DNA of 40,426 nt from Natronocalculus amylovorans (lineage in GTDB: Archaea > Halobacteriota > Halobacteria > Halobacteriales > Haloferacaceae). Within the stretch, counting starts at the first letter, position 1. Each line of letters opens with the position of its first letter. The notes beneath the pieces are model-generated. The model was not told the origin of the DNA and made no database searches. It saw only the letters and a program-made list of their open reading frames with translations. The position numbers were made by a program, and so were the translations under genes. The stretch spans positions 1-40,426 of the forward strand of contig NZ_JAKRVX010000012.1 in NCBI RefSeq assembly GCF_023638035.1, read 5' to 3'. Shown one piece after another: positions 1 to 40,426 of this stretch.

Positions 1-2
1 TA

Positions 3-107
3 GGGCTGGGATGGCCCGAATCAACGCCCGTGGAGACTGCGCTCCCTACGGACACGGATTCCGTGTCTGCAAAGTGCGTCGTAGAAACGGGAAGCCTCGG
101 GGCTTGA
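3..107 (+). CDS. tnpB: 3' end of a TnpB (IS200/IS605 family) gene, truncated by the window edge
   Basis: Frame 3 from the left edge reads 34 residues to a TGA at 105-107. They include VETALPTD and VSAKCVVETGS, which match the recurrent C-terminal tail of haloarchaeal IS1341-type TnpB proteins as I remember them. TnpB is an RNA-guided nuclease of the RuvC/zinc-ribbon type. Only the tail past the zinc ribbon is visible, so activity cannot be judged. The stop codon lies in the loop of a perfect hairpin, as expected when the coding end overlaps the element's right end. The rest of the gene lies outside the window. The family call rests on the tail motif plus the hairpin. Confidence 0.72.
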   Translation, partial: GLGWPESTPVETALPTDTDSVSAKCVVETGSLGA

Positions 108-123
108 CCCCGAGGTGGTTCAC
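91..123 (+). mobile_element. Right-end hairpin of the tnpB element / likely 3' end of its omega RNA scaffold
   Basis: CCTCGGGG (95-102), loop CTTGA and CCCCGAGG (108-115) form a perfect 8-bp stem, flanked by GAAG and TGGTTCAC. This block ends many haloarchaeal IS1341-type elements (recalled, not searched). In TnpB systems the right end forms the guide RNA scaffold and the host sequence just beyond it is the guide. The inferred boundary is near 121-123, so the guide would start around 122-124. The exact end cannot be fixed without the empty site. Confidence 0.65.
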
Positions 124-168
124 CGGGTCTTTGTTGTGCACAATACACTTGACGCTCGCGCGCCTCGA

Positions 169-969
169 ATGTACATGGATAACAACCGGGCGGGTGAGTG
201 GACCATTCCAGTTATTGATGCAGTCACTGCTGCACTCGATCCGCTTGGCTGGCAGGTAGCGGATGGTCCGGACCGAGGCCCTCCTGCAATTGCGACAACC
301 GATAATGCAGACAGTAGCCAACCGATCGCAATCGAACCACTCTATACCACTTCAATCGACCCAACAACCGTCTGTTCGCAGATCGTGCATGCCCAACGAA
401 ACGATAGATCGGTGTTATTTGTCGTTGAGACTGAAGATGCACAGCGACTTCTTACAGAGATTCTCAACGCCCCACCACTGCTTCACGCAGCACGTGATGG
501 AAAGCGTACATTCTACAATGGACCTGACCGCATCCCACTTGATGCAGGTGGCTACGCACTCGTTGATGCACCGGCACAGAGCCTTGTATGGCGAGAAACA
601 CATACCCCATCTGGACCGCTCCCAGACGATCCAAATGTAGACAGAGGGCCACGATTGGTACTGGAAGCAGACACGGAGGTTGTTGCCCTTTTAGCAGATG
701 TTGATTCCTTACGGGCCCCTCGTGCCAGTGCATTTCCGTATCGGTATCTCCGTGATCCAGATACGAAGCGGTTCTATGTGTTTGCTAACCGGGACGGCCC
801 TGACGGTCCAATCGAAGATTTCGCAGGTGTCTCTGCAATTCGACACGGTGGCTACACACCAGTCCCAATGCCGCTTGTTCCAGAGCACCTCCTTTCGGAG
901 CCGTGGCCACAGGTTGGCTTCTATACAATCGAAACCGATGTACTGCGAATGCCGATCGAGTTGCAATAA
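169..969 (+). CDS. Conserved-looking haloarchaeal hypothetical protein
   Basis: This is a soluble, acidic 266-residue protein that I do not recognise. It has no membrane segment, signal peptide or obvious catalytic motif. It is rich in Pro and Asp and has a short Tyr/Arg/Phe-rich stretch (FPYRYLRD). An in-frame GTG at 115 lies inside the transposon right end, so the start is placed at ATG 169 (or ATG 175). An AATAC element at 142-146, about 25 nt upstream, could serve a leaderless transcript. The MBL-fold gene follows after 40 bp on the same strand, so the two may be co-transcribed. The insertion end lies only 46 bp before the start, so the 5' end or native promoter may have been altered. Confidence 0.75.
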   Translation: MYMDNNRAGEWTIPVIDAVTAALDPLGWQVADGPDRGPPAIATTDNADSSQPIAIEPLYTTSIDPTTVCSQIVHAQRNDRSVLFVVETEDAQRLLTEILNAPPLLHAARDGKRTFYNGPDRIPLDAGGYALVDAPAQSLVWRETHTPSGPLPDDPNVDRGPRLVLEADTEVVALLADVDSLRAPRASAFPYRYLRDPDTKRFYVFANRDGPDGPIEDFAGVSAIRHGGYTPVPMPLVPEHLLSEPWPQVGFYTIETDVLRMPIELQ

Positions 970-1009
970 AATACGCAGATACAAACGGGCAGATTCACAT
1001 TATCAGATA

Positions 1010-1735
1010 ATGACTGTCCGGTACGACACACTTTCAGTTACGTGGCTTGGCTATGCAACGGCTCGAATCGAGACCGCGGATGGGCCTGTTGTCTACACCG
1101 ATCCTGGCCGGTATGGCGTTCTTGATAACTACTACGCCCGCGATGCAGACGTCGTTGTCGTGACTCATAATCATCACTACGATTCTGATGGAATCGAGCA
1201 AGTTGCCAGTGAGGATGCGACGATCGTTGTGTACGAGGGTGTTGATACGTCCGAGATCGATCGCGACGTAACGCCGGTCTCAGCGCTTCCATTTACCGTT
1301 GTGCGTGTAACAGATGATGACCACGTTGCAGTTGAGACAGAACATGGTGTGGTTGATATCTGGTCTGTCCCTGCGTACAACGACCCTGATGGCCCGTGCG
1401 CTGATGCGGACGGGAACGTCCCACATCCAGTAGGGCTTGGCTGTGGATTCCTTATCGGACTTGATGGACACCGAGTCTTTTGGCCAGGAGATTCTGATGC
1501 GTTGGATGGGTTCTCAGAGCTTGACGTCTCCGTTTTCTTAGCGAACATCGGTGGCAGCGTTGTCTCAGACGCGGCTGCAAGTGCTGCGCTTGCCGAACAA
1601 ATGCAGCCGGAACTCGTTATTCCAATCCATTACAACACATTTGAGCTGCTCAACGCGGATGCGGCGGCGTTTGTTGCGGATGTTGCCTCACGATCGATCG
1701 CGGTTGCACTCGACGAACGAAGTACAAACCAATAA
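1010..1735 (+). CDS. MBL-fold metal-dependent hydrolase (UlaG/UPF0173-like)
   Basis: The 241-residue protein has the metallo-beta-lactamase core. Residues 52-61 read THNHHYDSDG, a variant of the HxHxDH metal site. A later Asp in WPGDSDALDG and a C-terminal His in VIPIHYNTF fit the third and fourth metal ligands. Its length and the opening strand (VTWLGYATARIE) match small UlaG/UPF0173-type hydrolases. The substrate is unknown. The standard second motif Asp is followed by Ser-Asp rather than His, so the metal site may be atypical. The start is the ATG at 1010; the longer frame upstream overlaps the previous gene. It probably forms an operon with that gene. Confidence 0.85.
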   Translation: MTVRYDTLSVTWLGYATARIETADGPVVYTDPGRYGVLDNYYARDADVVVVTHNHHYDSDGIEQVASEDATIVVYEGVDTSEIDRDVTPVSALPFTVVRVTDDDHVAVETEHGVVDIWSVPAYNDPDGPCADADGNVPHPVGLGCGFLIGLDGHRVFWPGDSDALDGFSELDVSVFLANIGGSVVSDAAASAALAEQMQPELVIPIHYNTFELLNADAAAFVADVASRSIAVALDERSTNQ

Positions 1736-1754
1736 AAAAGGCTCTTTTAGCGGA
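1736..1754. terminator. Short convergent intergenic gap with A/T runs
   Basis: The MBL gene and top6A converge here. A run of A (1735-1740) and the sequence CTCTTTT (1743-1749) provide T-rich tracts in both directions, as used by archaeal intrinsic termination. No hairpin is needed or seen. The assignment rests only on position and composition. Confidence 0.35.
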
Positions 1755-2867
1755 TTAAATAACGCCCATTGCGTCAAGCCGTTCCGGGAGATACGTGTCG
1801 GTCACGAAGTCGAGTCCACGTGCAGCAAGCGCTTGCTGCTCTGCCTTTTTGCCGATTTCAAGTTGGAGTTCGATCTGTTCTTCCCAGTAGTCAGTCTGGA
1901 ATCGCGGATCTGACAACTCAGACTCCAGTGCATTCACATCAGAGTCAGCTAGCGGGTCTGTTGGAAGGTCGTACTCCACAATATCTTCCGGTTGAATCCC
2001 AACATATCGCGCCTGCGGTGTTGCAAGATACTCCGAGAGGTGTGCGGACTTGATCGATCCGTATGCAACGGAGCCATAGATCCGATAGGACCACGGGTCG
2101 CCGTCACAGAAGACCATCACTGGGAGATCTAACTCATCGTGCAGCCGTTTTGTAATCCGGCGGGTCGCCCGTGCTGGCTGGCCTTTGAGGTGAACGACGA
2201 GACAGTTGTACTGTTCATCGAACCCGTTTTCGATGAGCCGATCGCGCATCCCACCGGTCTCGACACACATGACGAAATCAGTATCATGATCGAGGAATTC
2301 GATCGTATCCGGGTTATTTGGAATCTGATAGCCGCCCTCGCCAACGTCCTCTTGACAGTGAATCTCACGTTCGCCACGACGGGTCTGTTCTTTTATTTTC
2401 AGTGGCCCCATCAGTGTAGCACCGGATTCCTCCGGTCGCATATGGAAATCCTCACGCGTAACTTTGGAAACGATTTCAAGATCCTCAACCAACTGGTTCG
2501 ATTCGTCTTGATCCGAAAAGTGCGCTTCATTGTTATCCCACGATTCGGAGAGATAGTACAGTTCACGCAGGGTCGAAGAGCGATCTTCCTCAAGCTGATT
2601 TGCAAGAAACTCGATCGTGTACACCGCTTTTAACAGCTTTCGTGCGCCTCGAACGGAGTTTGCACTCCGCGTTGACGTCCGATCGCCATACACCCACACA
2701 CCGGAGTTTGGGTTATACTCGATATTGCTTTTTGTTCGGGTCGGAAGTTTCATCTCCGGAATGTCTCCGCCAGCAAACTGATCATAAAACTCCGCTGCGA
2801 GGTCAATCAGCTGTTCGCGTGCTTTCTCTTCCGGTGTTTGTGTTTGTGATTGTGATTCGGAACTCAT
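1755..2867 (-). CDS. top6A: DNA topoisomerase VI subunit A
   Basis: This is the Spo11-like catalytic subunit of the type IIB topoisomerase, which makes the double-strand break during DNA decatenation and relaxation. At 370 residues it is the usual family length. The 5Y-CAP domain carries LRELYY, with Tyr104/Tyr105; the second is the expected nucleophile by comparison with Spo11. The Toprim domain shows VETGGM (Glu203) and CDGDPWS (Asp255, Asp257) for magnesium binding. The first ~15 residues are Ser/Gln-rich and probably disordered. The ATG overlaps the TAA of top6B by one base (TAATG), so the two subunits are translated from one operon, consistent with an A2B2 complex. Confidence 0.97.
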
Positions 2868-5302
2868 TATGCGTTCACCGTCAGTTTTTCTCCGTCAATG
2901 CCATCGACATTCATTTCGAAATCGGTGCCCTCCGCAACTGTGTACGTAATCGATACCTCATCGCCCGAGCCAACTGTTGGTGACCATTGGAGGAACCACT
3001 CACCATCCATATCGACCACGGTTGCATCGCCGTTCAGATCGGTTGGCTCTGCGGACAGAATATCCGTTATTTCTGGTGTTTCCGATCGACCGGAGTAGTT
3101 CTCAACAGAGAGCGTCACCGTTTCTCCATCCACTTCGCGATCGACACTCACATTGTTCATGATACGTGCCATCGCACCCTCGATGTTCGGTCGCTCCCGA
3201 CCAGTGACCTCCGCAACCTTATCAGCCATCTCCGGAAGGATTCGGCCAAGCACATCCTGCTTCTCTCGGCGTTTTTCCATCGATCGACGCTTATTGAGAT
3301 AGGATTTGAGCTCACGTGCAGCCTCACGAATTGCGAGTTCGATCTCATCTTCGATCGCTGGAATGTTCGCCAGTGCGTCTTTTGACTCGCTGGTAAACGG
3401 CACATTTGTCGAGGCAACGTGAATCATAATGACGGCCGGTCCGTTTGGCATGCCGCTCCCTCCTGGCTGGTCAAGCCCGTAGTTTCGCCAGCCGATTCGT
3501 TTGACGACATCCGTTGATGCACACGCACCACGCTGGTAAACAAGCGGTACGCGGTTTGCAAATCGGAGCAGATCTACCGATCCCTCGGCTTTGAGGTCAC
3601 CACCATACGCAATTCCAGCTTCAATGATGAATGGATCGCCACCATGTACCTCTGCATCACGAGTTGCTGCAGAGTAGAAATCAGCATTGTATTCCTTTCT
3701 GAGCCCTGCCTCGACAAGCTCGGCACTAATCGGGGAGAGACAGTCGGTTGGCGGAGAGAGAATATCTGTCTCTCGCATCGCATCAACCAGTTGGCTCGCT
3801 GTGTCACGATCGCCTGCAACCGATCGTACCTTCGGAACGTCGTCTGGGACCGTCCGAGTCGTCTTCCAGACGGCCTCAAAAATATTCTCTTGTGCTGTCT
3901 CTCCGAATTTTACCTCATCGTACTCCTTCGTTGCTGCAGCAACATCAGCAATAATCTTCGTTAGTGATTTGTGGGTGAACCGGAACTGCCTCCCACCGTC
4001 AGCGGCGAGGCGCCGAGCAAGCCGATCGGAAAAGCCCTGAATCGCAGCATCATCTTTCCGAGTGCTTGTTGCGCTGTCGACAAGCGTGTAGATGTTTGGT
4101 GTGAGGTGGTCGCGCGCCGGCTCTTCGCCGTTTGTGGCTTCCTCGCTGTAGGCGGTGAGCTCATCCCATGCGGCTTCAACTGCATTCTCTCGAACCGTAT
4201 CACCGAATGTTCTTCCAGTGTCCTTCTCGACCGTCTCCGCAACACGATCGACAATCTCAACAAGTTCGAAATGGCTCGTTCGCTCTCTGTTGGAGAGAAC
4301 TGATGCAATTTCGCTGGCAAACGCTTCAGTTGCGTCTGCACCCTTATTTGAAACTGCTTCCGTGACTGCACCCTCAATATCTGCGGTGTGTGTCGCTGGC
4401 GTTGTCCACGATAGTTCTCGGCCAAAGTGCCGATCGCGGAAGGCATCTAGAATCTTATCCGAGGTTTTTGCACCAACCCGAGTGAACTCCTCTTGGAGGA
4501 AACCAGAGATCGAGTATGATTCGGTCGCCTCAAGCATCTTGATGAGCGTTCCAAGCTCGACACCGTGTGGGTGTGGTCTGATCTCTGTTGTTTCTGCAGG
4601 CAGCTGATCTGTCGCTCGTTCGAACTTCATTGGGGTTTCGAGTCCTGGTTCTCGAAGTTCCAACCGAGCGTGAGGGTTCACCACAGCGGTATGTTTGATG
4701 TAATCTCGAAGTTGGCCGCGTGCCCGCATATTGGCTTCCATCTCCAACTCGATTCGTGTACCATGTGGACGATCCCACGATGTTTCTCGTGCGACTTTGA
4801 TCTCCGGTTCGTTGGTGTCCGTGTCGATAATTAGCTCAACGTACTCCGCATCTTGGGAGCCTTTTGGGCGGCTTGTGATCTTTGCAGGCTTCCCGGACGT
4901 GAGCTGCGAGTAGAGCACAGCCGCGGAGATTCCGATTCCCTGTTGTCCTCTACTTTGTTCTCGCTTGTGGAATCGAGAGCCGTAGAGGAGCTTTCCGAAT
5001 ACCTTCGGAACTTGCTCTTTCGTAATTCCCGGCCCGTTGTCCTCGATAATAAGTCGGTAGTAGTCACCAACTTCGGTAATCTCAACGTAGATGTCAGGAA
5101 GAATGCCTGCTTCCTCGGTGGCATCAAGCGCATTGTCAACTGCTTCCTTAACAGCGGTGACAAGCCCTCGTGCACCCGAATCAAAGCCAAGCATGTGCTT
5201 GTTCTTCTCGAAGAACTCGGCGATGGAGATCTCCCGCTGGCTCTGGGCCAACTCTTCGGCGATCCCCGGTTCATCACCGAGCGTCGACTGCAAGGAGGTC
5301 AT
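2867..5302 (-). CDS. top6B: DNA topoisomerase VI subunit B
   Basis: This is the ATPase/gate subunit of Topo VI. The GHKL ATP-binding fold shows the N-box VDNALDA (Asn57), DNGPGI (88-93) and the RGQQGIG lid (118-124), followed by [13 protein letters not shown]. An H2TH region lies near 245-300, and the transducer follows after about residue 500, with a Lys near the [10 protein letters not shown] stretch as the expected switch-Lys region. At 811 residues it is much longer than the ~530-residue Sulfolobus enzyme; haloarchaeal versions are known to be about 800. The extra part (about 305-495) contains two related segments exactly 100 residues apart. The gene is first in the operon with top6A. Confidence 0.97.
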
Positions 5303-5328
5303 TATGTGAGCATCTCTTTCTGTCCTAT

Positions 5329-5338
5329 GGTTAAAACC
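5329..5338 (-). promoter_or_regulatory. TATA box for top6B-top6A
   Basis: On the minus strand the sequence reads GGTTTTAACC, centred about 31 nt before the top6B ATG. This places transcription start within a few bases of the start codon, as in haloarchaeal leaderless genes. Confidence 0.55.
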
Positions 5339-5389
5339 TCACCGCCAGCGTAGTGAAAGTAGAGTAGCCACCAATTCCCTGAACAGATC

Positions 5390-5401
5390 CACATTTATGT
5401 A
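5390..5401 (+). promoter_or_regulatory. TATA box for the ABC transporter operon
   Basis: CACATTTATGTA is centred about 27 nt before the ATG at 5424. The 121-bp gap thus holds back-to-back promoters for top6B and the ABC genes. Confidence 0.5.
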
Positions 5402-5423
5402 TTGTCAGGAATGACGTAGTGTC

Positions 5424-6386
5424 ATGGTCGCCATACAATTAGACGGCGTCTCCAAGCAGTACGGTTCGATAACTGCGTTACGGAACGTCGATCTAACCGT
5501 CGAGTCCGGCGAGATATTTGGGTTTTTAGGCCCAAACGGTGCTGGAAAGTCGACAACAATTGATATCCTCCTCGATTTCGTTCGCCCAACGAACGGATCG
5601 GCTACTGTGCTCGGACATGATGCGCAAACCGAAAGTGTGGCTGTCCGATCGAAAACAGGCGTACTCCCCGACGGCTATCACGTCTACGATCGGCTCAGTG
5701 GACGCGAACACGTTCAGTTTGCGATCGACTCAAAAGAAAGCACAGAGGATCCGCTCGATCTCCTTGATCGAGTTGGGATTGCAGATGCAGCTGATAGAAA
5801 TGCCGGTGGCTATTCGAAAGGGATGACTCAACGGTTGGTGCTTGCAATGGCACTTGCTGGAGAGCCAGAGTTACTAATTCTCGATGAACCATCAACCGGG
5901 CTTGATCCAAACGGTGCTCGGGAGATGCGTAAAATCATCCGCGAAGAAGCCGATCGAGGCGCTACCGTGTTCTTTTCGAGCCATATTCTTGAGCAGGTTG
6001 AAGCAATCTGCGATCGAGTTGGGATTTTGAATAACGGGGAACTGGTTGCAGAAGATACGATTTCTGGACTCAGAGCATCGCTGGAGACGGATTCGAGATT
6101 GGATGTAACGCTTGAAAACGCCGACAACGGTGCAGTGTCAGCGGCTGAAGACGTGGCTGGTGTCACATCGGCTATTCAAGACGGCTCAATGCTGTCGATC
6201 GCGCTCACGCGTGAGTCGAAGTATGAGGTGTTAGCTGCGCTGGATCGTGAGGGATACTCGATCGTTGATTTTACCACTGATGAATCCTCGTTAGACGATC
6301 TCTTTGCAGCCGTTACTGGAGAGCCAAGATCAGAAGATCACACCGAAGAAGATGCCGCTGCAGCCCCAACAGAGGTCGAACAATGA
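5424..6386 (+). CDS. ABC transporter ATP-binding protein (ABC-2/NosF-like)
   Basis: This 320-residue protein is a nucleotide-binding subunit. It has Walker A GPNGAGKST (36-44), a degenerate signature YSKGMTQ (130-136), Walker B with D-loop LILDEPSTGLD (151-161), and an H-loop His in FFSSHIL. A C-terminal extension of about 100 residues resembles that of CcmA/NosF-type exporters and ends in an acidic, Ala/Glu-rich tail. The stop overlaps the start of the permease gene (ATGA), so the two form a translationally coupled pair. The substrate is not evident; exporters of this class often move drugs, lipids or redox-related cargo. Confidence 0.93.
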   Translation: MVAIQLDGVSKQYGSITALRNVDLTVESGEIFGFLGPNGAGKSTTIDILLDFVRPTNGSATVLGHDAQTESVAVRSKTGVLPDGYHVYDRLSGREHVQFAIDSKESTEDPLDLLDRVGIADAADRNAGGYSKGMTQRLVLAMALAGEPELLILDEPSTGLDPNGAREMRKIIREEADRGATVFFSSHILEQVEAICDRVGILNNGELVAEDTISGLRASLETDSRLDVTLENADNGAVSAAEDVAGVTSAIQDGSMLSIALTRESKYEVLAALDREGYSIVDFTTDESSLDDLFAAVTGEPRSEDHTEEDAAAAPTEVEQ

Positions 6387-7225
6387 CGTGGGTTGCAGTC
6401 GCGAAAAAAGACTTCAGCGATGCGGTTCAATCACGATCATTGTGGGCGCTTTCAGCGTTCTTCATCCTTCTCTCGCTTGGTTTAACCTACGGCTACAGCG
6501 AGTTTGAGTTTCTTTCTGCTGGGACAGAGACGACAATTGGTGGGTTAGTATTCTTCCTCGGCGGAATTGTTGGGCTGTTTGTCTCGATCACGTCAATCGT
6601 CATCTGTTATCGTGCGATCGCTGGTGAACGTGAGCTTGGAAGCGCAAAACTCCTCCTTTCGCTTCCACATTCACGGTTGGATGTACTCGTTGGCAAAGTC
6701 GTCGGCCGGACCGCCGTCCTTGCAGTGCCGCTCATCATCGCATTAGGGCTTGGATTGTCGATCGGAATCATTGTTATTGGCGCAGGAAGCATTCTCTCCG
6801 CAGTGATCTTCCTCGGTTGGACGTTTTTTTTTGCACTCGTCTATGTGAGTATCATTGTTGGACTCTCGGCACTTGTGAGCTCGACAACCAAGGCGGCAGC
6901 GCTCGGCATTGGGTTCTTTTTTATTGTTGAGTTCCTCTGGGACGGAGTTGCATTCGTACTGTTATTCGTTGCAAACGGGTTCTCTCTCCCGACAGCGGCA
7001 CCGGATTGGTACTTTGTCGTGACGCAAGTTCCACCAAGCAACGCCTACTTTTCCGGGCTTGTCGCACTGCTTCCGGACGTAGCTGCGGCAGTGAATGCGT
7101 CAACCGGTGCGGCCGGATTTGACGCCTTTTATGCCGTGCCTGAGATCGGGATTGTCATTCTCTGTCTGTGGCTTATTGTGCCAATTTCGATCGGCTACAC
7201 CGTATTCTCACAAGCCGATCTCTGA
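6383..7225 (+). CDS. ABC-2 type membrane permease
   Basis: The 280-residue protein has a short cytoplasmic N-terminus (MTWVAVAKKDF), an amphipathic segment, and about six hydrophobic spans, including a first span near 22-40, two near 50-75 and 100-135, and a last one near 255-275. This is the NosY/ABC-2 topology. A conserved-type cytoplasmic loop (YRAIAGERELGSAKLLLSLP) probably contacts the ATPase. It overlaps the upstream ATPase gene by 4 bp and must be its membrane partner. The large loop between 205 and 245 (after YFVVTQVPPSNAYF) is probably extracellular. Confidence 0.9.
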   Translation: MTWVAVAKKDFSDAVQSRSLWALSAFFILLSLGLTYGYSEFEFLSAGTETTIGGLVFFLGGIVGLFVSITSIVICYRAIAGERELGSAKLLLSLPHSRLDVLVGKVVGRTAVLAVPLIIALGLGLSIGIIVIGAGSILSAVIFLGWTFFFALVYVSIIVGLSALVSSTTKAAALGIGFFFIVEFLWDGVAFVLLFVANGFSLPTAAPDWYFVVTQVPPSNAYFSGLVALLPDVAAAVNASTGAAGFDAFYAVPEIGIVILCLWLIVPISIGYTVFSQADL

Positions 7226-7276
7226 GCGAGGCATACGAATCGAAATATCTTTTCACTCGTTCTTCGGAGTGAGCAT

Positions 7277-8557
7277 GTGAACGAAACGCAGCTCCAATTT
7301 TATTCTCTCTACCTCACACGGTTTGCGGAAGGCTTTGGATTCATCACGCTGATCACCCTTCTGCCGACCTATATCAACGTCCTTGAGCCATCTTCGACCA
7401 CTATTTTGGGGATTACAATCAGCGCGGGATTCATCATTGGAATGTACACCACGGGGTTCACGCTTGCACAGACAGCTGCAGTTGTGCCGTTGGCGTGGGC
7501 TGGCGATCGGTTTGATAAGCGAACGGTCCTCGTTGGGAGCTTACTTGTCGGGATCGTCGCCTACGCACTCTTCCCGCTTGTTGATTCGAGCGCATCATTC
7601 ATTGCAGCGCGTGCATTGCAAGGGATCGCCGTCACTGGTGCGGGGTTGATGTCGCTCTCACTTGTGGGCCAACTTGCACAGTACGGTACACGGGCGGATC
7701 ATATTGGGAAAGCAAATGCCGCAAGCTTCGCAGCGTCGATCGTTGGGAGCCTCTCTGCGGGATTCTTATATGACTTGTTTGGGTTTACTCCGATTTTTAT
7801 GATTATTGTCCTGATTATGGTGATCGCAACCGGCGGGCTCTCGATCTTTCTGCCGCCAGATGAAACCAGAATCAAGGGGTTTCCATTCTCCGATCTGGCG
7901 CTCAACCAGAAGATTCTGACAATGACCAGTTTCCGTGTCCAGTACGCGTTTTCGGTAACGATGGTTCGGACATGGGTCCCGATTTACGCTGGCACTGCAG
8001 CCGCTGCAGGTGGGCTGGGTGTCACTGCAGCGTTTGCCGTTGCGATGACTGTCACCGCAGAGAAGTTCACGAATATGGTTGGGCAGCTGTTTACTGGCCG
8101 ACTTTCGGATGGATACGGTCGATCGCTGTTTGTCTTCTTTGGCGGCGGGATGTATGGGGTGATTGCGATCGCGGTCCCGTTTTCACCACAGATCGGTGCT
8201 GCAATCGGGGCACCGACCGCACTACCATACATTGGCGAGATTTCGATCGCATTCGTTCCGCTCGTGCTTCTCTCTGGACTGCTTGGGATCGTTGACTCCT
8301 TCCGCGAACCTGCAAGCATGGCGTTGTTTGCCGATGAAGGAACTTCTGAAGGTGGTGTCGCATCGTCATTCGGTATTCGTGAGCTTGTCTGGCGGCCCGG
8401 GAGCGTCCTTGGCCCACTCATTGCGGGCTGGCTGATGATTGAAGTGAGCATGGCATCGGTGTTCTATGTTGGTGGGGCATTCGCAATTACTGGCGCACTG
8501 TTGTTCCTCATGATTTTGGCAACCCACCACGGTCGAAATGCGCTCTCTGCGTGGTAA
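7277..8557 (+). CDS. Major facilitator superfamily transporter
   Basis: The 426-residue integral membrane protein has about 12 hydrophobic spans. The loop between spans 2 and 3 carries AGDRFDKR (75-82), an MFS motif A variant, and TGRLSDGYGRS repeats the motif in the second half. The substrate is unknown; the overall form suits a drug/metabolite exporter. The start is GTG at 7277: the overlapping ATG at 7275 runs straight into TGA, and a GGAG at 7266-7269 sits at suitable spacing. It lies 51 bp after the ABC permease and may have its own promoter. Its 3' end overlaps the convergent methyltransferase frame by 192 bp. Confidence 0.92.
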   Translation: MNETQLQFYSLYLTRFAEGFGFITLITLLPTYINVLEPSSTTILGITISAGFIIGMYTTGFTLAQTAAVVPLAWAGDRFDKRTVLVGSLLVGIVAYALFPLVDSSASFIAARALQGIAVTGAGLMSLSLVGQLAQYGTRADHIGKANAASFAASIVGSLSAGFLYDLFGFTPIFMIIVLIMVIATGGLSIFLPPDETRIKGFPFSDLALNQKILTMTSFRVQYAFSVTMVRTWVPIYAGTAAAAGGLGVTAAFAVAMTVTAEKFTNMVGQLFTGRLSDGYGRSLFVFFGGGMYGVIAIAVPFSPQIGAAIGAPTALPYIGEISIAFVPLVLLSGLLGIVDSFREPASMALFADEGTSEGGVASSFGIRELVWRPGSVLGPLIAGWLMIEVSMASVFYVGGAFAITGALLFLMILATHHGRNALSAW

Positions 8558-9295
8558 CTCACTACTCGCTTTTTCGAGGGCAATTCGATAGTAAGCGCTC
8601 TCGACCGATCGCTGAATGGCAGCAACCATCCACGGGGTCCCCGCAGCCGCCTCACGAATCCGATCGGGACTAAACAGCCGAAACAGCAGTACTGGATCGG
8701 ATTTGTCGGTATATTCGAACCAGAACGCACGGGATGCAACCCCGTGTTCGGCATCCGATCGGTATCCAAGAAGCTCCGACGTTCGGTGGTCAGTTGGGTC
8801 ATACGAGTCAATAATCGCGGTTGCGTTCTCTGCGGTAATTGTAGCAAGGTCCGACAGAAATGCCGTTAGTCCAGCCATGGATCGGACAAGTCCGAGCTGC
8901 GTTCCGATCACGATCGCGGACTGAAACTGCTCCGTATCGAACTGACCGGTGAGCCCAAACAGCCCGCCAATCCGTGCGTCAGAAACACCACGGTCTGTCA
9001 TTGTTTCGACAAGCTTCGAGCTCGGGTCGATCGCCGTAGTCTCGTATTGGGATTGAAAATACAATGCGTGCCTGCCAACACCGGCACCGATATCCAAAAG
9101 CGGTCCGGAAATCTGTTGACAGAGCCACGAGCCGCGATCGGATTCGGAAGCGAACGGCTCAAAATAGAACGCCTCGATCGGATGGGTCTGTCTCTGCGGT
9201 CCATCACACTGATACAGCGGCTCCGATCGCGTCCCCATGTAGTGGTCGAACAGGGCAGTCCCAAACAGATCCGAATTGCCGTCGGTATCGGCCAT
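8366..9295 (-). CDS. SAM-dependent methyltransferase (class I), with an unusual 3' extension
   Basis: The 309-residue reading frame contains motif I LLDIGAGVGRH (66-76) and an Asp after the second strand (AIDPSS), which bind SAM in Rossmann-type methyltransferases. The substrate is unknown. The domain appears to end near residue 245 (RIALEKAS). The last ~64 residues are encoded opposite the 3' end of the MFS gene and look like antisense translation (Cys/His/Gln-rich, no predicted structure by eye). A lost stop codon, or a real but non-conserved tail, would explain this. ATG 9295 is a clear start, with a TTTAAA-containing element about 20 nt upstream. Confidence 0.83.
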   Translation of the reverse strand: MADTDGNSDLFGTALFDHYMGTRSEPLYQCDGPQRQTHPIEAFYFEPFASESDRGSWLCQQISGPLLDIGAGVGRHALYFQSQYETTAIDPSSKLVETMTDRGVSDARIGGLFGLTGQFDTEQFQSAIVIGTQLGLVRSMAGLTAFLSDLATITAENATAIIDSYDPTDHRTSELLGYRSDAEHGVASRAFWFEYTDKSDPVLLFRLFSPDRIREAAAGTPWMVAAIQRSVESAYYRIALEKASSELPRRERISTVVGCQNHEEQQCASNCECPTNIEHRCHAHFNHQPARNEWAKDAPGPPDKLTNTE

Positions 9296-9357
9296 ACTCG
9301 ACAGTCAGAACGGAATTTAAAAAATATGTGTGAGCAATGATACCGAACGTGGCGCAG

Positions 9358-10500
9358 TTACTGTTCGTAGCCTTGTTCTGCAAGTGCTTCTTCGATCGAT
9401 GAAAGCACGTACTGAACGTTTTTCGGACGGGCAGAGTAGCCCATACAGCCGATTCGCCAGATATCACCTGCAAGATCACCCAAACCACTCGCGATCTCAA
9501 GATCGTAGGTATCCAGCAGGTATGAGATGACGGCACCGTCGTCAACGCCATCAGGAACACGAACTGCATTGAGGCTTGGTAGCCAGTATTCGTCCGGTGC
9601 GTTCATCTCAAGCCCCATCTCCTGAAGTCCGCTTTTGAGCTCACCAGCGACATTCAGATGCCGTTCCCAGCGGTTTTCAATGCCTTCTTCGGCGACAAGT
9701 CTGAGTGCCTCTCGAATCGCATAGACGTTCGTAATCGGTGCAGTATGGTGATATGATCGATCGTCTCCCCAGTAGCCTTCAAGCAACGATAGGTCGAGAT
9801 ACCACGATCGTGGCTCCTCTTCGCGGGAGAGGACCTTGTCCATCGTCCGATCGTTCAGCGTGAGTGGGCTTGCGCCTGGTGGACAAGAAAGACATTTCTG
9901 TGGCCCAGAGTAGGCAACATCAACACCCCACTCATCAACCTGCATCTCCACACCACCGAGCGAGGTCACACAGTCTGCAATCACGTATGCGTCGTGATCG
10001 TGTGCGATCGACGTAAGCTCCGAAACGTTTGGCTGTAGAACACCTGTGCTGGTTTCGGCGTGAATAAACCCGAACACATCCGGCTGATGCTCATCAAACG
10101 CTTTTTGAACGTCGACTGGATCAAGCGGTTCACCCCACGGAGCCTCAACATGGACGACCTCACCACCTGCACGCCGTGCCATGCTCTCCATGCGACCGCC
10201 GAAGTAGCCATTTGTTGGTACGAGCATGGTATCTCCGGGTTCGACGACATTGCCAATCGCAGCTTCCATCGATGCAGAGCCAGTCCCCGAAACCGGGATC
10301 GTCCACTGGTTATCGGTTCGGAATGTGTACCGGAGTAGCTCCTGTACCTCGTTCATAATCTCAATGAACGATGGGTCAAGGTGTCCAACAAGCGGTGTGC
10401 TCATCGCCTGCAGCACGCGCGGGTGCACGTCGCTTGGACCCGGCCCCATCAGTGTTCGATCCGGCGGTGTCAGCTCGCCAACTTCTGGTGCGTCAGCCAT
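9358..10500 (-). CDS. Class V aminotransferase (serine/alanine-glyoxylate or -pyruvate type)
   Basis: This is a fold type I PLP enzyme of 380 residues, the usual length. The N-terminus has MGPGPSDV, typical of alanine-glyoxylate aminotransferases. Asp176 (in VIADCVTSLGG) should contact the PLP nitrogen, and Lys202 in SGPQKCLSCPPG is the Schiff-base Lys. A C-terminal RIGCMG motif is also characteristic. The start was set at ATG 10500 (MADAPEVG) rather than an upstream in-frame Met with a Cys/His-rich leader. A related but shorter paralog lies at 33374-34438. The exact amino donor cannot be read from sequence. Confidence 0.92.
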   Translation of the reverse strand: MADAPEVGELTPPDRTLMGPGPSDVHPRVLQAMSTPLVGHLDPSFIEIMNEVQELLRYTFRTDNQWTIPVSGTGSASMEAAIGNVVEPGDTMLVPTNGYFGGRMESMARRAGGEVVHVEAPWGEPLDPVDVQKAFDEHQPDVFGFIHAETSTGVLQPNVSELTSIAHDHDAYVIADCVTSLGGVEMQVDEWGVDVAYSGPQKCLSCPPGASPLTLNDRTMDKVLSREEEPRSWYLDLSLLEGYWGDDRSYHHTAPITNVYAIREALRLVAEEGIENRWERHLNVAGELKSGLQEMGLEMNAPDEYWLPSLNAVRVPDGVDDGAVISYLLDTYDLEIASGLGDLAGDIWRIGCMGYSARPKNVQYVLSSIEEALAEQGYEQ

Positions 10501-10564
10501 AAGTGACGATATCTCACGGTGGGGGCAAAAACACATTGATCATTGAAAATAATGCTGATAGACT

Positions 10565-11503
10565 CTACATTTCCGATACAGTCGGTTCATCCATCGATTT
10601 TGACGCTTTGACTAATACTTCGGGGTCTGTGCTGACGCTAATTCGATCGAGTGCAAGTGCGACGATGTATGGTGCAGGCGAGATACCAGTTGCAGAAAAG
10701 AGGCCTTTGAACCCTGCTGTTGGATTAACTTCGAGAACGTACCATCGATCGCCGTCTGTAATAAGATCAATACCTGCACAATCTAGCCCGATGGCAGCCG
10801 TCGCGTCAACTGCAAGCGATACAAGCACGTCATCAAGGTCATCTGTGACATCAACCGCGTATCCACCACGTGCAATATTCGCTCGCCAGTCAGTTTTGGC
10901 TGCAAATCGGTCCATTGCGGCGATAACTGAATCAGCAACGACGTAGATTCTTCGATCCCACCATCGGTCACCGGGCGGTTTGATTCGAGATTGGGTCAGT
11001 GAAAGTCGGTCGCCAAACTGTGGCTCAGGCGGGTTGTTACGGTTCGCCTGTAACACGTTTGAGCCATGTGTACCAACAGCTCGTTTGTACACAACAGACT
11101 CTGTAAGCGTCTTGTTTGATGTAAAGAGCCGATCGTGGTTCAGGCTACAGACAGAGGCTGGCACCAAAATGCCCGCCTCAGAGAGTGTCGAAAGCGTCAT
11201 GAATTTATGTGTTGCCCGTACGGTCGCGAACGGGTCGTTTATCATCGGGACTGCTTGGCTGATAGTGTGTGCAACACCGATCGGGTCAAGTGGATATGAC
11301 TGTGTACTCAGAAGAATTCGGTTAATACAAACATCGATATCCGGTTCGATCGAAACGCCACTATCACCTGCAGTGAGAGTGAGTGATTCCTCATTAAGTC
11401 GAACTGGTACCGCACCAAGTTCGGAGATCGCCCCCTCGATCGCACGAAGTTCAGGACTCGTATGAAACGCTAATACCCCAACTCGCGGCGTCTCCAAGCT
11501 CAT
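10565..11503 (-). CDS. RimK-like ATP-grasp ligase
   Basis: The 312-residue protein has the ATP-grasp plan of the RimK/LysX/MptN group. Lys100 and Lys140 are the probable ATP-phosphate and adenine contacts, TDWRANIARGG (204-214) is the typical RimK substrate/ATP loop, and GIDLITDGDRWYVLEVN (244-260) supplies the magnesium ligands Glu258 and Asn260. Such enzymes form amide bonds between a carboxylate and an amino group (glutamylation of proteins, cofactors or LysW). The acceptor is unknown here. It lies between an aminotransferase and thrS on the same strand, with gaps of 64 and 82 bp. Confidence 0.88.
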   Translation of the reverse strand: MSLETPRVGVLAFHTSPELRAIEGAISELGAVPVRLNEESLTLTAGDSGVSIEPDIDVCINRILLSTQSYPLDPIGVAHTISQAVPMINDPFATVRATHKFMTLSTLSEAGILVPASVCSLNHDRLFTSNKTLTESVVYKRAVGTHGSNVLQANRNNPPEPQFGDRLSLTQSRIKPPGDRWWDRRIYVVADSVIAAMDRFAAKTDWRANIARGGYAVDVTDDLDDVLVSLAVDATAAIGLDCAGIDLITDGDRWYVLEVNPTAGFKGLFSATGISPAPYIVALALDRISVSTDPEVLVKASKSMDEPTVSEM

Positions 11504-11585
11504 GCAAAAAAGACGGATTGAATGCGGATAACAGTCGGTATCAATCGGTTTTACGGACTATCCAGCGCTCAAGCATGTTAACACG

Positions 11586-13520
11586 CTAGTCGAGGAAGTC
11601 CGGCCCCAGCCGTTTCTCAGTGCGTTCGGAGAGGATATGCTGAACGAACGTCTCTACCTCTACGTCTTGTTGTTCCTGCTCTTTGCGGTCTCGTACTGAG
11701 ATGGTTCCGGCTTCTGCCTCATTGCTTCCGACGATGAGCATATATGGAACCCGATCGTCCTGCGCTTCTCTGATTTTGCGACCAAGCGTCCACGATCGAT
11801 CTTCGATATCAACCCGGAACTCCTTCTCCGTCAGTTCGTTCTTCAGTCGATATGCGTAGCCGAGTTCGTCATCCGAGATCGGGAGGATGCGAATCTGCTC
11901 CGGTGCAAGCCAGAGTGGGAACTTCGCGTTGAAGTGCTCTATGAGAACCATCAAGAACCGCTCATAGCTGCCGTAGAGCGCACGATGGATCATCACCGGC
12001 TGGTGTTCCTCGTTGTCTTCACCAGTGTACGTCAGCTCGAATCGGTCCGGCATATTGAAATCAAGCTGGACGGTTGGACCGTCCCACTTCCGGCCAAGTG
12101 CGTCGGTGAACGCAAAGTCGATTTTTGGTCCATAGAACGCACCATCACCAGGTTCGAGATCGTAGTCAATATTCCCGCTTTCGAGGACCGCCTCAAGCTG
12201 GGACTCTGCCTGCTCCCAGATCTCATCTGAGCCAACGGATTTCTCCGGGCGCGTGGCGAGTGCAACCTCCGCATCAAGTTCGAACGTCTCGAACACGGTC
12301 ATAATGTTATCAATGATGAGGTTGATCTCCTGTTCGATCTGGTCCGGGCGACAGAACAGGTGGCCGTCATCGATCGTAAACGCCCAGACACGCGAGAGCC
12401 CGGAAAGCTCTCCACGCTGTTCTTTTCGGTACACCTTGCCATCTTCGTAGTACCGAACTGGGAGGTCACGGTAGCTCCACGACTGCTGATTGAAGATGGT
12501 TGCGTGCCCCGGGCAGTTCATCGGCTTGAGGCCATACTCCTCATCGTTCACATCAAGGAGGAACATGTCATCAACGTAGTTGTCGTAGTGGCCCGATTTT
12601 TTCCACAGCTCCGTTCGGAACAGATGTGGCGTCTCAACCGGCTCATACCCGGCTTCAAGATTAAGCTCTTCTGCGAAGTCCGACAGTTCATTGAGAATCC
12701 GCTTGCCATGTGGATGATACAATGGGAGGCCAGGTCCCGTCGTCTCGTTAATCGAGAAGATACCAAGCTCGCTGCCGAGTTTACGGTGATCGCGCTCTTT
12801 TGCCTCTTCACGCTGTGCGCGGAATGTTTCGAGATCGGATTCGCTCTCAAATGCCGTTCCGTACACACGCGTGAGCGTGTCGTTTTCTTCGTCGCCGCGC
12901 CAGAATGCAGCGGAGATGTTCGTCAGCTCAAACGCACCGATCTTCCCCGTCGATGCAACATGTGGCCCCTTACAGAGATCCTCGAACTCCGCTTGCACAT
13001 AGAATGAGATCTCCTCCTCATCTGCGGCTTCCGTCTCAAGGATGTCGAGTTTGTACGGGTTTGGCTCCGACTCGTACTTTTCGATCGCCTCCTCGCGCGA
13101 TCGGATCACACGCTCAATCTCGTAATCTTCCTCGACGATCGATTCCATTTCGGTTTCAATCGCTGACAAGTCGGATTCGTCAAGCTCGACACCCGTGATA
13201 TCATAGTAGAACCCTTCATCGGTCCATGGGCCGATCGTTAGCTGTGCATCCGGGTGGGTTCGAAGCAGCGCTTGTGCAAACACGTGTGCTGCGGAGTGTC
13301 TGAGGACGTCAAGATACTCGTCGCTCTGGTCAGTGACAATCTCAATTCGATCGCCATCGGATACTGCTGCGGCTTTATCAACAAGCTCGCCTTCGATCTT
13401 GCCGGCAACTGTGTCGCGTCCGAGACCGGGTCCAATCTCGTACGCTACATCTTCGAGCGTCGATCCCTCGGGGACCGTAAGGTTTGATCCATCCGGAAGG
13501 ACGACTGCGATATCGCTCAT
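11586..13520 (-). CDS. thrS: Threonyl-tRNA synthetase (bacterial-type editing domain)
   Basis: This class II synthetase charges tRNA-Thr. At 644 residues it has an N-terminal TGS domain (about 1-62), an editing domain with HSAAH (75-79) and CKGPH, the class II catalytic core ([33 protein letters not shown]) and a C-terminal anticodon-binding domain ([31 protein letters not shown]). The HxxxH and CxxxH editing motifs are those of bacterial ThrRS, not the D-aminoacyl deacylase-like domain of many archaeal ThrRS. The start is ATG 13520; the longer frame has a leader unlike a TGS domain. A CACTTATCC element about 28 nt upstream fits a leaderless promoter. Confidence 0.97.
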
Positions 13521-13590
13521 ATCAAATCGAAGCCGGACGAACAGGATAAGTGTTTTTGAGTGTCGCTGTGGCGTGTCACACAATGAAAAC

Positions 13591-13600
13591 GTACTTATAT
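13591..13600 (+). promoter_or_regulatory. TATA box for hjc
   Basis: GTACTTATAT is centred about 44 nt before the hjc ATG at 13641, giving a short leader that contains AGGAG at 13628-13632. In this window most genes lack such a ribosome binding site, so hjc looks like a leadered gene. Confidence 0.5.
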
Positions 13601-13640
13601 AGGTTGTGAGCCGATCATATCTGAGAGAGGAGAACCCGAA

Positions 13641-14054
13641 ATGGCAAGCAGGAAAGGCGATCGACGAGAGCGTGAACTTGTCAACAAACTCGATGCAAAC
13701 GGCTTTGCAGTGATGCGGGCACCTGCGAGCGGCAGTGCAACAGAACGTGACCTTCCGGACGTGATCGCAGGAAATGGTGAGCGATTCTATGCGATCGAAG
13801 CAAAAGCAAGCAGCGGTAGACCGATCTATCTGGATGCGGCTGAGGTTGCATCGCTACAGTATTTTGCGGACTCATTTGGGGCGGAGGCGTTGATCGCTGT
13901 TCGGTTCGATCGGGAAGCGTGGTACTTTTTCGAGCCCGACGAGCTGTACCGAACTGATGGCGGCAACTATCGTGTCAAAAAGGAGACCGCCTTGAGTGAG
14001 GGGTGGGATTTGCACGCGATCGCTGGGCAGTCAGAGCAGTCACGGCTCTTTTGA
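13641..14054 (+). CDS. hjc: Holliday junction resolvase Hjc
   Basis: This archaeal resolvase cuts four-way junctions during recombination. The 137-residue protein has the PD-(D/E)XK nuclease core. By alignment with Pyrococcus Hjc, Glu10 ([10 protein letters not shown]), Asp40 (LPDVIAGNG), Glu53 and Lys55 (YAIEAKA) match its four catalytic positions. A helix rich in charged residues follows. An AGGAG ribosome binding site lies 8 nt before ATG 13641. The helicase gene follows 44 bp later on the same strand, suggesting a joint role in DNA processing. Confidence 0.96.
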
Positions 14055-14098
14055 ACACCTGCCGAAACAATTAGTCACGTTCGACTCCGATCAACGGT

Positions 14099-16447
14099 GT
14101 GGACGACATTCATCAGTGGCTTCGGACTCGCCCATACTACGCTGGACAGATCGCAGACATGCGAACAGTACCAGCACGCGAACCGGAGTTTTCATCGATC
14201 GAACTTGAGCCGCGGCTGGAATCTGCACTCTCAAAACAGGGAATTGCACAGCCATACCGTCATCAAGCGGAGACGATTGAAGCGGTTCGAGATGGGGAGA
14301 ATGTCGTTCTTGCAACCGAAACCGCAAGCGGAAAAAGCCTTACATACACTGTTCCGGCGTTTGAGAATGCAATGGACCACGGTGGTCGGACACTCTACAT
14401 CGGTCCGCAGAACGCGCTGATCGCCGATCAAGAGAGCTCGCTAAGCTCGCTTGCACACGGGCTCGGATTTGGGAGTCGTGTCTCAGTAGCGTCATACACG
14501 GGACGGCAGTCAAAAAGTGAAAAGAAAGCCGTCCGCGATCGACGGCCAACCGTCCTGTTGTCAAACCCGGATATGCTGCACTATGCACTGTTGCCCCATG
14601 CTTATCGGCTGTGGGATTGGTTTTTCAAATCGCTTGAACTGGTTGTGATTGACGAAGTCCACAACTATCGCGGTGTGTTTGGGACACAGGTCGCGCTTGT
14701 GATGCGACGACTCAACAGACTGTGTGAACGCTACGGGAGCGAGCCACAGTTTGTGTGTTGTTCGGCAACGATCGGGAATCCAGTCGAGCATGCCGCACGA
14801 ATCACCGGAACAGACGAAACAACGTATACACTCATCGACGAGGATACGAGCGGCCGTGGACCACGTCACTGGGTGCTTTGGAATCCACCGGAGTACGAGA
14901 ACGAGTGGCAAGCACAAGGATCTGGCCGACGGCGATCGAACCACAGCGAGGCAAAACAGCTCTTTTGTGATCTGGTCACTGCAGGCTATCAGACGCTCAC
15001 GTTCACGCGGGCACGACAGGCCGCAGAGCAGTATGCAACCGAAAGCGCTCGAGAGCTGCGCGATCGAGGTGAGAGCGAGCTTGCCGGAAAAGTGAGCGCA
15101 TATCAGGCCGCACTACAACACGAAACGAGACGAGACATTGAATCACAGCTTCATAGCGGTGCACTTCGTGGGGTCTGGAGCACAAATGCGCTTGAGTTGG
15201 GTGTCGATGTTGGAGGACTTGATGCCGTTATTTTGGATGGGTATCCAGGAACGCGGATGTCTGCGTATCAACAAGCTGGACGAGCAGGGAGAGGGAGCGA
15301 CCCCGCGTTGGTTGTGCTGATTGGTGGTGAAGATCAGCTTGATCAGTATCTGATGCGGAATCCAGATGAGTTCTTTGCAGCCGATCCGGAACAAGCGATT
15401 TCGAACCCTGAAAATGAGGAGTTGCTTCCGGACCATATCGCGGCTGCAGCCAACGAAAACTGGCTCTCAGTTGACGACGAGGTGCACTTTGGCGGGCCGT
15501 TCCCGGATATTATTTCGCGACTAGAAAGTGAGGGCCGATTGGAACGCCGATCGACCGATGATGGTGTCCGCTGGACCTACGCTGGCGGCGGGAGTCCACA
15601 GCATTCGATGAGCTTGCGGACGATCGACGATCGAGAGATCAACCTGCTCGATGGACGAACAAACGAAACGATCGCCTCGCTCGCGTTTGCAGACGCACTT
15701 CGTGATGCACACGAGGGCGCGATTTATCATCAACAAGGCCAAAGCTACGAGGTCTCATCGCTCGATCTCGATCGGGATGTTGCGGTGTTGCAGCCAACGT
15801 GGGCGGATTACTACACAAAAGTCCTCACCGACAAGTCTATTGACGTGACTAGTGATCTGCTTGAAAAACCGCTTTCTGGGGACTCCGATGCAACGGTTCG
15901 GTTTGCGGATGTCACCGTCACAGAGCAGATCACTGGGTTCCAACGGAAAGATCGAAAAACAGGAACGGTGATTGGTGAAAGAGTTCTCGACCTTCCAGAG
16001 ACGACGCTGCGAACCAAGGCGTTGTACTATACGCTCCCACCGACGTTGGAAACCAAGATTCGATCGGAGCATACAGACTGGGAGTTCAATGGTGGGATCC
16101 ATGCTGCGGAGCACGGCATAATTTCGCTGTTTCCGTTTACACTGCTTTGTGACCGCGGCGACATTGGTGGCATCTCTACCCCATATCACCCACACACTGA
16201 GCGGAGCACAGTCTTCATTTATGATGGTTATCCCGGTGGCGTTGGGTTAACAAGAGCTGGCTATTCGATCGTCGAAGAGCTGATGAGTCGAACGGCGACC
16301 CTCATTTCGGGGTGCGATTGTACAGATGGCTGTCCGTCATGTGTGCAGTCACCGCAGTGTGGAAATGCAAACGAACCACTCGCAAAAAAACCGGCGGTGT
16401 GGCAACTTGAGGCGTTGGTTGCGTCCGAAAATAGCGACTCAGGCTAA
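14099..16447 (+). CDS. DEAD/DEAH-box helicase with C-terminal DUF1998/MZB zinc domain (Hrq1/YprA-like)
   Basis: The 782-residue superfamily 2 helicase has the Q-motif region (YRHQAETIEAV), Walker A TETASGKS (73-80), Walker B DEVH (185-188), SATIGNP (motif III) and QQAGRAGRGSD (motif VI). The C-terminus holds four clustered Cys in GCDCTDGCPSCVQSPQCG followed by a Leu/Ala helix, the MZB/DUF1998 signature seen in RecQ4-related Hrq1 and bacterial YprA/MrfA helicases. These unwind DNA 3'-5' in crosslink repair. The start is GTG at 14099. It follows hjc by 44 bp, probably in one transcript. Its stop overlaps the convergent zinc-finger gene by 9 bp. Confidence 0.94.
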   Translation: MDDIHQWLRTRPYYAGQIADMRTVPAREPEFSSIELEPRLESALSKQGIAQPYRHQAETIEAVRDGENVVLATETASGKSLTYTVPAFENAMDHGGRTLYIGPQNALIADQESSLSSLAHGLGFGSRVSVASYTGRQSKSEKKAVRDRRPTVLLSNPDMLHYALLPHAYRLWDWFFKSLELVVIDEVHNYRGVFGTQVALVMRRLNRLCERYGSEPQFVCCSATIGNPVEHAARITGTDETTYTLIDEDTSGRGPRHWVLWNPPEYENEWQAQGSGRRRSNHSEAKQLFCDLVTAGYQTLTFTRARQAAEQYATESARELRDRGESELAGKVSAYQAALQHETRRDIESQLHSGALRGVWSTNALELGVDVGGLDAVILDGYPGTRMSAYQQAGRAGRGSDPALVVLIGGEDQLDQYLMRNPDEFFAADPEQAISNPENEELLPDHIAAAANENWLSVDDEVHFGGPFPDIISRLESEGRLERRSTDDGVRWTYAGGGSPQHSMSLRTIDDREINLLDGRTNETIASLAFADALRDAHEGAIYHQQGQSYEVSSLDLDRDVAVLQPTWADYYTKVLTDKSIDVTSDLLEKPLSGDSDATVRFADVTVTEQITGFQRKDRKTGTVIGERVLDLPETTLRTKALYYTLPPTLETKIRSEHTDWEFNGGIHAAEHGIISLFPFTLLCDRGDIGGISTPYHPHTERSTVFIYDGYPGGVGLTRAGYSIVEELMSRTATLISGCDCTDGCPSCVQSPQCGNANEPLAKKPAVWQLEALVASENSDSG

Positions 16448-16636
16448 CCACTCACTACCGATGTCGCCGGCAACGTTTCGTCGCCACTGTCTAAATCCAG
16501 ATTTACAGCGTGGGTTTTCATCGAGATGGTCCATAAATCCCGCTCCCGGATCAGCTAATCGGGACTGACAGAACGGACAATGGTTGTGGTCGGTCCACTC
16601 TGCGATCGGGATGTTTTTTATGTCACTCGTTGCCAT
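16439..16636 (-). CDS. Small C2HC zinc-finger protein (haloarchaeal DUF7501-like)
   Basis: The 65-residue protein has Cys20, Cys23 (HCPFCQ), His37 and Cys44 (FMDHLDENPRC), a single zinc finger of the CxxC-H-C type, followed by a short basic/aromatic tail (FRQWRRNV). I recall similar tiny proteins in many haloarchaea; their function is unknown. A GGTATATATC TATA box at 16659-16668, 28 nt before the ATG, supports it as a real, leaderless gene. It converges with the helicase gene and overlaps its last 9 bp. Confidence 0.82.
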   Translation of the reverse strand: MATSDIKNIPIAEWTDHNHCPFCQSRLADPGAGFMDHLDENPRCKSGFRQWRRNVAGDIGSEWLA

Positions 16637-16658
16637 ACAGCACTATTCGATAGAATCC

Positions 16659-16668
16659 GGTATATATC
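16659..16668 (-). promoter_or_regulatory. TATA box for the small zinc-finger gene
   Basis: The GGTATATATC stretch is centred 28 nt before the ATG at 16636 (read on the minus strand as GATATATACC). It is a textbook spacing for a leaderless archaeal promoter. Confidence 0.6.
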
Positions 16669-16744
16669 TTAGGATCAGACAGGAATCAATAACAAATCAA
16701 TAAAGAACGCATATATTATTGGTCGTTTGTTTCGTTGTTACCAG

Positions 16745-19207
16745 CTAAAGACTGCGTCTCCACACAATCGATTGGACGTTTCCAAGTGTGACGGAGTCGC
16801 GGTCTGCGCCGGTAGCAACGGCGGGTGCGGCGAGTGCTGGCTCCCAGCCATCGGTTGGGAGGTCAGCAATCTCGTCGGCCAAGATTTCCGGTGAGACCTC
16901 AATCGGTGGTCCCTCCATGTTTGCTGCAAAGAGTAGTTGTTCATCACCGTCTGGGGACTCTCGAAGCCCGTAGTAGAGGACGGTTCCGTTTGTTGGATGT
17001 CTGTAGCCGTACGCTTCGTTCCCTTCGTGATCGATATCCGATCGAAGCCATGGACGTTCGTGCCGGAACTCTCTGACCGCCAGGTCGAACGCAGTACGCT
17101 CGTCGTCCTGTTCATCTGCCCAGTGGCTGAGATTTGCGTAGTGATGAATATCTTCCATCCACGCATAAGCGAACGTCTCCAGATCATCAGCAGTAATCTC
17201 CTTGCCAAATGGCGTCTCAAGGGTTGAAAGAACGGTTGCGATCGCATCGAGATCGTAGTCCGTCAGATCAACTGCCGAAAGCAGCGCTCGGATGAACATC
17301 CGAAGGTCGTCTTTCTCAGTAAAGCCGAGCGATTTGAGTCCGCCAAAGAAGCGATCGTCGCCGTACACGTCATCTGGAATCTGCCAATCAACGAGGTATG
17401 CCTCCTCTGCTACAACCTTGACGTTCCATGCCGGATCCGTATCGCGGATGAATCCCCACGGCGATCGCATATTTGCACCGACAAAGTCCATCGGAACGCC
17501 CGGCATGAAACAGTAGAATAGCATCGTTGCCGCAGGGCTGTTGTACGCCTCATTGAGGGTTTCCGGCAGTGTCTCTGCAAGGTGTGGATTCTCTTGTGGG
17601 GCATTCCATGCGTCACCAACTTCGGTCTGTGTTCCACGACGGATGGTGTCATGGTTTGCGACGCCGGTAATCCACTGGCTTCCAAACTCTGCGACCTCTT
17701 TGACGCGCCACCATTTTGTTGCCCAGAATGTAAGCAGTGCAGGCGTGTTGTGCGCAAACGTTACGGGCGACCACTGGAACGCGTGTGGGTGCTGTTCGAT
17801 AAGGGTTCGATACGTCGACGCAAGCTCCCAATCCTCCTGCGGCCATGGCCGGCCATCCTCGTAGATCATCCACGGACGATACTCCGTTCCAGCGACTTCC
17901 TGAGTAATCGCATCCATTTTCGCGAGATACGCATCATCGTGGATCATTTCCTCGCGCTCCGGATCCCAGTAACGGAAGTCCTGTGCACCATCAACCCGGA
18001 TCCCATCCGCTCCGAGGTCCATCTTTCGGCGCTGGAGTTCAAGCAGGATTGCTCGAACGGTTGGCTCTGTATAGTCGAGGTGTTTGCCATACATTCCGGG
18101 GCCCTCAAAGAAGTGCTCCGAAAGGAGTGGAATGGAACCGTTATCGGCGTGCCCAAGCGCAATATCAAAGACAACCTTGATCGGCTCCGGAAGGTTGTGA
18201 CAGGCGGCAATGAAGTCAACTAACTCGTCCGGTCGGTTGCTCTCTAGGATTGCCGGGTTCGTCGCAGAGAAGGCGGAGACAACAATGTCGTATCCCCAGT
18301 TTATCATCTCCGGGTTACCAATTTTGACCTCGATCGACTGTGCATCGGTCGATCGGTCAAGCTGCTGTGGCGTCCAGTAGTCATGAAGGTCGGGATTCTG
18401 TGTAATCGGCTCAGTTGGCATTAGCTGAATCGCATCGTAGCCGACAAAATTCCGCTCTGCTGGGGTCAGCGCCTCGCCAGTCTGGAGTTTCTCACCGATC
18501 GTCTCATATTTTCTTGCAAGCCCGCCAAGACTCCCCGCTTCAGTTGCGGTTCCAGGGTGGATTTCAAGCATACTCACCGCAGGGTCAACCCGTGGAAGTC
18601 CGTCATCTTCACTGGTAGCGACGCGTTCAGCGTCTGTACCGATCGATGCAAAGTAGTCGCGATCGGCACGGTTGGCCTGCAGGTGCTGCATGTCATAGAT
18701 TTCGGACGGTGCATAGACGCCAAACGGAACCGAATCCGCGAGCGGGTCCGGGATGACGCCCCACTCCTCATCTCCGAGGTCGCTCTCTCGTGCGAGGGCT
18801 TCGCCGGGTGTTGGGCGTTTGTAGACCAGTTGGTAGAGCGTCCCAAGCTGTTGCCGTGTACCAGCAGACACATTATCTACGACGGCCCATGTGTAGTCCT
18901 CGTGCTGACGAACTGGAACCTGGTGGCGATCGAACGCAGCCGTCTCGTCCGTTGTCAGGTCAACTGAGCCCGTTGGTGTGTACAGTTCGAGATAGACGTC
19001 CGCTTCAGGTACGTCAGCCTCCGTTAGCTCCGGCGTCCAGAACCCGATCGTCACGGTTCCATCAACATTGACGTGCGAGCCAAGACGCGTGGAAAGTGTT
19101 TCAGCTGCATCGAACTCGCTGGTAGCTGTTTCAGTAACGTCCGTGTGCCATGCAATTAGTTCTGCAGTTTGATCGCTGCAAAGCGTTGGTGAAGTGTTTT
19201 GTGTCAT
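16745..19207 (-). CDS. GH13 glycoside hydrolase, possibly glucosylglycerol hydrolase-like
   Basis: This is an 820-residue alpha-amylase superfamily enzyme. Conserved region I is DIALGHADN (348-356), region II GIRVDGAQD (402-410; nucleophile Asp406), region III WMIYEDG (acid/base Glu450) and region IV GVANHDT (transition-state Asp520). An N-terminal beta-rich domain (about 45-130) and a long helical insertion precede the barrel. The non-standard region I (GHADN in place of the common NH) and the length resemble proteins annotated as glucosylglycerol hydrolases in cyanobacteria and haloarchaea; I give this from memory and with moderate confidence. There is no signal peptide, so it acts in the cytoplasm. 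It lies 47 bp downstream of the second GH13 gene, in one operon. Confidence 0.88.
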   Translation of the reverse strand: MTQNTSPTLCSDQTAELIAWHTDVTETATSEFDAAETLSTRLGSHVNVDGTVTIGFWTPELTEADVPEADVYLELYTPTGSVDLTTDETAAFDRHQVPVRQHEDYTWAVVDNVSAGTRQQLGTLYQLVYKRPTPGEALARESDLGDEEWGVIPDPLADSVPFGVYAPSEIYDMQHLQANRADRDYFASIGTDAERVATSEDDGLPRVDPAVSMLEIHPGTATEAGSLGGLARKYETIGEKLQTGEALTPAERNFVGYDAIQLMPTEPITQNPDLHDYWTPQQLDRSTDAQSIEVKIGNPEMINWGYDIVVSAFSATNPAILESNRPDELVDFIAACHNLPEPIKVVFDIALGHADNGSIPLLSEHFFEGPGMYGKHLDYTEPTVRAILLELQRRKMDLGADGIRVDGAQDFRYWDPEREEMIHDDAYLAKMDAITQEVAGTEYRPWMIYEDGRPWPQEDWELASTYRTLIEQHPHAFQWSPVTFAHNTPALLTFWATKWWRVKEVAEFGSQWITGVANHDTIRRGTQTEVGDAWNAPQENPHLAETLPETLNEAYNSPAATMLFYCFMPGVPMDFVGANMRSPWGFIRDTDPAWNVKVVAEEAYLVDWQIPDDVYGDDRFFGGLKSLGFTEKDDLRMFIRALLSAVDLTDYDLDAIATVLSTLETPFGKEITADDLETFAYAWMEDIHHYANLSHWADEQDDERTAFDLAVREFRHERPWLRSDIDHEGNEAYGYRHPTNGTVLYYGLRESPDGDEQLLFAANMEGPPIEVSPEILADEIADLPTDGWEPALAAPAVATGADRDSVTLGNVQSIVWRRSL

Positions 19208-19254
19208 CGAATAACTCTGTGAAATGATCGCTATGTCAGTACGTGTCGGTGCCG

Positions 19255-21294
19255 TTAGTTCAGTTTGAAAACAGCGGCATCCTCAACGAGGAGGCCGTTT
19301 TCGGATGCACGATTCTCACCGGAAACGAGGTCTGTTGCATCAACCGTGACGTCGACACCGACCTCTACGTCTCCTTCCGCAAAGTTGAGACAGACAAGCA
19401 GCGACTCATCTCCTGTGTGCCGGACAAACGCAACTGCATCGTTCGGATGTGCGTTATCAGCGGCTGTCACAGTGTAGTCAATCCGATTGAGATCACCGGT
19501 AGATCCAAGCGAGTCGTATTCGTCGTGAAGTGCGATGAGATCATCATAGTGCGATCGAATTTCATCGCGTGCATGGTTCCATGCAAGCGCATCACGACGA
19601 CCACGCTGACCGAGTTCCTGACCGCCGTAAAGCATTGGAATACCAGGAAGCGTAAAGAGGGCACCAGCCGCAGCCAAGCCGGCATCGTCGCCACATTCAA
19701 CGATGTACCGTGTCTCGTCATGGTTCTCTAGGTAGAGCATAAATGCAGCGTGGTCCGGGAACCCACTTTCCGCTCGGCCATCAATCGCATCTAAGAGGGC
19801 CTCTGCAGGCTCGTTTCCACGGCCGATCTGTCGGAGTGTGAAGTAGAGCGTTGTATCAAAGTGAACATCGAACATTCCTTCGTGGAAGTCTTCGATATAC
19901 GGAATCGTCTCATCTAAAAGCAAAAACTCTCTGTCCTTTGCTTTGATCCGATCGCGGATCTCTTTCCAGAACGAATCAGGAACTGCCCATGCCATATCAC
20001 AGCGGAACCCATCTGCGACTTCGGCCCACTCGTCAACAGCCGCAAGGAGATGCTGTCGGACTTCAAGGTTTGTGTAATCAAAATTAGCAATAAGCTCCCA
20101 ATCAAAGTAGGTTCCTGGCTCGCCGTTGTCCTGCCATTCGTACCAGTCGTAATACGGTGATTCAGGATTCTGGTATGCGGACTCGAAATATGGGTGATCA
20201 CGGGCAGAGTGGTTAAGAACGAGATCAAACAGGACTGCCATGCCGCGCTCGTGTGCTGCATCAACAAATGACTCGTATGCCTCACGCGTTCCAAGATCAT
20301 CCGCAATCGAAAAGAAGTCCGTGATGTTGTACCCATGAGGCTTTCCGTCGTGTTGGAGTACCGGTGTCAACCACAGCGTATCAACACCAAGCTCTTCGAG
20401 GTACGGAAGTCTGTCTTCAAGCGCCTCGAAGGTATTAGTTGCATCTTCGTCATCGGATGCAAAGCCGCGGACGTAGATTTCGTAGAGGGTTGCATCTGTT
20501 GCCCACTCTGGTGGATCGTTGAGTCGGACAATGTCGATCGAATCCGGTGATGGAATCGCTCCAGCGTGTCCGGTTACGTCACTTTCTGTATTGACCACAT
20601 ACTCATCGGTACGCTCAATTGAGACCGCATCAGCAACACTGTAGCTGTCACCAATTGCAACTGCGTGGACTCTGAGCTGTTCAGTGCGTTCGAAGACAGA
20701 GAGTGGGACTTCGACGGTTCGATCGGTGATCGTAACCGCACTTTTTGAGATGCCATCTCGGTCGTCAAGCACGAACTCAACCGAAAGATCGCCAGCCGAT
20801 CGCGACGAGTTCGGGTGTGGTGATGGTGTTGCGTGGATCGTTACAGTCTCTGTCTCTTCGTTGACAGTGCCATCAAGTCTGATACGTGGGCGACCTGTTG
20901 GAAGATTTTGTTGTTCGCCGAGTGCGCCGGAGCCAGAACCGCTAATTCCGCCACTTTGCCCACCAGAGCGTGGGCGAGCAGAACCGCTGAAGCCGCTGTA
21001 GCCGCTGTATCCACTGCGACCCGTTGCGCCGCCAAGACTTGTTGGCCGCTTGTCACTCGAGAAGACACGTATGGTGAGGTTGTGTGTGCCATCTGGTGCA
21101 TCGAGAGCGAGAGTGTATTGCCCTGCGGCGTCAGGAACAAAAGAAATAATCGCATCGCTTCCGAGTTCGACAGTACTTGCGATCGGCGCATCAACAATAG
21201 ACCACGCGTATGCTACGTCTGGATCAGGATTGCGTGGTGCTAATTCAACTGTGTCGCCAACAGCGACAAATCGTGGTGGACCTGGATGGTGCAT
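19255..21294 (-). CDS. Intracellular GH13 alpha-amylase/cyclomaltodextrinase-like enzyme with Gly/Ser linker
   Basis: The 679-residue enzyme has an N-terminal PKD/Ig-like domain (about 1-80), a low-complexity Gly/Ser linker (86-128, with repeated SGYSG units), a second beta domain (135-235) and the GH13 barrel. Catalytic regions are FDLVLNHS (356-363), GFRCDMAW (429-436; nucleophile Asp433), LLLDETIP (acid/base Glu462) and LENHDET (NHD 524-526). No signal peptide is seen, so it probably degrades maltodextrin inside the cell. The start at ATG 21294 fits a TATA element about 31 nt upstream; an extended frame to 21351 adds 19 residues encoded across that promoter. Confidence 0.93.
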   Translation of the reverse strand: MHHPGPPRFVAVGDTVELAPRNPDPDVAYAWSIVDAPIASTVELGSDAIISFVPDAAGQYTLALDAPDGTHNLTIRVFSSDKRPTSLGGATGRSGYSGYSGFSGSARPRSGGQSGGISGSGSGALGEQQNLPTGRPRIRLDGTVNEETETVTIHATPSPHPNSSRSAGDLSVEFVLDDRDGISKSAVTITDRTVEVPLSVFERTEQLRVHAVAIGDSYSVADAVSIERTDEYVVNTESDVTGHAGAIPSPDSIDIVRLNDPPEWATDATLYEIYVRGFASDDEDATNTFEALEDRLPYLEELGVDTLWLTPVLQHDGKPHGYNITDFFSIADDLGTREAYESFVDAAHERGMAVLFDLVLNHSARDHPYFESAYQNPESPYYDWYEWQDNGEPGTYFDWELIANFDYTNLEVRQHLLAAVDEWAEVADGFRCDMAWAVPDSFWKEIRDRIKAKDREFLLLDETIPYIEDFHEGMFDVHFDTTLYFTLRQIGRGNEPAEALLDAIDGRAESGFPDHAAFMLYLENHDETRYIVECGDDAGLAAAGALFTLPGIPMLYGGQELGQRGRRDALAWNHARDEIRSHYDDLIALHDEYDSLGSTGDLNRIDYTVTAADNAHPNDAVAFVRHTGDESLLVCLNFAEGDVEVGVDVTVDATDLVSGENRASENGLLVEDAAVFKLN

Positions 21295-21521
21295 AGTTCT
21301 AGAATAGAATACGGTCACTTTTGTTTTATGTATTGGGGAAGTATTGTTCACTACTGTAGTAAATAACTCCTGTTTATATACACGACAACTGCGTAATATT
21401 GTACCTAATCACTAGACTGGGTGCTGGTTAGCCAGATGTTGCTCCTAATTGGAAGTTTCTGCTGCGGTGGTTCCTGCGAAAAGGCGGCAATACTTATCAG
21501 TCGATATCTATAGATGTGGAT
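21295..21521. promoter_or_regulatory. Divergent control region of the glucan-degrading genes
   Basis: This gap separates the GH13 operon from the GH15 gene. A minus-strand TATA (CATAAAACAA, plus positions 21321-21330) lies about 31 nt before ATG 21294. A plus-strand TATA (AATACTTATC, 21489-21498) lies about 28 nt before ATG 21522. A palindrome ACTAC-T-GTAGT (21350-21360) sits just upstream of the minus promoter, and CTGGTTAGCCAG (21424-21435) is a second inverted repeat. They may be operators of a shared regulator; the regulator is not in the window. Confidence 0.5.
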
Positions 21522-24500
21522 ATGCGACTTCGGACAGCAATTAACGAATACAAAGCCCGCCGCGGATCGGTCTATCCGGAAGAGTGTGCAACAACAGATG
21601 GTGCATTCTCTGCCCATGGTGATCGGCTCGTACATATCACTCCAAGCGGGCACCTTCGAGATTATTCTTCTTCCCTTTCTGGGCTTTATGGGTTGGATCG
21701 CTCCCGGTTAGGTATTGAAACTGACAGCGGGACCCGTTGGTTTGACGAGTTCCAAACCGTACGACAGCACTACTATCGTGAGACCAATTTGGTTGAGACA
21801 GAGTACGATGCAGGTGAGTTTACCGTTCACCAGTATGATCTCACGCTCGGTCGCGCACACGCAACACACGTCGAACTCCGTGGCTCAATTCCGGTGAATG
21901 CGGAGTTGACTGCATTTTTGACCTTTGCACCAGAAGGCACAGAGAGTCAAGTTGGCCGACTTATTCATAATGAAGGTGGGCCTGATGGGTCGAAAGCGGT
22001 CGAAATTTTTCACCGAACAGAACACGATTACGTAACTGCATCAACCGGAATCTCGACAGTCGGTGGCCAGATTCCAGAGCGGTTTGATGAGATTATGTCG
22101 GACGAGCATTTTGAGTTCCCGCGAGACGCGGTGCTTGAAAAATATGAAGATACACACCTTAGCGGCGACGTTGTGGTGAGTGCCCCACTTGAACGATCGG
22201 GGCGCGCCGTACAGACAACCCTCGTCACACAGCTCTCAGATCATACGGAAGTCGATCGAGAAACGGCACTTGCAGATCTCAGACAGTGTGCGATCGATCA
22301 CCAAACCGCAGATGAGATTCGGCAATCAGCACGCGATCGAGCAGATATCCGAATCCCTGAAAGTGCACCAAATGCGACAATTGTTCGACAGGATCTCCGA
22401 TCATTGTCGCTCCTTACTGCACCGACCGGCGTACATATTGCCGGGCCGGAGTTTGACCCATTCTACGCACACTCAGGCGGTTACGGCTACACATGGTTCC
22501 GCGACGAATCCGAAACGGGGCGGTATCTACTCACCTCCAATGAGCTGCTAGGACTAGACATTGCAGACGAACTCATTGCGACTGCACAGTTCCTTTGTGA
22601 GACACAGTCAGCAGACGGGAGCTGGTCGCACAGAGCATGGGCAATTGATGGCTCTATTGCTCCGGGATGGGCGCATGGACGGCTCGAAGGAAACAAGCCT
22701 GATGAGTATCAAGCCGATCAAACCGCAAGTGCAATTACATTCCTTACGGACGTGCTTACAGCCCACGAAGCGGATATTAGCGAGACAACAACAGACGAAA
22801 TTGTACGAACGATCGAAGCCGGTGTTGAGTCGCTTGATGAAACAATCGCTGACAATGGGTTACCACAGCGGTGTCAGAATCTCTGGGAAAACATGTCCGG
22901 ACAGTTTACTCATACTGCTGCGACATACCTCACCGCCTACGCAACCATTGCGGACGCATCCGTTCCGGTATCGCTTCAAGCCCACGCTGAGTCGAAAGCG
23001 GAGGATGTGTTTGAGGCGATCGACCAACTATGGTCCGCTGAGAGAGAGGCATATGGCCTTCGGTTAGATTATGGCTCACTTGACAATCGGCTTGACTCGG
23101 CTGGATTTGCGCTCGTAGACGCATTCCGAGCCTACGATACAATTTCGGAGATTGATGAGAAGTCCATTAAGAAGCTTTGTTCGCACGTGAAGACGCTCTC
23201 AGAGGAACTCTATCGCGATCCAAACGGCCCTGTGGAAGGGCTGATTCGGTTTGAAGGCGACGGATGGCGAAAAAGTGGACAGAGCGAATCAAAAGTGTGG
23301 TCCGTATCGACCGGATGGGGTGCTACCGCGAACGCCCTGCTGGGTGCATTTTTGGATGCCCGCGGTGATGATGCAGATGCGGTATTCGATCGGGCAGGTG
23401 AGCTCTATATGTTGCTACTATCTGAAGGGCCGCTCACAACGAATGCGGGATATCTGGCAGAACAGGTGTTCGATGACGGACGACATGACAGCGCAACACC
23501 GCTTGGCTGGTCACATGCACTCCGACTCCACACAACTGCAGTGCTGCGGGAGTATGATGCACTCCCAACAAGTGCAGAGACGCCGTCCGGGCCGGGCGAT
23601 CAACCACACTGGACAACTGGCGAAAAATACGGTGTTGGGACAGTCGCAGATCATGGTGCAGAGGAGCCATCAAAAGTCTGGTTTACACTAACCGAAGGTG
23701 CACTGACAGAGCTTCGATTCCCACGGATCGACCTAATGAACATCCGAACGGTTGACTTTCTGATTGTCGATGCGGATGAAGATTCAGACTATACCGCTCG
23801 TACATACAATGAAACACGCCGAGATGACGAGAACGAAACCGTTACTCGTCGCGTGGAACCAGTCGAAACTGATGCACTCTCGTTCCGCCATATCATCGAA
23901 GAGAAAGGTGATGGACGGGGACACGAATGGAAACTCGTTGTTGAGTACGCGGTTGATCCAAATCATGATGCACTCCTTGCTGATGTACAGTTTACTGCTG
24001 GCAACGGCTCCGAATATGAGCTGTATGCGATCGCAGATACGTCGTTGACAAATACTGGCACTGCCGATCGGGGGCTCACACTTGGAAAAGCAGGTGGGTT
24101 CCATGTTGCCGCGCGTGATTCAAGTGCTTATGATGCGGACGCAAGTTCGCTGCTAGTTGATGAGAACGGCGAGCCATACAGCGTTGCTGTTGCAATGACA
24201 ACGCCAAACCGATTTGATTGGGCGACCGTTGGTGTTGCAGGCAGCGAGCATCTCACCCAGCTATTCTCGGACGGAGTGCAACCAGCCGCACAGAACCGCG
24301 CTGATAATGCGAATGTGGTCTTGGTTGGTCGGTTTGGGGTTGGAGATATTGATGAAACGCTTGCAATTGGCTTTGGAGAGAACGCAGATACCGCAGCAGC
24401 ACTCGGTGAGGCAGAGGGTGCGATCGCCAGATCGTTTGAAACCGTTCGAGCGGACTATATCAACACCTGGCGGACGTGGCTCGATGATAAACCACTTCCA

Positions 24501-26045
24501 GACAGTGTTGCAGGTGATGCCGTACTGGAGCCACAGTACCTGAGCTGTCTGATGGCACTTCGAGCAGTTGAAGATAAAACGTTCCTCGGGGCAGGGATTG
24601 CATCGCCGTCAGTCCCGTGGGGAGAAGTTGTTGACGCCGAAGAAGAACGAGGGTATGGATACAACTTCGTTTGGTCGCGTGATCTATATCAGGTGTTTAC
24701 TGTCTTTGAGGCGATCGGTGATATCAAGACTGCACAGGATGCGCTTGAGTACATCTACAACTACCAACAAGACAAAGAAGGGTTCATTCCTCAGAATACC
24801 TACGTAAACGGAACTACCCGTTGGGGTGGTGAACAGATGGATAACATCTCGTTCCCACAGGTGATGGCATATCAACTTCGAGAGCGTGGGGTAACATTTG
24901 ATGATGCCTCCTACGATTTCAGCAATATCAAAGCATCCGCAGATTACGTTGCTCGGAATGGTCCACCAACAGCCCAAGAGCGTTGGGAAGAAGAAGCCGG
25001 CTACTCTCCATCATCGATTGCTGCAGAGGTTGCAGGTCTTGTCTGTGCGGCTGACCTTGCGATCGAGGAATCGAAACTTGCAGATGCGCTGATCTGGCTT
25101 GGGTTGGCAGATGAGTGGACCGATCGGGTTGAAGAGTGGTGTGCAACCGAAACCGGAACAGAACTGCACACAAACACGCCATACTATGTCCGCGTAACTC
25201 GGGATGGCAACCCGGAGGCAGGTCATCTTCGGACACTTGCGAATGCTGGCCCAACGCTTGACGAGCGAGAGATCATTGATGGTGGGTTCCTTGAGCTAAC
25301 TCGGCTCGGAATTAAGTCGTGGGACGATCAGATCATTCAAAACTCGTTAGCTGAGGTTGATAAGACGATTCGTGTCGATACACCAGTTGGCCCTGCATTC
25401 TATCGCTACAACGGCGACGGGTACGGTGAGCGTGCTGTTGGAGACGAAGGTGCACCATGGTCCGTTGAAACAAAAGGCAAAGGTCGCCTGTGGCCGATAT
25501 TCTCGGGTGAACGTGGCGAATATGAGCTACTCGCAGGAACGGCTGATGGTGACCTTGCACCGGAGAATCTCTTAGAGACGATGGCAGGCTTTGCAAATAG
25601 CGGTCGAATGCTTGCCGAACAGGTTTGGGACCGTGGTCACAGTACCGATTACAACTGGGAGTTTGGTGAAGGGACTGGCTCTGCAACGCCGCTCGCTTGG
25701 AGTATGGCACAGTTCATTCGGTTGGCCCACGGCGTCGCTGCGGGCACGCCGGTTGAGATGCCACGCGTTGTTTCCGATCGGTACATAAACAAAGCGCGGC
25801 CAGAAGGTCCATCACTTCGGGTTGAAAGCCGAATCATCGACAACCGGCTCCAAATTACTGGCGAAACAGACGGAGACGTTATTGGCGTAAAAGCAAATGA
25901 CGACACGACGATCGAAACCGACTGTGATGGGACGTTTGAGCTGTTTGTTCCGATCAGTCACGGCGATACAACAGTCACGGTTGCTGCAGCGACAAGTAAA
26001 AAGCTGCGAGATGCGGGCATCTCTGTTGAACGCTTTACGATCTAA
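21522..26045 (+). CDS. Tandem GH15 glucoamylase (two glucan 1,4-alpha-glucosidase domains)
   Basis: The 1507-residue protein contains two glucoamylase-like halves. In the first (about 1-695) the substrate loop YTWFRDE, the acid Glu456 in NLWENMSG and the base Glu647 in LAEQVFDDG are present. In the second (about 710-1425) NFVWSRDLYQ, Glu1156 in RWEEEAGYSPSS and Glu1366 in LAEQVWDRG take these roles, and each half has a SATPLxWS motif. The second half begins with a beta-sandwich domain (about 710-960), as in archaeal/bacterial GH15 enzymes. A C-terminal beta domain (1430-1507) ends the protein. No signal peptide is visible. ATG 21522 is preferred to GTG 21516 by TATA spacing. It releases glucose from alpha-glucans with the neighbouring GH13 enzymes. 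Confidence 0.92.
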   Translation: MRLRTAINEYKARRGSVYPEECATTDGAFSAHGDRLVHITPSGHLRDYSSSLSGLYGLDRSRLGIETDSGTRWFDEFQTVRQHYYRETNLVETEYDAGEFTVHQYDLTLGRAHATHVELRGSIPVNAELTAFLTFAPEGTESQVGRLIHNEGGPDGSKAVEIFHRTEHDYVTASTGISTVGGQIPERFDEIMSDEHFEFPRDAVLEKYEDTHLSGDVVVSAPLERSGRAVQTTLVTQLSDHTEVDRETALADLRQCAIDHQTADEIRQSARDRADIRIPESAPNATIVRQDLRSLSLLTAPTGVHIAGPEFDPFYAHSGGYGYTWFRDESETGRYLLTSNELLGLDIADELIATAQFLCETQSADGSWSHRAWAIDGSIAPGWAHGRLEGNKPDEYQADQTASAITFLTDVLTAHEADISETTTDEIVRTIEAGVESLDETIADNGLPQRCQNLWENMSGQFTHTAATYLTAYATIADASVPVSLQAHAESKAEDVFEAIDQLWSAEREAYGLRLDYGSLDNRLDSAGFALVDAFRAYDTISEIDEKSIKKLCSHVKTLSEELYRDPNGPVEGLIRFEGDGWRKSGQSESKVWSVSTGWGATANALLGAFLDARGDDADAVFDRAGELYMLLLSEGPLTTNAGYLAEQVFDDGRHDSATPLGWSHALRLHTTAVLREYDALPTSAETPSGPGDQPHWTTGEKYGVGTVADHGAEEPSKVWFTLTEGALTELRFPRIDLMNIRTVDFLIVDADEDSDYTARTYNETRRDDENETVTRRVEPVETDALSFRHIIEEKGDGRGHEWKLVVEYAVDPNHDALLADVQFTAGNGSEYELYAIADTSLTNTGTADRGLTLGKAGGFHVAARDSSAYDADASSLLVDENGEPYSVAVAMTTPNRFDWATVGVAGSEHLTQLFSDGVQPAAQNRADNANVVLVGRFGVGDIDETLAIGFGENADTAAALGEAEGAIARSFETVRADYINTWRTWLDDKPLPDSVAGDAVLEPQYLSCLMALRAVEDKTFLGAGIASPSVPWGEVVDAEEERGYGYNFVWSRDLYQVFTVFEAIGDIKTAQDALEYIYNYQQDKEGFIPQNTYVNGTTRWGGEQMDNISFPQVMAYQLRERGVTFDDASYDFSNIKASADYVARNGPPTAQERWEEEAGYSPSSIAAEVAGLVCAADLAIEESKLADALIWLGLADEWTDRVEEWCATETGTELHTNTPYYVRVTRDGNPEAGHLRTLANAGPTLDEREIIDGGFLELTRLGIKSWDDQIIQNSLAEVDKTIRVDTPVGPAFYRYNGDGYGERAVGDEGAPWSVETKGKGRLWPIFSGERGEYELLAGTADGDLAPENLLETMAGFANSGRMLAEQVWDRGHSTDYNWEFGEGTGSATPLAWSMAQFIRLAHGVAAGTPVEMPRVVSDRYINKARPEGPSLRVESRIIDNRLQITGETDGDVIGVKANDDTTIETDCDGTFELFVPISHGDTTVTVAAATSKKLRDAGISVERFTI

Positions 26046-26094
26046 GACTCGCTGAGCAGACGGCCTTTTGCGTCTTGCGTTCCAATACACCAGT

Positions 26095-26574
26095 ATGCCG
26101 ACGTATTCACGGCGAACGCGGATTGCCGCTCCACTATCTACTGTGTGGGATTTTCATTCGACAATTGACGGTCTGCGAACACTGACACCTGAGTGGATGC
26201 ACCTTGATATTGTGAGCGTTCATGGACCGGATGGAGAACTGGATCCAAACATATTGGAGACCGGCTCACAGATCGAGATGTCAATGCAGCCGTTCGGCGT
26301 TGGGCCACGACAGTCGTGGATCTCACGAATTACCGAACGAGAGCGCAAAGATGGATATGCGATGTTTCGTGACGACATGCTTGGTGGCCCATTTGCGCTT
26401 TGGGTTCATACCCACGAGTTCTATGGGGATGGTGATGAGACGATACTGGTTGATACTGTCGAGTATGAACTCCCATTCGGTCCTGTTGGGCGGCTTGGAA
26501 ACCCATTCTCAAAAGTTGGGTTTGAGGGAATGTTCCGCGATCGCCACACAAAGACCAAAGCAGTCTTAGAATAA
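26095..26574 (+). CDS. SRPBCC-superfamily protein (START/polyketide cyclase-like)
   Basis: The 159-residue protein starts with a strand and helix (YSRRTRIAAPLSTVWDFHST) typical of Bet v1/SRPBCC ligand-binding proteins, and ends with a long C-terminal helix region (RLGNPFSKVGFEGMFRDRH). It resembles the widespread archaeal/cyanobacterial family fused or linked to cell-division-type functions, but the ligand is unknown. ATG 26095 was chosen; an upstream in-frame start lies in the GH15 intergenic gap without a good signal. The VOC gene follows 10 bp later, so the two are likely co-transcribed. Confidence 0.8.
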   Translation: MPTYSRRTRIAAPLSTVWDFHSTIDGLRTLTPEWMHLDIVSVHGPDGELDPNILETGSQIEMSMQPFGVGPRQSWISRITERERKDGYAMFRDDMLGGPFALWVHTHEFYGDGDETILVDTVEYELPFGPVGRLGNPFSKVGFEGMFRDRHTKTKAVLE

Positions 26575-26584
26575 CAGGATGTGT

Positions 26585-27004
26585 ATGAACGACGAAACAC
26601 CAGTGATTGATGTGGTCGATTTAGACCATGTTGCAATCCGTGTTCAAGACCTCGACGCTGCATTGACATTCTATGTGGACGTACTTGGAATGGAAACACG
26701 AGATCGCGATCGGTTCGAGAATGGTGACGTCCCGTTTGTATCCCTTGTTGCAGGTGGTCGACACATCCATGTTGTCCCGACAGATGAGTCAATTAACGTC
26801 GAAAATGAGCATATCTGTTATCTGCTTCGATCGAAGCATGTCGATTCAAAAGCAGAGTTAGTGGCTATTTTGGATCAGATTGCAGACGCAGGGTACGACG
26901 TACTTCAAGACGAGCCGAAGAAGCGGTTCGGAGCATATGGCCGTGGGTGGGCTGGATATGTCCGTGACCCAGATGGTCGGATCGTAGAATTAAAACTCCA
27001 CTAG
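26585..27004 (+). CDS. VOC-family (glyoxalase/dioxygenase fold) protein
   Basis: The 139-residue protein has a single vicinal-oxygen-chelate domain: DLDHVAIRVQDLDAALTFYVDVLGM supplies the first metal His, and the second half has GWAGYVRDPDGRIVELKL with the terminal Glu. A His pair (GRHIHVV) may complete the site. The reaction is unknown; dimers of such domains act as isomerases, dioxygenases or resistance proteins. ATG 26585 has AGGA 5 nt upstream at 26576-26579; an in-frame ATG at 26579 would overlap that signal. Confidence 0.87.
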   Translation: MNDETPVIDVVDLDHVAIRVQDLDAALTFYVDVLGMETRDRDRFENGDVPFVSLVAGGRHIHVVPTDESINVENEHICYLLRSKHVDSKAELVAILDQIADAGYDVLQDEPKKRFGAYGRGWAGYVRDPDGRIVELKLH

Positions 27005-27027
27005 GCGGAGATCGTTATCTGGCACAC

Positions 27028-28731
27028 TCAGTGCTCAGTCGTAATCATAAATTTCGCGCCGCCTTCTTCGCTTTCAGTAACTGTGATTTCCCATCCATGG
27101 GCTTGCACAATCGTTTGGACGATCGATAGCCCTAGTCCAGTTCCATCGTCACTGGTGTATCCGTGTTCAAAGACAGTATCACGAGCGGATTGTGGGATAC
27201 CAGGACCGTTATCTGCGACAAAAAACCCATCTGGAGTCCCTGAGACAGTGATTTTCGTCTTAGGCCCTGCATGTTCCGCCGCATTCCGAAAGAGATTTTC
27301 AAGCACTTCCGTCAACCGAGTCTCATCAGCAACGATTGTTCCCAGGTTATTTGTCGTATACGTCATCGATGCGGTGTCAACATTATCCCATGCATTCTCT
27401 ACAACCATTTTAAGTGAAGTTGGTGAAACAGTGCCGATCGCTTTGCCTTCTTGAGCGAGAGTAAGTAGGTCGTCTAAGAGATTATGCATCCGATCAGCAG
27501 CTCTAATTGCGGGTTCGAGTTGGGCTGTATTTTCAGTTTCATACGCGAGTTCGGTGTACCCTTTGACGATGTTGAGTGGGTTTTGCAGGTCATGACTAAT
27601 TACGGATGCGAACCGCTCGAGACGCTCATTCTGTTTACTAAGACGCTGTTGGTGGCGGTGCTGTTGTTCTGTATATGCGATAAGTTCCCCAACAGTCCGT
27701 AGCCGTTCAACTGTTGTCTCTGACCAGTGTTTGTTGCTGACTGACTCAACCGTAAGTACGCCAACGAGTTCCCAGTCAACAACCATTGGAATGGCAAGGA
27801 GCGACTGAACACCTCGGGCTTCCAAAAATCGCTCAACAGTGTCTGTCTCTCTGGTGTGATCATCCTCCTGCAGTTCACTGCCAGCTGAAACCTGTGTGAG
27901 TGGATCAGAATGGGTATTGGTCCTGATTGGACGCTTCGTTTTTATTAGCTGGGTGTCGGATCCATGTATACGTGGACCCGTTTTATTTGTTGTCGGTGGT
28001 AGAGGCAATCGTATCGTATTAAATGAACTCTGAAGTGCTTCTCCATGTGGAAGGTCTTCTATTGCTAACCGGGCGGTATCAGTATCGGTGACAGTGAGTT
28101 GGTCTGTACTCCACTGGTGTGTTTGGGTGAGCATTTCTATGTCTGCGCCCCACCGATATACTGTGCAGCGATCGACTCCAATCGCGGTCCCAACGGATTC
28201 AAGCGACCATTTGATTTTTGTATCAACCTCATCCGCGGCCGCACTCATCAACGATCGCGATACATCAAGCACAACATCTTCAATAGAGGCACCAGCGCTG
28301 GATTCAATTGAGCCAATCGCAGTGAGAAGCCCCACAACTCCCTCTCTGCGATATTGCTCGGGTGGAAGTTGGTTGGAGTCACATGACGGTCCCGATTCAA
28401 CCGAGTTGATGTGGTAAACAACTTCTGTAACACCAAGCTGGTATGCGGTATGAACTACCGAACCAACAACAGGTGGTGTATAGTATATTGTTGGAATCTG
28501 TGAAATTACGGATTCAACACTGAAAAGCGTCTCAAGCGGGGGGCTCGAACCGCTCTCATTTGAACCGTCTATTATAAAACAGTCGACCCCGGCCTGGAGT
28601 TGTGTGTGCACATCTGATCGCGTTGTTGCGGTCATCACCTTCCAGTGACTGTTTATATTGTCACCCAAAATATTGGAGCCGTCGTCGCTCGTGTATAAGA
28701 GAATATGAAAATTGCGGCCCCGAGTATCCAT
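27028..28731 (-). CDS. Sensor histidine kinase with N-terminal receiver-like and GAF domains
   Basis: The 567-residue soluble kinase has a CheY-like N-terminal fold (about 8-110; FIIDG with Asp55 where a phospho-Asp could sit, but no clear acidic pocket), a GAF domain (about 150-350, interrupted by a polar insert at 245-300), a HisKA helix with ISHDLQNPLN (phospho-acceptor His380) and a HATPase domain with N-box NLFRNAAEH, DNGPGIP and GTGLGLSIV. No transmembrane segment is seen, so it senses a cytoplasmic cue. No response regulator is adjacent. CGATCG sites are about 2.3 per kb here, fewer than in neighbouring metabolic genes. It lies 45 bp after the EamA gene. Confidence 0.93.
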   Translation of the reverse strand: MDTRGRNFHILLYTSDDGSNILGDNINSHWKVMTATTRSDVHTQLQAGVDCFIIDGSNESGSSPPLETLFSVESVISQIPTIYYTPPVVGSVVHTAYQLGVTEVVYHINSVESGPSCDSNQLPPEQYRREGVVGLLTAIGSIESSAGASIEDVVLDVSRSLMSAAADEVDTKIKWSLESVGTAIGVDRCTVYRWGADIEMLTQTHQWSTDQLTVTDTDTARLAIEDLPHGEALQSSFNTIRLPLPPTTNKTGPRIHGSDTQLIKTKRPIRTNTHSDPLTQVSAGSELQEDDHTRETDTVERFLEARGVQSLLAIPMVVDWELVGVLTVESVSNKHWSETTVERLRTVGELIAYTEQQHRHQQRLSKQNERLERFASVISHDLQNPLNIVKGYTELAYETENTAQLEPAIRAADRMHNLLDDLLTLAQEGKAIGTVSPTSLKMVVENAWDNVDTASMTYTTNNLGTIVADETRLTEVLENLFRNAAEHAGPKTKITVSGTPDGFFVADNGPGIPQSARDTVFEHGYTSDDGTGLGLSIVQTIVQAHGWEITVTESEEGGAKFMITTEH

Positions 28732-28776
28732 GTGTGGTAGAACAGGCCAGAGTGCATTAGTTTTGTCTTCTCGATA

Positions 28777-29685
28777 TTATGAGCCATCCGAAACAGCCTG
28801 TGATCGTTCTTGTGCAGTGATTGTAATCCCAATAAGCACAACTACCGCACCAAGGATGGTAGCAATGCTTGGTATCTCTGCGAACAAGAAGAGTGCAATC
28901 GTCGTTGCACCGATCGGTTCACCTAACAGTGAAACACTCACCACGCTTGATTCGAGATAGCCAAGCGCCCAATTAAGTACTGTATGTCCTATCAACCCAG
29001 GGCCAATTGCCAGCCCAGCGAAGATTGCCCACTCACGGGCTGGATAGTTGAGTAAGTCGTGGCCTTGTCCAACAGAGATTGCAAGAAGCACTGTCGCACA
29101 CACAATATAAACAATGGTCACATATGGGATTAGCGCAATTCGTTGTCTGAGCGATCGACCAGCTAAAACGTAGACGGCCGCCATTACCGCACCAAATAGT
29201 GCAAGCGAGTTTCCAAGCAGCGGGTTCTCACCAACGAGCACCGCTCCAGAAATAAGATCACCAAGCGACATGACGACCATCCCACCGACAGCGATCAGAA
29301 TACCAACTACCATGTTGCGCGTGAGTAGCTCTGAAAGCAAGAGGTATGCACCGATCGCAACAAAAATCGGCTGTGCTTGCACGATCGTCGTACTTGCAGC
29401 AACGCTTGTCCACGAGAGGCTTTCAAACCAAGCCGCAAAGTGGAGTGCTAACGCAATACCTGAAATAATCGCAAACAAAAAGTCGCGAAGAGAAACCTGT
29501 GCGAAGTCCGATCGATACCGAAGAACCGCGATCGGAAGCAACGGAAGCGTTGTAAATAGTACCCGGTAGAACGCCGCAACGGCACTTGGCGCAGTGCTAA
29601 GACGGACTAAAATGGCACCAGTGCTCACCGCAACGATCGCAACAAACAATGCAGCGATCGGAGGGACAACAGGGTCGTCGTTCAC
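28777..29685 (-). CDS. EamA/DMT-superfamily permease
   Basis: The 302-residue membrane protein has about ten hydrophobic spans in two repeated EamA halves. The first begins PPIAALFVAIVAVSTGAILVRL, and the second ends with LGEPIGATTIALFLFAEIPS, the conserved ExP-like motif near span 9. DMT proteins export metabolites, often amino acids or their analogues; the cargo here is unknown. It lies between queC and the kinase on the same strand. Confidence 0.9.
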   Translation of the reverse strand: MNDDPVVPPIAALFVAIVAVSTGAILVRLSTAPSAVAAFYRVLFTTLPLLPIAVLRYRSDFAQVSLRDFLFAIISGIALALHFAAWFESLSWTSVAASTTIVQAQPIFVAIGAYLLLSELLTRNMVVGILIAVGGMVVMSLGDLISGAVLVGENPLLGNSLALFGAVMAAVYVLAGRSLRQRIALIPYVTIVYIVCATVLLAISVGQGHDLLNYPAREWAIFAGLAIGPGLIGHTVLNWALGYLESSVVSVSLLGEPIGATTIALFLFAEIPSIATILGAVVVLIGITITAQERSQAVSDGS

Positions 29686-29746
29686 GCTCTACTGAGGTGT
29701 GTGCTGTCTCATAGTCGTTATGAATCCGGAAGCAAACCCGACTGCG

Positions 29747-30478
29747 TTACTCGGTATATGATGGCCGTTCGGCGTAGTCGATTGGATCTCGAATACCAAT
29801 GGCTTGGAATGCTTGGAGACGGAAAGCACATGAATCACATGTACCACAAGCTGGCGCGGAGTCACGATAACAACTCCAGGTAAGTTCGAACGGAACTGAA
29901 AGCTCCGACCCACGGGCTGCAATATCTGTTTTTGAAGCATCGACAAATGGAACCTCGATTGATATTTTTGTCTCCGGTTTTGTTCCGACGTCAACCATTG
30001 CTTCAAATGCGTCAAAAAATGCAGGTCGGCAGTCCGGATAGCCTGCAAAATCCTCGCTGTGTGCACCAACAAACACTGCCTCGCAGCTATTGGCTTCCGC
30101 ATAGGAAACAGCCATTGAAAGCAGATTTGCATTGCGAAATGGGACATATGTATCAGGGATTTCTTCGCTTTCTAAGTTCGCGTCACCAACAGCCATCGAC
30201 GTGTCAGTCAGTGCTGAGCCACCAATCTGTTGGAGATGATCCGTTTCAATATGAAGGAACTCTGCAGCATCCATCTCCGCTGCAAGTGCGTTTGCACAGT
30301 CGTACTCAACTGCTTCTGTCCGTTGCCCATACGACGTATGTAAAAAGTAGAGTTCATAGCCGCGGTCTGCGGCCTCATACGCTGTGGTTGCGCTGTCCAT
30401 GCCACCAGAGACAAGCACAACTGCTCGTTTTTGCGGTTCCGATGATTGATCCGAAGTAGATGAAATATTGTCTGTCAT
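29747..30478 (-). CDS. queC: 7-cyano-7-deazaguanine (preQ0) synthase
   Basis: QueC converts 7-carboxy-7-deazaguanine to preQ0 using ammonia and ATP. The 243-residue protein has the PP-loop SGGMDS (24-29), a HTSYGQRTEAVE adenylation loop, and C-terminal zinc Cys residues in SCYRDSAPACGTCDSCAFR. In archaea preQ0 is inserted at tRNA position 15 and becomes archaeosine. It is the last gene of the queD-queE-queC operon, 32 bp after queE. Confidence 0.96.
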   Translation of the reverse strand: MTDNISSTSDQSSEPQKRAVVLVSGGMDSATTAYEAADRGYELYFLHTSYGQRTEAVEYDCANALAAEMDAAEFLHIETDHLQQIGGSALTDTSMAVGDANLESEEIPDTYVPFRNANLLSMAVSYAEANSCEAVFVGAHSEDFAGYPDCRPAFFDAFEAMVDVGTKPETKISIEVPFVDASKTDIAARGSELSVPFELTWSCYRDSAPACGTCDSCAFRLQAFQAIGIRDPIDYAERPSYTE

Positions 30479-30510
30479 TTGAATTGTGATTGCTGTATGT
30501 TGAAGTCTGA

Positions 30511-31308
30511 TTACGTTTCGGGAGCGTCATTCCACAGATCGACATGGATTCGTGGCGTGTATCGATACCCATGTTCCAGTGCGAGCTCTGCGACGGTTCG
30601 CCGTGTCTCCGAAAGTGCTGCTCGTGTTTGTCCTTCCGGCATAAGCAACACATCAGTGCTTTCGATCGGTGTCTCAGTCTGTCGCTGTAGTGTCGATACC
30701 AGTTCGGTGATCTCCGGTACATCAGATTCGCCAGTCACAACGAATTTGAGCTGTGTGTTATACCGATCGAACAGTGTTGCAAGTGCATTGCTGTCGATTC
30801 TGTCTGCTTCGTGTTTGTCAGCCCATGAACCAAGTGCTGCATCTCCGCCAGCAGGTGGGCGGTCGGCAGTTGGTGTTGAACTCGCAAGCTTTGGGCTCAC
30901 GCTTGCGAGATCGATCGGTGTCTCCGCAGGGGGAACGATCGTCCCGTTTGTTTCGACCGTAATATGATATCCACGCGCAGAGAGCTGTTGGATGAGCTCA
31001 ATAGATTGTTCGTGGATGAGTGGTTCACCACCAGTGAGGACCACATGCGTTGCGTCAAAGTCGGTCACTTGATCAATAATCTCGTCGATCGATAGCCAGG
31101 CATGTGTTGGTTCCCATGAGGTGTGGTACGAGTCACAGAACCAACACCGGAGGTTACAGCCACTCGTTCGGATAAATACGCTTGGAACCCCAGTGAGTGT
31201 CCCCTCTCCCTGAAGTGACTCAAAAAGTTCATTAATTGGAAGTGCATCTGTTGCGGCCTCTGGTGGCCGTTCTGTCTCCGATACATCAATCTCGCTTGTA
31301 ACAGGCAT
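30511..31308 (-). CDS. queE: 7-carboxy-7-deazaguanine synthase (radical SAM)
   Basis: QueE rearranges 6-carboxytetrahydropterin to 7-carboxy-7-deazaguanine. The 265-residue protein carries the 4Fe-4S motif CxxxCxxC at Cys51, Cys55 and Cys58 (CNLRCWFCDS), and VLTGGEPLIHE, the SAM-binding GGE element. NELFESLQGEG near the N-terminus is the typical QueE opening. It begins 3 bp after the queD stop. Confidence 0.96.
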   Translation of the reverse strand: MPVTSEIDVSETERPPEAATDALPINELFESLQGEGTLTGVPSVFIRTSGCNLRCWFCDSYHTSWEPTHAWLSIDEIIDQVTDFDATHVVLTGGEPLIHEQSIELIQQLSARGYHITVETNGTIVPPAETPIDLASVSPKLASSTPTADRPPAGGDAALGSWADKHEADRIDSNALATLFDRYNTQLKFVVTGESDVPEITELVSTLQRQTETPIESTDVLLMPEGQTRAALSETRRTVAELALEHGYRYTPRIHVDLWNDAPET

Positions 31309-31311
31309 TCG

Positions 31312-31767
31312 TTAGATCGCACCTCCACACAGTTCGGACGTTTCGCGAACAACAACAGAAACATCAGTTACCGTCTCCGAGAGCCCCTCAAGTAGGCGGT
31401 TCTCTAGCACAACAGACATCACTTCGGCTGTCGGTGGTGCATCAAAAATAACGAGTGCGTCGCCATCACCCGACTGTTTGAATGCGTCAATCAACGGGTC
31501 GCCGCGCTGAACGAGAAACATATGATCCCACTCGTCAATAACGTCGGTGACATCACCTTTGTCGACAACCCATCCCTCTTTGGTGAGTTTACCAGTGACG
31601 CGTACCGTAATCTCATAATTATGTCCATGAGGTCGGCTACATTTACCGTCATGGTGTAGTAGCCGATGGCCTGAGCTGATTCGGATTGGCCGATCGCGCC
31701 CAATCTCAATGACCCGCTCACCGGCTTCCTCAATAACGGTAGATTCTGCAGATACTCCCTGAAGCAT
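31312..31767 (-). CDS. queD: 6-carboxytetrahydropterin synthase
   Basis: QueD makes 6-carboxytetrahydropterin from dihydroneopterin triphosphate. The 151-residue protein has zinc ligands His34 (SSGHRL), His47 and His49 (RPHGHNYE) and a Cys43 that may be catalytic. VDKGDVTDVIDEWDHMFL is the T-fold element with the catalytic Asp/His pair. First gene of the queDEC operon. A TAGTATTTTACT element (about 24 nt upstream) may be its TATA box, giving a leaderless message. Confidence 0.95.
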   Translation of the reverse strand: MLQGVSAESTVIEEAGERVIEIGRDRPIRISSGHRLLHHDGKCSRPHGHNYEITVRVTGKLTKEGWVVDKGDVTDVIDEWDHMFLVQRGDPLIDAFKQSGDGDALVIFDAPPTAEVMSVVLENRLLEGLSETVTDVSVVVRETSELCGGAI

Positions 31768-31875
31768 ATCATAGGATTATCGAGATAGTATTTTACTGTG
31801 TCGGGAGCTGGACGGATTGATAGTCGGAAGCATTGAGGTACATGGCAGTTGTACCAGTGAGTATGGTGGAAACTA

Positions 31876-32235
31876 ATGGAGGGTCAGGACAGCCGTAAGA
31901 CAAGAGATGACGTTGTAACGGTTACTGTGCACCATACTGGTGAGCCCATTTTAATCGAGACCACAACAGGCCGATCACTTCGATCGGTGCTGCTCGAGGC
32001 AGATCTCTCACCATATACATCGCTGACTGCGTATGCAAACTGTGGTGGGCGTGGGATCTGTGCAACGTGTGGCGTACGTGTACGAGACACTACAGAACCA
32101 ACACACTGGCACGATCGGCTAGCCGATCGATTCGGCTACCCCCGCCTCTCATGTCAGATTGCGGTGATGGAAGATATGACGATCGAACTTGTTGAAGAAA
32201 AACGAGTGTGGGGCCGAAGGGAGCCAAAATCATAG
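31876..32235 (+). CDS. 2Fe-2S ferredoxin-type protein
   Basis: The 119-residue protein has the plant-type ferredoxin beta-grasp with cluster Cys residues in YANCGGRGICATCGV and LSCQIAV. This is the CxxxxxCxxC...C pattern with Gly-rich loop. It lacks the long acidic insertion of the classic haloarchaeal ferredoxin, so it is a divergent small version, perhaps linked to an oxidoreductase elsewhere. ATG 31876 follows a region with AT-rich elements; a GGAGGG stretch lies just after the start and is coding. Confidence 0.88.
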   Translation: MEGQDSRKTRDDVVTVTVHHTGEPILIETTTGRSLRSVLLEADLSPYTSLTAYANCGGRGICATCGVRVRDTTEPTHWHDRLADRFGYPRLSCQIAVMEDMTIELVEEKRVWGRREPKS

Positions 32236-32250
32236 CGATCGACTCGTCCC

Positions 32251-32335
32251 TGCTCCCCTCGAATTGAAGCGCGCAAGACTCACTTTGTTCGTCTTGTTGC
32301 CCCTGCTCGCACCGCTCACAGGAGCGGGAGACAAG
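32251..32335 (-). other. Possible tRNA 3'-half relic with an inserted hairpin
   Basis: Read on the minus strand, the gap downstream of tRNA-Tyr contains CTTGTCTCCCG and later CTTCAATTCGAGGGGAG, resembling the two parts of the tRNA's variable/T-arm end (CTTGTCCCCCG and TTCAATTCGGGGAGAG). Between them lies about 50 nt with repeated GAGCGGTGCGAGC-like sequence and a CAAGAC/GTCTTG inverted repeat. This may be a partial tRNA copy disrupted by a small hairpin element. Similarity is partial, so the call is tentative. Confidence 0.3.
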
Positions 32336-32369
32336 TCAATCTCTCCGTGTATTTCTGATCACGCAAAAG

Positions 32370-32443
32370 TCCGCTCTCCCCGAATTGAACGGGGGACAAG
32401 CCGATCTACAGTCGGCTGCTCTACCAGGCTGAGCTAAGAGCGG
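32370..32443 (-). tRNA. tRNA-Tyr (anticodon GTA)
   Basis: The minus strand folds to a complete cloverleaf. The acceptor stem is CCGCTCT/AGAGCGG with discriminator A, the D-arm TAGCTCAGCCTGGTAGAGC, the anticodon stem GCCGA/TCGGC and loop CTGTAGA (anticodon GTA, 32407-32409), and the T-arm CCCCG-TTCAATT-CGGGG. A C1-G72 pair is the hallmark of archaeal tRNA-Tyr. CCA is not encoded. No intron is present. Confidence 0.95.
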
Positions 32444-32543
32444 TCATTACAATGTAGCCGCTCGTGGAGACTTAAGAATTCTCATTCAGTATGGCGATCA
32501 AGAACGCACAGACATTTTTGGACTCACTGATAAGAGAGAATAT

Positions 32544-33320
32544 ATGGGCGATGATCGGCAATCCAGACAAGCGACATTTGGACACGATGGCTCAGTCGAA
32601 GCTGAAACACCTCCTGATGCGGTTGGGACAAATGATTTTGGCGAGCAGAAAGCATCGAACGAGACTGATGGAGGCTACAGCCGTTACGCGGTTTCAAGTC
32701 TGCTACAGAAGGCAGTCCGTCGATCGGATGAAGAGGTTGCTGCCTGGGCTGCATGGGAGCTTGCCCGATCGGGCTATGCGTGGAACCTGTGGGATAGACT
32801 TACTCTCTACATTGTGGAAGATCTACAGGCTGGCGATACGGTTGCGTTGACGATCGAGCGCTACGAAACGCTTGCAACGGAGCGATGGGAACCTGATTCC
32901 TGGAAAGGCCGCCTCTGTGCAATCCATGCGGCACTGGCTGCAGCACGCGCACAATCTACCCGTGAGGCGGCGAATGCAGATGCGTACTTTTCGACCGTTG
33001 CAGAAGAGCGGGCTGCTGCCTTCGAGCGTGGAGAGTCACCTCACGTTACATTCCCTGCGGGCGACCTGGAAGTTGGTGGTACATACGATCTTATTTTTGA
33101 CGGACATACAGGTGAAGGCTCGAAGCTAGGTCGAGACACGCGGTTTTTCAAGCTTCACGGCGCCCGTGTTGGCCCCGAAGGTGAATCCGAGCTGAGCGCA
33201 AACTGGCAGCGGCTCAGTATGGTCCTTGATTCAATCGACTACACGGAAACAGAAATTAACCATGCGATATCACCGGTTGATCCGGATGCAAAGTGGGATG
33301 AGCCGGATTTTGAGGCGTGA
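32544..33320 (+). CDS. Stand-alone protein resembling the C-terminal part of RarA/MgsA-type AAA proteins
   Basis: The 258-residue protein opens with a polar, probably disordered 45 residues, then has AVSSLLQKAVRRSDEEVAAWAAWELARSGY (49-78). This resembles the helical oligomerisation segment of RarA/MgsA/WHIP-like clamp-loader relatives (LQKAIRGSD, dAALYWLA). No Walker A or B motif is present. The remainder has an Ala-rich helix region (120-145) and a beta-rich tail. The function is unknown; a role as an accessory to clamp loader or replication proteins is an inference. ATG 32544 is the first start after the tRNA. Confidence 0.7.
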   Translation: MGDDRQSRQATFGHDGSVEAETPPDAVGTNDFGEQKASNETDGGYSRYAVSSLLQKAVRRSDEEVAAWAAWELARSGYAWNLWDRLTLYIVEDLQAGDTVALTIERYETLATERWEPDSWKGRLCAIHAALAAARAQSTREAANADAYFSTVAEERAAAFERGESPHVTFPAGDLEVGGTYDLIFDGHTGEGSKLGRDTRFFKLHGARVGPEGESELSANWQRLSMVLDSIDYTETEINHAISPVDPDAKWDEPDFEA

Positions 33321-33373
33321 TTGGTAGTAATCGAATCGGTACTCCCTAATTCACCGGTATCGAAGAGGAGAGT

Positions 33374-34438
33374 ATGCTGTTTACACCAGGGCCAACTGCA
33401 GTTCCCCCCGAAGTTCGTGATATAATGGCGCAGCCACAGCCAAATCCAGATCTTGACCCCACATTCGGAGAGACGTATGCACAGCTCACTGCAGATTTGC
33501 AGACTGTCTATAATACGGATCATGACATCGTTGTTCTTGGGGGAGAGGGAATTCTGGGATTAGAGGCTGCAGTTGCATCGATCGTCGAGCCGGGCGATCG
33601 AGTGCTGTGTATCTCCAATGGACGTTATGGAGATGGATTCGCTGATTTTGTCACCGCATATGGTGGAGAGCCGACCCTGATTTCTGCACCGTACGATTCG
33701 GGATATGATCTAGATGCGATCGAAAACGCAGTGGCTGCAGCAGCAGCTGATGGTGCACCGTTTACCGCCGCAACCATGGTACACTGTGAAACTCCTACTG
33801 GAACGCTTAATGATCTCACTCCGGTATTGGAGTTGCTCAAAGAGCACACGATACTGAGTATTGTTGATGCAGTCTCATCTGTCGGTGGTACCCCGGTACC
33901 AACCGATCGTATTGACATCTGTCTTGGTGGCTCACAGAAGTGTTTCAGTGCGCCTCCGGGGTTGACAACGGCAGCCATCAGTGATCACGCGTGGGAACAG
34001 ATGGAGAAGCGTAACCCAACATCCTTGTACACGAACTTTTTGCCATGGAAGGACGTGTCGGAGGGATTCCCGTACACACATCTCGATGTACTTGTCTCTG
34101 CACTCGCTGTTGCTGTCGATCGAATCGTGACTGAAGGGGTTGAGAATGTATATGATCGACACACCGAGGCAGCCGATCGGTGTCGAGAGCGTGGCTCCGA
34201 GCTGAGACTCCCACTATACCCTGACACAGAGCGGTCGTCGCCAACTGTGACGGCGTTTTATCTCCCCGGAAACGCAACTTCGATTCAAAAGGAGGTTGCC
34301 GAATCGGAAGAGATTGTACTTGCAACGGGGTTGGGTGAACTTGAGGACGACATTCTTCGAATTGGTCATATGGGGTACAACGCAGACGTTTCGAAGGTTG
34401 ATCAGGTGATGGATGCAATTGCCAATATTATCGAGTGA
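33374..34438 (+). CDS. Class V aminotransferase (second paralog)
   Basis: The 354-residue PLP enzyme has FTPGPTAVP at the N-terminus, GGEGILGLEAAV as the phosphate-binding loop, Asp165 (SIVDAVSSVGG) and Schiff-base Lys189 in LGGSQKCFSAPPG. The C-terminus has RIGHMG. It is related to but diverged from the 380-residue enzyme at 9358-10500 and closer in form to the alanine-glyoxylate transaminase/cysteine-lyase-like group. Which amino acid it uses cannot be told. It lies 53 bp after the RarA-like gene on the same strand. Confidence 0.92.
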   Translation: MLFTPGPTAVPPEVRDIMAQPQPNPDLDPTFGETYAQLTADLQTVYNTDHDIVVLGGEGILGLEAAVASIVEPGDRVLCISNGRYGDGFADFVTAYGGEPTLISAPYDSGYDLDAIENAVAAAAADGAPFTAATMVHCETPTGTLNDLTPVLELLKEHTILSIVDAVSSVGGTPVPTDRIDICLGGSQKCFSAPPGLTTAAISDHAWEQMEKRNPTSLYTNFLPWKDVSEGFPYTHLDVLVSALAVAVDRIVTEGVENVYDRHTEAADRCRERGSELRLPLYPDTERSSPTVTAFYLPGNATSIQKEVAESEEIVLATGLGELEDDILRIGHMGYNADVSKVDQVMDAIANIIE

Positions 34439-34490
34439 TCAAAGACTGGCTCATACTATCGAGTGATAGAATACTGACTCTTCAATTACA

Positions 34491-36365
34491 CTATTCGCTG
34501 ATGTTTGCTTCTCGAATCTTAATCCCTTTGCCAGCGAGATGTCGGAGTTGTCGCTGTGCGAAATCTTCCTCACGGGTTCCGCGGGTTGCTAATACGTAAA
34601 CGATCGAACTTCCGGCCGGGCGCATTGTTCGCCCAGCCCGTTGTGTTCCCTGCCTCCGCGAACCGCCAAGTCCTGATGCGACGATCGCTAACTCGGCATT
34701 CGGGAGATCAAGTCCTTCGTCTGCAATTCGAGAGACAACCAGCGTTTTCGTCTCACCGGTTTTGAATTCCGACAGTAGCCGTTGTCGTTCATAATGTGGT
34801 GTTTCGCCGCTGAGGAACGGAATCGACAGCGCGTCTGCGATTGCCTTTCCTTGATCAAGATACTCCACAAAAATGAGGGCCTTCGAGCTGTTATTTCGGG
34901 CAAGCAGATACCGTACTTCGTCAATCTTTGCAGGGTTCATCGATGCAAGTTGATATCGCTGGCGGCCATCAGCACTCGAATATTCATTTCGTTTGATTTC
35001 ATCACGCCACGGAACATACCGAATCTCGATTTCCGGCTCAGCTACAAACCCAGCTTCCATGAGTGCGGCCCAGTCGGTGCCGATCGGCGGCCCGATGAGC
35101 GTGAAAATTTCAGCCTCTTTTTCATCTTCTCTAACCGGGGATGCAGACAGCCCAAGTCGATGGACAGCCTGCAGATCAGCACTCCGTCTGAAAATATTAC
35201 TTGGAATGTGTTGGCATTCGTCGTAGATAATTAACCCCCACTTTCGGGAGTCAAACAGGTGACGATGCCGATCCATTCCCGCAGTCTGGTAGGTCGCAAT
35301 TGTTATCGGTGAGATGTCTTTCTCCCCACCATGGTATTCGCCGACATTCCGTGGGTCAACTGTGGTATGTGTACAAATTTCATCTCGCCACTGGGTGGCT
35401 AACTCTCGGCTTGGGACCAAAATGAGCGTCTCACCAGCAATTGCGGTGAGGGTTCCAAGTGCTGCGATCGTTTTACCACTCCCCGGAGGGCCAACGTAGA
35501 TACCTGCTTTTTGTGTGAGAAACATGTCCATCCATGCCTGTTGATAGTCACGAAGCGTCGCGGTAAGTTCGATTTCGATCGGCGCTCCGGTCTCCAGTTT
35601 TCGATTATCTACAACCGGGTATCCTGCCTCATACAGTGTTCGTTTGAGAGTGCCAATAGCTTCATCACGAACCCAACTTTCCGTATCTGAGATGGGTGCA
35701 TGGAGCTGTTCGTCGGAGAGTTTCTGTCGAGCAACGTTACCCATGAGGTTCTCGGTTGCAGCCTCAAGAACGACATACCCATCTGGATGGGTTTTGAGTG
35801 TGAATTGATGTGCCCGCTCCCACTGGTCGGTAATCCACTCTTCAAGATGTGGTGACTGTCTGGGAAGCACTGATCGAACCGATCGAAGAAGCGACTCGGT
35901 ATCATCGAATGGGGCTGCCCAGACGTCTTCCGGGCGAATTCGGTACAGATATCCGCGGGTGCCGGGATCAGTTCCAGTTGAATCAACGAGATGTGCGAAC
36001 TGTGACAGCTGTGCGCGTGTATACTGTGTTGGCTGATCAACAACGATCTCTCGTCTGGTTGGGAAAAGCACAATTCGTTCGCGCTTTGCAACTGCATTGA
36101 GATCGGATGGATACCATACCACAGGATCCGCTGAAACATCGAACGTATTGAGTTTCTTGTCAGTGGTGTACACATCAAGGATCGTTTCAGCCTCGTGTTG
36201 TGAACAGTTGAGCTGTCGACCAAGTTCGCTTGCAGTAATAATCGGACGCCCCAGATCTTCCATTGTTTCGTAGATTGCTTCGATTGGGACAGATTGGTCT
36301 GGGTAGTCTGATTGGCTCGATTGAGCCTCTCGATCGACAGTCTCTGATCGATCCTCAGCAGTCAT
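34491..36365 (-). CDS. XPB/Rad25-type DEAD/H helicase
   Basis: The 624-residue protein has an N-terminal helix-turn-helix-like region (ITASELGRQLNCSQHEAETIL, 43-63), a middle domain, and the SF2 core: LRDYQQAW (Q-like), GPPGSGKT (292-299), DECQH (382-386) and GLSASPVRED, then RQGTQRAGRTMRP (motif VI). XPB-family helicases open DNA in nucleotide excision repair and transcription; archaeal partners include Bax1. The start is ATG 36365; the longer frame upstream has a Cys-rich leader unlike the family. No Bax1 gene is seen next to it. Confidence 0.92.
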   Translation of the reverse strand: MTAEDRSETVDREAQSSQSDYPDQSVPIEAIYETMEDLGRPIITASELGRQLNCSQHEAETILDVYTTDKKLNTFDVSADPVVWYPSDLNAVAKRERIVLFPTRREIVVDQPTQYTRAQLSQFAHLVDSTGTDPGTRGYLYRIRPEDVWAAPFDDTESLLRSVRSVLPRQSPHLEEWITDQWERAHQFTLKTHPDGYVVLEAATENLMGNVARQKLSDEQLHAPISDTESWVRDEAIGTLKRTLYEAGYPVVDNRKLETGAPIEIELTATLRDYQQAWMDMFLTQKAGIYVGPPGSGKTIAALGTLTAIAGETLILVPSRELATQWRDEICTHTTVDPRNVGEYHGGEKDISPITIATYQTAGMDRHRHLFDSRKWGLIIYDECQHIPSNIFRRSADLQAVHRLGLSASPVREDEKEAEIFTLIGPPIGTDWAALMEAGFVAEPEIEIRYVPWRDEIKRNEYSSADGRQRYQLASMNPAKIDEVRYLLARNNSSKALIFVEYLDQGKAIADALSIPFLSGETPHYERQRLLSEFKTGETKTLVVSRIADEGLDLPNAELAIVASGLGGSRRQGTQRAGRTMRPAGSSIVYVLATRGTREEDFAQRQLRHLAGKGIKIREANISE

Positions 36366-36526
36366 TAGTCTAAATATACAGGTAAATGCTGTTACCCCTT
36401 GCGGGTCACACATACACGTATACACGTGCAGCAAGCAGACCGGTAGCCACAAAACAACCGCAAATATTCAACGGCAACGACAACGACATCAAAAATAATC
36501 AGCAGACAAATAGTGAGCAGACACCG

Positions 36527-37174
36527 CTATCGAGGACAGTACGAGCTACACAGTTCCTCTTTCGATCGAAACTTGCTGGCACAATCAACGCAGCGTACAT
36601 CTGCTTCTCCTGGACCGGTGATAATCCGATGGCCGCCGACACGGAACGGATGCGTGACAATTCGTGGTCTGATCTGCTCTGGAATCTGCGTCTCACGGTT
36701 TGTACTGAGATCTGTCCGGAGCTGGATCGTTTCAAGATCGTTCTCGGTCCACCGATCAGATGCTCTAGCAGTCTCTTCACACGCGAGTTGTGTCCACCCA
36801 GTCACAACAACGGGAGAGCGGGTCTCCGTATCAGTGACGACGACGATGTATTCGACACCGGCTTCAGTCAGTGCGAACCGCCATCCATCTTGAGTGTTCC
36901 ACCGGAGTTGACCATATTCGATCGCCTCAGCTACGCGCTCAAGAGTTATGTATCTCCCCTGTTGTCTGAGCCGATCGTGAAAATGGTCTGTTTGGGCGTA
37001 CAGTGCAGGATCTCGGATTGGTGGGTCCTGTGGTGTGCGACGCCGTGCTGGCGACTGTGGTTCAACGGTCGATCGCTGAACCGTTGCCGCGTACGCTTCG
37101 GGCTCGGGAAGGGAGTCGATCCCGAGCATCTCGTCGACACTTGGACCGCCCTGTCGGGATGCCACTACCTGCAT
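36527..37174 (-). CDS. Protein with DUF4258-like core and C-terminal zinc finger
   Basis: The 215-residue protein has a basic, Pro-rich N-terminal third, then RYITLERVAEAIEYGQLRW and ALTEAGVEYIVVVTDTETRSPVVVTGW (about 74-127), a helix-then-sheet pattern reminiscent of DUF4258/RelE-like small domains. The C-terminus carries Cys195, Cys198, Cys209 and Cys213, a probable zinc ribbon. I do not know its function. It lies beside the replication origin, transcribed away from it. ATG 37174 (MQVVASRQ) is preferred; an ATG at 37189 also fits. The zinc ribbon suggests DNA or RNA contact. Confidence 0.68.
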   Translation of the reverse strand: MQVVASRQGGPSVDEMLGIDSLPEPEAYAATVQRSTVEPQSPARRRTPQDPPIRDPALYAQTDHFHDRLRQQGRYITLERVAEAIEYGQLRWNTQDGWRFALTEAGVEYIVVVTDTETRSPVVVTGWTQLACEETARASDRWTENDLETIQLRTDLSTNRETQIPEQIRPRIVTHPFRVGGHRIITGPGEADVRCVDCASKFRSKEELCSSYCPR

Positions 37175-37287
37175 ATACGTGTGTATCAATATAAGCTTTC
37201 AGCACGTTTTGCTAGTTTAGTTACGTTATTCAAAGGCGTTCAGGTACAGAATCTGTTAGTTATGGATCTGTAGGCCTGCACACGTAC

Positions 37288-37327
37288 GAATCTGTGAATC
37301 TGTGAATCTACGAATTTCCGAATTTGT
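37288..37327 (+). repeat. 8-bp direct tandem repeat, five units
   Basis: Five head-to-tail units: GAATCTGT, GAATCTGT, GAATCTAC, GAATTTCC and GAATTTGT. Two are identical and the others differ by one to three bases. They lie at the left of the origin region. Confidence 0.85.
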
Positions 37328-37396
37328 GTTGAGGTTTTAGGACTACATTGAGTTACGCATGAGTTAGTTTTAATTCGTGGATCATTGGCACTTAAC

Positions 37397-37416
37397 ACAC
37401 CATATTTCCGGTGAAA
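37397..37416 (+). repeat. ORB-type repeat 1
   Basis: ACACCATATTTCCGGTGAAA, identical to repeat 3. Confidence 0.88.
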
Positions 37417-37494
37417 ATAGCCGATAGTATTGTACAATAAAATGTGGTGTAAGATTGGAATAATAGTGGAGATTTTGACGTTCAGCTATCAGAG

Positions 37495-37514
37495 ACACCT
37501 CATTTCCGATGAAT
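37495..37514 (+). repeat. ORB-type repeat 2 (weak)
   Basis: ACACCTCATTTCCGATGAAT matches 16 of 20 bases. It shares the upstream GAGACACC context with repeat 3, 52 bp away. Confidence 0.65.
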
Positions 37515-37546
37515 TACAGTAACTTAGTCGAGTGTGTTTGAGAGAC

Positions 37547-37566
37547 ACACCATATTTCCGGTGAAA
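37547..37566 (+). repeat. ORB-type repeat 3
   Basis: ACACCATATTTCCGGTGAAA, identical to repeat 1, preceded by GAGAC. Confidence 0.88.
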
Positions 37567-37764
37567 GCCCACTAAATGCGGTATGGAAGATAGAAATTGT
37601 GGGCGAGTTAGAGTGATACCAGATAATATCGTGGTGATTCATCCTCGCTTTGCTGACTGGCTTAATTCCTTCATCTGATTACCTCACTAGATTCACATTG
37701 AGTTATTAATAAACTCTAACGTCTGCACTGACACATCATGTAACCATGTAACGGCTGCACTGAC

Positions 37765-37784
37765 ACACCATGTTTCCGGTGAAA
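37765..37784 (+). repeat. ORB-type repeat 4
   Basis: ACACCATGTTTCCGGTGAAA, the forward copy nearest to the AT-rich tract. A 19-bp segment ending in its left half is duplicated 32 bp upstream (37723-37741). Confidence 0.88.
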
Positions 37785-38110
37785 TACATGAAGACGGTAG
37801 TACCGGTGCTGTATTTTTGGACCATATTTTATCATCGCTATTTTGATTTAATACAATGAGATAGAAGTATTTATTTATTAGTTGTGTGAAACGGCCACTA
37901 AACAGATAGCAAAAAATAATACATAAGTATAGCAAATAGTCCAGCAGAAATTTTGTGGATATTGCTTCTTGATTAGCACGCGAACTGTCACGTGTATACG
38001 GTTAGGATTATTCTTGACACAACTAAATAATACGCTTAGCTATCTTCCTCTCTGTTCAGAGGTTTGCTCAATACCCCATCCGTTTCAACTCCAACCCACT
38101 TTCGATCGTG
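37785..38110. other. AT-rich tract, probable duplex-unwinding element
   Basis: The stretch between inverted ORB sets is visibly AT-rich, for example around 37800-37935, with runs such as ATTTATTTATTAG and AAAAAATAATAC. It has no coding capacity of interest and almost no CGATCG. Its place between inverted ORBs marks it as the likely melting site. Confidence 0.7.
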
Positions 38111-38130
38111 TTTCACCGGAAACGTGGTGT
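38111..38130 (-). repeat. ORB-type repeat 5 (inverted)
   Basis: Plus strand TTTCACCGGAAACGTGGTGT, the reverse complement of the consensus. Confidence 0.88.
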
Positions 38131-38159
38131 GTGTGTCAAAATTCTCAAACAGAAATACA

Positions 38160-38179
38160 TTTCACCGGAAACACGGTGT
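38160..38179 (-). repeat. ORB-type repeat 6 (inverted), adjoining the orc1 start
   Basis: Plus strand TTTCACCGGAAACACGGTGT. It ends 8 bp before the orc1 ATG, 49 bp from repeat 5. In a leaderless gene this is the promoter/transcription-start zone. Confidence 0.88.
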
Positions 38180-38187
38180 GATTCTAT

Positions 38188-39384
38188 ATGCCAGAAGCCA
38201 CTGACGATCTTTTTACTCGTGAAGATCCAATCTTCGCAAACAAAGAACTTCTCGAGATTAGCCATCTCCCCGGCGAGGGACGCATTGTTGGCCGCGATAA
38301 CGAAATTTCAGATCTCGCAACAGCTGTTAACCCTGCGATATTTGGCCAAAGCCCGAGCAACGTCCTTATTTATGGAAAAACTGGAACTGGTAAGTCTCTT
38401 TGTGCGAAGTATGTTTCTCAACGACTTGTTGATACTGCTGGTGAAGAAGGGGTAACTGCAACATTTGCTTACGTAGACTGTGCCCAGGATACTACTGAGA
38501 CACAGGCAGTCCAAACGATTGCAGACAGTGTTAACGACTCTGAAATAACAGGCATAAAAGTCCCGGACAAGGGTCTAAGTACATCAACGTATTATAAACG
38601 GCTCTGGCGTATCCTCGATCAACGTTTCAATGTCGTTTTGATAATCCTTGACGAAATTGACAAACTGGATGATGATGATATTCTTATGCAACTCTCACGC
38701 GCGGGCGAGGCTGGCAAAATAACTGACTGTAAATTGGGTGTTATTGGAATCAGCAACAAAATCCAGTACAAAGATCGAATGGATGAGCGCGTTAAATCCA
38801 GCCTTTGTGAGCGTGAGTTCGTTTTTCCCCCATATGATGCGAATCAACTTCGGGATATTATGGATGCACGTAGCGATGCATTCCGTGATGGAGTCTTAGA
38901 CTCCTCAACGATCCCACGAGCAGCTGCGCTTGCTGCTCGTGAACATGGTGATGCACGAAAAGCGATCGACATTCTTCGATACGCAGGTGAGATTGCACAG
39001 TCGAACGGTTCTCCAACTGTTAAAGAAGTGTTCGTTACCCAGGCTCGTGAACGAGCCGAGACTGATCGGTTCCGCGAGCTTATCCGAGGGTCAACTCCTC
39101 ATTCGCGATATGTCCTCCAAGCCTTAGCGTTGCTCTCGCTCTCAAACAGTCATAAAGATGGCTTTCGTACGAGCCGCGTCTACGAAATTTATGAGAGTAT
39201 CTGTCGTCAAGAGGGATCAGATAGCCTTTCTCTCCGGCGTGTCCGAGACTTACTTAAAGAACACGCATTTCTTGATATCATTGAGCAGTCCAAACACAGT
39301 GGTGGAAGTGCAGAGGGGAGCTACACAAAACACCAATTGCTTGAAGACCCTGGCGTAGTTAAGGAAGTACTCACTGAAAATTAA
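38188..39384 (+). CDS. orc1: Orc1/Cdc6 replication initiator
   Basis: This initiator binds ORB sites and helps load the MCM helicase. The 398-residue protein has an N-terminal ISHLPGEGRIVGRDNEI lead-in, Walker A GKTGTGKS (63-70), Walker B LILDEIDKL (152-160), sensor-1 region GVIGISNK and a C-terminal winged helix (about 305-398; SLRRVRDLLKEHAFLDI). It reads away from the ORB cluster and so is the cognate initiator by position. A TATA-like GAAATACATTT lies at 38152-38162, overlapping ORB 6. The gene has only one CGATCG in 1.2 kb, fewer than most genes here, which may reflect a different history. Confidence 0.97.
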   Translation: MPEATDDLFTREDPIFANKELLEISHLPGEGRIVGRDNEISDLATAVNPAIFGQSPSNVLIYGKTGTGKSLCAKYVSQRLVDTAGEEGVTATFAYVDCAQDTTETQAVQTIADSVNDSEITGIKVPDKGLSTSTYYKRLWRILDQRFNVVLIILDEIDKLDDDDILMQLSRAGEAGKITDCKLGVIGISNKIQYKDRMDERVKSSLCEREFVFPPYDANQLRDIMDARSDAFRDGVLDSSTIPRAAALAAREHGDARKAIDILRYAGEIAQSNGSPTVKEVFVTQARERAETDRFRELIRGSTPHSRYVLQALALLSLSNSHKDGFRTSRVYEIYESICRQEGSDSLSLRRVRDLLKEHAFLDIIEQSKHSGGSAEGSYTKHQLLEDPGVVKEVLTEN

Positions 39385-39442
39385 ACAAAACCTATTGAGA
39401 CTGTGTTGGAGGGCCCCCAGTGTAAGAAATGCGTTCAGATAC

Positions 39443-40003
39443 TTATCCAAGCAGTCCGAGTCCGTCGATCTCTTCTACGATTTTTTCAACTGCAGTCGTC
39501 GCGTCCTCAGTTTGTTTTCCGCCAGTAATGACAATCTTTCCGGACCCGAACAACAGAATAACTACTTTTGGTGCATCCATTCTGTACACTAACCCAGGGA
39601 ACTGCTCGGGTTCATATTCCACATCTTCCAGACCAAGGCCGATCGCGAGTGCATTGAGATTAAGATTATGGCCGAGATCGGCGCTTGAAACAATATTTTG
39701 TACCGTAATGTCGGGATTATCCTCAACAGGAATACTCAGCCCACGAAGTTTCTCAAAAATAATTCCAAGTGCATCGTGAACATCCCCAATACTCTTTGCT
39801 CCAGTGCACACAATCTTTCCAGATCGGAAAATGAGCGCTGCAGCTTTTGGTTCTTGGGTTCGGTAGACCAGCCCAGGGAAGTTATCGGGATTAAAATCTG
39901 CTCCTGGAAGGTCTTCTGCAAGAGCCTCAAGATCAAGTTCTTGACCGATTCCGGTCGATGCAACCACATTTTGAATTTCGATGGAATCTGCCGGCGTTGT
40001 CAT
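39443..40003 (-). CDS. tbp: TATA-box binding protein
   Basis: TBP nucleates archaeal transcription with TFB. The 186-residue protein has two imperfect direct repeats: IQNVVASTGIGQELDLEALAE...FPGLVYRTQEPKAAALIFRSGKIVCTGAKS and VQNIVSSADLGHNLNLNALAI...FPGLVYRMDAPKVVILLFGSGKIVITGGK, in the saddle fold. The C-terminus is a short LGLLG rather than a long acidic tail. It converges with orc1 across a 58-bp gap. Haloarchaea often carry several tbp genes; whether others exist is outside the window. Confidence 0.97.
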   Translation of the reverse strand: MTTPADSIEIQNVVASTGIGQELDLEALAEDLPGADFNPDNFPGLVYRTQEPKAAALIFRSGKIVCTGAKSIGDVHDALGIIFEKLRGLSIPVEDNPDITVQNIVSSADLGHNLNLNALAIGLGLEDVEYEPEQFPGLVYRMDAPKVVILLFGSGKIVITGGKQTEDATTAVEKIVEEIDGLGLLG

Positions 40004-40029
40004 CGTTCGTTATATACTGCACACCCCAT

Positions 40030-40054
40030 CCTTATAAACCACTGCCTTATAAAT
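40030..40054 (-). promoter_or_regulatory. Two tandem TATA boxes upstream of tbp
   Basis: The plus strand has CCTTATAAAC (40030-40039) and CCTTATAAAT (40045-40054), so on the minus strand two TTTATAAGG elements lie 15 bp apart, the nearer centred about 32 nt before the tbp ATG. The nearer would drive a nearly leaderless transcript; the other could be an alternative start or a second TBP contact. Confidence 0.55.
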
Positions 40055-40391
40055 TGATTTTGACGCTTTCTGATCTTGTTGGTTTTTCTGCTAGACTTTA
40101 TTCGCACATGCGAAAAAGCACCAAGAGTAGGTAGCGCTTTGCAGATCTACTGTTGATTTTAGTTTGATGTGTGTCCACTTATCATGGAATATTTTGTACG
40201 TTGTTTTCTCATACCATTCTAATTCCACATGTTTTTTCGACAATTGTCCGAAATCAACGGTGTTAAATATATCCCTCTCATCGGAACTAATGCGAAGATC
40301 CGCAGGACGCAACCTGCGTCTCAGATCGTGTAAAACGCTCGATCTGGAAATGAATTCGACGCCCTTAAGCGTAACAGGGCATTCGGATAAT
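40055..40391. other. AT-rich intergenic region without a recognised gene
   Basis: No convincing reading frame is seen; a 73-residue minus-strand frame (40091-40312) has no recognisable feature and overlaps inverted repeats. Two inverted repeats are present: TTCGCA-CA-TGCGAA (40101-40114) and GACGCA-ACC-TGCGTC (40306-40320). They could be operators or RNA hairpins. A CCCTTAAG element (about 40362-40369) lies 25-30 nt before the next ATG. Confidence 0.5.
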
Positions 40392-40426
40392 ATGCGAAAA
40401 ACACAACGCGATCGTTCGAACGTTCA
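40392..40426 (+). CDS. Start of an unidentified gene, cut by the window edge
   Basis: ATG 40392 opens a frame reading MRKTQRDRSNV to the window end. The CCCTTAAG element about 25-30 nt upstream fits an archaeal TATA box. Eleven codons are too few to name a product; the start is basic. Confidence 0.45.
   Translation, partial: MRKTQRDRSNV

Follow-up and report, generated by a model that had tools for sequence, protein, structure and literature searches.

Haloarchaeal GH15 proteins of the tandem type are already known from HVO_1711 of Haloferax volcanii, a candidate glucoamylase which, according to the accessible part of the source, was assigned from its C half, i. e. the half that is matched by the glucoamylase of Thermoanaerobacterium thermosaccharolyticum (TtGA) (PMC8305020). 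The same part mentions neither the N half nor two active sites, and no assay tying this enzyme type to an assigned gene was found in it. A literature search across titles and the beginnings of abstracts, for which subscription papers lay mostly outside reach, yielded no paper on the tandem design. The solved enzymes closest to the C half are TtGA (1lf6/1lf9) and the glucodextranase of Arthrobacter globiformis (AgGD, 1ug9/1ulv), each of which carries one specificity tryptophan, Trp390 for α-1,4 linkages in TtGA and Trp582 for α-1,6 linkages in AgGD (roles as given in the accessible part of PMC12446779). The N half is instead matched across its barrel by TIGR01577 oligosaccharide amylase, a hypothetical equivalog. 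While the TIGR01577 proteins that were fetched have open frames of about 650–705 aa with one GH15 unit, the tandem described here has two.

This protein is encoded in a window of 40,426 nucleotides from Natronocalculus amylovorans (contig NZ_JAKRVX010000012.1) and combines two distinct enzymes of family GH15, an N half of archaeal type (residues 1–684) and a C half resembling glucodextranase and glucoamylase. Its reading frame runs uninterrupted from an ATG at 21522 to the stop codon (ORF 21522–26045, plus strand), the longest reading being from a GTG at 21516 onward. The tandem is presumably orthologous to HVO_1711, and all Haloferax loci that were fetched (n=6) are tandem. A search of genome contigs placed relatives at 24 loci, with a whole-length match in 23 of them. 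The features of the locus are as follows:

16745..19207, minus strand: GHL5 glycoside hydrolase homolog (PF14872, 776.7 bits against a cut-off of 23.7)
19255..21351, minus strand: MalA α-amylase, divergent neighbour (NF041321, 1118 bits against a cut-off of 875)
21522..26045, plus strand: tandem GH15 protein, 1507 aa, open frame
21522..22241, plus strand: β-rich N-terminal domain of the N half, residues 1–240 (AF2 strands 58–239; fold match to 1ug9 and 1lf6 from residues 30–33)
22368..23573, plus strand: (α/α)6 barrel of the N half, residues 283–684, archaeal-type GH15 (PF00723, TIGR01577, twelve helices)
22887..22889, plus strand: Glu456, predicted general acid, α5–α6 loop (76/76; aligned with the dextran dextrinase acid)
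23460..23462, plus strand: Glu647, predicted general base, α11–α12 loop (76/76; aligned with the TtGA base)
23583..24482, plus strand: Glucodextranase_N β-sandwich of the C half, residues 688–987 (PF09137, 211.6 bits against a cut-off of 24.1)
24537..25727, plus strand: GH15 barrel of the C half, residues 1006–1402 (PF00723; TIGR01535 below cut-off; matches to 1ug9 and 1lf6)
24822..24824, plus strand: Trp1101, counterpart of the α-1,4 Trp390 of TtGA (phmmer alignment; 72/72)
24987..24989, plus strand: Glu1156, predicted general acid (72/72; within the ERWEE motif common to TtGA and AgGD)
25458..25460, plus strand: Trp1313, counterpart of the α-1,6 Trp582 of AgGD, gap in TtGA (phmmer alignment; 72/72)
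25617..25619, plus strand: Glu1366, predicted general base (72/72; aligned with the AgGD and TtGA bases)
25794..26042, plus strand: small C-terminal β domain, residues about 1425–1507 (model strands 1432–1506; AgGD alignment extends to residue 766)

The C half is readily placed. It exceeds the cut-offs of both PF00723 and Glucodextranase_N, and both solved enzymes share its domain N, its barrel and its acid and base positions, with phmmer aligning each to the C half only (1ug9, E 1.3e-133; 1lf6, E 1e-102). Its score against TIGR01535 (glucan 1,4-α-glucosidase, an equivalog model) is 553.2 bits and thus below the cut-off of 741.9. The position matching Glu1366 has the base role in GH15, as stated in the accessible part of PMC12446779. 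Unlike AgGD and TtGA with one specificity tryptophan each, the C half carries both W1101 and W1313. A predicted model of this half, used for fold matches and terminal strands only (pLDDT 61.8), aligned with 1lf6 over 495 residues (Z 24.2, rmsd 3.6) and with 1ug9 over 579 residues (Z 22.3, rmsd 3.7).

Family membership of the N half is less conspicuous. It exceeds the gathering score of PF00723 (27.5 bits at 296–670, cut-off 22), and all members of alignment A1, which covers 20 of 21 listed loci (without L036), matched this profile at E up to 1 (21/21, best 7.5e-15). When the own genome was searched with Pfam in six frames, a match was obtained at the C half only and the N half was missed, and TIGR01577 matched at 246–671 with 104.5 bits, below its cut-off of 820.7. 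Sequence similarity to solved GH15 enzymes is weak, with a best E of 7e-05 in the profile alignment in which E456 coincides with the dextran dextrinase acid; E647 falls on the TtGA base at a weak E of 0.013. The dipeptides EQ (Glu at 647, 1104 and 1366) and WE (Trp at 455, 1155 and 1379) each occur three times in the tandem protein, and a search for these strings could by itself point to the wrong residues. The matter is decided by conservation. Glu456, Glu647, Glu1156 and Glu1366 were located as originally predicted, and all four are glutamate in 56 of 56 tandem sequences, i. e. the N. amylovorans tandem and 55 others. Among stand-alone proteins, the N pair is likewise kept in 20/20 of the N type and the C pair in 16/16 of the C type, where these residue counts omit L049 (cut contig) and L054 (frame-broken). 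Across the 76 N-half sequences, merely three of 58 glutamates are invariant (E161, E456 and E647), two of which are the predicted acid and base.

Further residues of the N half were compared with the GH15 criteria for subsite −1 and the inverting type that are given in the accessible part of PMC12446779. The subsite −1 equivalents, assigned from an alignment of GGY..W.RD with 1lf6 in a low-scoring stretch, are Y321, W325 and R327 (76/76 each) as well as D328 (75/76). Residues of the inverting type are Q648 (75/76) and A658 (74/76), with Gly replacing Ala658 in L068. The stretch matching the Trp582 loop of AgGD holds a tryptophan in only 2/76 rows (L032 and L105) and lacks it in N. amylovorans.

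In the AF2 model of the N half, which is of middling quality (pLDDT 69.7), strands at 58–239 are followed by a helix pair (246–274) and twelve helices (285–677). E456 lies between helices 421–439 and 463–478, and E647 between helices 619–630 and 662–677. Values of pLDDT under 50 occur at 1–60, 182–215, 300–324, 371–396, 454–456, 582–588 and 657–659, the last five of these stretches making the geometry of the active site tentative. Alignment A2 comprises 18 of the 21 listed loci (without L036, L037 and L053), and the structure alignments leave out L050. The best fold row was dextran dextrinase 9ju0 (Z 32.2, rmsd 7.3, 540 residues), and the model also matched 1lf6 over 33–679 (Z 28.7, rmsd 7.5, 524 residues) and 1ug9 over 30–678 (Z 28.5, rmsd 6.9, 535 residues). 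The rmsd of about 7 in these full-length GH15 rows indicates either a different arrangement of the two domains or poor modelling of it. Other rows, among them GH94, GH116 and, with one of the best scores, cellobiose 2-epimerases (Z 29.6), reflect the shared barrel and were not used to assign a function. The model places acid and base in the expected barrel loops, as the original prediction had proposed to check, albeit with low pLDDT at the acid loop. Two of its other statements have to be revised: a β-sandwich, which had been reserved for the second half, is also predicted for the N half together with a helix pair and a twelve-helix barrel, and the NLWENMSG loop, read as a departure from the canonical motif, is a usual variant of the N-type branch, its counterpart in the alignment being the dextran dextrinase acid loop.

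The two halves belong to remote GH15 branches. A comparison by hhalign gave a probability of 34.6% (E 0.00041) over 189 columns including both acid motifs, and this remoteness does not support a recent internal duplication as the source of the tandem. In a tree of N halves, computed by a quick method with SH-aLRT support only and an outgroup of ten TIGR01577-found proteins from the phylum, the N halves of all 56 tandems group in one clade (SH-aLRT 99) that also contains a single stand-alone protein (L087), whose sister is the tandem L073. Deeper branching of the stand-alone proteins is weakly supported (24, 47 and 70), save for nodes at 98 and 99. In the tree of C halves, rooted with a remote outgroup of two, all 16 stand-alone C-types group together (99). 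Tandems flank this clade on either side, so that the tandem label has to change twice. The tandem may have arisen by a single fusion, or some C-types may have split off from tandems by fission.

Genomic context was surveyed in 60 stretches and 12 further ones, five of the latter being counted for an N-type GH15 (L146 among them). All stretches were picked from search lists for variety rather than at random and have unequal flanks, and the following counts thus describe the chosen set only. MalA, whose likely start here is an ATG at about 21294 (residue 20 aligns with M1 of a paralog), lies within the fetched flanks of 46/55 tandem loci. GHL5 occurs in 13 of the 18 tandem loci having at least 5 kb upstream, while MalE/F/G were found in none of the 55 fetched tandem flanks. 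Separate N-type genes are accompanied by at least one of TrmB, MalK, MalE, MalF and MalG in 23/25 loci and by MalE/F/G in 16/25. Eight loci, all among these 23, have both a separate N-type and a separate C-type gene (MalE/F/G in 4/8); in L084, L085 and L095 an opposite-strand MalK gene sits between the two. At the genome level, N-type matches were obtained in 232/391 and C-type matches in 178/382 genomes. N. amylovorans itself harbors a second locus, in which a stand-alone N-type GH15 and a MalA-like protein are encoded together with homologs of TrmB, MalK, MalE, MalF and MalG; a GH77 is also present in this genome. The GH15 of the second locus (L146:4075–6135) lacks a C half and is 42% identical to the N half of the tandem, with both glutamates aligned (QNAWED, LPEQ). 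The TrmB box consensus, which we take to be TACT-N7/8-GAGTA, is present 107 bases before its gene. Among upstream regions, it occurs in 2/56 tandem, 1/25 N-type and 1/16 C-type cases (shuffle means 0.1, 0.07 and 0.02), too few to regard the box as a general feature that would place the tandem in a sugar regulon.

We consider it likely that the tandem is a cytoplasmic inverting exo-α-glucohydrolase of the glucoamylase type, in which two GH15 branches share one chain and both sites work. One glutamate per half (Glu1366 in the C half) would activate water to release β-glucose from non-reducing ends. The N half, which has a common ancestry with the stand-alone GH15 enzymes found at import loci of the maltodextrin type in haloarchaea, would probably trim α-1,4 maltooligosaccharides, and the C half with its two tryptophans probably both α-1,4 and α-1,6 linkages. 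Since the C half probably trims both, a single protein could take branched dextrins to glucose after the neighbouring MalA has shortened them. A cytoplasmic location is suggested by hydropathy and inspection by eye, by which no signal peptide is evident in the tandems, in agreement with the earlier reading, unlike in some stand-alone C-types that have Tat-like leaders. That the protein may be bifunctional with two substrate preferences, as also proposed before, is backed as far as two competent-looking sites in the sequence are concerned; differing preferences are plausible given the remote branches and the tryptophan difference.

Alternatively, the C half alone may be catalytic, with the N half retained as a scaffold for the C half or as a module for binding glucan. 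The N half is indeed the more divergent one (mean pairwise identity 54.6 vs 61.8 among 55 tandems) and scores weakly against GH15 models, and key residues are changed in two tandem N halves, D328G in L065 and Q648A in L063, where the alignment is unsure. However, a mere scaffold is hard to reconcile with E456 and E647 in 76/76 sequences and a nearly invariant subsite −1 set, or with the 17/25 separate N-type loci whose fetched stretch showed no gene of the C type, and we regard this explanation as unlikely.

A somewhat different proposal, which we judge rather improbable, is that the N half acts as a trehalase or hydrolyses another α-glucoside osmolyte such as glucosylglycerol, the GHL5 locus salvaging compatible solutes. 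Archaeal trehalases belong to GH15 (accessible parts of PMC10969515 and PMC12446779), and the GHL5 neighbour found at most tandem loci with enough flank is of the family of Slr1670, which is needed for glucosylglycerol re-use in Synechocystis according to the accessible part of PMC5002435. Yet, the stand-alone N-type relatives reside beside TrmB, MalK, MalE, MalF and MalG homologs, often with a MalA-like gene, under names that score below curated cut-offs, and no GT20 trehalose-phosphate synthase was found in the own genome, a search covering the GT20 route alone. Finally, a retaining transglucosylase making α-1,6 glucan from dextrin is very improbable even though dextran dextrinase is the N half's top PDB profile hit and fold match, because its Gly-Glu and Phe-Tyr dyads (criteria from the accessible part of PMC12446779) are absent from the N half, in which A, P, S or T precedes Glu647, Gln follows in 75/76, and positions 582–583 are Trp or Phe, then Arg.

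For the glucohydrolase with two working sites, the source of dextrins had originally been given as internal glucan or import. In the own genome (assembly 99.21% complete), searches for GT5, GH57 and glycogen phosphorylase gave no match at E values of 0.001 or less, whereas control genomes had matches in 12/14, 9/14 and 12/14 cases, respectively; Haloferax volcanii, the haloarchaeon seen among the controls in other searches, matched none of the three. These results weaken a classical internal glucan, and internal glycogen was set aside as a substrate as far as these three families are concerned; GT3, GT4 or GlgE routes may still provide it. Imported dextrins are favoured in view of the importer locus with its stand-alone N-type GH15, against which stands the lack of MalE/F/G in the tandem flanks; the imported sugar itself is deduced from gene names, since the MalE, MalF, MalG, TrmB and second MalA assignments score below NCBIfam cut-offs.

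Conceivably, though we hold this broader picture to be doubtful, GHL5, MalA and the tandem GH15 form a haloarchaeal three-gene module in which the tandem, a single cytoplasmic polypeptide, carries two inverting sites of unlike specificity, the C site acting on α-1,4 and α-1,6 linkages alike, and in which branched dextrin and α-glucoside osmolytes are converted to glucose with no need for an additional debranching enzyme. Through the GHL5 neighbour, it becomes possible to test whether haloarchaea use glucosylglycerol. Should both halves be active, an enzyme common among haloarchaea would be bifunctional, and its sites could be probed by four point mutations, with the separate N-type and C-type genes serving as natural controls.

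Both halves of the tandem GH15 protein keep their predicted catalytic Glu pair. The following features belong to the protein and to a gene in its neighbourhood:

21522-26045, + strand, tandem GH15 protein of 1507 aa (open frame)
residues 688-987, + strand, Glucodextranase_N (Pfam)
residues 1006-1402, + strand, GH15 of the C half (Pfam)
16745-19207, − strand, GHL5 homolog (776.7 bits), the sole match in the genome

The source genome comprises 3.26 Mb in 20 contigs (completeness 99.21%). According to a search of genome contigs, the relatives of the protein stem from haloarchaea, and the nearest ones (74% identity) are found in Halalkalirubrum salinum and the halophilic archaeon SHRA6. The type is already known: PMC8305020 names HVO_1711 of Haloferax volcanii as a candidate glucoamylase, matches the C-terminal half of that protein to the T. 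thermosaccharolyticum glucoamylase and notes a likely link to a Halorubrum sodomense enzyme. A literature search of titles and abstract openings returned no publication that describes this type as having two active sites.

Glu456, Glu647, Glu1156 and Glu1366 are located where the original prediction had placed them. The set compared comprised the window protein, 55 further tandems and, as stand-alone proteins, 20 of the N-type and 16 of the C-type; in it the pair is kept in 76/76 N halves and 72/72 C halves, with zero exceptions. As a control, only E161, E456 and E647 are invariant among the 58 Glu of the N half (76 sequences). Profile alignments match E456 to the acid of dextran dextrinase (E 7e-05) and E647 to the base of Thermoanaerobacterium glucoamylase (TtGA, 1lf6; E 0.013). 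Y1047, W1051, R1053, D1054, Q1367 and A1388 of the C half each occur in 72/72 sequences and their N-half counterparts in 74/76 to 76/76, the deviants among the fetched loci (L numbers) being L065 (D328G), L063 (Q648A) as well as L068 and L100 (both A658G). Tandem L065, in which Asp328 of subsite −1 is replaced by Gly, is a natural candidate for loss of activity in the N half.

The C half resembles Arthrobacter globiformis glucodextranase (AgGD, 1ug9; E 1.3e-133) and 1lf6 (E 1e-102). A six-frame Pfam search of the genome gave a match at the C half and none at the N half; scanned alone, the N half reaches 27.5 bits against a GH15 gathering threshold of 22, and its TIGR01577 match falls far under the cut-off. 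An AlphaFold2 model of the N half built on 21 sequences (pLDDT 69.7, pTM 0.73) contains a strand-rich part (58-239), a helix pair (246-274) and twelve helices (285-677). Hence, a β-sandwich is predicted for the N half too, contrary to the original prediction, which restricted it to the second half. VIA-align returned dextran dextrinase 9ju0 (Z 32.2, rmsd 7.3, 540 residues), the isomaltose glucohydrolase KfIG, 5z3a (Z 29.2, rmsd 3.1, 317 residues), 1lf6 (Z 28.7, rmsd 7.5, 524 residues) and 1ug9 (Z 28.5, rmsd 6.9, 535 residues), with other-family barrel proteins ranking among these GH15 matches. The model parts and the GH15 fold matches lead to the prediction that the N half has both domains of a full GH15 enzyme. 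GH15 enzymes carry the acid in the α5-α6 loop and the base in the α11-α12 loop (PMC12446779), and the predicted N-half residues occupy the same loops; the loops with key residues have low confidence, so that the model speaks to loop placing and not to geometry beyond it.

In PMC12446779, Trp390 of TtGA is linked to α-1,4 and Trp582 of AgGD to α-1,6 specificity. Pairwise alignments match W1101 to the former and W1313 to the latter. While AgGD has Gln at the W1101 position and TtGA a gap at the W1313 position, the C half has Trp at both, in 72/72 sequences. The window N half holds no Trp between R583 and K591, the expected site of the Trp582 counterpart, and one Trp occurs there in 2/76 rows. 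The retaining signature Gly-Glu plus Phe-Tyr described in the same source is likewise absent from the N half in the sequence alignment. The linkage preferences of the halves are putative.

The tandems group as a single clade of the N tree (SH-aLRT 99), which encloses one stand-alone member, the separate N half L087 (4035-6122), sister to tandem L073. A C-type that may carry a leader is encoded on a separate contig of the same genome (L088), and L087 may represent natural fission or loss. The C tree leaves the direction of change, fusion vs fission, undecided. Halomicroarcula sp. SYNS111 has a tandem gene (L054, 7866-12519) that is broken across four frames by either gene decay or sequencing errors.

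MalA lies within the fetched flanks of 46/55 tandem loci (opposite strand 35, same strand 11), and GHL5 in 13/18 loci having at least 5 kb upstream. Since GHL5 is the family of Slr1670, without which Synechocystis does not re-use glucosylglycerol (PMC5002435), haloarchaea may, by analogy, use this osmolyte. Downstream of the tandem gene (26068-27004, + strand), polyketide-cyclase-like and glyoxalase-like genes recur at many related loci, with no clear sugar link.

On another contig of the same genome (C2, 271500-283000; L146), a maltodextrin-type importer locus encodes a TrmB-type regulator, a second MalA-like protein (41% identity to the window MalA), a stand-alone N-type GH15 (42% identity to the tandem N half) and MalK/MalE/MalF/MalG homologs, most of these names resting on scores below NCBIfam cut-offs. 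It shares the divergent MalA/GH15 layout with the window, and its intergenic region starts with a TACT-N7-GAGTA palindrome. At least one of TrmB, MalK, MalE, MalF and MalG occurs in 23/25 separate N-type loci (MalE/F/G in 16/25) and any of them in the fetched flanks of 4/55 tandem loci (MalE/F/G in 0/55), at median locus lengths of 10.1 and 12.5 kb (two N-type sets) and 20.5 and 10.7 kb (two tandem sets). A C-type gene lies on the same strand as the N-type gene in 8/25 separate N-type loci, either directly adjoining with the C-type first (L081, L082, L083, L086, L101) or following the N-type after a 1.2-1.6 kb gap that holds an opposite-strand MalK (L084, L085, L095). Such pairs are a pattern that one would expect of co-working enzymes that became fused.

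In line with the original prediction, no secretion signal was evident. Hydropathy, scanned across 80 residues counted from the earliest candidate start, exceeded the threshold of 1.6 in 2/55 tandem frames (L050, L051), in stretches upstream of the conserved start MRLRTA; read by eye, the N terminus of the window protein has no stretch of this kind. Some stand-alone C-types carry Tat-like leaders, one with a lipobox. Internal glucan or imported dextrins had been proposed as substrates. The genome search detected one GH77; for GT5, GH57, glycogen phosphorylase and GT20 it came back empty. Because GT5, GH57 and phosphorylase matches are absent, the glucan alternative loses ground as far as a classical glycogen store is concerned, and dextrins, imported or surface-digested, are the likelier source.
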